Shown: piece by piece, positions 1 to 64,000 of the stretch
How the letters are laid out: every line of letters starts with the position of its first letter
Numbering within the stretch: position 1 is the first letter of the stretch
NCBI GenBank assembly: GCA_008477525.1
Contig: SPDT01000007.1
Span: 5,580,001-5,644,000, forward strand
DNA: 64,000 nucleotides
Direction of reading: 5' to 3'
DNA from: Hypomyces perniciosus
Lineage: Eukaryota; Ascomycota; Sordariomycetes; Hypocreales; Hypocreaceae
Made by a program: the position numbers and the translations under genes
Notes under the pieces: model-generated
Database searches by the model: none
Told to the model about the DNA's origin: nothing
The model's input: the letters and a program-made list of their open reading frames with translations, nothing else

Positions 1-807
1 ACCTCGATGAAGGTGAAGAGGCCGTCTTTGGTGGTTTCGCCTTGCTTGATGCCGAGGTGCTCGGAGATGGCTTTGACGATGACGTCGGAGCCGCAGCCGC
101 CCAGTTGGCAGGGAGTCTGTGTGAAGAGAGTTAGTTTATGGCCGTTGGGACTTGACGAAAGAAGAATCGTCTGGTTTGAAATATTGTGGTCTCCCCCCCG
201 CCTTGATCGCCTCTATCGGAACCACACAGACTCTAGGACATAAAAAACAAGATTCGGGATGCTGCGTACCGTTGTGCAGGCCTGAACGAAGAATTTGCCA
301 ACAGGGGTGCGGTTGTACATGGTGTAGAAGGAGGCCACTTCGTAGACTCGCATGGGGGGCATCTCGAGCAGACGGGCGACCTCGTTCATGACGCTGATGC
401 TAGTGAAGCCGTGCTGGCGCTGACCGAGGTCAAGCATGGGCATAACGGCTGCCTTCTTGTACTGCGGGGGATACCGCTTGAGGATCTCGGCGATGAGCTT
501 CTCATTCTTCTCGTTGAACTTGAAGGGCAGGTCGGGATTATTGTCCGGGGTGTTTCGGTGCTGCGGCAGCGGGTCAGCCTCGGCCTCATTGTAGCTGAAT
601 GACGCCCATAATCGACCGGCGCTATCGGGACAACATCTCGAAAGCGAATTGCGCCCGAGGCTGGGGGGTTTTGGTGGTCCTTACCACTTGGAGGGTATCG
701 CTCGGTCGGCAGGCTGTGATGGAAAAGGCGCGGGTCTGAGGGCGGGCGACACGCGAGGCGGCGCGGACGCAGGAGCGGAAGAGGAAGGGGGTGATTTTGC
801 TCGCCAT
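1..807 (-). CDS. NDUFV2: NADH:ubiquinone oxidoreductase 24 kDa subunit (complex I), C-terminus cut by window start
   Basis: Matrix-arm subunit of mitochondrial complex I that carries the N1a [2Fe-2S] cluster. Exons read on the minus strand are 807-685, 560-270 and 116-<1. The start at 807 gives a basic, Ser/Arg-rich mitochondrial presequence ([19 protein letters not shown]). Exon 2 holds the family block around [12 protein letters not shown] and [15 protein letters not shown]. Exon 3 begins [11 protein letters not shown], the cysteine-containing part of the cluster site. The intron at 561-684 is 124 bases, the intron at 117-269 is 153. The remaining C-terminus with the second cysteine pair lies outside the window. 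Family assignment is certain; the exon 1/2 junction rests on splice consensus plus similarity to the family. Confidence 0.93.
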
Positions 808-1582
808 TGTGATCGGATTGAGGATCGCGGCAGGTCAATGGCGGCGCTCGGCGGAGGTGAAGTTGGTCGTGAGAGAGCTTTCGCTTCGAAATGTCGCTGG
901 TGATGGAGGATCCAATCCAATTGGAGCTGCTTGCAAAATGGACGATGGTGATTGGCTATGGCGGTTCAACCTCGGATAACCCACATCATATTGAAGCTTC
1001 TCCGAGCCCTCGTCTCACCGGTATTAATGATCACTATCAAAAAGTGTCATATCGTGGTTGACTACGGAGTAATGTATCCATGTTTTATTTGCTCCATTCA
1101 CTATATGCTCTGAGATGTTATGCTAAATGATGGGAAGCCTAATGCCAAAATAATATCGCACAGTGATGGCATTGCCACAACTCCGGGATACATGTCGATC
1201 CCACCTCATCACACGAACAATACAAAGCACAAGGCAGACTTCATCAAAGTGGCAACTTGTCCCACGAAAATCGCTCATTATATCTGTTGGATGTTTTATT
1301 CGAGTCAGAACGCCCAGTTGTTGTGACATCGCTGCAATCGTTAAATGAATGACACCAACCCTAACCCTGCTCAACCTTAGCCTACAAGAACTACCTGTCA
1401 CACCAGCTTCGTTCCGTTATAATTAAACATCGATAAATGTGTCTTTTGCTAATTCTATTTCTATGGATATCTAAATCTCATGCTTCCGCTTATGCCCGAG
1501 ATAACATTGCTACTAGACATGATAAATCACTGCAGGGGGAGAGCTTGGATCATTGGGACCCGTGAAGGTCGGAGGACCGATA
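808..1582. other. Intergenic, no gene seen
   Basis: Holds the promoter side of the complex I gene and the 3' flank of the OPT transporter. Short open frames here match no family and have no coding bias. It contains one copy of the dispersed TACGGAGTA nonamer near 1063 and a short interstitial ACCCTAACCCTG near 1358 that is too short to be a telomere tract. Confidence 0.6.
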
Positions 1583-4342
1583 TTATGGCCCAAACTTGGT
1601 TCCCTTGGGCACTTTAATGTACGTGCAGCTATCCCAATCACAAGTGTTCTGTGGCAATGTTAGCAAGAAGACCGTGGCAATAGCAAGCTGCGTGTTGACT
1701 GACCTGATGGACGTCCGTTCCCCACCAGGAGAGCCGAGAGGCCACTCCTGTGTAGAAAATAGCAAAGAATATGATAACACCAGAAAGGGCAGTTGCAGAG
1801 TCCAGTGCAGAGCTGAGGACGAAGTTGTACCGGCGCCACCAGCCCTTGCTGCAACGCTTGATCCATAGACCGAAGATGAGACCGACAATGATCCAGCTAC
1901 CGTAGTTGGTTCCCGAAGCCGGTGGGATGTAGTTCAGGGCTCCGAAGAACAGAGGAACATGAACGCTCTTCAACCATTGCGTCTTGGGCCAGACCCAGGT
2001 CTTGAAAACGTAGACAATGACAGGTACAACGGCACCAACAAGGAAGAACCACAGGAGATCGCGATATGGCGAACCCTCAGCGAAGAACCGACGTGGGCCG
2101 AGAGCACCCCAGACCATGCTGGTGTTGAAATGGGTGCGCGAGTAGGGGCAAGTAAAGCCATTCTTGGCTGTGAGGGAGCAGATGTCAGGGACATGATCGA
2201 GTGCCCAGTTGAGGACGGAGACTTGGCCCAGAGTGCCCATGATAATGCCAACTACTTGAACCAGAAACAAGTGCCTTGGTGGGATCTACTATCGAGTCAG
2301 CAGGTAAGTGTCATTTGGGGTAACTTTGTGAACTTACGTTGCAGTAAATTCCCAGTTTGAGGTCCTGAGCAAATGCCAGGGCTTTGATCCCGGAAATGTA
2401 ACCCAAGTCGAAGAACCAGATGTTGGCTAGCACTTTGCCTTCCCAAATGTAGCCAGCAACTATACGACAGAAAGTGTCAATTTGAACCTTTAAATTGGCA
2501 GTTGCATACACCCAGGCAAGCTAGACAACATACATCAGCAAGTCGGACACAATAGGTGCTGTTTCAATGCGGGTTTAACTCACCGGAAGGTAGAAGACGG
2601 CGGAGATGAGCATCGCCAGCAGAACACCGTACCAACGAAGCTGGACGGGATAATACTCACAAGCGAAAATGCCCAGTGCTATGGAGGCAAGAAGAGCAAT
2701 CAGATACCACCACATCGGCACTTCTTCATATTGGGGCTGCAAGTTCTCTCTGGTGGTTGTCTTCCATCCGAAGAGAGCAGCCAGCTTGGATCCACGGAAT
2801 GCCTCGGCAATTTCGTGCCGCTTCTCGAGGAACATCCAGACAAAAAGTGACGAAATACAAGCGAAGCAAAGGCCAAAGGAGTTCAGGGCATAAGTCACAG
2901 GGAGATACATCTAACAAGAGTCAGCGTTGTCGCAGGGGTAGCAAATGGGAGATGAGGTTATTTCTCACATGCGAGTAGGCTTCATACTTGGTATGGTCAA
3001 AGACGAAGCCCTGTTTTTTGTTAATGACTCTGGTGACATTGTATGTCGCGCCCGTGTTGTCGTAAATGGAGTTGCTCTGAATTGGCATGAAAGCTGTGAA
3101 CCATGTGTTGGAGTAATAGATCGCTGGAGTGACAATGTAAATCCAGAAGACAAGAGATGCTAGGGTGTTGAGGATAGCCCAAGTGGGCACAACCAGAGGT
3201 GATCCGATATAAGCTATCTGACTCCCTAGTACGGAGGTTAGTTGAGGCTATTTTTGTATGGGGGCTCCTGTAAATCGAGCTTACAGTCAAAGGTAAATGG
3301 GAACAAGCCGATGCCGCTCTTCATTCCGAACAACTGGTTGACAACTGGGTTCCTGGGCGCAATCCAGCATACCCAAGTGAAGTATCCCAGAGCTGGGAAG
3401 ATGAAGTCTGGGAACCAGTACCATACGAAGGCAATAGAAAACGCGATCATGAAGAACTTGTAACGGGAAGCCCTCCATTTCGCCCTAGAGAAGAGACAAT
3501 TTTAGTTCAGTAATACTCTGCTGTGATGCAGCAACTGGACGTACTCGGTCTCGTCTTCTTTGCTCATGGAGTGCAAAGCAGCGTTTAGAGCTGTGTTGCC
3601 GAGTACACCGGGCCATACCAGGCTGCGTGGCTCGACAACGAGAGAGCGACCAAATCCAGCCAAGGCAAAGCCATAGAGAATGGTGGCAAGGGTAATTGTA
3701 AGTTCGAAGCCCCATCCAGCCCGGTACCCATAGAAGACCCTTTGCTCGGTCAGAACGTCAGCACTCAAGCGAGTGAGGAAGCTAAGATTGGCCAAGATGT
3801 AAACCAAGATGTTCTCCTACCCAGCGAACATTAGCATTTTATCCCTACCGAGTGCAAGTAAGATATCCCGTATTACCTTGTAATTGAATGGACCTGGGTT
3901 CAAGCTGTGGCGGACGCCGAAAATAGTAAACCCCCAGTCTGGCATCACAAACTCCCAAGCTTTGCCAACAGGATATGCCAGGAACTGGATGGCTGACTGC
4001 GACAAGGTAACCGAGGGGAATCGGAATGTGTATAGGGTGTTGACTCCACTACCAACAAGGCAAAAGCCAATACCAATGAACCACATACGGAGAGTGAGAC
4101 ATGGCAACGTTGGATCATCTGGCCTAAGCCCAACACCAGCGGCGTATAGGACGTCTTCAGTTGGGGTAGTCGAATCCTCTGTTACAAGGGTCAGCATGTA
4201 AGTCTAAGTCATTAAGTGAAAGATAAATGGCTGTACGCGTACCAGAGGGTCGCTTTTCCACGGATACGCTTGATCCTCTCCTCTGCACACCAATAGGGTT
4301 ACCTTCAGCGGTGACTGGCACTTTTTCTCCCACGTTGGCCAT
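1583..4342 (-). CDS. OPT-family oligopeptide transporter
   Basis: Proton-coupled small-peptide (or peptide-like metal chelate/glutathione) importer of the plasma membrane. Nine exons: 4342-4243, 4178-3877, 3816-3545, 3484-3285, 3225-2969, 2910-2584, 2520-2338, 2285-1704, 1648-1583. They sum to 2289 bases, 762 residues, in frame throughout. Family signatures are LNPGPFNYKE after the first membrane segments, FDWSQIAYIGSPL, the block KVLANIWFFDLGYISGIKA, and a cysteine-containing tail (NTCDWDSC). About 14-16 hydrophobic segments are visible, as expected for OPT proteins (usually 750-900 residues). The exon 7/8 junction is the least certain and may hide a few residues. The soluble N-terminus (about 45 residues) is Ser/Arg/Lys-rich. 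Confidence 0.92.
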
Positions 4343-6148
4343 GGTGACGATGGGGGAACACCCGGCAGGACTGATTGTAGAAAAGGACCAGATCAGATCA
4401 GATAAGATTAGATGGGGCATGCATCCTCTTTTATACGAGTAATATCCTAAGCTGCATGCATGCAATCCGACTTTCTGATCCGGATAACCAATGAAGCTAC
4501 CGGGCACACGACATGGCCCATGATGAGCCGAAGCGACCGATCTCGGATTGGGAAATTCCCCGTAAAATTATGAAGCCATTGGATTCCTAGGTATTTATCT
4601 AGTGATATTTTCCTTCAATAGTTACTCTGTTTAATTCTTAATTGTAAAGTCTTGGTGCTTCATCTGGTGCGGGCAGTGGAAGTAGTAATGAGCACTTATA
4701 TCTCATCATCAGCTGTTGATCCGTGAGGTACAACGGGGTATTCCTCGACATGAGAATGGGATACGGAGTATATCCGATCGTAAACCAAAGGCTCGCAGCT
4801 CGTTATTCATGCACAGGCCACTTATCCCGCTCTTCACGGAAGCGCTTATTTCCAGACAAACTCGCAACGCCTTGACTAGTAATGACATTCGGCGATATGT
4901 CTCATAACGGCTACGATGGCGGTCATCCACATACTTGACTCCATCAATCGGCCGAAATATAGAGCCTATAGCTGCCGGTTTTAAGCACTTTATGGGCGTT
5001 GTTCTAAAGGAATTCGGAAAGTTAAATCTTGAAGCGCCCTGCCGGACAAGAACCGAGATTGGTGACATGAAGTTTCGGAGCCATGGAAGCATGGGTGTCC
5101 ACAACAATGCAACCACGGCCCCAGAGGAAGATGGCTGTGCATTTTCAGGCGAAACTATTGATGGTGTTTTTTGACGTATTGTGGGATATGTGGGAACCCA
5201 AGAAACTGGTCGTGCCGACTTCCCGTCTTCTTCTCACGAGTTTGTGGCCGTACTCGTACGTGCAGAGCGGACCGATCCCTCAACGCCGAGCTATGTCCGC
5301 CGGGGGAAAATCATGAACGGCCGGCTCATATTACGGGCATATTCGTAATGGCTGTAGTATTATCAATCGGTGACTGATTAGATCATTGAGGCATCTACGA
5401 GTAATAGTACTACTACTAGTAGTACCATCTGCGTCCAGATCAATCCCGAGTTATTTCTTAACCACGATCTTTGCAGCTAGTATTTATTAATCTGTCAAGA
5501 TACTAACAATATTATGGCATATTTATTCGAGCAGAGATCGAGGCATGCAGGCTTACTAGTTTTTTTGCAGGATGTTGCATCCTACAAAAAGGGAAAGCTT
5601 CCGGACATGTCAGTCACCCACGATATCATTACTCACGCTTCCAAGCCATTCACGCGCCACGGAGTTCGCATTGGCACGAGACCAGTCGGAAGTCTCTTTG
5701 GTCGGTGAACAGGAGTGCTGTTCTATCTCCGACTTGTTGTTGGGCAATCTATCTCCTTTTCTACCTACAATCTGGTGCACTTGGAGTTTAAAAGCCTCTC
5801 AGGGATGACAAGTGCATGTGAATGACTCTGGCCTGGAAGATTGCCTTGTGACATGTTACAATTCTCAGGGTAACCCAACCCCAACCCTGAGTAACCCTGA
5901 CAAATGCCGCATGCTCTCTGATACCTATTTTACATATCAATTTTATTACCTCGTAATGCTAAACTACCTAGGTACTTCTATGTGTAGTCTAGCTGCATGC
6001 TAATTTTAGCTAGGATGACCGCCGTGTATTTTTCAGTTTTTTCCCGAAAAATCTTCCTCCCTGGAGCGCGGGGCATCTTCAATCAACCAGAACGCATCAA
6101 TCGCATTTCATCAGACTGGACGCAGCATTCAACTTCCAGAAAGGCAAA
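4343..6148. other. Divergent intergenic region between OPT transporter and dihydroorotase
   Basis: 1.8 kb without a supportable gene; it should contain both promoters. A short ACTACTAGT-type microsatellite lies near 5405-5425, and TACGGAGTA / TACGAGTA motifs near 4762, 4433 and 5397. The open frames here are short, overlap one another on both strands and match nothing recognisable. Confidence 0.55.
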
Positions 6149-7940
6149 ATGCAGTTAAAAACACTCCAGCGGCTTGAACTGCCGGCCTCGGCTGACATGC
6201 ATGTCCATTTGCGACAGGGAGAATTGATGGACTTGGTCGTTCCCACCTTGGAGAAGGGAGGGGTTGATGCAGCATTTGTGTATGTCATTCTATCAACTTC
6301 AAAGATGAATATGAAGGAATATGCTAAATTAAAGAGAATAGCATGCCAAATCTTGTATGTGACAATTTACTCATCTATTCGTCTTCATTATATGGATTCT
6401 TTTACAAAACTGCCGTTACCTGTTGTTCATTCTAGAGTCCCATGGTTAATTGAAGCCCAGGTCCCCCCCCTGACATCAGTCGACAAGGTATGTAAAGAGA
6501 AATGATAAGCGGCATCATCTCGACAGTAAAGGTAGGGTAGATTTGAGGTGGGAATATGAAACTGACTGCTATCAAGGTGCTCGAATACCAAACCAAATTA
6601 CAAGCCATAACCCAGAATGTCCATTTCCTCATGTCACTCTATGTTCGTTCCCTTGCGGGGTCATGGCTCCAAGTCATGTAAGGACATGTCTTTCTGACGA
6701 TATCTTAGCTTCACCCATCTGTTACGCCTGAGGTGATTGCCGAAGCTGCGGAAGCTGGAATCACGGGTGTGAAGTTGTACCCTCAAGGCAAGCCTTCTGT
6801 TCTCTTGCTTTGCCCAGGCACAATACTGACATGCCGTAGGAGGAACAACTAACTCTGAGAATGGCGTGGCAAACATTGAGGCCTTCTTCGAGACTTTTGC
6901 TGCCATGGAGAAACATGGGCTAGGTAGGTTTATGGACCAGCACATATCTGCAAAGTTGGGTGGCGCCGTGGTCTATTAAGTCGTGCCTTAAACAATGGTC
7001 GCATGACACCTAACATTTCCTAGTGATGCCTGAATGCTAATTTGTATCATTGGTCAGTTCTGAATCTTCACGGAGAGGTTCTGGAGTCCCTTGCCCCGGC
7101 AGATACGACACTGGAAGAGGCTTTCCTCCCAACTCTCAAGACGCTTCATGAGCGGTTCCCACAACTACGTATTGTGGCGAGTACCATCCAACTTCTTTTG
7201 CGAAGTATCTCTTTTGGGCGATTGCTGACGCTGAGTTTCTCAGCTTGAGCATTGCACTACCGCAGCTGCTGTAGAAGCCGTGAAGGCCTGTGGGCCTAAT
7301 GTTGGTGGTATGTGCTGATCTTTATCCTCCCCTTCAATCAGAGTGCATGAAGTGTGGTGCTGATACTACGAGACAACAGCAACAATCACTGCGCACCATC
7401 TCTACCTCACCGATGCTGATGCCTGTTGCGACCCCTTTGCCTTCTGCAAGCCTATCCCAAAGAAGCCCACTGACAGGGACGCTCTGATCAAGGCCATTGT
7501 TAGCGGCGACCCCAAGTTCTTCTTGTATGTTTTTCTTATCAATTATTCTCCTCTTTTATCGGAATATTAACCATTGCCTTAGTGGAAGCGATAGCGCTCC
7601 TCATCCTATCACGTCCAAGACTTCTGCCCCCAAGGGTAAGGCCCCAGCTGGTGTGTTTACTCAGCCATACGTGACGCAGCTTGTCTTGCTGGCCCTCGAA
7701 GAGGCAATCGATCGCGGTGTGATCACCGAGGCAGACGTGACACAAGAGAAGTTGGAGGGATTCCTTAGTCGGTTTGGACGGCGCTTCTACAAGTTGGCCG
7801 AGGTTTCGGACAACAAAATTGTCCTGGAGAGAAAGGGGGAAAAGATACCCGTGAGCGAGAAGAGCGCGGACGGAAGCGTCGAGGTGGGGATTTCGAGGGC
7901 AGGAACAGAAGTGTTCAGTTTGACGTGGCAGAAGGCCTAA
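6149..7940 (+). CDS. URA4: Dihydroorotase (de novo pyrimidine synthesis)
   Basis: Zinc amidohydrolase that interconverts carbamoyl-aspartate and dihydroorotate in the cytosol. Ten exons: 6149-6279, 6342-6354, 6461-6487, 6577-6642, 6709-6787, 6840-6923, 7058-7176, 7244-7307, 7380-7524, 7583-7940. Total 1086 bases, 361 residues, normal for the URA4/PyrC type. Metal and active-site elements are all present: ADMHVHLRQG (HxH, residues 18 and 20), GVKLYPQG (the lysine), LNLHGE, LEHCTTAAA, and GSDSAPH with the catalytic aspartate. Exon 2 is only 13 bases and is needed to encode MPNL. The introns after 6787 and 7176 appear to use GC instead of GT donors. With GT donors only, conserved residues are lost or the frame breaks. 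Nothing suggests loss of function. Confidence 0.94.
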
Positions 7941-9515
7941 TGGGGTGTCATCCGAGAGGTAGTACTATGGAATTTACCGAGCATGAAATGCATTTAGTGA
8001 ACCTTTACGAGTAGGGAATAACGTTACGGGCCATGAGAACCGTTGGATAACGAGCGTGGGGGGGTTCATGCATGGTGATCTCTCTAGCCAGGGGTGTTGG
8101 TGCTTACGAGTACTCGACCGAACGTGTGGAATACGGTGATTTGTCGTCAGCTTTGCCAGTTTGAGGTGTACGAACTTCGTACGAAGCACGTATTACTACT
8201 ACACAGGGTAGTACTTCACGGGCTGGCATCTCGCAATATCAACGGTTACGCAAAATGCTCAAAAGGAAATGAATCGTATAGGCTTCAGGTTCATTGCAAT
8301 CTTCCGTATGGAGGACTTTCTTGTGATATTGATGAATCGAATTCTCATATAAATAGACAACTGGCGGAAACGAATGATTATTGGCGACTGGCTTTAGCCG
8401 TTGTCGTCCTGTGTTATTTCGACGTGATTTGATACCAATGGCCTGGCCGATACTAGTACCGATATGTACATAGCTTTATCACCACTACTAAACATAAGAC
8501 ACTCGGCAGAGACTTAGCGGGAAGATGTGAACCGAACAAGCCGAGACATGTATGTACATGTACGGGACCGACGGGTCATATCGAACGCTGTGGCATTTTA
8601 GGCCTCGAAAGGGTTGCAATATTAGAGTATCTTGCTTTTTTGCTGCTTGGAGAGGTGATGAAGTTTACAGCTCGTCTTTCTGAAGAGCATCTTTTCGTGT
8701 TTCTTGACAGAGGCGGTTAAATGTCTAAGAATCTATCCATAAAAAGTGGACCTGCTAGGGGCTTTAGGGGTCTTATACGAGTAGTGCTTCATCGTACTTG
8801 TCAAGAGCATGAAGTAGGGCTTAGCTGAGATCTTGCTACTGGTCCTATCAAATGACTGTACCCATACCTCATTGGATATCGAAGCAAGCCTTTTTGTCGA
8901 CGGCGATGATATTTCATACGAGGTTTTGTTAATACGAGTGATGAAACCTCACTGAAGTTGTTGAATGCATCCACACACCCTCCCACAAACGATGGTGCAA
9001 GGCACTATTGCATTTTTGTGTGATAAGATGTGTTGGCTCAATGGGCGCAGGCTCGTCAAACCACTAGTACTAAGAATACATCCCCTCCTACGACTAGTAT
9101 GAAGGATTGCGTTGAGCTAGTGCTCCGTGGAGCATTATATATGTAAAGGAACGTCCTTAGACAAGACCCGCGAGCAAGTCTTGTGCTTTCCGCCCTGTCT
9201 AGCGGGTCTCCCGTCTCTTGAACACTTCTACCTCCCCAATGAGGATATCGGGATATCTAAGACACACGACTCTGTGCTGATAGCACTAGACTGATTGGAT
9301 ACAGTACTTGGTTCTAAACACGGGTCAAGTGCCGAAACGTCGAAAAAACCCCGGCGGCGCCCCCTTTCATTGGGATCGAACAGCAGCTCGGTCTTCGACG
9401 ATTACCCAATCCAGACCAGACTGTAAAGACGACAACGACGGTGACCCTGAGGCAAGAAGGCCTCCACACAACAGACATTTCCCCTCGAGACCTCGTTTTG
9501 CATTAGCAATTGACC
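7941..9515. other. Intergenic, no gene seen
   Basis: 1.6 kb between dihydroorotase and the P450. It is rich in TACGAGTA-like octamers (near 8007, 8105, 8775, 8935) and otherwise featureless. The last ~200 bases are probably the P450 5' leader. Confidence 0.5.
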
Positions 9516-11357
9516 ATGGAGACTCTCCTCGTTGGAGCAGCGGCGCTTGGAGGTGCCAAGTTGTTGCTGTCTCCCCCCAGCGGGTCTGTCTTCAATGTCT
9601 TCATGTTGGCTGCAGCGTTGTTCATGGTAGGGACTATTGCAGTCAAGATATTGAAGGCGTCGATCTATCCGTTTTACTTCTCCCCATTGAGACACCTTCC
9701 GGGACCAAAGGTTAGTTTCAACCTCAGCAATGTATAGACGATCATCTCGGCTGATTCATTCCCATCGCTAGGACAACCACTTCCTCCTGGGTCAAGGTCT
9801 TCGTATCATGACCGGGGCCAGTCCCAATACAAAGTTTGTCGAATGGGTGAAACAGTGGCCGGATGCGCCTTTCATCCGGTATCTCGACTTTGGCAACTCT
9901 GAGGTCCTTCTAGTTAACAACCTGGATGCCTGCCGCGAGGTGTTGCAGACGAAAGCGTATTCGTTCACCAAACCTTCTTTCTTCTATAAGCTTATTGGGG
10001 ATATTGTTGGCATTGGCGTTCTGTTCGGCGTGGGCGAGCAACACAAACGGCTGAGAAGGTTGATGGCAGGCAAGTTTCCTGAGCTCGGTCATGGTGTCTT
10101 CTCTGATTAACAGCTGTATTAGGCCCTGTCTCCCGACCGAACATACGAAAACTTCTACCAGTGTTTCGAGAAAAGGCAAGCGTTCTGTCCTCCGAATTCG
10201 ATAAAGCCATCGGAAGTGAAACAAAGGGCGTGATCGAGGGTAGGTGTGCTATTTGAACTTTGTTTAGCTCGGCATACATGGCTCACACTCTCGTCCCAGT
10301 CGTATCCCTCTTAAGTCGAACAACGTTGAGCGTCATTTGCGTCTCAATCATGGGCAAAGAACTCGGTACTTTCCGATCGAGAACCTCTTCGCTTACCTTC
10401 GAGGAATGCTACCAAGTCATCCTGAATCCACCTGTCATTGGCGCTGTCATCACCGGCCTCAACGCATTTATCCCCTTGAGATGGCTCCCGCTTGAGGTAA
10501 ATCGCAACTGGAAGCGCTGCAACGCCGCTGTAAAGGCAATGATAGCCGAGCTCCTCCAAGAACGCAGGGCCGAGCTCCAAAATGTCAAGGCAACTGGCCA
10601 AGTCGACGAAGAAGGTGGAAAGATGGACTTGCTTACGCAAATGGTCAAAGCAAGTCTGTCTGAGAGCCAGCGCGCCACAGAGGAGGAGCTTATGGATACA
10701 GTCAGTCCGACTTGTGACGAAATCTTGATGTTCTTCGCTAACACTGGTGGGCTTCAATAGCTTGTGCAATGTGTCTCGGCAGGGCACGAAACTACGGCGA
10801 GTGCGCTCACCTGGCTATTATATGCCCTGGTCACGAATCCCAAGATCCAAAAACGACTACGCGCGGAAATTATTGCGGCCCAGGATGGGCAGCCCAATTT
10901 AGACGCTGCCACGATCGATAATCTCCATTACCTGAATAATGTCGTCCGTGAGGGCCTGCGAGTGTATTCACCAACCCTGACCTCGCCATGGGAAGCAGCC
11001 GAGGATCTCGTCATTGCTGGAGTTAGGATCCCCAAGGGCACTATAGTCACGACAGCCCCGACCATGGTGCACAATAACCCAAGCATCTGGGGTGAAGACG
11101 CGCATGTCTTCAACCCAGACCGATGGGACAACCTTTCCAGTTCTGCGGCAAACCCATTTGCTCTGGAGTCGTTCATCAACGGTCCTCGAATATGCCCGGG
11201 AAAACACCTTGCTCTTTTAGAAATCAAGGTCGTTCTTGTTGAAATCGTAACTAATTTCAAGCTGGAAGCTGTAGACACAGACGTGAAGATTGCCAACCCA
11301 GGCTTGACGTTGAAGCCCAAGGACGGTTTGAGAATTCGAGTTCGCCGGCTAGAATGA
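9516..11357 (+). CDS. Cytochrome P450 monooxygenase
   Basis: Haem-thiolate monooxygenase anchored in the ER. Exons 9516-9710, 9772-10069, 10123-10239, 10300-10700 and 10761-11357 give 1608 bases, 535 residues. The first ATG of the frame (METLL) is used. A hydrophobic anchor spans about residues 25-50, followed by the proline hinge LRHLPGPK. Helix I has AGHETT (about 344-349), helix K has EGLR (401-404), and the haem loop is FINGPRICPGK with the axial cysteine near 482. All are intact. The second intron uses a textbook GC donor (AG|GCAAGT at 10070). Substrate unknown. It stands alone, so the neighbours give no pathway hint. Confidence 0.93.
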
Positions 11358-11790
11358 AACCCAGAGGAGCTTGGTTTGAGGCACTGGAAAGGAGTCAAAG
11401 GGGGTACGGAGTATTAGATGTATATTACTTCTTACAATGGAGAGCAGGTTTCTCTATATTGTCTTTTTAGTTGCAGGAAAGGCGCAATGACCGGTTTTTA
11501 TGTTGGAGAGATAGATATGTGAGAATGTCGATGTGAGACTTGGAAATAACCGTGAAGATAACGGTAACTGAGACAATGAGGATACCCTAGTTTTTGTACA
11601 ATGCACATGTAAACCAAAGTAGACATGTTTTTCTGCATATGCCGGCTATTCAAATCTAACCGCCCCGATATCTTGCAAGCACCACAACTAGGACGCGACA
11701 CGAAGATCAAGACATCAGTCATTATTGTATCATAATTTCAACGCGCCATAACATTTACAAACCTTTATTACTTTGTGTCAGATCTTACCA
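11358..11790. other. Intergenic, no gene seen
   Basis: 3' flank of the P450 with one TACGGAGTA copy near 11404. No coding signal. Confidence 0.5.
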
Positions 11791-12294
11791 ATGGATTCTC
11801 CAGAGGCAAATTCATCCACGATCCAGAAATGGATCAATCCAGATACCAATTTACCCAAGTTTTCGCGCTTCAATACAGAAAACCTTGAGGAACGAACTGT
11901 CGCGGCGGTCGAGCTATTCAAGACATGATACTACAAGAATATCACGATTGCAGCAAAATCACTTCAGGTCCCATACAAGAGAGTCTGGAGTCGTAGTAAA
12001 GGTGCCCATTCAAGAGCTCAGAATGGAGGGAATCGCAAACTCCTTAGCGAGGAAGACGAACGTGAGATTGTCTGTTGGGCACATAACTAGATGACTGAAG
12101 GCCACCGCATCCGACTTCGTCATCTTCAACAACGCGCAAACTCTATCCTTATGGTGAAAGGCAAAGAGACAAAAGTATCGCGATCCTGGCCGAAACGGTT
12201 TATGAAGCGGCATAACCTACGCAAATCTGCCACGAAAGATGCTAACTGCCCTAGTGAAGCGGCCACGGGGACGGTCGAATTTGAGACCCCCTAA
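11791..12294 (+). pseudogene. Decayed pogo/Fot1-like transposase fragment (N-terminal DNA-binding part)
   Basis: One continuous frame from the ATG at 11791 to the stop at 12292-12294 is interrupted by in-frame TGA (11926-11928) and TAG (12088-12090). Read through the stops it looks like the start of a pogo-type transposase: a helix-turn-helix segment (TIAAKSLQVPYKRVWSR) followed by a CENP-B-like segment ending in SWPKRFMKRH, typical of the Fot1/Tigger DNA-binding region. The catalytic DDE half is absent and no terminal inverted repeats were recognised. It is a dead fragment. Family placement is by motif recall only. Confidence 0.6.
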
Positions 12295-12322
12295 TCATGC
12301 CGACTTCCTATAAGTGCTTTTG

Positions 12323-15300
12323 TCAAGTCCCTCTAAACCATCCCAATACAGAGGCTGCCGCGCCGAATATTCCTATGCCTGTTTTACCAAGGGTAGAACT
12401 TGATTCCGCACCTTTGCCACGATTGTCAGACTTTGTGGAAGATTGGCCTTGGCTTCCATTGCCCTTGCGTTTATCCTCTATTGTTGCCACAGGCTCTTTA
12501 GGCATTGCGACTTCATGATGTGAATGAGAGCCAGTCAGCAGATTCGGTTCCACCCTACGACACGTCACCCAGCCCTTCCCCATATCTAGCTCATTGGCAG
12601 ATGACTTCCCTTTCTGCTGCTGTTCGGACATGAGAGCCTTCACCATTGACGTGGATGCTGACGTCGCCGTGACGAAAGCCGGGTGTCGTTCGATGACTGC
12701 AGCAGCGGGTAACTCAGCTGAGGGTTCGATGAGCGAGTATTTTGGCCTCCTGTCCATGTCGATGGAGACTTTGAACGTGTCGTCCAGGGACTTTGGCGCA
12801 ACAGCAGTATGGACGGCGCCGTCAAAGTGCATTGTAGAAGGGAATGCCACGACCTTGGCTGTCTCGGTCTTGCCCTCGGCCTTTCGTGTGAGAAACACCT
12901 CGGTGCCGCCGGCTTTTGGTTGTGAAACTAGAGTAACGCCTCTTGCTTCTTTTGCGCTGACCAGCTCGGATAAGGTATTCTTTTTACCTACCCGTAGGTC
13001 TGCTGGTTGAGAATCCAGCGTAAGAGGAGCCAGAACTTTGTGCAGACCTGCCACACAGGCTTCTTCGTCGTCTTCCGGAGTTGGATCTGGGCAGGGAATA
13101 ACAACCGGTTCAGCATTGGTTGGAAAATCTCGTCGAAGAACCAAGTACGTGCCGCACACTGAGAAGGCTGCAGACTGGACACCCCAGTAGTTGGGGAGCT
13201 GTCGCCCTGCCAGTTGGTTTTGGGCTGGCAGAGAGACATATGTTAGTGCCCCCGTCTTTTAATTTGCGAAGTACAAAGACTTCCGTAATTGAAAGGACTT
13301 ACTCCTCTTGAAGTGCCATATGAAAATGGCCTTCTCTATCTGCATGTTGCGTGGAGAAAACCTGGCGTGGAAAACAAGAAGCGGGCGGCTGGGGTGGAAA
13401 GTAAGATGTGATATCTGGTTCTCCTGGTTCGATATGTGTAGATTGTTGACCTTCTTAATGAGGAACCCTACATCCACGGTATATGAATACGTGGAAATGG
13501 TGAATGTGTGAGAGCCATCACCGTAGGACTCGTGCAGAGCTACGCACTGACTGGCGGGCGAGAAGTCTATCCTGTAAGAATATGGCATGGCCGTTGAGGC
13601 GCTGCAATTCTTGGCTTTCCATAGGAAATCCGGTTCATTCTTGCCGGGTCCGCTTACTCGATCCCCTTCAACACGGCCCGTAAATATCCTCGTACCAGCT
13701 TGGCCCTCTTCGACCTGTATCATGTAGAGAGTGCCCAAAACGCAGAAACTCATAGCATCGGGGCTAACTGCTAGGGGAAAATCGATGCCATCCGTAATGG
13801 GATAGTCCAGATATTTGAGTAAGGGCTCGAGAACCTCATCTGCGTCTAGGGGAATCTCAATTTTAGCGGCTGGTTTATCGGGCTTCTCCAATCTCCAGAC
13901 GTGGTAAGTAAGGAACCAGCCTTCGCATAACGGCCGTACGTCTTGGTACTTGTCAAGGTTGGTAGTTCGAAGGCGTGTGAATGCCTTGCGGTCATGAATT
14001 ACTCTGGGTTTAAAAATTAGCATTTAGGTGCTTGCGTAATGGATGCTTGTTTCCTACCGTGGACCCCATATACTAAGTACTCCTTTGATTTCGCCATTTG
14101 CTGATGTTCTGGCCATTCGCGCCACAGGGTCGGGAGAGAGATCGGCGTGCTTTGGAGGTTCGGGGTCTTGGATAGATACCTTCAAGCTCTCTGGAGAGAA
14201 AAAGAGCCGAGTCTTTGCGAAATAGGTCATTTCATCCCAGATGATTTCTGGAGACTCTCCAACTTTAGTATCCCACGTGTTTTCGATGATGTCCATGTCC
14301 TGGACCAGTTCGTTGACAGCCTCCTGGAGTCGCTTGACTGCTGGTGGCTGCTCCCTCTGACTTCTCTCCGTAATGGATTCTATCCATTTTTGGACGACCC
14401 GCACTGGTGGGTGATTGTAACCAACGGCTTGCCGCTGGCACTTGGCGGTATAGAAGGCTTCGAGCCAAGCGGACAGCACTGGAGGCTTGCTTAGAAAGGT
14501 CGACAGAATCTTGGTGGATTCCACTAGCATGAGAGAAATGGACTTTGACGAAGACTCCTCCTCAAATTCAAGGCACCTGTTCAAGTGTCCAAGCCAGTGA
14601 ACCGCGGCGTACAGTGTGAAGCAATGATGTTCGGTCATGTACGCCTCTGAAACGCTTCTATTGAAGGTGCCGGAAAGTGGTTGGGCCGGCGTGTAGTAGA
14701 GCAGCTGTCGTAAACAACAGAGAGTCATAGCCAAGTTTGCTATAGCGGGACGTGGGACAAGACATTGAAAGATAGTTGGAACTTTCTCACCCCATTGTAG
14801 GAGAGAAGGCTCAAGTCCACGAGACCCGAGGCCTAGCAGCGGCTCGTCAACAAGGCCCAACCCCAATCCTTGACTCTGAGATGGACTGAGAAGTATTGAT
14901 TGCTGGTTTGTGGTGGGCGATTGACACTGAATAATTTCCTGTAGAGACAAGTGTATGAACCGAAGAGTCGACTCTCCTCGCGGCCACTCTGCGTTCGGTT
15001 CGAGCCTCCCAGTTTCAATTAGCCCGGCACAGGCCATGACAACGCACTCCTCAAACTCCGAGACATCACTTGATATCGATGCTTGAAGTGTATTGCCCTG
15101 GGCGGCAATGGCCTGGCGAAGCTGACGAGTTGTCACAGGTGTGACGGCGAACGCGATCCAAGTCAAGGTAGTGGAGGCAAGATTGACTGGCAACGTCCCA
15201 GATCCCTGTATCAGAGTGACAATGCGTTCATACACCTTCTCTAATCCCTCTGGGAGATTGACCTGATTGATCACATTAAGGCGACTTTGTTTCGTCAGGA

Positions 15301-17481
15301 ACGGCGATCGAAGGTACCGGGTCATTAGACGCGCCCATAGAAACATGCCATCGGCTCCAGTGCAAAGTCGATCTGCTAGCATCGTTTTCTGGTCCGCGTG
15401 AGAAGATGGGAGAATGTTCTGTTCGAACATATCCTCGAGTTCTTCCAGACAGAAGCAAAGGATGTCCTGAGCTATTCGACTCTTAGAAAGGGTGCAGATC
15501 TGCTCAAGAGGCACGGCAATCTTCAAAGCTGCAACATTAATTCGACTGAATAGCATTATTCGAAGCTTGGGGAGGTGGTTGGCTATCTTAACCAATGTCT
15601 TCACAAGTGATTCGCTGTCTTCGCATTCATCAATGCCGTCGAGGACAAGTAGGACATCCTCGGTCAAACATAGCTGGAGGAGGTCAAGGAGCACTCCCTC
15701 CGTGGCCACGAGTCCCCCTTTGCTTTTTTCGTCAACAAGAAAGGTAAAACGATCCAGGAGTTGAGTGTTTTTTCGCTCTTTCCACATGAGTTGGGCGATG
15801 ATGGCGCGATAGGCATCGCTTGGTTGATGGCTGGTGCTGAACCTATGGTCGAAGAAATAGTAGTACACACTGAAGCCCGTCGAGACAGCGCATTCGCCGG
15901 CAAGCTCGTCAATAACTGTTGCGGCGATAATTGTCTTACCAGTTCCAGGGTTTCCTAGAACCTTGAGTAAGTTGACGCTCAGATAGGTTGTTTTGATGCT
16001 TCAGCGCACCTTGCACCCACAGAATATTAGCACCAAATTGCGTCTTGGAAGGTTGGTTGTCGCCCTTGCGATCCTTCCAGTTACTATATGCGACTTCTTC
16101 GAGGAACCACAAGGCGGTTCCTTCGACACGGAGTTTGAGGGCCTTTTCAAGGTGGCCTGCAAAGCCCGGCGCGGCGACCCATTGTTGCATTGCTATGAAA
16201 GATTTGTCTAACGAAGTATGTCAGCTCATGTAACCGTAAGAAATGCCCATTTGACCAACCTTTTCGATCATTCTCTAGCTGCCGTAACTTGTTTTTAATC
16301 TCAAATAAGAGCGCTGTCACCTTGTGTCTGTGCTCTGAGCTCTGTTCCCGCTCCTCCCTCATGAGAAAACGCTCCTCCTCAGCGAGGCGCCGTTCTTCTG
16401 CTTCATCCTGACGGTCGACGGTACGGATTTCACGTTCTGCTGCTGCTCTTGCGATTTCCTTGGAAGCTTCATCGCCCTGCCAGATGACCAGCTGCTCGAA
16501 TATGAACCGCCGATGTGTGGCCATGTTGTCAAGGATTTTATTGAAACGCATTTCGAAAGGTTTCCAGATGATACTTCTAGCGACGGAAAGCTTACTTTTT
16601 TCTTCTGCAAGATGTCAGAGCTGTTTACAACGCCTATAAATCTGTACTTACTGCCATCTGGCTTGGTAAAGACGCCAGCCACGACACGAAGGAGCTTGAA
16701 TATGTCTTGATACACACGCTCCAAGTGCGACCGGATTCTGATGACGTTGGTATCCGCATCGTCCTGATGACCACGACCTTGCTCAATGCAAATCCGGTAC
16801 ACATCCTCATATTGGGGGAGAGCATCAGTGAGCGTTGCCAGCATACTCGTCAATTTTTCGAAGAAACTAGTGTAGTTCACAGCCATCTGCTCTTGTAATT
16901 AGCTTTCGTGTGAAATATTTCCTATACCACGACTGACCTGCAAGACATGACTAAATGAACCCCAATAAAGAGCGGTATACTCAGGCCTGAAAGCGACAAA
17001 AACATCGACAAATTTAAAAAAGGGCTCGAGCCCCTTGGCAAACCTTGCGATAACAGACAGCCATCGCTTAGCGGAGGGTCCTTTGAGGGCAATAACGTTG
17101 AGCTGCTCGATCTTTCTGACCAAGTCATCGGCAGACATGCAAATAGTCACATTCTGCCTTTCTTCTGGGGAAAGGGTAGCGAGAAACTGCGCTTGTGCTT
17201 TCTCAAAGCCATTGTTCTATCGGCATTAGCAGGAAATGAAGCATCGATGGGCAACTGATTAAGAGTCACACCTTGATGTTATCCGGAAGCCCAGAATTCA
17301 CCATGCCTGTGAAGTAATTTTCCGAATTATTGAATGGGCGCGAGCAACATCTACAGAGGAGATCAATCACTTCAGCAATTTCGTTGGTATTGAGAGCTGA
17401 ATGTTGGGGCTGAGTTTGAGGCTGAGCTCCAGACTTGCTTGTCATGTCCAAAACGCTCGAGGTCATAGATCTAATGGACAC
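12323..17481 (-). CDS. NLR-like STAND protein: DUF7708-type N-terminus, NACHT, C-terminal propeller-like region
   Basis: Signal-transducing NTPase of the fungal NLR class, involved in self/non-self recognition or programmed cell death. Exons: 17481-17272, 17216-16938, 16886-16652, 16604-16260, 16207-16010, 15954-14058, 14003-13303, 13224-12323, in frame, 1588 residues. Domain order: an N-terminal helical domain (about 70-330) with the ALYWGSFSHVLQMAVN block typical of DUF7708; a charged coiled coil (about 270-350) rich in Glu/Arg; NACHT with Walker A GNPGTGKT near 425 and Walker B LLVLDGIDE; a winged-helix stretch; then a region with WD-like strands (ISHLTFHPSRP, FIWHFKR) and a Ser/Lys-rich tail. 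An apparent frame break before the Walker A motif is resolved by an intron with a GTGCGC donor. No premature stop remains, so this copy looks functional. The DUF number is from memory. Confidence 0.85.
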
Positions 17482-18196
17482 TATGATACGTACTTGCGGA
17501 ACAACTATGGAACGGTGGACTAATCATATCACATCAGAATTATGACGCGAAGCGTGATTGATGGAGGGATCACGACTTGGTTTGGCAGCCATGGCTGGCT
17601 TTAGTTCCCCCCCAGTTTCTGACAGGGAGAGGTAAAATAAAAAAAGAAGCCGCAAGATCTATTTATTAATTTATTTTATAGAATGGCGAGACTGTTACTG
17701 AGATATCTAGTCTTCGGCTTTTGGGGCTTGCGCATCACATCTATTGTCAGTGAAGCCATCATGGCAATGGCACACTCTGGCAGCGGCTTGTTAATATTCT
17801 CAGTCATGTATATACTCCGTACTTTATAGAGTCAACAACGCCTAACTTGCACTAACACTAGCTTTCCCGCCCAACAACGTTGTGGATGGCGGCCGGAGCG
17901 AGCCGAACCGGACACAACTACATGTACATTGCCCTCATAAGCAATATTGAAGATACTGGTCCAATCTTGTCATCACAAGCTTCGTGGAATGCCCTCATCT
18001 AGCACCCAAGATGGAGCAGGTACTCCGGACGCTGGCGCTCCAGGCATGAATCACACTTTCGATCACAATGGTTAAGAGATGCTCGATGCGAACAGAGACC
18101 GTTGTATCTCAAGCCAGATTGCAAAGTTGTATAACGTTCTGTAGTATTCTGAGATGTGAATAATTCTAGCGAGGTGTCTTTGTGATTTTACTTCAT
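17482..18196. other. Intergenic, no gene seen
   Basis: Upstream flank of the NACHT gene and 3' flank of the flavin monooxygenase. Contains TATACTCCGTA near 17812, a copy of the dispersed nonamer. Nothing else stands out. Confidence 0.5.
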
Positions 18197-20053
18197 CTAG
18201 TTGTTCTTCTTCCATTCTTTCACTGAGCGATTGACTTTCTCAATCTCAGCCCTGGCGCCATCCCACTTCTTGCGCTTCCCATCAAAGACACGCCACATAA
18301 ATGGTGTATAAATACCATCCATGAGAAGATTATAAAATGCACGGTCATTGAACCAAAACTTCCACCCCTGAAGGCCCCAGCCAAGGTTCGCGTTTACCCC
18401 AGTACCGGCCACCTCGTTTGCCCAGTGAATCCATTCGCCTTGCTTCACCCATCCGGGTATGGCACTGCCACCCTTGGCAACTTCGCATCTGTATTCGTGC
18501 TGTCTATCCACGGCGCGGTTCATCTCTTCATCAGATGGTAGCTTGGAGTTTCCCTTCCACACCTGGGCAACTGCCATCGAGGCTAGGTCAAACAGGGGGA
18601 AAGCCCCAGTAGTAAATACTATGCAGCCCATGAATGCCAGTGACATCGGGTGATCAAGGGAAAATATGTTCTGATAAAGGCGAGGCAGTGGCTTGCCTCG
18701 AGACCCGATTGAAGCCTCCCACTTGGGCGTTGTGTTCCGTGTTGGATTGAGACTGGGATCAAGCAGTGAAAAGTCATTTTTGTAGCCTGTGCACCAGATG
18801 ATGGCATCGACTGTCAAGCGAGTCCCGTCATCCAACTCAACTTCATTCGGACCAACAGCTCTCTTGAGACCCTCCACAGACTCAATGTCCCCGGACTCGA
18901 GCAGGTCAATTAAATTGTCCGATATAATCGGTGTTCCGTACTTGACGGATGGCGCCGGCGAGATCCTCCACTCTGGGTGGATTTTGAAAGCTTTATCTTG
19001 TATCTTCTTGATCATTGTGTCGAAAGCCCATTCTGAGAATCTAGGCATATATGACTCCGTAAACCCTTGCATGAGCGCTTTGCGGGCTGTTACAACGTGG
19101 TCCAAGGGACGACCGTCTGAGACGCGCGGAAGCTGTAATCGTGTCAGAAACCAGTATCAAGATCGTAGAAGATATGCATCTCCACTATGATTTACCACAA
19201 AAGCTCCATGTTTGTGGGATAAGTAGACCTTGTCTGCATATCCCTGTAGAACAGCTGAAGTATCGGCACCAGTATTGCCGAGGCCAACAACTAGCACTTT
19301 CATGCCCTTGAAAAGCTCCGGTCTGAACTCATGATCAGCGATATTCTCCCATATATCAGAACTTCCTTACCTTTTGAATGCCTGTGAATGCAGACATTTC
19401 CCTGCGAATAATTCTGCACCTTCAAGCTTTGGAATATTTGGCATCTGGTTGGTACCGGCGGCGATGACGACCTTGTCAAAATACTCAGGTCCAGTATCTT
19501 CCACTTCGACCACCCATCTATTTCCCTCTTCATCCCGCCGTACAATCTTTATTGTTGTGCCAAGTCGTAATCTCCCTCTCAAGTTGAAATGATCGACATA
19601 GTTCTCTAGATACTTTTCTATATCACCCGAGGTACTGTGGCTGGGGCTTTCATCTGGAAACGGGAAATCAGTAAAGCAGCCCTGTCAAGTGTCAATGAAC
19701 ATAATTCACGCGATTTAATGCGAGAACTTGGTTGGACTTACTCGTTCTTTTGAGATGTTGATGATGGTTGCTGTCACAATGTCAATTATCCTGCCTTCTT
19801 GGACAACTGATGCGCGAGTGAGTACTCACTCGGAAGAACAGAAGTCTTGTCCTCATCTGTATAGTGCCATAAACCTCCTACGTAGGTATTCTGCTCGAAC
19901 CCGGTTACGTTGAACCCCTCTTCCACCAAATTCTTCACAGCCACGAGGCCAAGACTGCCTGGGTCCGGTTAAACACTTGATCAGGCTCGCAGCCTAAGGG
20001 AGATACATACCTAGGCCAATCACGGCAACAGTAGGCTCTTTGGTGTTTTCCAT
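18197..20053 (-). CDS. Flavin-containing monooxygenase (FMO-like)
   Basis: FAD/NADPH-dependent monooxygenase that oxygenates soft nucleophiles (N or S) or ketones; true substrate unknown. Seven exons: 20053-20011, 19958-19830, 19770-19742, 19681-19371, 19322-19196, 19132-18197, total 1575 bases, 524 residues (the list shows the six coding blocks I could place). The FAD Rossmann motif VIGLGSLGL is at the extreme N-terminus, split by intron 1. The NADPH Rossmann motif VVGLGNTGAD follows, and the C-terminal half has DAIIWCTGYKNDF, the typical FMO strand. A TAA seen after HSQAFKR is not a lesion: it falls in a 48-base intron (19323-19370, GTAAGG...TTCAG). The ATG at 20053 directly precedes the dinucleotide fold, so there is no signal peptide. 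Confidence 0.9.
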
Positions 20054-21374
20054 CTCGAAGGTATATATCTTATTCAGTTAGTCTTTATGATCCGTGTTGG
20101 GGAAACCCTCAACTTCTGTACCACTTCCTCTCGGCTGGATGCTATCCAGACCCTTGGCACCGAGGAATCAGGCATCCATATGCTGCAGCCTATCTTGAAC
20201 CGGCTAGCTGGGTCTTACATCAAATTGATTAGTGGATGAAACGCAGCATCGTTATTGGCAGAGCCGTCGTCATCACACCACAATTTAACCTACTCGCATT
20301 TACCTTGCATTATTAGTGCTCTCGCCCATGACTCGACCCTAGGTACTCCGTACGGAGTACCAACAGACATCAATGTAGAAATCAGGGTTCGCTTGGGCAT
20401 AAAAAGAAGTTGGAGATGCGACCATACCGGTTGCATCTTCCACAAGAGGACCCCGGGGTTTAGACGGCGAACATCGACGATGATAAAACAACCTGGAATG
20501 CATGAACATGAACATGTCAGTGACTATTTACGAGTACGAAATAAATACGAAGTCACCAAGCCGCTTATGCAAGTGGCTGACGCATTCAGCTGACATAGAA
20601 CGGACAGCACATTAGTCAAGGTAGGCAAAAAAGGGCGAATACCGCAAAACACCAAGACAAAGAATTATCATATAATTGTGACAATGATATGAATAATAAT
20701 ACAAGCTAAAGAGCTTACCAATATTAAGCTTTTACGAGTATTATTTCCTTTTTATTAATGACCTTGGACTAGGCAGTCGAGACTGCAGTATTGTAATACC
20801 TTGTCGCATTACATATACTCGCAAGGTCACTTATCCACACGCACAGTGTGGACTTACATTTTGCTGGATTTTGGTCTGACATGTCTACCCGTAGGCTTGA
20901 GACGGTGGGAAAGTCGACTAAGGCTGGGGTTGTAATACAGTGCAAGTTGTTGAAATATGCGATTTTGCCGCTTTTGCAGTTTTCCTAATTTGCAAAAATA
21001 GCCATTTGCATATCTTGAAAATATTAGCTAATGTGCCACTGTAGAAGCGGGAAGTAGCTGGTAAATTTAATTGAAGATCTTTGGGTTTGGCAAAACAACG
21101 TATTTGCCCTTTCTGCCCGCCTCAAGCTTATCTACTGTGCGACTATAGTACGTACGACACCACGGATAAATGACAATGGCAACAAAGAACTACAACGTTC
21201 TAAAATATGTGTGATTTATAGACTGTTCTGAATATCTATAGTATTTGCGATTTGTGTCCTTAAATTCAAGGGGAAAAAAAAACCGCCCACGGTAATTGAC
21301 ATGAACTGGGCCATCATAGTCTTCAATGATATCTCCTCCAACCACTCGGTCCGAACCCACCGCACTCCATCATA
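20054..21374. other. Intergenic, no gene seen
   Basis: AT-rich in part (20600-21300). It contains a perfect inverted pair GTACTCCGTACGGAGTAC near 20342, the most complete copy of the dispersed motif. An open frame at 20255-20593 has no family resemblance and is not called. Confidence 0.5.
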
Positions 21375-21832
21375 TCACGTCGCCTTGGAAGTGCTGTTTG
21401 CGGTCGTGCACTCAATGTAGGCAATGAGGGCGGCAGGACGAACAGGCAAAGTCTTAGGCTTCCGGACAGAAATGACACCCAGGCTCTTGTTGGTGGGCGT
21501 CTGGAAAGTGCACTCAGTCACGACGTATCGTCTACCGTCGAAGGGAGGTGAGATGAAGAGGTGAGAAACAGGACCAGGGCTTTCTGTATCGGGTGAAATT
21601 TTGTCAGTGACATGTTCTCATAATTCTCTCTAGCATTATGTGTGAACGTACGGTGCTTCTGGACACCAGAGTTTGGAGCAATCTCAAAGGGCCTGGAGTA
21701 GGTGCCGTTGGGGGTAGTGTAGGCAATGTGAACGATGTTAAGGTCCTGATAGCCCTTGTGGTGACCATCTGACACGGGAGACGCGGCGGCAAGACCGGCG
21801 AGGGCAGCGGCGATGATAGTGAAGGAGCGCAT
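21375..21832 (-). CDS. Small secreted protein, function unknown
   Basis: Two exons, 21832-21652 and 21583-21375, joined in frame to 129 residues. The N-terminus is a clear secretory signal (MRSFTIIAAALAGLAAASP, cleavage probably after Ala-17 or Ala-18). The mature ~110 residues begin with a His/Gly-rich stretch and contain only two cysteines (in TECTF and IECTT), which could form one disulphide, plus N-glycosylation sequons (NGT, NKS, NST). The 68-base intron has GTACGT and ACAG ends. I do not recognise the family. Size and secretion are compatible with an effector-like or cell-wall protein, but nothing shows that directly. Confidence 0.75.
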
Positions 21833-23135
21833 CTTGGCTATGGCGATGAAACAGTAGGTAGTGAGTGTGTATCTAGGTCAATGATTGTGTGATGACTGTG
21901 ATCACTGGTGGATCGAAACAAACACCTACAGAAGCACACTTGCACATCTTATATACTACCTCAACTCCATGGTGCTTGCTCCCTCCGGTGAATTTTCCAT
22001 TCAACTCACAATCAGGGGACTATCAAACGGCCACATGCCAAGAAACTGCCATCTGTGGCAGCGATCGGCGCAAGATGCCGATCCTCAAAACGTTGCCCTG
22101 AAGATCTGCAGGCTCTCTCGTCAGCACTATGCCTAAGAAGGACAGCTACATTATCTGCCTCGTAATAGCTGGTTGATGTGCTTTCAATTCGAGAGGTTGA
22201 CAATCTGATTTAAGGGACGCAGCGCATTCATGAGCCGCGTGTTGCGATCGACACGTGTATTAGTCGAAACGCCGAGTAGTCTATTTGGTGTAAATAGCTT
22301 CCGCCCGACAGAATAGGACCTACGCAATCCTCAATCTAATTGCGCGACAGGGGTAAGCGACAGTACTATTCTGCTACTACTCGTTAATCTATATTACTAT
22401 TGATTATCAAAATCCTCCATTTCTGGTATTCTTCATTTGGTGTATGGTCGCGATCGCCAAATTTATCCGGGGAACCTCCAGTGGTGAAGGGGGTTATCTG
22501 GCAGCTGGAAAGCTATAAAAGCTGTGTAAGAAAAGGGATTTATAGGATATGCTGAAAGGTTTTGAGTTCTTTAACCAATGGGCCTTCATTCATTAGCTAT
22601 GCCCAATATTTGTATCGCGTCCCCTTATGCGATCAATGATGGATGACAGTCGCCATCACCAACGTATCCACGTGTTTTCCTCAGCGTTGTTTCATCCTCT
22701 GCGACGATCGAAACGTGATAGTAGCGGCGAATTAATAGTGATAAGCATCCATATGGATGATACACCAACCTCCTTCTAAGTACATATCGTGGTGTGAGTG
22801 CAGATCCCCCAATTCGGGCTTGAGGTGAGCTAGCCTCTCATGACAGTCGTTAGTGTGTGTCCGAGCGACCTGGTACTAGTAGCTGCGGTCAGACACTCTA
22901 TTTCCGCTTTTCAGTCTTAATACTTCTTTTACGACATATAAGCTTTCTCAAATTGGCCTCTGGAGCTGACAGGCGGTGTGCTCTTTTGGTGGCTGACTGG
23001 CCGGTAGAAGGCTTGAAACCTCAGACGCCGAGGAGCCCGCCTTCGGATGAGGAGTCTGAGAATGCCACTCAGACAGACTGGGCTTGATCTTATTCATCTG
23101 CTTTGCGTAGATGAAAAGTGGTACATAATTAGTAC
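21833..23135. other. Intergenic, no gene seen
   Basis: 1.3 kb between the small secreted protein and the GH43 gene (5' flank of the former, 3' flank of the latter). No recognisable coding or repeat signal. Confidence 0.5.
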
Positions 23136-24611
23136 TTAGATGCGTGTTATGTTCACATTATCGAAAATCGCCTCAGTCTCGAATACCCACACACCATCCA
23201 TCCCACTCTTGTGTGAGTCCTCCGTGATGCTAATTACTGCATGAGTTGAATCGTTCACAAACACATTAATCAAACTACCTCTCGCCTTCACAGTAAGGTG
23301 ATACCACTTGGAGGGCTGAATATCTGCCTCAACGCTGGCTAATTCCGTCCACTTCTCCCTGTCAGCCCGGCCAAGCACTAGTTTTCCGGACGTGCTGACC
23401 CCAGAGTAGTATCCGTGGCAGGCATTCGTGTCAGTCGATGGGTTAGATATACGGAACACAAGCCCTGCATCACCACTACTGTACATCGGAATCACCACAT
23501 CGGCCTCGAAGATGAAGTCGGCAAAGTTGGTGTTGAGCAACACTTTGCCGCCTGCTGAGCTGCTCCCATGTAGAGCCTTGGGCTTGGCGTCCCAGGTGCC
23601 ACCATAGGTAGTCCAAGCAATCATTTTGCCATCATTGAAATTGTCGTGTACCAACATCTTGACGGGCTGGATGGTACCGTCATCGTTGAAATACAGCCGA
23701 TCGTAGGCTAGGTGACGGTCGTTACCATCCGTAGCGCCGAGCGGGTGGCGATGGTAAAGCATGTAGTATATGTCCGTATCAGGGACATGGATGATACCAT
23801 TATGCCCTGAACCCGTGGCGACGGCATCATCCTGCTGCAATATCTTGGCGATCCGCTTGAACGGTCCGGTTGGAGAATCGGCGATGGCGTACGAAACGGC
23901 ATAATCAGGTCCGCCCCAACCACCCTCACTCCAGAAGAGGCAGTACTTGCCCTTACGCTTCAGCATCTGAGGTCCCTCAACATAGTTCTCCGGCGTGATC
24001 TCCTTGAACGTAGTCCCATCGTCAAAGGTACCGAGGCTAATCATGTCTTCATTCATCTTCGCCACATTGGCATGAGAGTGTCCACCATAGTAGATGTACG
24101 CCTGTCCGTCATCGTCGATGAAGACATCCTGATCGATAGGCTGCGCACCATTGTGATATGCGTCGATGAGCGGGCGACCAAGAAGATCCTTGTACGGACC
24201 TTCTGGCCTGTCCGCTACGCCAACACCGATACCGCCGAGCTCCGTGTTGGACTGAATGTCGTTAGCAGCGAAGTAGAGGTAATACCTGCCGTTGCGCTTG
24301 ATAGGAGCGGGCGCCCACACTGCTCGATGCGCCCAGTTGAAGTCGTCGGCCACCAGGACGTTTGGGTGTTTGGTCCAGTGGACTAGATCCGGGGATGAGA
24401 ATGCGTCCAGATAGGTCTGCTCATCGTACGGACGCGAAGATGTCGGATATACCCAGTATTCACCATTGTAGACTTGGGTATCCGGGTCAGCGTACCAGCC
24501 GTCGACGAATGGGTTTCCCGCTTCCGATGTGGTGTAGTCTGGCACGTTGGAAAGAGAGGCTAGACCTGTAGATGACCAAAGAGCCACGAGTATCGCCTGT
24601 ACAGATGGCAT
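23136..24611 (-). CDS. Secreted GH43-type glycoside hydrolase (arabinofuranosidase/xylosidase-like) with C-terminal accessory domain
   Basis: Five-bladed propeller hydrolase acting on arabinose- or xylose-containing plant polysaccharides. Uninterrupted frame; the ATG at 24611 is preferred because it starts a signal peptide (MPSVQAILVALWSSTGLAS), while the longer version from 24671 puts 20 charged residues in front. GH43 elements: WYADPDTQVYNGEYWVYPTS with the catalytic-base aspartate, PIDQDVFIDDDGQAYIYYGG with the pKa-modulating aspartate, and YVEGPQMLKRKGKYCLFWSEGG with the general-acid glutamate. From about residue 330 a beta-rich domain (DNFNDGKM...WDAKPKAL...) resembles the laminin-G/DUF1080-like accessory modules of such enzymes. 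About 491 residues. Exact specificity cannot be read from sequence. Confidence 0.9.
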   Translation of the reverse strand: MPSVQAILVALWSSTGLASLSNVPDYTTSEAGNPFVDGWYADPDTQVYNGEYWVYPTSSRPYDEQTYLDAFSSPDLVHWTKHPNVLVADDFNWAHRAVWAPAPIKRNGRYYLYFAANDIQSNTELGGIGVGVADRPEGPYKDLLGRPLIDAYHNGAQPIDQDVFIDDDGQAYIYYGGHSHANVAKMNEDMISLGTFDDGTTFKEITPENYVEGPQMLKRKGKYCLFWSEGGWGGPDYAVSYAIADSPTGPFKRIAKILQQDDAVATGSGHNGIIHVPDTDIYYMLYHRHPLGATDGNDRHLAYDRLYFNDDGTIQPVKMLVHDNFNDGKMIAWTTYGGTWDAKPKALHGSSSAGGKVLLNTNFADFIFEADVVIPMYSSGDAGLVFRISNPSTDTNACHGYYSGVSTSGKLVLGRADREKWTELASVEADIQPSKWYHLTVKARGSLINVFVNDSTHAVISITEDSHKSGMDGVWVFETEAIFDNVNITRI

Positions 24612-26108
24612 TTTGTGGTGTTTGCGTGCCGAACAGCGAAGATATCGCCTCATGCATTCCGCAGTGATCACTTGTTTGGCGGAGATGGAGAGGGCCGTTC
24701 TTGGAGAGGGCCGTTCTTGGAGGGGTCAAGAGAGCGCTGTACCTTACGCCTTCCCGACGTTTAGCGCCCGAGACCGCTAAAAATTAGCGGACACACCTCA
24801 GAATCTACCTAAATATGTGGAAGATGTCAACCATCGACCAAACCGCAAGTCCTCTTCTTCTCTCTTTCATCATCAACCATCAGTCAAACCAGACGTCCTT
24901 TGTCTCCATTCACCTAAAACATGCGCACGCATCATTCAGATTCAGCATTCATCTGTGATTCTCAAGACCTTTCCCCCCCTTTCCCCCTTTCCCCGTTAAA
25001 GTGAAATATTTCGAATCTGGAAGATGGATAGCGCTGCGCGTTACGAGCTTGGAGCGGCAACTCGACGAGTCACAAAAGAAGATGAGCAACTTCAACGCTC
25101 ATGGGGATCGGCGACCGTGTTTATGGGGTTTATAACCAGGTACGACAGATTCGTTGTGACCCAAGGACCCCGTGTCTGCGACACTACTGCTTTAGTCAAT
25201 CAGTCCAGAACTACGCCTGGTCGAAGAATGGCAGGCGGGAGGCAAAAAGGACAGGCTTGAAACCATTGACGCCGTATCCGGATCGACTAGAAGATCTTGC
25301 AAGCACGCTGACAAGTGGGACGATATCAAGACCAGCAAATAACCTCAGATATTTGACTGTTCATGGCCTCCGTTGTCCTCTCCCTACTAACTGCGTCGCC
25401 CCTGTCGCTCTCTATTGCTCCTCGTCGCTCTACGTCGCCCCTTGATGATGGGCCTGGCCTCCAACAGCCGGAAGAGTTTATCGAGCGACCATTTGCATCG
25501 ACTTAGGTGCAGATGCGACAAGTCATTAAGTCTCAAGTACCACATCTATTTCTGTATCATTCACTTGGCAAGCGTAAGCAGACTCAAGTATTGGAAATAC
25601 TCCCAGGACAGATGTCTCCCTCTCAAGGTAATTGCTTGAAACTACACCATTTTGAGAACCAGTTCTAACTTTTATATTCCATTCCTCCAATTATGTCCCT
25701 CTACCCCATGACCTCTTCACTTGAAGGAATAAATTGATCTCTGCGAGTTGCGAAGCCACTGAATTCGGGTATTGTAACTATACAGTCTCCAGACCCCTTG
25801 AGTATAGCAGCCTTCCTCTGTCAGGTAGCCTTCGCAATTCTCATACTACAAGGCATACCTGATGAGCAGGCTTGCAACCTATCAGCTTGGCATATAGAAC
25901 CAACCAATCGCCCCAGATTCGCGATCAGGCTGTACCATCTGCCTCGCGTTGTACAAGATGGGGAAGGCATTTACCCCGCTCGATGCAGATTTCGACATCA
26001 GAAAGAGGCGAGCTTCAACATTCCTGGGACGAGAGTCCATATCGCCGCCTTTCCATCGTTTCATGATATTGGCCAAGCCCTGCATTACGACAAAGGTCAC
26101 GGCAAACT
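24612..26108. other. Intergenic, no supportable gene
   Basis: 5' flank of the GH43 gene and region upstream of the broken NLR gene. Pyrimidine-rich tracts near 24970-25000 look promoter-like. Short frames at 25024-25260 and 25798-26112 match nothing. An N-terminal effector domain of the downstream NLR gene could once have been here, but I cannot recognise one. Confidence 0.45.
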
Positions 26109-28714
26109 ATGAACTCTTTTCAAAATGCAGAGGTGTCTGGCAATGGAAAATTTCATTTGGGGAACAACTACAATGAGACTCACAATCACTACGCTTCGAA
26201 CCACGACCAATGCCTTGTGGACCTGCGTATAACCGACCCCCGTCAAGACAAGATGCGCATCGAGGAAACCAAGGGTCAGCTTTTTGAAGACTCCTACCTG
26301 TGGATTCTGGAAAATGATGAATTCCGACAATGGTGCAACGACGATTGCAGCCGACTTCCTTGGATAAAGGGCGACCCGGGCAAAGGAAAGACTATGTTAT
26401 TCTGCGGGATCATCAACGAATTAAAGAAGAAGACCACAAACTGTGTGTCGTTTTTCTTTTGCCAGGGCACCGACTTGCGCTTGAATAACCCAACGGCCGT
26501 GCTGCGTGGCCTCACATATGTTCTTGTCGACGAGCAGCCATCGTTGATGGATCATATGCAGGACAAGTACAAGAATGCAGGCCGAAGACTTTTTGAGGAT
26601 ACAAATGCCTGGTGGGCCATGTCTGAGATCCTTACCAACATTCTACATGACGAAAAAACTCCGGAGAACACCTTCCTGCTCATCGATGGACTTGATGAAT
26701 GCACGACGGATTTACCACGTCTTCTCGACTTCTTTATCAAGGATTCATCTAAATCATCTCGTGTGAAATGGATAGTTACTGGTCGAAATTGGCCAAATAT
26801 CGAGCAGCAACTAGACACAGCTGAACAAAAGGTGAAGCTGTGTCTTGAGTTGAATGAATCGTCTATCTCCGCGTCGGTTCGAAGATACATCGATCACAGA
26901 GTCGACAAATTAGCGCGACTGAAGAGCCTGGACGACAAAACCCGGCATGATCTTCAAGAGTATCTGTATTCCAACGCGAATGATACCTTCTTATGAATTT
27001 CACTCGTTTGCCAGGCCCTTGAGAAGCCCACAACATGGAACATTCTCGCTGAGGTACAGAAGTTCCCCTCTGGACTGGATTCCATTTACCAGAGGATGAT
27101 GGTGAATATTCGGGAATTGTGGGATGACAGCGACCTTTGCATGCACTTGCTCGGCCTCTTGACCGTTGTCTATCGTCCCATTTCTATAAGCGAACTGGTG
27201 ACATTTATCGATCTGTCGGAGGGTGTCCCTAAGAGCATCGATTCATTCAAGAAGGCCATAGCCCTTTGCGGATCGTTTCTAACCCTTCGAAATGATACAA
27301 TTTATTTTGTCCACCAAACAGCAAAAGATTTCTTACTTAGCCGGGCATCTGATCAAATGTTTTCTTCTGGGTTGCCAGCACAGCATCTACTTATTTTCTC
27401 CAGATCCCTTCGAGGGATGGCCAGGGCATTATGTCGTGATATGTACGGGTTGCGCCACCCTGGGTTCCCCATTGATCAAGTCACGGTGCCTGACCCAGAC
27501 CCATTGGCCCAAGCACGGTATTCGTGTGTTTATTGGGTCGACCATCTCGACGACGGGATTTCCCATACACCTCTGGACAACATCCACACAATTCACGAGG
27601 AAATATACGTATTTCTCAGCAAAAAGTACATATATTGGCTTGAGGCACTTGGCCTCATTCGTTCAATACCGGAAGGAATAGCAGCAATGTTGAAACTTGA
27701 ACAGTTAGTCGTATGTCTACTGTTCCCATTTCCGTACCCTCTTAAAAGCTAATCGATGCGCAATTAGACACCACCTACCCAAACTACCCTGGCCAAATAT
27801 GGACTCGTTCATCGGTGGCTAAAACGCCCACCAGCGGATGAATCCCTGGTGGATACCCGTCTATTCGACCTTGTTCAGGATGCTCAACGATTCATCTTCT
27901 CGTTTCGATGGGCGATAGAGAAGGCGCCACTTCGGGCGTATGCATCAGCACTTTTTTTCAGTCCCATTGAAAGTATCACAAGAAAGCTGTTCGAAGCGGA
28001 TGAGCCAGATTGGGCCACATTCAAATCGCCCCGGCCGCAATATTGGGGCCAGCATCGAGCGACGCTTGAGGGCCATAGCGAGGCTGTTGACTGTGTTGTC
28101 TTCTCACATGACGGAGACTTTTTAGCATCGGCTTCCAAGGATGCAACCATTAAGATCTGGAGTACTAGAACTGGGCCACATATAGCTATTGCAACGCTAA
28201 ATGGCGACAGAGAGCTAATTGAATCGTTGACATTTTCTCTCAAAGGGAAGTATTTGTTATCATGTTCGGCTAGTCAGTGGCGGTGTTGGTTTCGCCTCAA
28301 ACAACAGCGAAAGTTTATGGACACGATCAAGCAAGAACTTCAGGATTTGGGACATCAAGTCTGGTCATTGCCTGATGACATTTACACAGGCTTGGAAAAA
28401 TTCTGTTCACTGTGATCATTGTGATTTATCACCCATTAGCCACCGAGTCGCTGTCATCTCAGCGGACGGGACTACGCATGTCTGGGATGCTCTGACAGGC
28501 GGTTTTCGGGAAAACGATAGCGTTTGTCCTCAGGGCTTCACCAGTTTCCCACCTCACAAATGTGACAGTCTTCGCCTTTGGGACGCTGAAAAAAAAAAAC
28601 ATTTTAAGCTTGAAATTCACATCTGACTCTGTAGTGTTAGGAAAAGTGTTATTTTCTCCTAGTGGCCAGAGAATTGCTGCCGAAATATTCACTGGCCGTC
28701 ATCTGCGTCTTGTG
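26109..28714 (+). pseudogene. NACHT-WD40 NLR gene, N-terminal part, broken by nonsense, frameshifts and a hAT insertion
   Basis: Belongs to the NWD class (HET-E/HNWD-like STAND proteins). From 26109: a linker with GNNYNETHNHY typical just upstream of NACHT, Walker A KGDPGKGKT, Walker B FLLIDGLDE, then helical and winged-helix segments; an intron at 27711-27767; then WD40 repeats starting TLEGHSEAVDCVVFSHDG. Lesions: TGA at 26994-26996 where the family has Trp (FL*ISLVCQ, a TGG-to-TGA change); loss of frame near 28410; a second frame change at the A-run near 28590; and interruption at 28714 by hAT copy A. The last readable residues, TGRHLRLV, continue in the same frame as IWDAELGN at 38162. 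The upstream start is uncertain. Confidence 0.85.
28707..28714. repeat. Left (outer) 8-bp flank of hAT copy A, half of its original target duplication
   Basis: GTCTTGTG directly abuts the CAGG end of copy A. It is not repeated on the other side of copy A, whose right flank is TCGACAAC. Its partner is found at 38154-38161 as CTCTTGTG, one base changed. Confidence 0.85.
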
Positions 28715-31700
28715 CAGGCTGGCGATCCATTCCATTTCCATCCACGCAGCCTTAGCTGAGTGGATGGACGTCCATTTCAGTCAACGTGCAGTGGAATGGG
28801 TGGAATGGACGCCCAGAGCAGTCGCATGGAATGGATGGAAATGGAAATGGATGCGTGGATGGGGTTACCTAAATAGGAAAGGTATCGCGCTAATAGATTA
28901 GTTACTATATATAGTACTCACCACAGTCACTGTAACCATCTCAATGATCACCAAGCAACAAAATTCATTATACAGGATATCTCTCTTATTATACATAATT
29001 AAAACAAGCACTTTCTTAATGAGCCCAGGCTCTAGCCAGTGCGCTATAAATAAAGTCTAGAGAGGGATAGTACATACAATTCGCCCACCTGTTACTTCAC
29101 GAGCTTCTATAAAGCTCAGTTCGGCAAGCGGATCGGTATCCGATAACTCAACCTCTTCAAGAAGCTTCTCCACACTTCGAATATATCCCCCACGAAGCCA
29201 CGATCTCACCGTCTGCGTCATTCCAATTGTACTAGCATCCAGATTTGCCCGGTCATCTCGAACCATTCTGCCGGCCGTAGAGAAAAGTCTCTCAACGTCA
29301 GCAGACATTGGAAGAGTAGAAAGAACATCAAGGGCCATCCGTGATAGGCGAGGATATTCCTCCCGTCTGTCGCACCAATAGCTGATGGGATCCAGGATCC
29401 TCTGATCCGATTTATGTACGTCTCGAAACCAATCGTTATATTCATCTCCCACAGCTGACGAAGCAGGAGTGAATGGCGACTGTAATAATGCCGGCGCCTG
29501 ACGAGACTCCTCGCAGTACTCGTTGAAGGGATTTCGATAAGTTCGCTGCTTCTTCATAACCGGTTCTCGGTCTCGAGAAACGACCTGCGGATCGTATTGA
29601 GACCTATACAGCCCCTCCACAAGGGACTTTGCAGTCTGGATCCATTCTGGGCGATCTGCCCATATGTCCTCAAAGTATCCCCAACGATATGCTGGATGAA
29701 GCGCGACAGCTGCATAATAGACCGGTGTCTCATCAAGCCGCGAGTAGTACTCATCAAGTTTCTTCCAGCAGAGATTAATATTGACCTTGAAGTGCTCAGG
29801 GTCGGGATATCGATGAGCAGCGGCCTTATATACCTCCATTTTATTAAGCAGGTACTCGTAGCCAAACATAAGATCCCAAGAGCATCCATATGCTTTAGTA
29901 TAGCCATACTTTCGCATCCGCTGTCGACCGTCACCTTCAAGGGTAATTAAAACATGCTCAAAATGTTGGAGGACCTCGTTAAAAAGAGCGATAATATTCC
30001 AATCCTTCTCATCGAGTTTGTTGTCATCCCTGAGACAAAGTGGCATTTCACTCCTCGACTTCTTTCCCCTTAAAATTGACCCTTCCCACTCGTTTTTCTG
30101 CCTATACCAGAGTTCTTCAAGGAAGTCCTTCAGGAGAAGAGCGCGTCGGATCATGTAAAGAGTAGAAAGCCAACGAGTTACCACATCAGTAATGACATCT
30201 AGAGGCTTTTTTGCTTGTATTGTCGGATCCTCAGACTTCTCGAACGCGACCAACTGAAGAGACCGAAGGAGATTAGTTAGTAAGTCTGAACGATGAATCC
30301 AAACGACAAGGTTATGGAGTTTCCCAATAGGGCCTTTCCGTCTCCACATCTCATGGGCCTTCGCATTAAGCGCCTCATTTCCAAGGATATCATCCTCAAA
30401 TGCCTCAGAGTCATGGCCAAAAAGCAGCGCTTTAACAGCAAGATTAAGGATATGGCCAAAGCAGCGTAATCGCCGGGTTTCTCCCTTAAAGCCCAGCGCT
30501 TTTCCGATTTCCTTCATCGCTGTATCGTTGTTGCTGGCGTTATCAAGTGTAAAGTATCCGACCTTCTGGGTTATATCATAGCTCCGAAGGATATCGACAA
30601 CATGAGCAGCAATATTCTCCCCAGAATGACGATCGACAAGCTCTGGAAGTCCAAGGACAAGTTTTTGTGGCTGGCCAACGGTATCAAGAAAATAGCAAAC
30701 GATTCCATATAGAGCATGGCGATTATTCGACCTCCAGCCATCGAACGCTATGTGAATCAGCCCTGGGGCTGCCGCCAACACTCGCTTTATTTCCTCTATG
30801 TTTTCTTCGTACACCTTAAGGATGCGTCTGCGAACGGTATCGTGGGTGATATGTGCCTCGGTCGTCTTCACGAGGGGATTGAGGTACTCGAAAACTGCGC
30901 GGAGGTACGGATCTTCGCTTTGTCGGAAGGAGGAATTACTGTTGATGATCCAACAGACTACCAAGCGCTGGAAGGCTAATCGATCAAAACGGCCCATGAT
31001 CTGGTTGGCAATCTGCTGTTCTCGCGAGTTATATGTGTTCAGCTTCATCATCTCGGCGATATTCCTTGATGACGTATTCTCTTTTGCTTTACTTGGCGGC
31101 TTCCGCCTGCCTGAAGGATCCCAGATACTGTGGTCGGTCCAGAGGTGGATCTCTGCGTTCTGTGTGCCATTCGAGGCAGTCGAGTGAGGTTTTTGCTTAC
31201 TACTCTTTACGCAGACCTTGCAAACCCATCGCCGCTTTGTATCATCGTCGCTCTTCTCGATATCGTAACCGAATTGCCATATCCATGACGATATGGATGC
31301 GCAACGCTGGGATTGAGTATACCCAGGGAAGTATTTCCAAGGGAAAAGGTCCCACAGGTTCTCCTGGTCCTCCTGGGCCTGTATCTGAGGATGCATAGGG
31401 TTAATAAATTATGCTTATGGCGATTCCATTAATAAAAAATTCATATACGAAGTACATAAAACCCTTTCTCCTAATAGAAGTTCAACGCGCCTGAACGCGG
31501 TAACTAAGAACGCGAAATCTCCACGCTCCTGGCTACCAAAAAAAAAAAATCTTCCATAATCACTACTAACATATGTAAGAGCAAAATGTATAGTGATTTG
31601 TTAGTGGTGACTTAAGTTTAGCGTCCCTCTAGTTTTATACTAGGCTAAGTGATGCAGGTATTTTTATAGCTTAACTTGATGCGAAAACCTGACAGTTATT

Positions 31701-32132
31701 ACGGAGTACATAAATACAGTTTTTAAAAAAGATATTTATTATAATTGGAATAGAGTTGGCCTTTCTAGCAATATACTAAAATATATATAATAAGATTCAT
31801 TTCTCTCTATATAGCTATATATTAAATGCATATAGATTTAGTTTCGTTTACCTACTCTTCCAATGATATATAGGGTATGTTGGCGGAGGGTCAGGTAGAA
31901 CAAGCACGGAGTCTCTGGTAATGATGTCACTGACTTGGGCAATGGTAAGTATACTATTTTAGGGTGATGATTAAGCGCCCCCCTGCTTCCATTTCCATCC
32001 ACGGGACCCTTCCGTGGATGGATGGATTATGTAATGGCAGGCGCGATGGAATGGATGGAAATGGATGCACGGGCCATCCATTTCCATAAATGGACGCCCG
32101 TGGAAATGGACGTGGAATGGATCGCCACCCTG
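28715..32132 (-). mobile_element. hAT transposon, copy A (3418 bp, minus orientation)
   Basis: Full-length element ending CAGGCTGGCGATCCATTCC at the 3' (left) side and, read inward, CAGGGTGGCGATCCATTCC at the 5' (right) side, so imperfect terminal inverted repeats differing at base 5. Both subterminal regions (about 150-200 bp) are packed with TGGAATGG / ATGGAAATGG and GTGGATGG units, the kind of arrays hAT transposases bind. It carries one transposase gene. Copy B at 38825-42242 has the same length, and every open frame I compared is identical. The flanking octamers do not match each other (GTCTTGTG left, TCGACAAC right), which is abnormal for a simple insertion. Confidence 0.95.
29057..31396 (-). 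CDS. hAT-family transposase (copy A), 779 aa
   Basis: Cut-and-paste DNA transposase. N-terminal BED-like zinc finger (C59, C62, H84, H89), then an RNase H-fold catalytic core: first Asp in HIAFDGW (219), second Asp in FTLDNASNN (285), the hAT CFGHILNLA motif (312-320), an all-alpha insertion domain, and the C-terminal hAT dimerisation block (about 680-745: LSTLPMSADVERLFSTAGR), which contains the third acidic residue region. Single uninterrupted frame with no stops; likely active or recently active. Identical in sequence to the protein at 39561-41900. Confidence 0.95.
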   Translation of the reverse strand: MHPQIQAQEDQENLWDLFPWKYFPGYTQSQRCASISSWIWQFGYDIEKSDDDTKRRWVCKVCVKSSKQKPHSTASNGTQNAEIHLWTDHSIWDPSGRRKPPSKAKENTSSRNIAEMMKLNTYNSREQQIANQIMGRFDRLAFQRLVVCWIINSNSSFRQSEDPYLRAVFEYLNPLVKTTEAHITHDTVRRRILKVYEENIEEIKRVLAAAPGLIHIAFDGWRSNNRHALYGIVCYFLDTVGQPQKLVLGLPELVDRHSGENIAAHVVDILRSYDITQKVGYFTLDNASNNDTAMKEIGKALGFKGETRRLRCFGHILNLAVKALLFGHDSEAFEDDILGNEALNAKAHEMWRRKGPIGKLHNLVVWIHRSDLLTNLLRSLQLVAFEKSEDPTIQAKKPLDVITDVVTRWLSTLYMIRRALLLKDFLEELWYRQKNEWEGSILRGKKSRSEMPLCLRDDNKLDEKDWNIIALFNEVLQHFEHVLITLEGDGRQRMRKYGYTKAYGCSWDLMFGYEYLLNKMEVYKAAAHRYPDPEHFKVNINLCWKKLDEYYSRLDETPVYYAAVALHPAYRWGYFEDIWADRPEWIQTAKSLVEGLYRSQYDPQVVSRDREPVMKKQRTYRNPFNEYCEESRQAPALLQSPFTPASSAVGDEYNDWFRDVHKSDQRILDPISYWCDRREEYPRLSRMALDVLSTLPMSADVERLFSTAGRMVRDDRANLDASTIGMTQTVRSWLRGGYIRSVEKLLEEVELSDTDPLAELSFIEAREVTGGRIVCTIPL

Positions 32133-32140
32133 TCGACAAC
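32133..32140. repeat. 8-bp target duplication TCGACAAC, copy next to the 5' end of hAT copy A
   Basis: Immediately outside the 5' terminus of copy A. The only partner is the identical octamer at 38817-38824, next to the 5' terminus of copy B. The two therefore bracket the 6.7 kb inner segment rather than either element. Confidence 0.9.
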
Positions 32141-33115
32141 TAATATACGGCGCGCTGATCTTGAATTATTTAGCCACTAAACCGTCGATTGAGTTCTGAG
32201 AGCCGATCGCACTGCCACCACGTGAGTATTTTATAGAGGACATAAGGAACCGAGATAAATCCCATCCAAAACGGACCATCAGTGCCAAGTCATGCGGCCG
32301 GCCGGGGAGCGCTGGCCGACTCGGCAACGTGCCAGGTAGGCAGACCCGCTCCTTCACTGTCCCCTAGATGCTCAGCTCCATAGCAGTCACAAGTGTAGCG
32401 AGAAGCCAACGCATTGCCACACCCCATATAAGCCGTTATGGTGTATCCCCGAAATGGCCGAATCATCGTTCTCCCTGCCACCCCACAGGACGTACAGGTT
32501 AGCGTGCAAAGTCTCGATCGAACCGTCGACCGATCTATGTTCGAGTATTGCTCAGCATAAAACCCTGATACAAGCTTTGTAAGCACACTGTAAAGGCCTC
32601 CAAGCCAGAATCGAATGTCTACTACTAGTACTACTACTAGTACTACCCGTTGGCGTGGAACCTTCGGGGACACTACACTCTACAAGGATCAAATACATGG
32701 ATAGCAAAACGAAAGAGCTCTAGCAGGCCATTATCATTAATTGGCTCATAGAGACGAGGACATCTGCCAATGGGTGGCTCTTTATGGCGGTTCTATCACA
32801 GTTACGCTGATCTTGAGTTGATCAAGTTGTTGTACTTTGCTACGCATGCATTCTACATACAGCAAGAGGATTGTTCGTTCAGCCACGTGCTGAGTAAAAG
32901 CGGGTAGTAATACTAGTAAAATAAGTCCTTGTGGGATAACAAGATACTATCTAGTACTACCTTAGTACTAGTATAGGTAGTGTTTGATGACAACAGGGAG
33001 CGGCCGCCCTTTACCTATCTCTCTCCATTGGCGAGTCATTACCAATCAACAAGTTCCACTGCAAATTATCATCACATCATACTCACGATTCGGATTCGGA
33101 CGAACCCCCTGATCC
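32141..33115. other. Intergenic, no gene seen
   Basis: Promoter side of the Zn2Cys6 regulator. Holds ACTACTAGT microsatellites near 32620-32645 and 32905-32980. Before the rearrangement inferred here this sequence followed directly on 38824. Confidence 0.5.
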
Positions 33116-34887
33116 ATGAAGATGCAAGAAATGCCCGCGTCCACCGAAAGAAAAGCTGAACGGACATGTCGGTACTGTCGCGTCCGCAAGCAGCGATGCG
33201 ACAAGACCCTCCCGCGGTGCTCACGCTGTGTCTCGTACGTTTATTTACTGCGCTTCACCCCAGCCGACTAAAGCTTTGCTGACCCTTGTGATGGTGAGGA
33301 CAGAAAACTCGTCAAATGCGATTACAGCGAGGAGCTGCCAACAGCAGCAAGCCTGGTCACGGAGATCACGCGAGTTGAGCCCCTTGCTATCCTCCAAGAC
33401 TTCTGTCGTCTTGACCTCACATCTACTGGGGAGCAGCGGCTTCTGCGGGCTGCATGTGGAGGCCATGAATCGTCTGGGAGCATCGTGGAGACCGAGCAAT
33501 CATTAACACGCCTAGTCAAAGAAATACTCGCCACTGGTGGTACTTCCTTCAATGGAGTATCCAATGCTTACTTCACAACCGCTCGTGACTGGATACCCAT
33601 TCTCAACGAGGCAAAAGTCAATGCCAATGTCAGGGTCCTGGACGAAGGCGCGAAATACTCCGATGACGTCTTTTCACTGTTGCTGTTATGCATGTTCATC
33701 CTAACACGACCACTCTGCGACCACCCAAACCACGGGGCCAAGAACGCACTCTATCGTACCACTAGACGGTTGTTCCTCATTATCGAGACATCTACTCAGG
33801 CTTCGTTGCTCACTCGGTTGCAAGCTGGTCTGTTCTTGGCCGCCTACGAGTGTGGGCATGGCCTTTTCACCGAGGCAAGCACAACGCTGGCGATGTGTTT
33901 TGGTCTCGCGCGACAAATAGACATTACCGACATGCAAGACGCTGAATCCGAGACGGATCGAAATTTATGCTGGTTTGGCATCATCTTTCTTGATCGGTGA
34001 GCTTTCACGTATAGGTGCCTTTAACAACGAATTGACATCTAACCACAAAAGCGACAGGGCAATTGCTCTATCAAATATTAACAGCAGTCCCTCCTTGCTG
34101 ATTCCTTCATCCCAGTTTCTACCACTCAATGCTGCCCCAAAGATTCCCAAATTAGACTGGACTAATATGAGCATTGTCGAAAAGTTCAGTAAAAGGGCAT
34201 ACACTGCTCTAATTCTGGGCGATACAATAGCCACTGTCTTTGGTGACCCATATTCCCCGGATTGCGCAGCGGCAGAGAAGGCGCTTCATGAGTTGATACG
34301 CCAACACGTTGAGAGTGCACCAGGCGAATCATATCCCGTATGCGAAGGTCTTTCCATGGCTCTCAGGTACGGCAATGTTCTCTCTGTTTATCATCACAGA
34401 CTCGAGGGAGACTGAGGTTTGAAGCAGTGCTGTAGTCTCGGCCTACAAGAAAAGGACTCAACGCCACGGTCTTTCAGAAGACCCTAAACTGGCTCTTGAC
34501 ATCAAATTTACCCACAACATAGTTTTTGACATGTGCAGAGTGGAAGGGAGTCTAATGTGGAATCGGGATACGCGTCTTGGGAGGATATTTTTCTCGTGTT
34601 TGAGTTGCCTTTACCACGCTGCGGTGGAATTGAATGAGATATGCCCGGATAGGGCGTTGCCTGAGGATCTTGAACAACTCAGGGATAACTTGGCATGGTT
34701 TTCTAGAAACTGGAAAGTAGGAGGTAAGACTCACACTCATGAAGGCTCATTTGTTGTAGATGCAGAGACTAATGGTGAACAGAAGTGTTATTACAACGCC
34801 TGGACCGGAACAGTCGGTTACGGACAATATCATAGAGCTCCCCATGATTATATAGCTAAGACAGTAGCCGCAATCCTGCAGAGCTAG
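33116..34887 (+). CDS. Fungal Zn(II)2Cys6 transcription factor
   Basis: Nuclear DNA-binding regulator. Exons 33116-33234, 33304-33996, 34052-34366, 34428-34723 and 34766-34887 give 1545 bases, 514 residues. The binuclear cluster is canonical: C18-x2-C21-x6-C28-x6-C35-x2-C38-x6-C45, with intron 1 splitting the last loop. The middle homology region follows (about 150-330: LQAGLFLAAYECGHGLFTEASTTLAMCFGLARQI, with the typical DRAIALS motif after intron 2). No leucine zipper is evident after the cluster. Neighbours inside the permuted segment are a LINE relic, a TIR element and the dehydrogenase gene. Whether it regulates the dehydrogenase is not shown. Confidence 0.9.
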
Positions 34888-35129
34888 CATGCACTGCGTA
34901 TATTAATAATATTACATTTGATAGCGTGTGGGTTATTGAGTTTGTGTCATAGAATACTACTGAACTGCCAAGTAGACATTGAGTCGAGGAACCGAAGCGC
35001 GTAGTCCGTATCTTCTTCTATCAGGTACTACGGAGTACGGAGTACTTCGTCCTGCATTTGCGCCGATCCTTACAGGGGTCGGCCGCTCCCCTGCTAGTAC
35101 AGAATGGAATGAAAGTCTAAAAACCTGGG

Positions 35130-35450
35130 CTTTAGTTTAGGCAGGGGGGTGCTAGTGCTCCTATCTTAGCGAGTTTGTTGGCGGTTTTGCTGGCTAGCAT
35201 GTCTTTTTATGTCCTAGAACTTGCGAAACGAATACCCTGTAAGGGGCCAGTTCCTTTACGACCTTTTAAAGGCAGAGGAATTTCATTTGCGAGGAGGCAA
35301 GCACCTCGCTAAAGAGTCCTTTAACTACAGAGGTGTTGTCTAGGAAAATGTAGATGTCTTCAACCCGAGGGTCTTCAGCCTTAAGATTAGTTTTCGCTAG
35401 GTCCGCTACTATCTTGATAGCCTTAGTGGTCCCTTGGCTTCCGCGTTAAA
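35130..35450 (-). pseudogene. Non-LTR retrotransposon relic: RNase H domain fragment
   Basis: On the minus strand a frame reads DIYIFLDNTSVVKGL, followed after a stop and a +1/-1 shift by MLASKTANKLAKIGALAPP. This matches the order of the RNase H domain that ends the polyprotein of Tad/I-like fungal LINEs (IYIFLDN... then ...GNE.AD.LAK.GA). Only about 320 bases survive, with at least one stop and one frameshift. No reverse transcriptase or poly-A tail was recognised nearby. Confidence 0.6.
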
Positions 35451-35824
35451 TACCCATAAGTTTGCAGGGGTTTTATATTTTGTTTAAGCTTTGGTGTTAT
35501 AATACCCGTTGGTGGGTCCTCTGGAAACCAACTAAAAGGACTTCGCCTTTAAGTTGGACACAAAATTCGTGAGCCACCGCAAAAATCGAGCCACCTACTT
35601 ATTATGCGGATAACTTCTATTTCTATTGAAGCAATTTCTATTATAAAAACCAGAGAAATATATAATTTTATGCAGTATTATATATAAAACTTAAACTATT
35701 GCTTTAGTATTATTCTAGATTATCCTTTATAGTATACTAAACAGCTATTTACTGCTCCTCCTATATAAACCTAGCTAGTATATTATTACTATCTTTATCG
35801 CGAAAAGGCCTAGGATATATATTA

Positions 35825-35950
35825 TCAGTCTCTTCGTTAATATCTTCGCCAATCTCTTCGTCAGTCTCTTCGTCAGTTGCTTTATCAGTTACTTCGTCAG
35901 TTGCTTCGTCAGTTGCTTCGTAGGTCGCTTCGTCGTCAGTTAGTCTCTTC
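35825..35950 (-). repeat. 12-base minisatellite inside the TIR element, encodes a Thr-Asp-Glu run on the minus strand
   Basis: About ten imperfect copies of a CTTCGTCAGTTG/CTCTTCGTCAGT unit. Read on the minus strand in one frame they give TDEATDEATDEVTDKATDEE-type repeats. The unit length is a multiple of three, so the acidic frame is kept open. No larger gene around it could be established. Confidence 0.7.
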
Positions 35951-36228
35951 TTAATAAGGGAGTCGTATTATCGTTCAGAAAGGCTCGTGGCTGCCTAGGA
36001 GAGGTCATTTTCTTCGTTTGTGAGAGCTCGGAGCCACCGGAAAGGGGGGAGAACGAGATTGACGGCATGAATAAAAAAGGGCTTTCAAATACCTAGGCAA
36101 CAAGGGCAAAAGCAATCAGTTAATATAGCTGTTGCAGCTTAAAAGAGGTGATTTGCATTGCAATAATAGTATAGAGTGATAGAGTATGTGTTGGATAACG
36201 TGGATTGGTGGAAAAAGCCCGATGAAGA

Positions 36229-36406
36229 AAACACGAAGGAGATTACGATGTGGAACTCAAGGAGGACCTAAAAGGGTGGAGAAGAAGAACGCGACTCGTT
36301 CTTCTAGCACTATAAATTGGCTGGCGAGGAAACTATCAGAGACACGGAGGACAGTTCCACGGACATCAGAAGCAGGAAAAACAAAGCTGGAATTCAGGTG
36401 CCTTTT
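36229..36406 (+). repeat. Relic sequence shared with 42826-42998
   Basis: Roughly 80 percent identical by eye to the second locus over about 175 bases, including GATGTGGAACTC, GGTGGAGA.GAAGAACG, CACTATAAATT and GGAATTCAGGTGCC. Both reading frames are interrupted. One copy lies inside the TIR element, the other outside, so it may be the degraded coding part of the parent element. Identity unknown. Confidence 0.6.
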
Positions 36407-36812
36407 GACCCGTATAGTGAAATGAATGTACTGACTATACGATCCGCTCTACGCGACATTTACGTAAAGGTCTAGGTGGCTCGATTTTTGCGGTGGCTCA
36501 CGAATTTTGTGTCCAACTTAAAGGCGAAGTCCTTTTAGTTGGTTTCCAGAGGACCCACCAACGGCTATATGATGGCCCCTTAGCTATCTAGCCTGTGGGC
36601 GGGGGGTGGGCTCTGTCGAGGCCAGCAAGATAGGGCGCCACTAGAATGAACACTCATCCGTGGAATCCGAGTCTTATAAGCAAGCAGATCATTTGTAATA
36701 GGCGATGGATTACAAATATTAGCAATTCGATGAAGATATAACGACTGGCCGCTCCTCCAACCACAAACTCAGAATAACCAAGCTCATTTACATCCTGACA
36801 ATATCTCCTCTC

Positions 36813-38140
36813 ATGAATTCTTTAGAACCAACAAAAAACATGCCTGAAACACGAAGAGTTCTTCGAAGGGACGGAGACTCTGGGGTTCGGTTCGCCGAAG
36901 AACCCATTCCTGCTCGTGGGACGTCAGATGTGTTGATTCGCGTCCATGCTGTATCATTAAACTACAAAGACGTAGCAAGCACGGATGGTCGGTTTCCTTG
37001 GCCATCGTTGACCAATGGTTTGCTTGGAACCGAGTTTGCAGGGGAAATCATCTGGGCGGGCGAGAAGGTTCAGCTTTTTGAGGTAAAGAATCCTCTGTCG
37101 GTTATTGGCTTTATTGTAGCACCACCACTTACACCGTTAGGTTGGCGATAGAGTTATTCCTCTTATCAACCTACATGGCATTACGGGACGGGAGTCTTCA
37201 CTTCAGGGCAAGTCTTGCCTTTTCCCTGTCTCCGCGACTAACATGCATCATCGCTAACATGGATTTAGTCTTGGGTCTCAATGTCGATGGGACTCTAGCC
37301 GAATATCTTGTCATGCCAGAGAGCGCCCTTGTCAAGATTCCAGAGCATTTGACATGGGCCGAGGTTAGTTTAAACTGATTGACTGTCTTCATTATGACTC
37401 ATCTCACTCGCCATAGGCAAGTATGCTAGCATGTGCGGGCATGACAGCCTGGACAGCCCTCAACATGACTTCCCGTCTATTCGGAAAGACGGTGCTTATC
37501 GAAGGTGAGAATCTTACGACGGTGACTTAGAATGAAAAAATAATTGACGATATAACAGGCACTGGTGGTGTGAGCATTGTTGCCCTTGTCCTTGCTGTTA
37601 AAGCCGGAGCTACAGCGATTGTTACGTCCTCGTCTGATGAGAAGCTTGAACGAGCGAAGAGACTTGGGGCCTCGCATGTCATAAATTATAAACGAACTCC
37701 TGACTGGGATGCAGAGGTCTTAAAACTCACTGATGGTTTGGGAGTCGACATTGTGATTGAGCAGGGAGGAGCTTCGACACTGGCTAAGAGCATGGCCAGT
37801 GTGAAGCGACTTGGTCAAGTGTCGCAAGTTGGATTTCTGTCCGACAAAGGCGAGGCCGACCTGTTACCCATAGTTCAGATGCTGATCACGAAGTCATGCA
37901 GCATTGTGTAAGTTTCCCGGTCCTATTCTTGGAGGAAATTGGATATCTGTTAACACCATGTTTAGGGGCATTCAGGTTGGGGCGAAGAGGGATCTGGAAG
38001 AATTCCTCGATTGTCTAAGTCTGGCCAAGGTAAAACTGGATTCATGCATTGATCGTTCGTTTACTTTCGACCAGGCTCCAGAGGCATTCGATTATCTGCG
38101 CCACCAGAGTGCCGTTGGAAAAGTGGTTATTGAATTCTGA
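36813..38140 (+). CDS. Medium-chain (zinc-type/quinone) alcohol dehydrogenase-like oxidoreductase
   Basis: NAD(P)H-dependent oxidoreductase of the MDR superfamily. Exons 36813-37082, 37141-37207, 37269-37363, 37417-37504, 37559-37907 and 37966-38140 give 1044 bases, 347 residues. GroES-like N-terminal half (VRFAEEPIPARGTSDVLIRVHAVSLNYKDV; no catalytic-zinc Cys-His pair at the usual place, more like quinone-oxidoreductase-type members), then the Rossmann half with GTGGVSIVALVLAVKAGA and SSSDEKLERAKRLGASHVINY. The intron after 37207 uses a GC donor (AGG|GCAAGT); only this donor keeps QVLGLNVDG in frame. The stop is five bases before the hAT footprint at 38146, so its native 3' flank has been replaced. 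Confidence 0.92.
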
Positions 38141-38145
38141 TGGTA

Positions 38146-38161
38146 TATCGAGGCTCTTGTG
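38146..38161. other. hAT excision footprint / circle joint
   Basis: TATCGAGGCTCTTGTG. The left half equals the outer flank of copy B (TATCGAGC at 42243) except for the last base; the right half equals the outer flank of copy A (GTCTTGTG at 28707) except for the first base. The two changed bases are adjacent, and both are changed to their complement (CG to GC). This is the signature left when hairpinned donor ends are reopened after hAT excision. Confidence 0.88.
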
Positions 38162-38683
38162 ATATGGGATGCCGAACTTGGCAACTGCTTGGCGAGTCTT
38201 GAACACCGTGGACTGCCAACACTCTACACCTTCTTTTCAGATGATCGATATTTCGCCTCAGCTTCAGATCGAAGTATTCAAATCTGGGATATTTCAACGG
38301 GCTGCTGTCACGCAACCCTGGCAATAGGGAACTGGCTTCACAAGATCCGTTTCAACGAGTCTGGCACAAGCCTGGTTACCGATGTTGGGACTTTCGATAT
38401 AATGGCCTATCTCTCTCAGCCATCTTCATCAACAGTGGTTACCGAAACTACTCTTTGCCGGAGTTACCAAGGCCTCAGCATTAGCACTGATAGCACATGG
38501 ATCATGTATCGGGGTAAAAACCTCCTGTGGTTTCCTATCGAGTATCGCCGCCGAAAGGTGAGCTTTGTGGGAGGATCTATACTTTTATTTTATCTATATG
38601 ATGATTTCGTTGACGCGATGGTCCACATTCGAAGGGATTGTTCAATCATCACAATTCTCCATTCTCCTAACATAACGTTCTAG
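38154..38683 (+). pseudogene. C-terminal WD40 part of the broken NACHT-WD40 gene
   Basis: Open frame without its own start: LVIWDAELGNCLASLEH, then SASDRSIQIWDISTGCC, then a terminal blade YQGLSISTDSTWIM...LLWFPIEYR, which is the usual end of NWD proteins (GISSDG.WI...LWLPPEYRP). The first codons CTT GTG overlap the footprint and take up exactly where the N-terminal part stops at 28714 (RLV then IWD, same frame, mid-repeat). Ends at TAG 38681-38683. It now lies directly behind the dehydrogenase gene, ten kilobases from its N-terminal half. Confidence 0.88.
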
Positions 38684-38816
38684 ATAGACCTCAACAATAT
38701 TACAACGAATCTACTGCTCATGCTGATGGCTTAGAAACTTTCCAAATAAATGCAATAGATTAGGATATTCTAATAGCTGTCTATTCATCATTGCTGGAAC
38801 AGCCAAGACAAACGCG

Positions 38817-38824
38817 TCGACAAC
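38817..38824. repeat. 8-bp target duplication TCGACAAC, copy next to the 5' end of hAT copy B
   Basis: Identical, in the same strand orientation, to 32133-32140. Together they mark the insertion of two element ends into a single TCGACAAC site that lay within the segment now found between the elements. Confidence 0.9.
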
Positions 38825-41800
38825 CAGGGTGGCGATCCATTCCACGTCCATTTCCACGGGCGTCCATTTATGGAAATGGATGGCCCGTGCATCCATTTCC
38901 ATCCATTCCATCGCGCCTGCCATTACATAATCCATCCATCCACGGAAGGGTCCCGTGGATGGAAATGGAAGCAGGGGGGCGCTTAATCATCACCCTAAAA
39001 TAGTATACTTACCATTGCCCAAGTCAGTGACATCATTACCAGAGACTCCGTGCTTGTTCTACCTGACCCTCCGCCAACATACCCTATATATCATTGGAAG
39101 AGTAGGTAAACGAAACTAAATCTATATGCATTTAATATATAGCTATATAGAGAGAAATGAATCTTATTATATATATTTTAGTATATTGCTAGAAAGGCCA
39201 ACTCTATTCCAATTATAATAAATATCTTTTTTAAAAACTGTATTTATGTACTCCGTAATAACTGTCAGGTTTTCGCATCAAGTTAAGCTATAAAAATACC
39301 TGCATCACTTAGCCTAGTATAAAACTAGAGGGACGCTAAACTTAAGTCACCACTAACAAATCACTATACATTTTGCTCTTACATATGTTAGTAGTGATTA
39401 TGGAAGATTTTTTTTTTTTGGTAGCCAGGAGCGTGGAGATTTCGCGTTCTTAGTTACCGCGTTCAGGCGCGTTGAACTTCTATTAGGAGAAAGGGTTTTA
39501 TGTACTTCGTATATGAATTTTTTATTAATGGAATCGCCATAAGCATAATTTATTAACCCTATGCATCCTCAGATACAGGCCCAGGAGGACCAGGAGAACC
39601 TGTGGGACCTTTTCCCTTGGAAATACTTCCCTGGGTATACTCAATCCCAGCGTTGCGCATCCATATCGTCATGGATATGGCAATTCGGTTACGATATCGA
39701 GAAGAGCGACGATGATACAAAGCGGCGATGGGTTTGCAAGGTCTGCGTAAAGAGTAGTAAGCAAAAACCTCACTCGACTGCCTCGAATGGCACACAGAAC
39801 GCAGAGATCCACCTCTGGACCGACCACAGTATCTGGGATCCTTCAGGCAGGCGGAAGCCGCCAAGTAAAGCAAAAGAGAATACGTCATCAAGGAATATCG
39901 CCGAGATGATGAAGCTGAACACATATAACTCGCGAGAACAGCAGATTGCCAACCAGATCATGGGCCGTTTTGATCGATTAGCCTTCCAGCGCTTGGTAGT
40001 CTGTTGGATCATCAACAGTAATTCCTCCTTCCGACAAAGCGAAGATCCGTACCTCCGCGCAGTTTTCGAGTACCTCAATCCCCTCGTGAAGACGACCGAG
40101 GCACATATCACCCACGATACCGTTCGCAGACGCATCCTTAAGGTGTACGAAGAAAACATAGAGGAAATAAAGCGAGTGTTGGCGGCAGCCCCAGGGCTGA
40201 TTCACATAGCGTTCGATGGCTGGAGGTCGAATAATCGCCATGCTCTATATGGAATCGTTTGCTATTTTCTTGATACCGTTGGCCAGCCACAAAAACTTGT
40301 CCTTGGACTTCCAGAGCTTGTCGATCGTCATTCTGGGGAGAATATTGCTGCTCATGTTGTCGATATCCTTCGGAGCTATGATATAACCCAGAAGGTCGGA
40401 TACTTTACACTTGATAACGCCAGCAACAACGATACAGCGATGAAGGAAATCGGAAAAGCGCTGGGCTTTAAGGGAGAAACCCGGCGATTACGCTGCTTTG
40501 GCCATATCCTTAATCTTGCTGTTAAAGCGCTGCTTTTTGGCCATGACTCTGAGGCATTTGAGGATGATATCCTTGGAAATGAGGCGCTTAATGCGAAGGC
40601 CCATGAGATGTGGAGACGGAAAGGCCCTATTGGGAAACTCCATAACCTTGTCGTTTGGATTCATCGTTCAGACTTACTAACTAATCTCCTTCGGTCTCTT
40701 CAGTTGGTCGCGTTCGAGAAGTCTGAGGATCCGACAATACAAGCAAAAAAGCCTCTAGATGTCATTACTGATGTGGTAACTCGTTGGCTTTCTACTCTTT
40801 ACATGATCCGACGCGCTCTTCTCCTGAAGGACTTCCTTGAAGAACTCTGGTATAGGCAGAAAAACGAGTGGGAAGGGTCAATTTTAAGGGGAAAGAAGTC
40901 GAGGAGTGAAATGCCACTTTGTCTCAGGGATGACAACAAACTCGATGAGAAGGATTGGAATATTATCGCTCTTTTTAACGAGGTCCTCCAACATTTTGAG
41001 CATGTTTTAATTACCCTTGAAGGTGACGGTCGACAGCGGATGCGAAAGTATGGCTATACTAAAGCATATGGATGCTCTTGGGATCTTATGTTTGGCTACG
41101 AGTACCTGCTTAATAAAATGGAGGTATATAAGGCCGCTGCTCATCGATATCCCGACCCTGAGCACTTCAAGGTCAATATTAATCTCTGCTGGAAGAAACT
41201 TGATGAGTACTACTCGCGGCTTGATGAGACACCGGTCTATTATGCAGCTGTCGCGCTTCATCCAGCATATCGTTGGGGATACTTTGAGGACATATGGGCA
41301 GATCGCCCAGAATGGATCCAGACTGCAAAGTCCCTTGTGGAGGGGCTGTATAGGTCTCAATACGATCCGCAGGTCGTTTCTCGAGACCGAGAACCGGTTA
41401 TGAAGAAGCAGCGAACTTATCGAAATCCCTTCAACGAGTACTGCGAGGAGTCTCGTCAGGCGCCGGCATTATTACAGTCGCCATTCACTCCTGCTTCGTC
41501 AGCTGTGGGAGATGAATATAACGATTGGTTTCGAGACGTACATAAATCGGATCAGAGGATCCTGGATCCCATCAGCTATTGGTGCGACAGACGGGAGGAA
41601 TATCCTCGCCTATCACGGATGGCCCTTGATGTTCTTTCTACTCTTCCAATGTCTGCTGACGTTGAGAGACTTTTCTCTACGGCCGGCAGAATGGTTCGAG
41701 ATGACCGGGCAAATCTGGATGCTAGTACAATTGGAATGACGCAGACGGTGAGATCGTGGCTTCGTGGGGGATATATTCGAAGTGTGGAGAAGCTTCTTGA

Positions 41801-42242
41801 AGAGGTTGAGTTATCGGATACCGATCCGCTTGCCGAACTGAGCTTTATAGAAGCTCGTGAAGTAACAGGTGGGCGAATTGTATGTACTATCCCTCTCTAG
41901 ACTTTATTTATAGCGCACTGGCTAGAGCCTGGGCTCATTAAGAAAGTGCTTGTTTTAATTATGTATAATAAGAGAGATATCCTGTATAATGAATTTTGTT
42001 GCTTGGTGATCATTGAGATGGTTACAGTGACTGTGGTGAGTACTATATATAGTAACTAATCTATTAGCGCGATACCTTTCCTATTTAGGTAACCCCATCC
42101 ACGCATCCATTTCCATTTCCATCCATTCCATGCGACTGCTCTGGGCGTCCATTCCACCCATTCCACTGCACGTTGACTGAAATGGACGTCCATCCACTCA
42201 GCTAAGGCTGCGTGGATGGAAATGGAATGGATCGCCAGCCTG
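38825..42242 (+). mobile_element. hAT transposon, copy B (3418 bp, plus orientation)
   Basis: Same length, termini and subterminal TGGAATGG arrays as copy A, in opposite orientation. 5' terminus CAGGGTGGCGATCC at 38825; the 3' end finishes GGATCGCCAGCCTG at 42242. Flanks are TCGACAAC (left) and TATCGAGC (right), again not a matched target duplication. Confidence 0.95.
39561..41900 (+). CDS. hAT-family transposase (copy B), 779 aa
   Basis: Protein identical to that of copy A at 29057-31396: BED-like finger (C59, C62, H84, H89), catalytic Asp 219 and 285, CFGHILNLA, C-terminal dimerisation block. Intact frame. The 5' leader within the element is about 736 bases, the 3' flank about 342. Full identity between the copies implies recent transposition or gene conversion. 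Confidence 0.95.
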   Translation: MHPQIQAQEDQENLWDLFPWKYFPGYTQSQRCASISSWIWQFGYDIEKSDDDTKRRWVCKVCVKSSKQKPHSTASNGTQNAEIHLWTDHSIWDPSGRRKPPSKAKENTSSRNIAEMMKLNTYNSREQQIANQIMGRFDRLAFQRLVVCWIINSNSSFRQSEDPYLRAVFEYLNPLVKTTEAHITHDTVRRRILKVYEENIEEIKRVLAAAPGLIHIAFDGWRSNNRHALYGIVCYFLDTVGQPQKLVLGLPELVDRHSGENIAAHVVDILRSYDITQKVGYFTLDNASNNDTAMKEIGKALGFKGETRRLRCFGHILNLAVKALLFGHDSEAFEDDILGNEALNAKAHEMWRRKGPIGKLHNLVVWIHRSDLLTNLLRSLQLVAFEKSEDPTIQAKKPLDVITDVVTRWLSTLYMIRRALLLKDFLEELWYRQKNEWEGSILRGKKSRSEMPLCLRDDNKLDEKDWNIIALFNEVLQHFEHVLITLEGDGRQRMRKYGYTKAYGCSWDLMFGYEYLLNKMEVYKAAAHRYPDPEHFKVNINLCWKKLDEYYSRLDETPVYYAAVALHPAYRWGYFEDIWADRPEWIQTAKSLVEGLYRSQYDPQVVSRDREPVMKKQRTYRNPFNEYCEESRQAPALLQSPFTPASSAVGDEYNDWFRDVHKSDQRILDPISYWCDRREEYPRLSRMALDVLSTLPMSADVERLFSTAGRMVRDDRANLDASTIGMTQTVRSWLRGGYIRSVEKLLEEVELSDTDPLAELSFIEAREVTGGRIVCTIPL

Positions 42243-42250
42243 TATCGAGC
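42243..42250. repeat. Right (outer) 8-bp flank of hAT copy B, half of its original target duplication
   Basis: TATCGAGC follows the 3' terminus of copy B. Its partner is TATCGAGG at 38146-38153, one base changed, just behind the dehydrogenase stop codon. Sequence from 42251 on is therefore inferred to be the native downstream flank of the dehydrogenase gene. Confidence 0.85.
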
Positions 42251-45200
42251 AGAGGCAGCTGCTCTTCCTTGACGAAGGGTCTTGACAGCTTCATGCTGCC
42301 CGAGGAAGATTGCATTTTCATTCTCATAAGGTGTATTTGCCGTTTTATACACTATTTTCTAGAAGGCATTCGATAATTTCCATCTAGTCGCTGCATACTT
42401 TATTGTGAAGGGGATTCACGTGTGATTTGCGTCGAGACAGTAGACGACCGCGCCACAGGTAATCAATCCCTACATGAGGCAAGCAAACACTTTCTGTGAC
42501 GCTTTATGTGTGGTCTTTTTTGCTCAAACTTTGTCGTCTAGGTGACCCTTAGTTCGTATACTGGTTAACACTTGAACCATTACTCACTGCTGGCGGTGCG
42601 CGGCGAGGTGAAGCTCTCTCTTCACTCTCAAGATCAATGAATTTCGGTCCAATCTGATAATTCACGAAATCGTCATATCCTAAAAGCAAAGATACCATAT
42701 ACTAGGAAGTTGTTTTCCAGAGTTTAGTCCAAAGATGTTTTGACCTGTGTGTTTTCCCAACTTGCATCTAGCTGCTCCTATCGGATAATATGGATAAGCA
42801 ATTGGGTTGGAAAACTCGGATAATGGTGAAACGAAGGAAATTGCGATGTGGAACTCGAGGAAGGCCTAAAGAGGTGGAGAGGAAGAACGTGTCGCGTTCT
42901 TCAGGCACTATAAATTTGCTGTCCTGGAAACTATCAGTGTTACAGACAAGAAGCGGAAGCAGAGACGTCAGAGAGATGAAGAGAGATGGAATTCAGGTGC
43001 CTATTATCATTCCTTAAGCTCCGAGCATGTGACGGCTAACTCCATAAGCCCCAATTACGCAACAGCTCCTCTCACACCGGATCTGGTTCTCTCTGTCGTA
43101 ACAGGGATACAGTGAACTCATGGCCATGTCAAGCCGCCCATGAGTGAGCTTTCTCCCTTTCCTGTTCTGTTAGTTGACTTCTGCATATGCTTGCAGCGCT
43201 GTTCTGGTTACCGTGACAAGAGTGTCGACCTGTCAAGGCAGCCCAAGACGAAGGAGTCATCCCAAACTCGTCTTCGACTTTAAATTCAGGAGAGACTCTA
43301 CTGATATATGCTTTAAATATCCCTTTTGTCAGTTCAGGCGGCTGAAGATTGGAAATCGCCAAGTCTTTCGCAGCCAGAAGGCCCTGACAAAGACATCAGC
43401 TTGACAACATCTACTTCGACGACCAGGAGTGATCACCCTTTGGGCCTTCAGACAAGTACATGAAGTTCTGTGGCTCAATGCTGACAAGTATAATTCTAGG
43501 ACTGGCTAGCTGCTGGAAGTTGTTCCACATTCAAGCATTAGCACTTTTGCCAAAGTTGCTCGCTAACTCCCAGCACTTCTAAGTTTTGGATAAAGAGCTG
43601 GACGAGACCCTGAGTTCTGCACTGCCTATAGTCATATCTGCGTGAGCGAAGTTGTATTTTGTCTTATGTCTCTCTAGTCGAGAACTTGAACACAATATTA
43701 TTTTGCCAAGCGTTAAGCGGTATCTCATGCTAGCGGGTGACTCAATGGTGAGGATCTTGGTGCCAGTATCTGTTGATTGAATGAAGCTGGCGTTGAGGTG
43801 AGGACTGAACATGTCAATATATGTTGCTCGCCTGTCGTATGTTGGACTGTTAGCAGTTCATGGGTAGCTACTGTGCTTGGTTACTCCATTGTCCATATAT
43901 TGACTATACTAATGAGTTTTCGCGTCATTTACGTTTCGCAATGGTACCATGACTCACCTTCCTGATTACTCTAGAAGGTTTATGTACACTACGAAATCAA
44001 AAAAGACAGTGAACAGAAGAGTTTGGAAATTTAATTAAAAGTACCAACGATCCAACTTGTGACAGAATTGCGAATGCGATTTAGACGCACTGGAGCAAAA
44101 GTGCTGAGGTGATGATGCTCACAACTTAAGCCCAGAGGCAGGAGGATTGTAGCGAAAATTAAAGGTTCGAAGCGAAGTGAAGCGAAATACCGACATAGAT
44201 GAACAATTCAACATGCGGTTAATATATTCCACGAAGATAAGACTTGCGCAATACAATGATGTCGCGATGCTGCTCGCTTCTAACACCACTTCCAGTCATC
44301 TACAGATAAACACGACAGGTCTACGCGGAACCTTTCATTTATCACTTTTAAGACAATTGCCACGAAACCACCCTAGCAGCTCTACATCCACGAAGTATAT
44401 CGCACATTACCCTGGATTGCCTGAATTCGTTCCATGAAAAAGTCCTCGATTGCTTCACTATTCACTGATCAAGTTTGATACCATGTAACATATGCCTAAA
44501 GAAATACCACGCACGCATAATTTAATCACCGATTTACCCCTCCAAGTAAAGCTGAAATCCAGGGTCTCGGTAAATGGTGATGGTCTAGTCTGGCTCCTTG
44601 AAGTTTTAAGTTGGTGGTGTGCTAAAGTGAGTTTCGTCTCGTCTTTTAGTCGTATCAAGCGAGCGTAACGATCTATGCCATCTATCACAAATCATCTCAA
44701 TTGCAAAACATGCAAAGAATATGATAGAAAAAGTCCCCAGTCTCACTAGGGTGTGAACAAATTAAGAGGAAGTCCACCTTCAAGATCCCCAGCGTCTTGA
44801 TGTGCAGGGTCTCACGGAAATTGAACAGGGGGAGACTCTGATGCAAAAGACTCCTTCCATCCTCAGAATGCGGCTGGTGATATCCCTGGGAAATTATATT
44901 CTGCATCTTATAGTCCAAGGGCTATACTATAAGACCTTGGTTTTAGAAGCAGGGTTCGGGAAGTGCGTCATTTACTTCATACCGCGGATCTGATTTGCCA
45001 AGAGAATTCTGGAGCAGAGTCTCGCTTTCATCGGCCACTTAAACTTTGCGACACTAACTCGTGCGACCAAAGAAACCCTGTTGCGGTGCTGATGTCCCTT
45101 CTAGGTCAAACGGTCCGAAGCCAATACAACCGAGTCATGGGAGTGACGAAAGACCAGGGTATCAGAAGTCATGTGCGGAGTGTATGCTTCGGTCTACAGC

Positions 45201-45431
45201 ACTTGAATTAAAGGATGGACGGAAAGACAATTGTTTGCTAAGAATTTTTGTCATGGCTTCTATACTGGGTCTATCTCTGAGTTTGAGTAGATATGACCAA
45301 AAGAGTACAGAAGGTAATAGTTGATTAAAGAACGGATCTATGGATGAATGAAGCTCTAACAAAAGGTCGTCGAAGAAGCATTGCTGCAGAAATGTTGGAT
45401 AGCCCTGACAGTAAAATTGCCAACACACAAC
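42251..45431. other. Gene-poor interval with relic sequence
   Basis: 3.2 kb without a supportable gene. 42251-42352 read on the minus strand gives NAIFLGQHEAVKTLRQGRAAA, possibly a degraded coding end, family not recognised. 42826-42998 is the relic shared with the TIR element. The rest (43000-45400) has only short unconvincing frames and looks like decayed DNA. Confidence 0.5.
42826..42998 (+). repeat. Relic sequence shared with 36229-36406
   Basis: Second, diverged copy of the ~175-base segment in the TIR element. Similarity begins around ACGAAGGA and stops at GGAATTCAGGTGCC. No TIRs were seen here, so it is probably a fragment of a related element. Confidence 0.6.
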
Positions 45432-47275
45432 TTATGAGGCCTTGCATAGTCTTCCGGAGTTGAAGTCATAAGTCCAATCATCGCTTCCCACCGCCGTCAA
45501 ACCGTAGAAAGTGCCTGTTGGGTCATACTTCTTCTTGATCGACTTCAGTGACTGATAGTTTGCTCCATAGAAAACCTGCTGCCAGTTGGGCTGGTGCATA
45601 TCCGCCTCGTTGAGGTACGCAGCCTGGAGGGGCGACAAGTTCTGCAGCTGAGGCATCAGGACGTTGGTCACCTTCTGCTGGGCGTTGACGTTATTCTGGA
45701 AGTTCAGAGGATCATATGGACTACCACAAACGTTAGTACTGTCTAAAAATGATGAAGTAAATATCATTAGGAAGACTCACATGCCAATGACGGCACTGGT
45801 GATGCTCGTACGCCATGCGGGGTTGACAGCGTTAGCAACCTTAGTTCCGTTAGAGACGTTGACAGAAACACCAGAGACGACACCTCCGTTCTCAACAATG
45901 AATCGGAAAGCCTTTGTGACATTGGCAGCGCCGGCCGTGGAGTTGAGAAGGGTTCGTGGAATAAGACGGCCGCCAAGATTGAACTCGGTGACGTTTGACG
46001 GGGGGTTGTAAGCGCGGTAGCTGTCAAGGAAGGTCGGGAACTCATCGACGTGCAAGTCTGTCATTAGATTGGTTAGTGTCATCAAATATCTAGCACAACT
46101 GCAGGAATTGGTGCCGACATACCATAGCCAATACCACTCTGGTTCAGCACTTTGATAGTCGGGTCCAGAAGTGACTGAAGCTTCGCCTTGCTCACGCCAG
46201 GGGCATTGATCGGTTGTACAAGGAAAAGGCCAGGGACAAGCAGGAAGATGCTGACAGCTCCAGTGTCCACTATGCTAGGCAGAGTCGTCAAGTAAGTCTG
46301 AACAGCATTATAGAATACATCGTCAGACACTCCCTGACTGGTGAAGGTCAAATTTGCAGCAGAAGATGGCAGATCAGGATACGCCCGGAGAGTCAGGGAT
46401 AGTACAGCAGCGTACGTTCCACCACCGCCACCGCTGAGAGCCCAGTAAAGATCGGAGTTTTTCTCAGGGGTTGCAATCAAGTATTGGCCGGTGCTTGTGA
46501 TGACCTCCCACTCAAGGACCTGGTCAGCAGCGAGACCGAACTTGCTAGCGAGCGGGCCATGGCCACCACCCTGGCTGTAACCTCCTGCAATGCCAACAGT
46601 CGGGCAGTTTCCAGTGACAATAGCAAGACCGTTGGCGTGTGCCACGTTTTGAGCTTCAAAGTTGGCAACACCGGCGCCGACCTTGAGAGTCTTGCCGTTG
46701 TAATTGCGGGACTTGTAGTCAATGACTTCAATGTCCTTCAGATTATGGGTCCATATGGCCAACGCGCCTGCACCTGTCGACTTGCCAAAGTAATCGTGGC
46801 CGGTGTTGCGAATCACGAGCCTGATGTTGTTCAATTGCGCAAACCAGATGGCGGCCAGGTAGTCCGTGAAAGAAGTGGCATTCACGGCATATTGGATTTG
46901 GGTGCCAGTAACGCACTGAGCGCTGGGTGCCGTGAAAGGATCGCAGCTGGCATTCGCAAAGAAGTGGGCCATAGGCGAGGAGGAGGACTCGATATGTGTC
47001 TCAGGGAAGCCCCATACAGACTTCAAGTTGGCACAGGCTTGAGCGTTGTAAGCACCAAAGGCAGAGTTATGACAAACACTGCCAAGGGGTACAGTAGCTA
47101 CCAGCTTTCCGCCAATTGTCGCATTGAAGAGCTTCCAAGATATTGTAGAGGGCCAGCAAGAGTCCGTGGGCAAGCAGCGGCACTTTGATGTCAAAGTAGT
47201 TGCGGTCTCAGCATCAGCGGCAGCAACTGACACGAAAGCCGACACAGCGGCCAAGAGGGCAAGACGTCGAACCAT
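45432..47275 (-). CDS. Secreted FAD-linked oxidase (berberine-bridge-enzyme-like)
   Basis: Flavoprotein oxidase of the vanillyl-alcohol/BBE group, common in fungal secondary metabolism. Exons 47275-46123, 46057-45781, 45720-45432 give 1719 bases, 572 residues. The start MVRRLALLAAVSAFVSVAAA is a good signal peptide; an ATG 30 bases further upstream would spoil it. The FAD is probably attached twice, through His160 (RNTGHDYFG) and Cys224 (TGNCPTVGIAGGYSQGGGHG). The C-terminal BBE motif is present (YLNEADMHQPNWQQVFYGANYQSLKSIKKKYDP). Many N-glycosylation sequons fit export. Substrate unknown; it is the first of a run of redox genes. Confidence 0.93.
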
Positions 47276-49670
47276 CTTCAACTTTTCTCGGCGCTTCAAG
47301 ACCACACAAGGATGAGTCTCTAGACTTTTGACGATAGGGCTGCTGGCTCTCCACCCCCAACTGTAGAAGGCAAGCTAGAGTCTGAGGAATGAGACTGAAG
47401 AGCTTGAGAACAGAAGTCAAACTACATTGGCGATCATCTTATTCATGTACAACAGCGAGGCGCCCGCTATGAAGGTTAGATCGTCAGTGCAACGAGGCTC
47501 CATGACATTGGCGGAGCAAGCATTATGCCACGAGGTCGGCCCTGGTGCCGGGAGTCCCCTGATTCGACTGGGACGCCACGATAGCCATCACCGGGGTAAT
47601 AATGATGGCCTTACCGGAAAACTTCTAGCCTCCAGGACACCAATTGGTGCGATCTGCTCTCTTCCCTCAAATTGCCCACAATAATCGCCGTGTCGTTTTC
47701 AGAATTGGGAATCGGGAGTGCGCAACCGCAAGATCCAAGCGTCGACTATTGACGATGATGCCCAAAGCGGCCTGACGGTAGTTAGGCGAATCCATCGTTC
47801 ACCAGCGGCATAATTGAGGGAGAACGAGAACGAATGGAAAGAAAGAGGCTATTCACCTTCTAGAAGGTACGGTATATGAGAAGTTAATGCGATCATAATT
47901 GAGACTCAGCATATTAATGGGACAGCATGAACCGGAAGGATTATGTGGTCCCCTCTGGGAAGGTAACGAGTCAGATCTAGAAACTAGAGTGATAAAAAGG
48001 CATGAGAAGGCTTCCATGGAAACGCTACCCCTGGAAAGGCGAAGGCGTGTTACTGGAGCCACACCATAGCGTCCGAGCGTTCACACACCATAAGCGCTTA
48101 GACGCCGTCATGGCTAAAAATGGATAAGAGTACGAAGCTCTGGGGAATACTATGGAGTACGGAGTACATTCTGAGTATCCGTCTATGATCGGGTGACGAG
48201 GCATCAATCATGATCATCTCTCTTTAGGCAGCTCCATAGTGTAGTAGGTAAAAGACCACCGAGACCCAAAGTCTTAATTACCCATTGTGTTCGAGGAGGA
48301 AGAGCTTCTTGATGTGGCTTACATGGTACGTATGATTTTATGTAAATTTATTCTGCATGGTTTGCGGACTTTTGTCAAAGCTGAAATGTAAGGACCTTGA
48401 TCCAATATCCGAGGGACCTCGCGAGGGATCAACTCCCCTGAGCCTTCCGGCCAAAGAGAATTTGTACTGGTGAAAGTTATGACTGGAAAAGCAAGGGTAA
48501 TGGAGAATTCCGGATGCAAGAATAGGGCAAAGCAGGGACGGCCTCGGCCGAATCCGTCTGTGTGCTGCATTGTAGATCAATCAATCAGGCAGGCCAAATT
48601 CCAAAGTACACAAAGACTAGCTACTCCTTGCAAAGAACTTGCTCAGAAAAGTTCCAATAAGATTGCGCCGGTTGGTCATGCGATTTAGACTGCCTGCATT
48701 ATATATATTGTATGTGGATCAACAATCATTATCCTTCTGGAACGTGTCAAACTGCTGCCCACGTGTGTTGACAGCTTCGCTCGCTTGGCTTCGCTTTCGT
48801 ATTCGATGTAGAACACGATTCTGTCATGCCATTCTGGTCTCTTTCAAGGTTTACAATCATCGATATTCCCTCAAGCTGCCGTATTTAGGAACGGGTTGAT
48901 CCACTCCATTGCTATATATGGAAGACTTGGCGTCAAGTAAAAACAAGGGTTTGAGTTGCCAACCTCTGCGGCCCGATGGTGGCGTCAGCAAATCCTTCCA
49001 TTAGCACGAGTAATGCCTGGTAGTATACCCAAATTTATATAAATTTGCATACCGGCCTGTCCCAGTCCGCTCGCCACGAATTAGTGTTCAGTAAATTAGG
49101 TCTCCGTTCCTGAGACTAGAAGACTGGGATTCTATCGATTTTTCCCCGGAACGCCCGTAGTTCTGATCCCTAGGCTGATTTTAGTGTCCACAGCCGCAAT
49201 CTCGCAAGAATCGCTTTAGATAGCAAAGTATGGATTGTCTGGCCGGCCAATGGCAGCAGAGTCGTATTTACCCTTGGTTAGTTGTAACTTGTCCTTCCAT
49301 TTGAAGCAATATTCTATGTTTTTGTTGTTGTTGTCTCTGTGTAGGACATCTGAAACCAAGCCTTTCGAGGAGATTGCATCACAGTTGGATATTTGATCAG
49401 GTGCTCATAGATACCTTGACCGATGCAAGTCCTTGGTCCTTGTTTGCTACAGAATCTTGTAAACCCTCGTAAACTATGATTCAAATTGAATTTTCTAATC
49501 ATTCATGCCACCCGTAAGTCCATTTTTGCGAAAGGAATAAGGAGAAAGAAAAGGAAATCACCCAAAGTGTTTGATGTACTGGCCTATCCACCACAGGGGA
49601 AAAGACTGTACTCCATCCTACAAATATCCATCTTCATTTCGCTCATCAGTCTTCATCATTCATCAAGTCA
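47276..49670. other. Intergenic, no gene seen
   Basis: 2.4 kb between the FAD oxidase start and the UbiA-like stop. Contains GGAGTACGGAGTAC near 48155. Open frames are short and overlap each other on both strands. Confidence 0.5.
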
Positions 49671-50645
49671 TCAAAGATCTGCCAGGACGGCCCCAAACAT
49701 AGGCAAAGAGTAAAGACTCATTGTCCACAAGCACCACATCTTCCACGTCTTTGCATCCTCCTTCGCTGTTCGGCGCAAGTTTGCGCTCATCGCCACCGCA
49801 CCTCCAACCACAAGCGTCAGAGCGTACGTCCACGGTCCGGGCCGCCAGAAGTACGTGCAGATGCAGGACCAGCAGATCACACAGACGGCGATCGAAACCC
49901 GGGATACCTGGTCCCCCAATAGAAGCGGAATTGACAATCGTCCGCGTGTCTGATCGCCTTCCTGATCTTTGAGGTCCTGCACCTGCATGGTGGTAAGGAT
50001 CACTCCTGAGATAATGAGGATCCACGTCAGGCCGCCCTGGTTAACTTCGGCATGTCCGCCGAGAGCGATCTGCAACGAGCCGTGATTGAAGAGCCCGTAT
50101 GCAATAGATATAATAAGGTCTCTCACCACCTCGTCTCCGCCCTTTATGTCGTTGTAGAGCCATGTGAGGATCTGTATAAAGACTCCTTCTTTCCAAACTC
50201 CGAGATAATAGTTGAGCACGAGAGCAATTGGAACAGCCACGAGCATCGACCTCCTCGTCTGCTCTCCGGTAACCTTTCCCGAAGGTATCGGTCGCCAGGG
50301 CTTGTTGATAAGGTCTTCCTTGATGGATTCGTCGGACCGTTGGTTTGCAAGATCGAAGATGAGAACGTTGTACCAGTTGAAGATGATGACCAAGGGGAGT
50401 TGTTGGACCACCTGTGAAAGCGATGGAGCCTGCCCGTCTGCAAGATGGGAGCCTGCCAGGGCACCCAGAATACCAAACGTCGTGTTGGGAATGACAAATG
50501 TTGCAAAGTTGCTTTCTGTGAATTCCCAGATCAGGTACGGTATGAAAAGGATTGTAGAGATGAATCTACGCTGGCGGCAGCGCGCAGGCCGTATAACGTC
50601 CTCAACACACCTGTCCATGATATCCATTGATCTAAAGAACTGCAA
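49671..50645 (-). CDS. UbiA-superfamily membrane enzyme (prenyltransferase / UbiA-type terpene cyclase-like)
   Basis: Integral membrane enzyme that ionises an isoprenyl diphosphate. Single frame of 324 residues with 7-9 hydrophobic helices. The two Mg-diphosphate motifs are present: NVLIFDLANQRSDE (about 93-106) and DLKDQEGD (224-231). The block NKPWRPIPSGKVT after motif 1 is characteristic of the fungal subgroup that includes the fumagillin terpene cyclase Fma-TC, rather than COQ2 or haem farnesyltransferase. Whether it transfers a prenyl group or cyclises one cannot be decided by eye. The start may be Met1, Met7 (50627) or Met10; an upstream exon is possible. No mitochondrial presequence is evident. 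Confidence 0.88.
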   Translation of the reverse strand: MQFFRSMDIMDRCVEDVIRPARCRQRRFISTILFIPYLIWEFTESNFATFVIPNTTFGILGALAGSHLADGQAPSLSQVVQQLPLVIIFNWYNVLIFDLANQRSDESIKEDLINKPWRPIPSGKVTGEQTRRSMLVAVPIALVLNYYLGVWKEGVFIQILTWLYNDIKGGDEVVRDLIISIAYGLFNHGSLQIALGGHAEVNQGGLTWILIISGVILTTMQVQDLKDQEGDQTRGRLSIPLLLGDQVSRVSIAVCVICWSCICTYFWRPGPWTYALTLVVGGAVAMSANLRRTAKEDAKTWKMWCLWTMSLYSLPMFGAVLADL

Positions 50646-51880
50646 GTGAAACTGGAAACGCGGGATGACTCCAAGTTATTGAAATAAATCTGCGGACACC
50701 ACTTCAAGTGCAAGCAATTAGGGCTTCCCACGAGCTACGGCAATCAGCGAAAGGAACCACATATGAACCAACCAACACGACCCAAATGTTGTCAACGTAT
50801 TACTTCAGACGATGGGCTACTACCCGACTCTGAAGCCTCCGTTTCGCTAAATGGGTCTGAGTTATGATACTGGGAACAGACATGCATGACAACCGAGTTG
50901 GCATGCCGTTGGAAATTCAAAACCTGTTTCTTGATAAAAGACTGCATCCCATAGAAATCGGGAATATGGGCCATGTCAGTGTCCGAACCGCTGGGCTATC
51001 TTGGAGGATTTCCCAAACAAGTTCGATCATTCGACAATCAAGGTCACACGTGTACCCGTATGAGTGAACTAAAGAGTCAAAATGGCAAGCAAAGTGTGTC
51101 TATGTACGCGAGCAGCAATGCTAATGTCTCGGCATCCGTGCATTCTGCACCATTTATCTTCGGTAGCCGTTCTTGATACCCGCTTGGGAAGTTGGGAAAT
51201 CCCTCTATCGGTGGCTCAGGCATTCTTATTTGCCACTTGAGCAAAGAAGGAGTAGTACGCATAGAGGAACTGTCAAAGCTAAAAGTTTGGCCAAATGCCA
51301 ACTACCGGGTTATCGAAAGGGGAAAGGTTGGATGATCTTTACTATGCGGTTACACATCACTCTTGTGTCCCATGTGTCACCTAGAGATGCTTATTGGATT
51401 TCGGAAAGCTGGCATCCGTGCAAGAAGAAGCTACTGGATCCATGTTATACTCAGTATTGATCGTCAGCGTAACGCTGTCAACTAACTACTAGCGGAGAAA
51501 ATAGGATTCAAGACAGATGCAGCTTATCTTCGATCCAAGGCACACCCCATCCTTTATCTCATGGTAGGAACACTCCATACTCACGAAGGGTGCGAGGCGC
51601 ATGCTCGTATAATATTACACCGAATCCTAGTATAAGACCGGGGTTTTACAGTTTGTCGCACGTCCCAACTTGAGTCCATGCCCCGAATTACTCCGAGTAA
51701 TACGGAATCTACTGGTTTTAAGTAATATGGTAACTATCATTCTTCCTATACTTAGAAACATATTATACATACTCCTCATAGCACTACTCATTGGCATGGA
51801 TGTTATCCGCGCTTTGCCATATGCGCTTTGAGCAGACCAAAACGCTGCACTCAAGTCTGGAGTGCGATTTCTTAGATCAC
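50646..51880. other. Intergenic, no gene seen
   Basis: 5' flank of the UbiA-like gene and 3' flank of the GMC gene. Nothing recognisable. Confidence 0.5.
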
Positions 51881-53653
51881 TTACAGATCCCTCTTGATTA
51901 TCTCTGCAGCATGCTCGGCAACACCGTACACAGTCGCCTGGGGGTTCGCGCGTGGGGTAAGAGGAATGATGCTGGCGTCGCATACACGCAGGTTGTGACA
52001 CCCATAAACCCGGAGCTGCGGGTCTACCACACCCCCAAGCTCCTGGGGCATCATGGAGCATGTTCCCGTGAAGTGGTGTGCACCGACAGCCGTTTGACGC
52101 ACATAATCCTTGGCATGTTCGAGAGCTTCGGCCATGGCCCCAGCTGGTGGCGCCGCGACGTTTCGTTTCCCGCCAGCTTTGAGGTGGCTGGCAAGCGGCT
52201 CCGCTGCCGCAATCGACTCCACGAAGCGGAGGTGTCGAGCTAGAATCTCAATGTCCAGAGGGTGTGAGAAGTACCGAGGATTGATGGCCAGTTCGGATGT
52301 AGACGTGATGTGGACAGAACCGCGCGAGAGAGGATGCGCAAGCAGCAGCGCAACTGAGAAGTAATTTTCGGTTCCCTCCGGTGTTTTCGCCATTGTGCCA
52401 TCGGGACTAAATTCCGCATAGCCAGGGAACGAAATGTAGCAGCCTGATACTTCTTGGGGAGAAGTCAAGATAGATCGCACGAAGTTGGCATGGGCTTCCA
52501 CAAACCCATTGGCGCCAGTGACATGCTTCTCAAGAAGTTTCTCAAGCTCAGCTTTGCCCTCGGCAGTCTGGATGCCTGGGAATGGCAGTTGAGCCCCCTC
52601 GTTGGTATTGCTGCTTGCAAACGGGCCCAATTGCTTGCCATATGCCTCCACAGCGGCTCCGAGAGCCGCCGGATCCTGGCGCGCAAGAGCATCCATCGTC
52701 TTCTCCCCATCACGGGTCTCGAAGCTCAGACCACACATGACATGGTTCTGCAGATTCTCGCCAACATTGGGATTGTCAATGACGACGTCGATCCCCAGTT
52801 TCTTAAGTAGCGTTGCATCACCAACACCAGAGAGTTCAAGCAGTCTGGGGGTATTGATGGTGCCAGCAGTGAGTATGATCTCCCTGCCCGTGACAGTCCT
52901 GGTCTCACCGTTCTGGGTGTACTGGACTCCCTCTGCAGAGATGCCATCAGCTTGCTTGTTGAAGACAATTTTGTCAACCGTAGCCTTAGTCAAGACAGTC
53001 AAGTTCTCTCGAGAGCGAGCTGGCTCGAGGTATGCGTTGGCAGCATAGCTCCTTGTCTTGGTAGCAGGATGGATGCTGTCGGCGTTTTGGACAGGCCCAT
53101 ATGCTTGGCCAGAGTAAAGATCGCCATGGCCGGGGAATCCAAGACTGCCCAATGTGTCCCTCCAGACTTTTGGCCAGGCATTATCAGTGTCATTTGGATA
53201 ACTGAGCTGAAGCGGGCCAGAGCCTGTGGCTTCTGTCTCTGTCCCAGACTGCCGAGTCAAGGTGTATGACCTAGCGTGAGACTTGGAGAAGCTTTCCCAG
53301 TCCCAGCCTGGGTTTCCCAGCTTCGCCCACGCGTCAACGTTTGCCTTGGACGTGGGCGTAAAGGCGAGGCCGTTGATGGCACTTGAACCACCAAGGATCC
53401 GGCCCTGCGGGAATGCAATTTCTCGGCCATTGAAGCCATCCTGCGGAACGGTCCGGAACTTCCAGTCTGCGTCAGTATTGAGCAGGGTCGGCCACATAAT
53501 TGGAACCGAGGTGCTGGGGTTGGCTGTTTGGTCCTCGCCAGCCTCAAGAACGAGAACCCGCTTGCGAGAATCCTCAGAGAGTCGGGCCGCCAGGACCAGG
53601 CCTGAAGTTCCGCCGCCAACAATGATGTAGTCGTAAGGCGCCATTCTGGGCAA
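51881..53653 (-). CDS. GMC-family FAD oxidoreductase
   Basis: Glucose-methanol-choline oxidoreductase, oxidising an alcohol with FAD. Uninterrupted frame of 590 residues; the Met at 53653 or the one three codons on (53644, MAPYDYIIVGGG) could be the start. ADP-binding motif DYIIVGGGTSGLVLAARL at the N-terminus, GMC signature 1 around GRILGGSSAINGLAF, signature 2 GTINTPRLLELSGVG. The C-terminal catalytic pair is in VGAHHFTGTCSMMP (His) and TPRANPQATVYGVAEHAA (Asn). No signal peptide, so probably intracellular, as in biosynthetic-cluster members and aryl-alcohol/choline-type dehydrogenases. Faces away from the P450 gene across a 1.7 kb gap. Confidence 0.94.
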   Translation of the reverse strand: MPRMAPYDYIIVGGGTSGLVLAARLSEDSRKRVLVLEAGEDQTANPSTSVPIMWPTLLNTDADWKFRTVPQDGFNGREIAFPQGRILGGSSAINGLAFTPTSKANVDAWAKLGNPGWDWESFSKSHARSYTLTRQSGTETEATGSGPLQLSYPNDTDNAWPKVWRDTLGSLGFPGHGDLYSGQAYGPVQNADSIHPATKTRSYAANAYLEPARSRENLTVLTKATVDKIVFNKQADGISAEGVQYTQNGETRTVTGREIILTAGTINTPRLLELSGVGDATLLKKLGIDVVIDNPNVGENLQNHVMCGLSFETRDGEKTMDALARQDPAALGAAVEAYGKQLGPFASSNTNEGAQLPFPGIQTAEGKAELEKLLEKHVTGANGFVEAHANFVRSILTSPQEVSGCYISFPGYAEFSPDGTMAKTPEGTENYFSVALLLAHPLSRGSVHITSTSELAINPRYFSHPLDIEILARHLRFVESIAAAEPLASHLKAGGKRNVAAPPAGAMAEALEHAKDYVRQTAVGAHHFTGTCSMMPQELGGVVDPQLRVYGCHNLRVCDASIIPLTPRANPQATVYGVAEHAAEIIKRDL

Positions 53654-55378
53654 TAAACTAGCTAGGATAGAAGATGGTGATGAATCGTATATGATGTAGT
53701 ATGCAAGAAGTTTGTCGGAGAAACCATGCGGAGCACTTTCTCCTTTTGACTTGGTGATGTGGGAAGCTCTTCAAGGCTGCGAGGTCTGGTTATTGGTCTT
53801 ATAGAGGCTGACAGATTCTCCAGGTTGTCGTTGCATGTGGTTGCCTGTCCCCTCACAACCAGCAATCAAGTTCTGGCTGTCGCTCATACAATAGTGGCCG
53901 CGGATTGTCTTTCTTGAAACCTTTCATCCACAAGGCCTGGGTGTCACTCTAGGTGCATGTGCAGTGCAGCCCACAATACAGTAATGTCAATGCAATGGTA
54001 CAATGCGATGCAAATGTGATGGCGATCACACACCTACAATACGACGTTGACATGGCGGAGGGGCAGTAGCAGTACGAACACCGAAAACTTGCGCCATCAG
54101 CCAAGGGATAACGACAATTGGCCAATCCGATCACCATGGGAAAGGATTGAACTTTTGAAAAGATCCCTGCTAATCGACGGTCTGAGCGCAGATCACGCCA
54201 ACGAGGCACACTTTAAGTGTATGATTGGACGTCTCTCATCACACATCATGGCCAAGCACTATGTCAATGGGTTCGGGAGAATCATGTGGCCAAGACATCT
54301 CATCTGTCTCATAAGTCAAAAATCACCAACGGTACAAGTAATCTTTCAGACATGATGCACATGTCTATCTTAGTCCCTGCTGGTGGCTACGCTGGGATCA
54401 CCATCAGACGAAGCGAGTTCGCGAATTCGCCGGGGCGCTCCGCTCCTTGTGGGCACGGGATACTGGGGTGCCACATTCTCCCGTTCTCGTATTCTCCACG
54501 CCAATCTCAAGATATCCTTTTTTTTTATATCAAAAATACATGTCTATGATGGCCCTTTCTTCTCTAATTAAAAGCCCTGAGGAGGAGAATGTCCAACATC
54601 GGGGCATCAAAAACTTATCAAGCACTTTCACTCCATGATGGACGGGTTAATTACGAAGTACTCGGTGGAAAGTAGAAACAGGGTTCCCCTGCGAAGGAAG
54701 ATCGTCCATCTTATTTAGGTCAAGATGACACCCTTGGCTCCCCACTTACTAATACCATGTCCATCCATGTCTGGGTGGATCAGTCCGAGCTCTGAACATC
54801 CTTGAGGCATCTTTCTGATTCTCCCACACATTTTGAGGCCCATGGGATCCTAGATTTGCGATAGACTTTCAGCTGATGGTGAAGATTGGTTGTCCCCCAT
54901 CTTACGAGTACACAAAATCCACCCTGTTACTTCCATAGTGGACCTCAATAGCTAGCGAATTCCCACCGAATGCAATTACAGAGATCAGCCAACCTTTGTT
55001 CGCCTGCTCTTTGTGGCAAGGCAGGATTGACATGCATTGCAAGATAGCGTCAGGCTATGTAGTATGGAACAGCAATGAGATAATGCCTAGGGTTGCATAC
55101 GGAGCAGTCCGCAAAACATGGAGTACATATGTACGTAATACAATGTGTATGTACAAAGAACACGTTCCTATCCATCGTAATGCGATCCAATGGCGTATGA
55201 GGTATACCAAAGGAAAGTGAATCTATGAGACCGCGGTGTTCTTGTTGATATTGTTCAAAAGGAAAAGGAAAAGACCACACAACTACTAAACTGGGGGCCT
55301 TGCGTTTTCTCGTTTCACGGCCTCGATGCCTGGATGCCGCTTGACAACTAACTTCAATTTTGGCTCCTTCATCCAGAT
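53654..55378. other. Divergent intergenic region between GMC oxidoreductase and P450
   Basis: 1.7 kb without a gene; likely a shared upstream region for the two divergently transcribed genes. No regulator-binding palindrome stood out clearly. Confidence 0.5.
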
Positions 55379-57302
55379 ATGGATTCAATCACCTTTTGCT
55401 ACCATCACCGCCAGCTTCTCCTTGGCGTAGTCGGTTTCTTATCCGGAATTCTCATTCACAATGGCCTGTTCATCTGGGGCGAGTGGCACGTCCAAGCTCC
55501 CCAGATCTTTTTGGTCCATCTTGCACTGTTCGCTGGTTGCCCAATCCTCACGGGAGTGACTGAAGGCTCCCTGGTCGGCGCAATCTTCAGCGGAATCGTA
55601 TCCTGGAGCTACGGCTATCTACCCGGTCTCATAACTAGCATCCTCCTCTATCGGGTCTTCTTCCATCCACTCAGTAGAGCTGGCTTTCCAGGACCATGGT
55701 ACGGAAGGGTCACCAAGATATGGCACGTATGGGCGTGCAGAGACTCCAAGAACCATCATGTATTGAACAGCTTTTACAAGCAGTACGGAAGCTTTGTAAG
55801 GACAGGTAAGAAATTCCAGTCTACTTGTTAGCCGAGTGGGAAAAGGTTTGCTAAGATTGCCATGATCTTGCAGGTCCAGCTGAGGTCACTGTTTTCCACC
55901 CGGATGTCTTCATGGCCGTGGATGGGCCACGGTCCGAGTGCATCAAGTCGGAATGGTACGACATCCTTCACCCAAGTCAGGCCCTCGTCACGGCACGGGA
56001 CAAGTCTGTCCACGCAGCTCGCCGCCGTGAATGGAACAGCGGTTTCACGACCAAAGGTTAGTGCTTTTGTTCATTATACTCGTGACACTCTATGTCCCGG
56101 TAATTAATGTCTAATCATTTTTGTAGCGCTCGTGGAACATGAAACTAAGATCCTCAAGTATATCGACCAACTTGATGAGTGTATCGAAGCAGATGCCAAG
56201 GCAGGAATTGTGACAGATGTGCGAAACCTTCTGTTCTGGTTCGGTTTCGATGTCATGGGCGATTTTGTCTTCAGCAAGCCTTTTGATATGCTGCGGAACC
56301 AGCAGTGGCATCACATTATTGTGCGATTGCAGCGCGCGCTCTCGCTACTAGGCCCGTTCAGTCCAACTCCCTGGCTCGTACAGGTAGCCTTTAAGTTGGC
56401 TCCCCGAGTTAGTGTTCTGAAAGATTGGTTTGATACGGTGGCTTGGTGTAAGGCGCAGATGCAAGACAGACTCAAGAACGGCAGCGCAAATCAGTCACAA
56501 GACCTGACGTACTACCTGATGGAGAAAGACACTGAGCACATAGGCAATGACAAGTTGTTTTGGATGGAGGGAGACAGTCTGCTGGCCATTGTTGCTGGAA
56601 GGTAGGCTCTAAAACAAGTCAAACGCATTATTGGGGTCAATACTGATCAAAACCTCAGTGAACCGACTGCAGTCGCCTTGATTGCAGTATTGTGCGAGCT
56701 TGCAAAGCATCCCGAACACATGGAACAGATTAACGACGAGCTCAATGATGTGGACGTGACCGACCTCAAGACACTCATCACTCTTCCTCATATGAACGCT
56801 GTCATTAAGGAAGGGCTTCGTCTACACCCTGCTCTCCTCACCGGTGGGAACAGGAAAACTACTGAGAATGGCATCGTGATTGGCGATCAGTTCATCCCTC
56901 CCAACACAACCATTGTAGCCCCTCGATACACAATTTCACGAAGTAGGTTTTTTATGTTATCTTTTCAAAGCATTTTATAACGATGTCTAATTTTCATGGT
57001 CAGGAGAAGACTGTTTCGAGCGTGCTTCCGAGTTCATTCCAGAGCGTTGGACTACTCGTCCTGAAATGGTTCGCAATGTGGCTGCCTACGCCCCGTTTGG
57101 CACAGGTCACCACAGTTGTCTAGGTCGCACCTTGGCCATAGACACGATGAGATTTGTGATTGCGAGACTGCTGAAGAAGTATCGATTCAAGCCGGCGCCA
57201 GGTGCCTTGAGTCTGAGTGCGATGGACACTATCAATGACCAGTTTACATCCAATCCAGGCACATTAAAGCTGTGTTTTGAGTTGAGAGAAGGTGCAAAAT
57301 AA
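55379..57302 (+). CDS. Cytochrome P450 monooxygenase with long multi-helix N-terminus
   Basis: ER-bound haem-thiolate monooxygenase. Exons 55379-55805, 55874-56056, 56127-56601, 56659-56942, 57004-57302 give 1668 bases, 555 residues. The N-terminus has three hydrophobic segments (about 8-25, 38-60, 65-90) before the PGPWYGR hinge, more than the usual single anchor; this layout is common in fungal P450s of indole-alkaloid and terpenoid clusters. Helix I has the non-standard AGSEPT instead of AGxDTT, helix K EGLR, haem loop APFGTGHHSCLGR with the cysteine near 495. All core elements are intact. It lies between the GMC and SDR genes. Confidence 0.93.
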
Positions 57303-57455
57303 CGGTTCATGTTTTTAGTTTCATTCTTCATCTATTGTTAGAGACGCCATGTTATGAACGTATGGATGAATGAATCAACTCAAGTTTATATTCCTTCGAC
57401 AGTTCAAATAAATGAACACAAGCCAACAAAGACTCCTGTCACGAATTAGACTACT

Positions 57456-58816
57456 CTAAGCAGAAAACGGCCAGCCATTGATGCCACTCGTGTAGAGCTG
57501 GCCTTGTTGAATGATATCGGCCTTTGCCTTGAGTTCGCTCACATCCCAGTTTGCCCAGACCGATCGACCATTCAAGAAAGCGGCCTCTGGACTAGCCATC
57601 CAGACAATGAAGTGCGCAGGCAATTGAACTAAAAAGGTGCACGAGGCCTCAATGTATTAGAACAGGGGTATTCTGTGTGGTTCGGAGTAGTAACAGATGA
57701 ACAATCAGAAATCGGGTAATGGAAAATGCCCCTGCGTACCTTTGTCCATGGGTAGGCTTTCGGCCTTCGCACCGCTTTTGGTAAAGATGCCAGTTTCGAT
57801 CATTCCTGGGTGCACGGTCGCAGCGAAGATGTTTGGGTTCTCCACGGCCAAGAACTCTATGAGCTTCGTCTGTGCGAGTTTAGACGCCATGTACGCAAAG
57901 AGTCCGGGCACAATGGCCGGTGGTAGAGCCGTGGTGCCAGTCGTGAGGGCGATGACAGCTGCATGCGAGACATTGGCCTTGGGCAAGAAAGCGTGAAGAC
58001 AAGCATAAGTACCCTTGATGTTTGTCTAAACGCCCCTGCTTATTAGCATCGAATACATTGTGTTCCCAATACCTGAAGCATACCTCAAAGGATTGCCAAA
58101 ACTCATCAGCATTCGACGCTGCTATCGTCGACGGGGTGGATACATGCCCGGCTCCGAGAACAAGCACGTCCCACGTGCCCACAGCGGCAGCCACTTGGAC
58201 AAGCTCGTCCTCACGCACAACATCGACAACGTGTGACGATGTTAAGACACTGGAGGGCACTATGGACGCTGTTTGTTTAAGCGCGACCTCGGTTCTTCCC
58301 AGCAGGGCGATGTGAGCGGCGCCGGCACTTGCAAAAGCCACTGCGGTCTCACGGCCGATGCCACTTCCCTATCATTGTGAATCCGATATTTTAGTCCAAA
58401 TCGTAAGAGGGGAAGCAACGGTAGGGCAAGCGGATGATCTACCCATCCCGCTCTAGTTGGGGATCGCTCGAGTTGGAGATAGCAGTGAGGTCTGATCCCC
58501 AAGAAGAGGGGGAGGGGGCTAGTAGAGTGGAGGTTTGCGGACTCCAGAGTAGGAGTAATAGAGGGAGCAGGAGGATTGAATGGTGTCATGGAATCGGGGT
58601 GTATGGTACTGCGATTTCCCCATATATCGTAGCATAAAACAAGTGCCAAACAAATGCCAAAACACACAAGAAGAGACTTACTGCTCCCGTGATTATGACT
58701 CTCTTACCGGCAGCATTGAGTTCCGGTCGCGTGGGCGAGATGGCTGGGTAAGTGTCGTTGCGCCAGGTTGGCGTGGCCGAGGGCAAAGGCGGCTGCATAG
58801 CACGGAGTTTTGACAA
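57456..58816 (-). CDS. Short-chain dehydrogenase/reductase (SDR)
   Basis: NAD(P)-dependent oxidoreductase. Exons 58816-58682, 58368-58084, 58025-57740, 57628-57456 give 879 bases, 292 residues; a start at 58798 (MQPPLP) is also possible. Nucleotide motif TGAGSGIG (43-50), split by an unusually long 313-base intron; active-site YMASK (Tyr185, Lys189). Two departures from classical SDRs: the NNAG structural motif reads LGAG, and the catalytic Ser position reads Thr (VIALTTGTT). This pattern is seen in divergent fungal SDRs, and activity is still likely. Convergent with the P450, 153 bases between the stops. Confidence 0.9.
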
Positions 58817-59636
58817 TTATTCGCAATGAGGAATCTGGTATTTATTCAGCTAGATCGAGCTTCAAGTCCCGAGTCTACTGCAAAGCTACGATGCGATGTA
58901 GGACTGCCGTGGTTCTTATGCGAAGTGTAGATTGACTGGATGTTCTGATGTTATCGCAGAGTTACATCAAACCCCAAGTGATGAATACACAGGAATTTAC
59001 TCGTCATCACTGTTATCCCTCCGGCTGGCCCGTTTTTTTGCGTGATCGACATGCATCTCGACAATTCACCTTGCCCACCATGACACCACACAGATACCTC
59101 GATACTACCTTGCTACCTTGCGTCCAGGCAAAAAAGGGGGTTGCTGGGATGCCAATGTCCGATGCAAAATGGACACTAGTCCTCCGTCTCTTTGATCCAA
59201 TTGTGTTAGTGCATGAACACATGGGTTGTATTCTGAATCCTGGCTCCAAATCCACTGCAAGGACACACGGGCCTCGTTTTCTCTATATCCACACCTCGGC
59301 GCCTCCATCATCGCCTTCTAGCCAAAGCGGGCATAGAAGGCGTTTCCTGTGGTTGTATTCACTCCCCTTGTCTGATCCTGTCGGACGTTGCCTGCAAAGT
59401 GCGACGGTGTCACCAATCTATTCCCATGTCGACTCCGTTTGACTGCATGCACACTTGCATATATACTGGCATGATGGGATGGTCATACATAGTACATACA
59501 TCTGACCATGAAGATAAACCTGGGCAAACGCCCTGTCTCGCATCTTTCACTGGTTGCTGTGCAATCTTGAATCTCCAAACCAACAACATCTTTACTTACA
59601 ACCAATCCGCCATTCCCTCTCATCTTTGTCGCAAAG
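58817..59636. other. Intergenic, divergent promoter region of SDR and receptor-like gene
   Basis: 820 bases. Open frames on both strands are mutual shadows with no family match. Confidence 0.5.
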
Positions 59637-60914
59637 ATGGGCGCCGGCCCGAGAGGATTACATCTTTTAGCATGGATCGTTGTGTTCACAGTTGTGTGCA
59701 CAGTGTTCATAGGCCTGCGCTTTTGGGCAGCGGCCGTTTCCAAGCGCCGGCTGTACCCCGATGACTTCATGATTGTGTTTGCGTTTGTAAGTCAATCTCT
59801 CTGTTTGCAAGTCCATTGTCCATAGGGCCGTTGCGGTTAACATCTACTTCTTCGTTACAAAGATAAATACGATTACCTTGGAAGCTGTGACGATTTGGGC
59901 CATCTTCAATGGTCTGGGCAAACACACAAATGATCTCAGTTTTGTCGAGTTTGGAGTTCAATTCAAGGTATGACACACAATCAATGCTTTTTTTTTTAAC
60001 TCTGTGGGCCCAAGACTCATCAATATTCCCTCAGCTCATTGTTTCAAGCGGTGTCACATGGCTTCTCGGCACCGTCTTCATCAAAATTTCCGTCCTCTGG
60101 CTCTACACTCGGATCTTCAGCACGAAGACCTTCTTGCGCTGGGCATATACTTTCATGGCCGTCGTTGGCTGCTACGGTGTCGCTTTCCTGATTCTATTCA
60201 TGAGCCGGTGTCGTCCTGTATCCCAACAATGGGCCCCGGTACCTGGAGGATCTTGCCGAGACATCACCATCGACGAAATCACATCAGTGACACTGAACAT
60301 GGTTATTGACATCTTCATTGTCGTCCTGCCAATGCCAGTTTTGTGGAGCCTTCAGCTTGCTGTTCGCTCCAAATTGGCTGTCTCCGTCATGTTTAGCATC
60401 GGTCTTATGTGAGTGATGTTGCAAGATTTGTAAACCGCGAGCATATGCAACTAACACCATCGCCAGAACCATCGCCATCATGACCTGGAGACTGCAATTT
60501 ACGATTGTGACCCTGACAGACCCGGACTTTGTCTACAACCTCTACAACATCGGCCTAATCAGCTTCCTCGAACTGTGGCTCGGCATCATCGCCGCCTGCA
60601 TCCCGACCCTCGGACCGCTCCTAAAGACCTACGTCAAGCCCGCAGTTAGCAAACTGTCCCACCGATCCGAGAGAAGCAACATCAATCTTCAAAACGTCAC
60701 TGCTGGGAGCAAGATCCCAAGCCGAGGCTCTCCACACATCAAAAAGAAATACAGCCAAATCGACGATGACTCGTCAAACGGGAGCTTCTATCACACAAAC
60801 ACGACAGAGGCTGGGTCAGTGACAACGAATTGCACGTACGAGCCGGGGAGCAAGCCTCCAAAAAACACGCGGGGCGTGATCTATGTTCAGCATGATATTG
60901 AAGCACAGCGATAA
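59637..60914 (+). CDS. PTH11-like / rhodopsin-fold integral membrane protein
   Basis: Seven-helix membrane protein of the fungal 'rhodopsin domain' family, which includes PTH11-type GPCR-like receptors; no CFEM domain here. Exons 59637-59782, 59826-59967, 60035-60408, 60467-60914 give 1110 bases, 369 residues. Family features: RLYPDDFMIVFA after helix 1, the long middle helix WLLGTVFIKISVLWLYTRIF, the CRPVSQQWAPVPGGSCRD extracellular loop with two cysteines, then NMVIDIFIVVLPMPVLWSLQL. The cytosolic C-terminal tail (about 100 residues) is rich in Ser, Lys and Asn. The first donor (GTTTGT at 59783) is non-optimal but is the only one that keeps the frame. Confidence 0.88.
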
Positions 60915-61079
60915 GGGCACCATTTATGTATATATATATATAATGTTAAAAATGTCTGTAGTGACACGAATCTAGTTACTTGGGTTCCAACTCATGCATT
61001 CCGCTATGTCACTCTGTAGCATCAGATCCAGATTACTTCACTTCCTATCCTCCGTCGAGTACAGACCCCATCCGTCATC

Positions 61080-61901
61080 CTAGTCTTTGCGCTCAGTCAC
61101 AGCACCCCCTCTAGATGCTATGTATTCTGAAATCTCATCCGAATTTCCCCTCTTTGCAATTTCCAATGGCGTGCCTCTATACCCTCGAGTATTAATATCC
61201 GCTCCGGCATCGACTAAGCAGGTGACCACATCAGAGTGTTTATGTTCCACTGCGTAGTGAAGAGGCGTCTCATTGAAGACAGTCCGCGCATCAATATTCG
61301 CGCCTGATCCCAGTAACAGTCTCACCATGCTTAGATGGCCCCAATCGGCAGCATCATGCAGTGGGGTGCCCCGGACTTCGTCGAGAGCGTCGACTTCAGC
61401 GCCGCCCTTTAAAAGAGCCTTCGCGACCTCAACATTGCCTTTCCTGGCTGCCCAGTGGAGAGGTGTACCACTGCTATTCTCAGCTGAATAGTTCACGTAT
61501 TGAGGCTGAAGGGTGAGCAAGTGGTCCACGAGATCTATTGTTCCTTTCTCCGCAACTCGGTGCAAAATTGTGACACCGTCATCATCCGGTAAAGGTAAGG
61601 GGTTGGAAATAAGATGCAATGCCGCGTATAGAAGGTCGTTAAATCGCTGAGACAGCTCTTTGCGGTCCCTCTCAGATGCGTGAAGCTTTTCCTTCAACTC
61701 TTGGTTCTCGGTTTCCAAGGTTTCTTGGAGGCTGGCGACCTGGGCTAAAAGGCCATGGACCCGTTGGCTGGTGGCATTTCTTCGGGTCTGCAGGACACTG
61801 CCTTCTAATTTCGCTGATGATGGCTCATTTTTTCCGTGCGTCGAGGGATTAAAAGTCCTGTTCTCTTTGTAAGTGTCCCCCACAGTTTTTCGCCAGATCA
61901 A
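61080..61901 (-). CDS. Ankyrin-repeat protein with N-terminal coiled coil, 5' end unresolved
   Basis: The frame from 61901 downward has no ATG before the repeats, so a 5' exon must exist upstream; an acceptor GATGTAG is visible at about 61906. The readable 273 residues comprise a heptad-rich coiled coil (about 45-95: VASLQETLETENQELKEKL...) and four to five ankyrin repeats (about 105-265) with the usual GTPLHWAARKGNVEVAKALLKGGAEVDA pattern. The coiled coil looks like the zipper half of the bZIP-ankyrin proteins common in moulds; a basic region, if any, would be in the missing exon. Function unknown. Confidence 0.75.
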   Translation of the reverse strand: MIWRKTVGDTYKENRTFNPSTHGKNEPSSAKLEGSVLQTRRNATSQRVHGLLAQVASLQETLETENQELKEKLHASERDRKELSQRFNDLLYAALHLISNPLPLPDDDGVTILHRVAEKGTIDLVDHLLTLQPQYVNYSAENSSGTPLHWAARKGNVEVAKALLKGGAEVDALDEVRGTPLHDAADWGHLSMVRLLLGSGANIDARTVFNETPLHYAVEHKHSDVVTCLVDAGADINTRGYRGTPLEIAKRGNSDEISEYIASRGGAVTERKD

Positions 61902-62554
61902 GGACCTACATCTTTCACTTTTGTTGTAAATTTGTTGGCAAGATGTCTGGTGGCTAGTGGCAGTAATAAGACTCTGAGACTTGTATGGACAATGCCAAAG
62001 AAGGATGGAATATGTAAAAGTCCAAGTCTGGGAGAACTCTCAATATATGCGTCCATACACATATTTTCGGCGTTGGATTTCGGTAGTGAATTAATCTTCC
62101 CAAGCTGTTGGTTTAATGTCCCTGGTACTGTTTGTTACAAACATTCTGCTGCAATCACCCAAGATATCACCAGGCTGTCATGAGACCACAGGCACTCCAA
62201 ATGAAAGTAACATCTGTGTCAAGTGTTTGACTTACACCACAGATCCTCAAGTACAGATGCGCCTCACATGCCAAACGGCGAATATGTTACGCAGGATCCC
62301 AAAATAGTTTCCATAACTATAAAGTAACAGTCATGGGGAGAGTGAACAAGTTCTCGTGTTTCTAGATGTCACAGTCCATGGCATTCACGTTCTTAAAGTC
62401 AAGGTCATCGCCAGAAACAGCATCACTTGGACCTTATCTAGTACAGATCACAGGAATCAGGGGTTGAGATCATGAATTTAGGGCCATGTATGTATGTTTC
62501 CCCGATTATCTGATCTGTTTGCACAGGATAAAGTAATATTTCCCCCTTCTTCCA
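61902..62554. other. Intergenic; may include the missing 5' exon of the ankyrin gene
   Basis: An ATG-initiated minus-strand frame of about 53 codons starts near 62055 and runs to 61903. It could be an upstream ORF or, with a further intron, the first exon of the ankyrin gene. Not resolved. Confidence 0.4.
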
Positions 62555-64000
62555 TCACTCTTCGCTCAACTCCATTAGTGCCATCTTCAATAGATCCAAC
62601 GTACTCTGCAACTCCATCCCACTGGCCTCTTCCGCCCTCTCAACACTGACCAAGAACTCTTCCGGTATTTCCACACTACTCTCTCCCCCATATCTACCCA
62701 GAATCATCTCTGCCACACCAACCGCACACCGCGCCGCCACTGGCATCCCATGCCCCGTGTATCCCGCGCAAACCCACAACCCTCCGGCTCCTCCTCCGAG
62801 CTCTTCCGGCACCCTGCCAACCCACGGGTGACCATCCTTCGAATATCCCATGATACCTGTCCACTCAGATCTAGCATCCAACTTTTCCTCTTCCGCCTGT
62901 CCTCCAGGCAGAAGTTTCAGCGCTGAATGCAAAGACCCGCGTAGTCGTCGCGCCACTTCCTCATCAATCTCATCATCCCTCCACACTCCCTCCCCTCCAC
63001 CGCGTACACTCAACCTTTCACCTCCCACAACAATCGGCCCAGGTGCACCATCTCTCTGGATCAAATAATCATCACTACCCTCCGCGATCCACACATGGCT
63101 ATGCTCCAGTGGTACACTCCCCGCCGGCGGCTCCAGCGCTGAAACTTGTCCCCTCACGGGCACAATCAAGCTCGAGAAGCGCGGCACCAAGTGCGACGTG
63201 TACGCATTCGTAGCAAGGAGTACTTCCTTCGCTACAATCTGACCTCTGGGCGTGTGTACCACCCATGAGCCCGAGCCCTCGATTTTCTGAAGATGCGTCA
63301 CTGGTGTCATAGTCTGCAAGTTAAACACCTCAGGCGTGGTGTCCCGCAACAGTGTCTCCAGCACCCACGCCACGAGTTTGTACGGCCAACACTTCGCCGC
63401 GTATGGTTGAAGAACCGCCCCTGCAGCCAATGGAACCCTCAGTACCTCAAGATCTTTGCTCTGAGTGAAGAGAGTGGCTTTATCCGCAAGGTCCGGGTGG
63501 TCACGACGCAGACGCTCCAGACTCTTTGCCACTAGATTAGCCAATTCCTCCGTTGGCAACCCGTGAACACCGCCCACACGGCGCCAGTCGCATGGGATGC
63601 CATGCTTGGTGACAAGGTCCTCCAGGAAGTGATACGTTGCCAACTCAAAGCGTGCCAAGTGAGGCCTATTAGAATAAATCGCCGGCTGACAATGACCTCC
63701 ATTCTAGAAAGACATAATAAGCAAGCGAATTCACAAGGGAGCATCTTCACAATCATCAAAACATAGGGGATGAAGAGCTCATCACTCACCCTTCCTGTTG
63801 CTCCCCAACACGCCTCCCTCGCCTCAAGCATCACCACCGCTCTGCCACCCGCAACCAGCTCCCTCGCGGCAAACGCGCCCGTCATGCCGCTGCCTACAAT
63901 CACAACATCTGCTGTAGCAGGGAGTTGCTCTGTCGTCTGGTGTCCAAGTAGCAGTTCCGACGGCTCTTGGTGCCAGTATGACTTAGTGCTTTGCGGGGTT
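62555..64000 (-). CDS. FAD-dependent oxidoreductase, DAO family; N-terminus beyond window end
   Basis: Amine/amino-acid-oxidase-type flavoprotein. Exons >64000-63790 and 63703-62555. N-terminal part: SYWHQEPSELLLGHQTTEQLP, then the FAD dinucleotide fold DVVIVGSGMTGAFAARELV and EAREACWGATGR|NGGHCQP across the intron, the hallmark of this fungal DAO subgroup. C-terminal DAO closing motif: WVCAGYTGHGMPVAARCAVGVAEMILG. The frame remains open to the window edge, so a short N-terminal piece is missing. Stop at 62555. Probably cytosolic or peroxisomal; the C-terminus (ELSEE) has no PTS1. Confidence 0.9.

Follow-up and report, generated by a model that had tools for sequence, protein, structure and literature searches.

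Probable circular permutation of a 6.7-kb gene segment by two facing right ends of inverted hAT elements in Hypomyces perniciosus

The closest described system is reversed-ends transposition (RET) of the maize Ac/Ds elements, which the consulted parts of the literature define by the use of one 5′ and one 3′ end (PMC3744419, PMC8225341) of directly oriented elements (PMC8225341). The initial annotation of the locus described here treated permutation of the intervening DNA as a merely predicted outcome in maize; this understates the precedent, as permutations of a 13-kb segment have been isolated (PMC3470690, citing Zhang and Peterson, 2004). The portions of the maize papers available imply, without spelling it out, that permutation arises when the ends insert into the excised segment. 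In rice, the flanks agree in the two clear circle joints of reversed Ac/Ds ends, but two base pairs between them do not (PMC3470690). The DNA flanking a hAT element is made into hairpins by the transposase (PMC4763223), and in the text available for Hermes, a construct with two left ends is inactive in insect cells, the complex of two left ends being antiparallel and that of two right ends parallel (PMC10368747).

The window, which is the whole 64,000-nt stretch of DNA that was analysed, contains two hAT copies that form an inverted repeat of 3418 nt, 100% complementary and 6692 nt apart. Copy A (28715-32132, forward strand; 3418 bp) has its L end outward and its R end inward, and the identical copy B (38825-42242, reverse strand) likewise has its R end inward and its L end outward; the facing ends are both R (transposase 5′) ends of inverted elements. 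The transposase ORF lies at 29057-31408 on the reverse strand in A (783 codons open, stop to stop) and at 39549-41900 on the forward strand in B. Its C-terminal dimerisation domain matches the Pfam profile PF05699 (E 2.5e-14), and the match to the BED zinc finger profile (PF02892, E 0.0055) scores 17.1 bits, under the cut-off of 20.6. Among the best 120 of 416 listed relatives, identity reaches 86% in Zarea fungicola and 81% in Fusarium oxysporum, and several carry the name restless-like. The terminal inverted repeats are 27 bp long and 89% alike, and an 8-bp target duplication surrounds 29 of the 41 two-ended copies of the family in this genome. Judged from their sequence, the elements are Restless-like members of the hAT superfamily with open transposase frames. 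ATGGA/TCCAT motifs, selected by eye, number 10 in the terminal 200 bp of the L end and 11 in those of the R end, against approximately 0.6 per 200 bp in the element interior; their presence at both ends makes a synapse of two R ends plausible.

Comparison of the flanking octamers found no own target duplication around either copy. The outer (L) end of A is flanked by GTCTTGTG (28707-28714, forward) and that of B by TATCGAGC (42243-42250, forward), each of which would be half of the original target duplication of its element; among 48 surveyed entries, GTCTTGTG is carried by A only and TATCGAGC by B only. On the inner side, as the initial annotation had read off, the two copies share TCGACAAC, which stands exact and in forward orientation at 32133-32140 on the R end of A and at 38817-38824 on the R end of B, in each case abutting a hAT end. 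The chance that two given octamers agree at all eight positions is approximately 1.5e-5, and the target duplications of the family have weak base preferences that do not single out TCGACAAC.

A genome-wide survey of hAT ends serves as an internal control. Its 41 two-ended copies comprise 29 with their own duplication, four in two recombination inversions, six that are unexplained, and A and B. Five right-type matches, all exact, were found among the 31 orphan ends, four of them L-R (two inversion pairs) and one R-R (A/B), and wrong-type matches numbered 0 of 453. A/B is the only like-end match among the orphan ends, a single R-R case in 41 two-ended copies. The inversion pairs, C22 (619 kb apart) and C23 (33 kb apart), carry exactly swapped L-R duplications and are inversions by recombination between hAT copies. 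The two-ended copies with unmatched flanks lie at C14:1838342, C8:2700095, C8:146180, C5:3538497, C9:1170750, and C8:2599994; deletions between direct copies or a deletion-type alternative transposition would each be sufficient to account for these six.

Inside the segment between A and B, positions 38146-38161 (forward) read TATCGAGg/cTCTTGTG, a joint that would unite what were once the inner flanks of B and A. The outer octamers had been described as fused here; they are present, but the fusion is not exact, since the joint octamers TATCGAGG and CTCTTGTG agree with the outer ones at 7/8 and 7/8 positions. Both mismatches are complemented bases at the junction (C to G and G to C). Complementing of bases at a joint is the kind of change typical after hAT excision, which strengthens the case. 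When the two bases at the joint are allowed to vary, the 7+7 core reaches 14/14 at 38146, and no other position in the interior exceeds 10; among 2000 shuffles of this DNA, made in two-base chunks, none reached 14 and two reached 13. On both strands of the 44-Mb genome, TATCGAGCGTCTTGTG is found with up to two mismatches at 26 places, and one of these, on C3, has just 1 mismatch; only the place at 38146 has both mismatches at the joint. In the window the joint is the sole match to TATCGAGCGTCTTGTG at up to three mismatches, a weak test in that at least one match appeared in 36 of 100 shuffles. An exact search of the genome for the fused octamers in reverse order found none.

The genes at the locus bear on the same joint. 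An NLR gene (NACHT/WD40, HET-E-like) is represented by an N-terminal and upstream WD40 part (26109-28714, forward) that stops at the outer end of A; 26109-26993 matches NPHP3_N (E 4.8e-36) and NACHT (E 2.4e-15), and the translation is broken by a stop in frame at 26994-26996 and by changes of frame, so that the gene was already degenerate. Its C-terminal WD40 part (38162-38683, forward) resumes the frame and the WD40 blade broken at 28714, in keeping with the proposal that the gene once read from 28714 into 38162: in translation, the joined halves have an open frame of 246 codons that crosses the junction in mid-blade. Joining the halves improves the score over that of the right half by itself (for the THOC3 propeller, for example, from E 2.2e-6 to E 2.8e-8), and a profile search found no WD40 match in the left half of the junction piece alone. 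Homologues align across the junction in 119 of the 120 listed, weak evidence by itself because WD40 repeats are repetitive. The segment also holds a Zn2Cys6-type transcription factor gene (approximately 33166-34887, forward; Fungal_trans PF04082, E 2.2e-5 in 33272-34000), whose Zn2Cys6 cluster CRYCRVRKQRCDKTLPRCSRC was recognised by eye, 33120-33503 having no Pfam match, and a zinc-type alcohol dehydrogenase gene (36813-38140, forward, start and exons approximate; ADH_zinc_N E 7.8e-24, ADH_N E 4.8e-7), whose C-terminal part can be aligned to solved dehydrogenases. Five bases separate the dehydrogenase stop codon (38138-38140) from the joint, and the NLR tail starts 22 bp past that codon. Coding sequence spans only one of the three ancestral junctions, that of the NLR gene, the other two being intergenic; searches of the same genome with 28-30-base patterns at up to three mismatches found no second copy of any of the three.

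The locus very probably records a single alternative transposition, in which the two facing R ends moved into the segment between them and permuted it. At the start, the inverted copies would have stood inside the NLR gene (A, target GTCTTGTG) and just behind the dehydrogenase gene (B, target TATCGAGC). Transposase would then have brought these R ends together and cut the DNA at them; the excised segment of 6.7 kb would have had its flanks joined end to end, giving the joint at 38146-38161, and the R ends, still on the chromosome arms, would have inserted with an 8-bp stagger at TCGACAAC inside the segment, restoring a continuous chromosome in which the segment is circularly permuted and the NLR gene cut in two. 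Four things can be read from the bases themselves: the target duplication sits on two R ends, the outer octamers are unpaired, the joint carries a footprint, and the NLR gene continues in frame. This course of events (facing ends excised together, old segment ends joined, paired ends inserted at TCGACAAC) was the core of the initial annotation, and it fits every base tested. Two identical inverted repeats can flip the DNA between them; A and B being such repeats, the direction in which the interior now lies carries no diagnostic weight. Versions of the event that involve sister chromatids are rejected by reasoning, as they would yield a duplication or deletion instead of this permutation unless extra copies were present. 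Against transposition of two R ends stands the best studied relative, Hermes, which in the available text gives no expectation of like-end transposition (PMC10368747). It is nonetheless likely that in living cells the transposase of this hAT element is able to pair like ends, R with R, and that neighbouring inverted copies thereby become gene-shuffling agents, cutting out the DNA between them and reopening it at an internal 8-bp site.

What we infer from these data is that one event was responsible, in which sequence joining and insertion took place, and how the DNA was arranged at the two intergenic junctions before it. Given an R-R event, the reverse order is a real if less favoured possibility: the R ends would have attacked a linear, hairpin-capped segment, and the broken arms would then have been sealed at 38146, with no free ring. 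The final sequence would be exactly identical, so that no difference in sequence can favour this order, and the joint is what might be expected from end joining of two hairpin ends. The related rice system speaks for the ring, since PCR there amplified the joint of circles formed from reversed Ac/Ds ends (PMC3470690).

Homologous recombination between hAT copies, or misassembly, could also have shuffled the flanks of ordinary insertions, and recombination has indeed occurred elsewhere in this genome, in the C22 and C23 pairs; as an account of A and B it is very unlikely. A flank stays with the end type of its origin during recombination, and an ordinary insertion at TCGACAAC would leave one flank on L and the other on R, where here both flanks are on R, so neither recombination nor misassembly of ordinary insertions can attach a single duplication to two R ends. 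Nor does any other of the 48 surveyed entries carry GTCTTGTG or TATCGAGC, and the footprint joint could not be produced in this way; transposition of the two R ends, as first proposed, withstands this rival. It is just as improbable that a fused R..L-L..R double element went into TCGACAAC and recombined with A and B before being excised from between the blocks. A head-to-head pair of this form does exist at C9:850486-857174, but it has no target duplication, and its junction is 15 bp of exactly common sequence with L-end bases lost, so that microhomology joining is equally likely as abortive reversed-ends transposition; the double-element route needs several more events and would still require R-R transposition.

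An ordinary L + R reversed-ends transposition of direct elements, with B later flipped in place, would make this a textbook case of the maize type, and is less probable still. A crossover in the terminal repeats of 27 bp would produce ends of mixed type, whereas in B one end is R and the other L at each of the three positions that distinguish them, position 5 included, confining any such crossover to the first four bases; the flip is excluded unless the whole element was flipped non-homologously. Coincidence between two unrelated insertions can be dismissed: one unrelated exact octamer match (reverse complement) in 1758 site pairs, between C8:3438997 and C4:746139, both with their own duplications, shows that chance matches are possible in a survey of this size, but the small chance of a match at the facing pair, the joint score unreached in the shuffles and the continuity of the NLR frame all stand against it.

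Permutation by reversed-ends transposition is already known from maize; what would be new here is the use of inverted elements and like ends. Among the listed papers of an open literature collection, no title or abstract opening described a fungal hAT permutation or a natural like-end case, and in the part of a blast-fungus paper available the phrase “reversed-ends transposition” occurs in the reference list only. The locus is a base-complete natural fungal case, supported by a clean footprint and by the 41 copies as internal control, in which two neighbouring DNA transposons would have rewritten gene order without loss. Its three-part signature (unpaired outer octamers, a like-end duplication and a footprint joint) can be searched for in any assembly. 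Like-end use also bears on partner choice by hAT transposases: with two-left-end Hermes inactive in insect cells according to the text available (PMC10368747), an element whose R ends cooperate makes end asymmetry testable.

Among known rearrangements in filamentous fungi, impala of Fusarium oxysporum likewise shows non-standard transposition (Hua-Van et al., 2002, as cited in the available parts of PMC8225341 and PMC1952172), but belongs to the Tc1/mariner superfamily and not to hAT. The ectopic recombination inversions of this genome (two pairs) resemble A and B in lacking own duplications, but have swapped L-R duplications, no new duplication and no footprint joint, in contrast to the R-R match of A/B. 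The fused Ac/Ds ends that arise in rice from abortive reversed-ends transposition resemble the head-to-head pair on C9, as far as the source excerpt describes them (PMC3470690). The nearest likeness is to maize RET, in which, as the available portions of the papers have it, the facing ends of two nearby hAT elements move together, a new 8-bp duplication arises on insertion and permutation is among the outcomes (PMC3744419, PMC4270019, PMC3470690); A and B similarly have no duplications of their own, a common new 8-bp duplication on the facing ends and a footprint joint. The comparison with maize made in the initial annotation thus holds for the way of working and not as a plain case: maize RET joins a 5′ and a 3′ end of direct elements, whereas A and B are inverted and their facing ends both R, so the A/B event works like RET without being RET in the strict sense. 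If the reading is true, inverted neighbouring copies, which fall outside the Ac/Ds definition of reversed-ends transposition, shuffle genes as well, and they have done so naturally in a fungus, whereas the maize cases come from genetically marked loci.

Two copies of a Restless-like hAT element, A (28715–32132, + strand) and B (38825–42242, − strand), form a 3418-bp inverted repeat with 0 differences and are spaced 6692 bp apart. The transposase frame spans 783 codons between stops, is uninterrupted in each copy and contains a hAT dimerisation domain (profile search, E 2.5e-14) and a BED-finger match under its cut-off; its best named match is from Zarea fungicola (86% identical), and several relatives among the best 120 of 416 matches are named restless-like. 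The element end at 28715, which begins CAGGCTGG, is termed L, and the opposite end, which lies 5′ of the transposase gene and reads CAGGGTGG inward, is termed R; both L ends of the pair lie outside and both R ends face each other. L and R have in common an imperfect terminal repeat of 27 bp (24/27), and the motif ATGGA/TCCAT, picked by eye, occurs 10 and 11 times in the terminal 200 bp of the two ends vs. ∼0.6 times per 200 bp inside. The window occupies C4:5580001–5644000 of the genome searched (44.0 Mb, 23 contigs), in which 30 compared copies are 0 to 4 positions off the majority sequence, giving the family as a whole a young appearance. A and B are possibly sisters, since they have in common a minority base at position 2281 of the copy alignment, found in 2 of the 28 other compared copies (survey entries L001 and L006).

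Neither copy is surrounded by its own target duplication, and the octamer TCGACAAC adjoins both R ends as a direct repeat (at 32133 and 38817); both observations bear out the initial annotation, which had placed one octamer on the two inner (5′) ends. The L ends are flanked by GTCTTGTG (at 28707) and TATCGAGC (at 42243), present on A only and B only, respectively, among 48 survey entries. These outer octamers had been said to be fused at 38146–38161, where the sequence reads TATCGAGG CTCTTGTG; the place holds, and the order is the one expected if the left flank of B was joined to the right flank of A, but the fusion is not exact, because the two bases that meet at the joint, the last of one octamer and the first of the next, are complemented. 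The remaining 7+7 core matches at 14/14 positions at 38146, and the best score elsewhere in the interior (the segment between the copies) is 10; among 2000 shuffles of the interior none reached 14 and two reached 13. Genome-wide, the exact fusion is matched with at most two mismatches at 26 places (14 for a backwards-pattern control); one is nearer by mismatch count, and 38146 alone has both mismatches at the joint. At this density, one strand of the interior should hold ∼0.002 such places. A window scan at up to three mismatches is weak, with a match also in 36 of 100 shuffles; the chance of the inner octamer match is ∼1.5e-5.

Excision footprints of Ac and Tam3 are part of the basis for our reading of the base exchange. 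If a hairpin were to form one base into the flank and then open beyond its tip, exactly the exchange at the joint would result; hairpinning of flanking DNA is described for the hAT transposases of Hermes and Kat1 (PMC4763223), and in two clear circle-joint sequences reported from reversed Ac/Ds ends in rice the matching flanks are separated by two base pairs that do not match (PMC3470690).

We propose that the facing R ends synapsed and were both cut, that the ends of the segment were joined, leaving a footprint, and that the two R ends inserted at TCGACAAC within the same segment, which would restore a whole chromosome with the block permuted; the product would be the same if a ring closed first or if insertion came first and the arms were then joined. 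The old order would have been the start of a NACHT/WD40 gene (NLR), its tail, the TCGACAAC site, a Zn2Cys6 gene and a dehydrogenase; at present the NLR start is followed, between the copies, by the Zn2Cys6 gene, the dehydrogenase and the NLR tail. Of the three junctions in this proposed ancestral order, two follow from octamer logic alone, and the case is a single event. The interior could have flipped since, given that the two copies are inverted and have the same sequence.

Joining 28714 to 38162 gives an open frame of 246 codons (73 before, 173 after), with the junction inside a WD40 blade, between VLFSPSGQRIAAEIFTGRHLRLV and IWDAELGNCLASLE. From the right half to the joined piece, E falls from 2.2e-6 to 2.8e-8 for the THOC3 beta-propeller model and from 9.6e-5 to 8.1e-7 for that of WDR3; a few weak beta-propeller models score the two almost equally, and the left half by itself gave no WD40 match in the profile search. 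The junction is spanned by at least 30 residues on each side in 119 of the best 120 of 2014 homologues (E ≤ 0.001, among 7989 scored); because WD40 repeats align loosely, frame and blade phase are weighed above this count. The window encodes proteins of ascomycete type; the best named NLR match is from Fusarium falciforme (52% identical), hypocrealean like that of the transposase, and the relatives among those 120 come from many ascomycete orders. The NLR may have been a pseudogene beforehand, since a stop (26994–26996) and frame changes (27750–28540) lie upstream of the insertion. Its tail now begins 22 bp after the dehydrogenase stop codon (38138–38140). The permuted segment also holds a ∼1.07-kb element with 96-bp inverted ends (35502–36568), which has many partial relatives in the genome, and a dispersed repeat (36207–36348) that is 77% alike to 42805–42946, just right of B.

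Short flanks were gathered genome-wide for 48 hAT entries (89 ends), the ends being taken when they had no more than one mismatch to the end patterns, with some further ends from a search scoring 40 of 57 candidates. An exact 8-bp duplication of their own accompanies 29 of 41 two-ended copies; the other 12 are A, B, two pairs with swapped octamers and six partnerless copies. An exact exchange of L and R octamers is seen in C22:1918410/2537613 (∼619 kb span) and C23:2859772/2896322 (∼33 kb span), the mark of inversion by recombination. The same process between A and B, or misassembly at them, might be thought to have made their flanks; however, either swaps the DNA beyond the copies and leaves each flank on the end type where it was born. 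Ordinary insertion at TCGACAAC would have left one octamer copy next to an L end and the other next to an R end, whereas both adjoin R; two R ends must therefore have made the insertion, irrespective of later events, and we reject this explanation. Recombination inversions are, moreover, described as producing no new duplication (PMC8225341), a criterion applied here to A and B. Had B been inverted in place by way of its terminal repeats, hybrid ends would be expected, but at all three differing positions the ends are pure R and pure L.

The six partnerless copies (C14:1838342, C8:2700095, C8:146180, C5:3538497, C9:1170750 and C8:2599994) possibly reflect either deletion between copies in direct orientation or alternative transposition of the deletion type; for seven single ends, two of them from a fused pair on C9, no partner was found in the survey. 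Among 31 orphan ends, at up to one mismatch, five right-type matches were found, all exact: four L–R, from the two inversion pairs, and one R–R, between A and B; none of 453 wrong-type comparisons matched. Adding copies with their own duplications (60 sites, 1758 pairs, both orientations) gave one more exact match and four with one mismatch. The extra exact match joins ordinary insertions at C8:3438997 and C4:746139, whose 8-bp duplications are mutual reverse complements, by chance or through a shared target. A survey of this kind can thus produce a stray exact match, and the argument for A and B therefore combines two things: the matching ends belong to a single adjacent pair and face each other, and the joint is present. 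At C9:850486–857174 two copies are fused in head-to-head orientation through their L ends, which have lost 117 and ∼10 bases; the two share 15 bp exactly at the joint, and their outer R flanks do not match; this could be a second, abortive like-end (L–L) event or simple microhomology joining.

The initial annotation had described ring reinsertion as a predicted outcome of the reversed-ends transposition (RET) known from maize Ac/Ds. Permutations of a 13-kb segment are among the products reported from maize RET (PMC3470690), and in this respect the A/B case works alike. The definition of RET, however, requires a 5′ end facing a 3′ end, with the elements in direct orientation (PMC8225341), whereas the facing ends of A and B are both R; we therefore call the event a like-end variant. 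A Hermes element carrying left ends on both sides is reported to be inactive in insect cells, and Hermes complexes are described in which two left ends are antiparallel and two right ends parallel (PMC10368747); by analogy with these left- and right-end results, the use of two R ends would be notable but not absurd.
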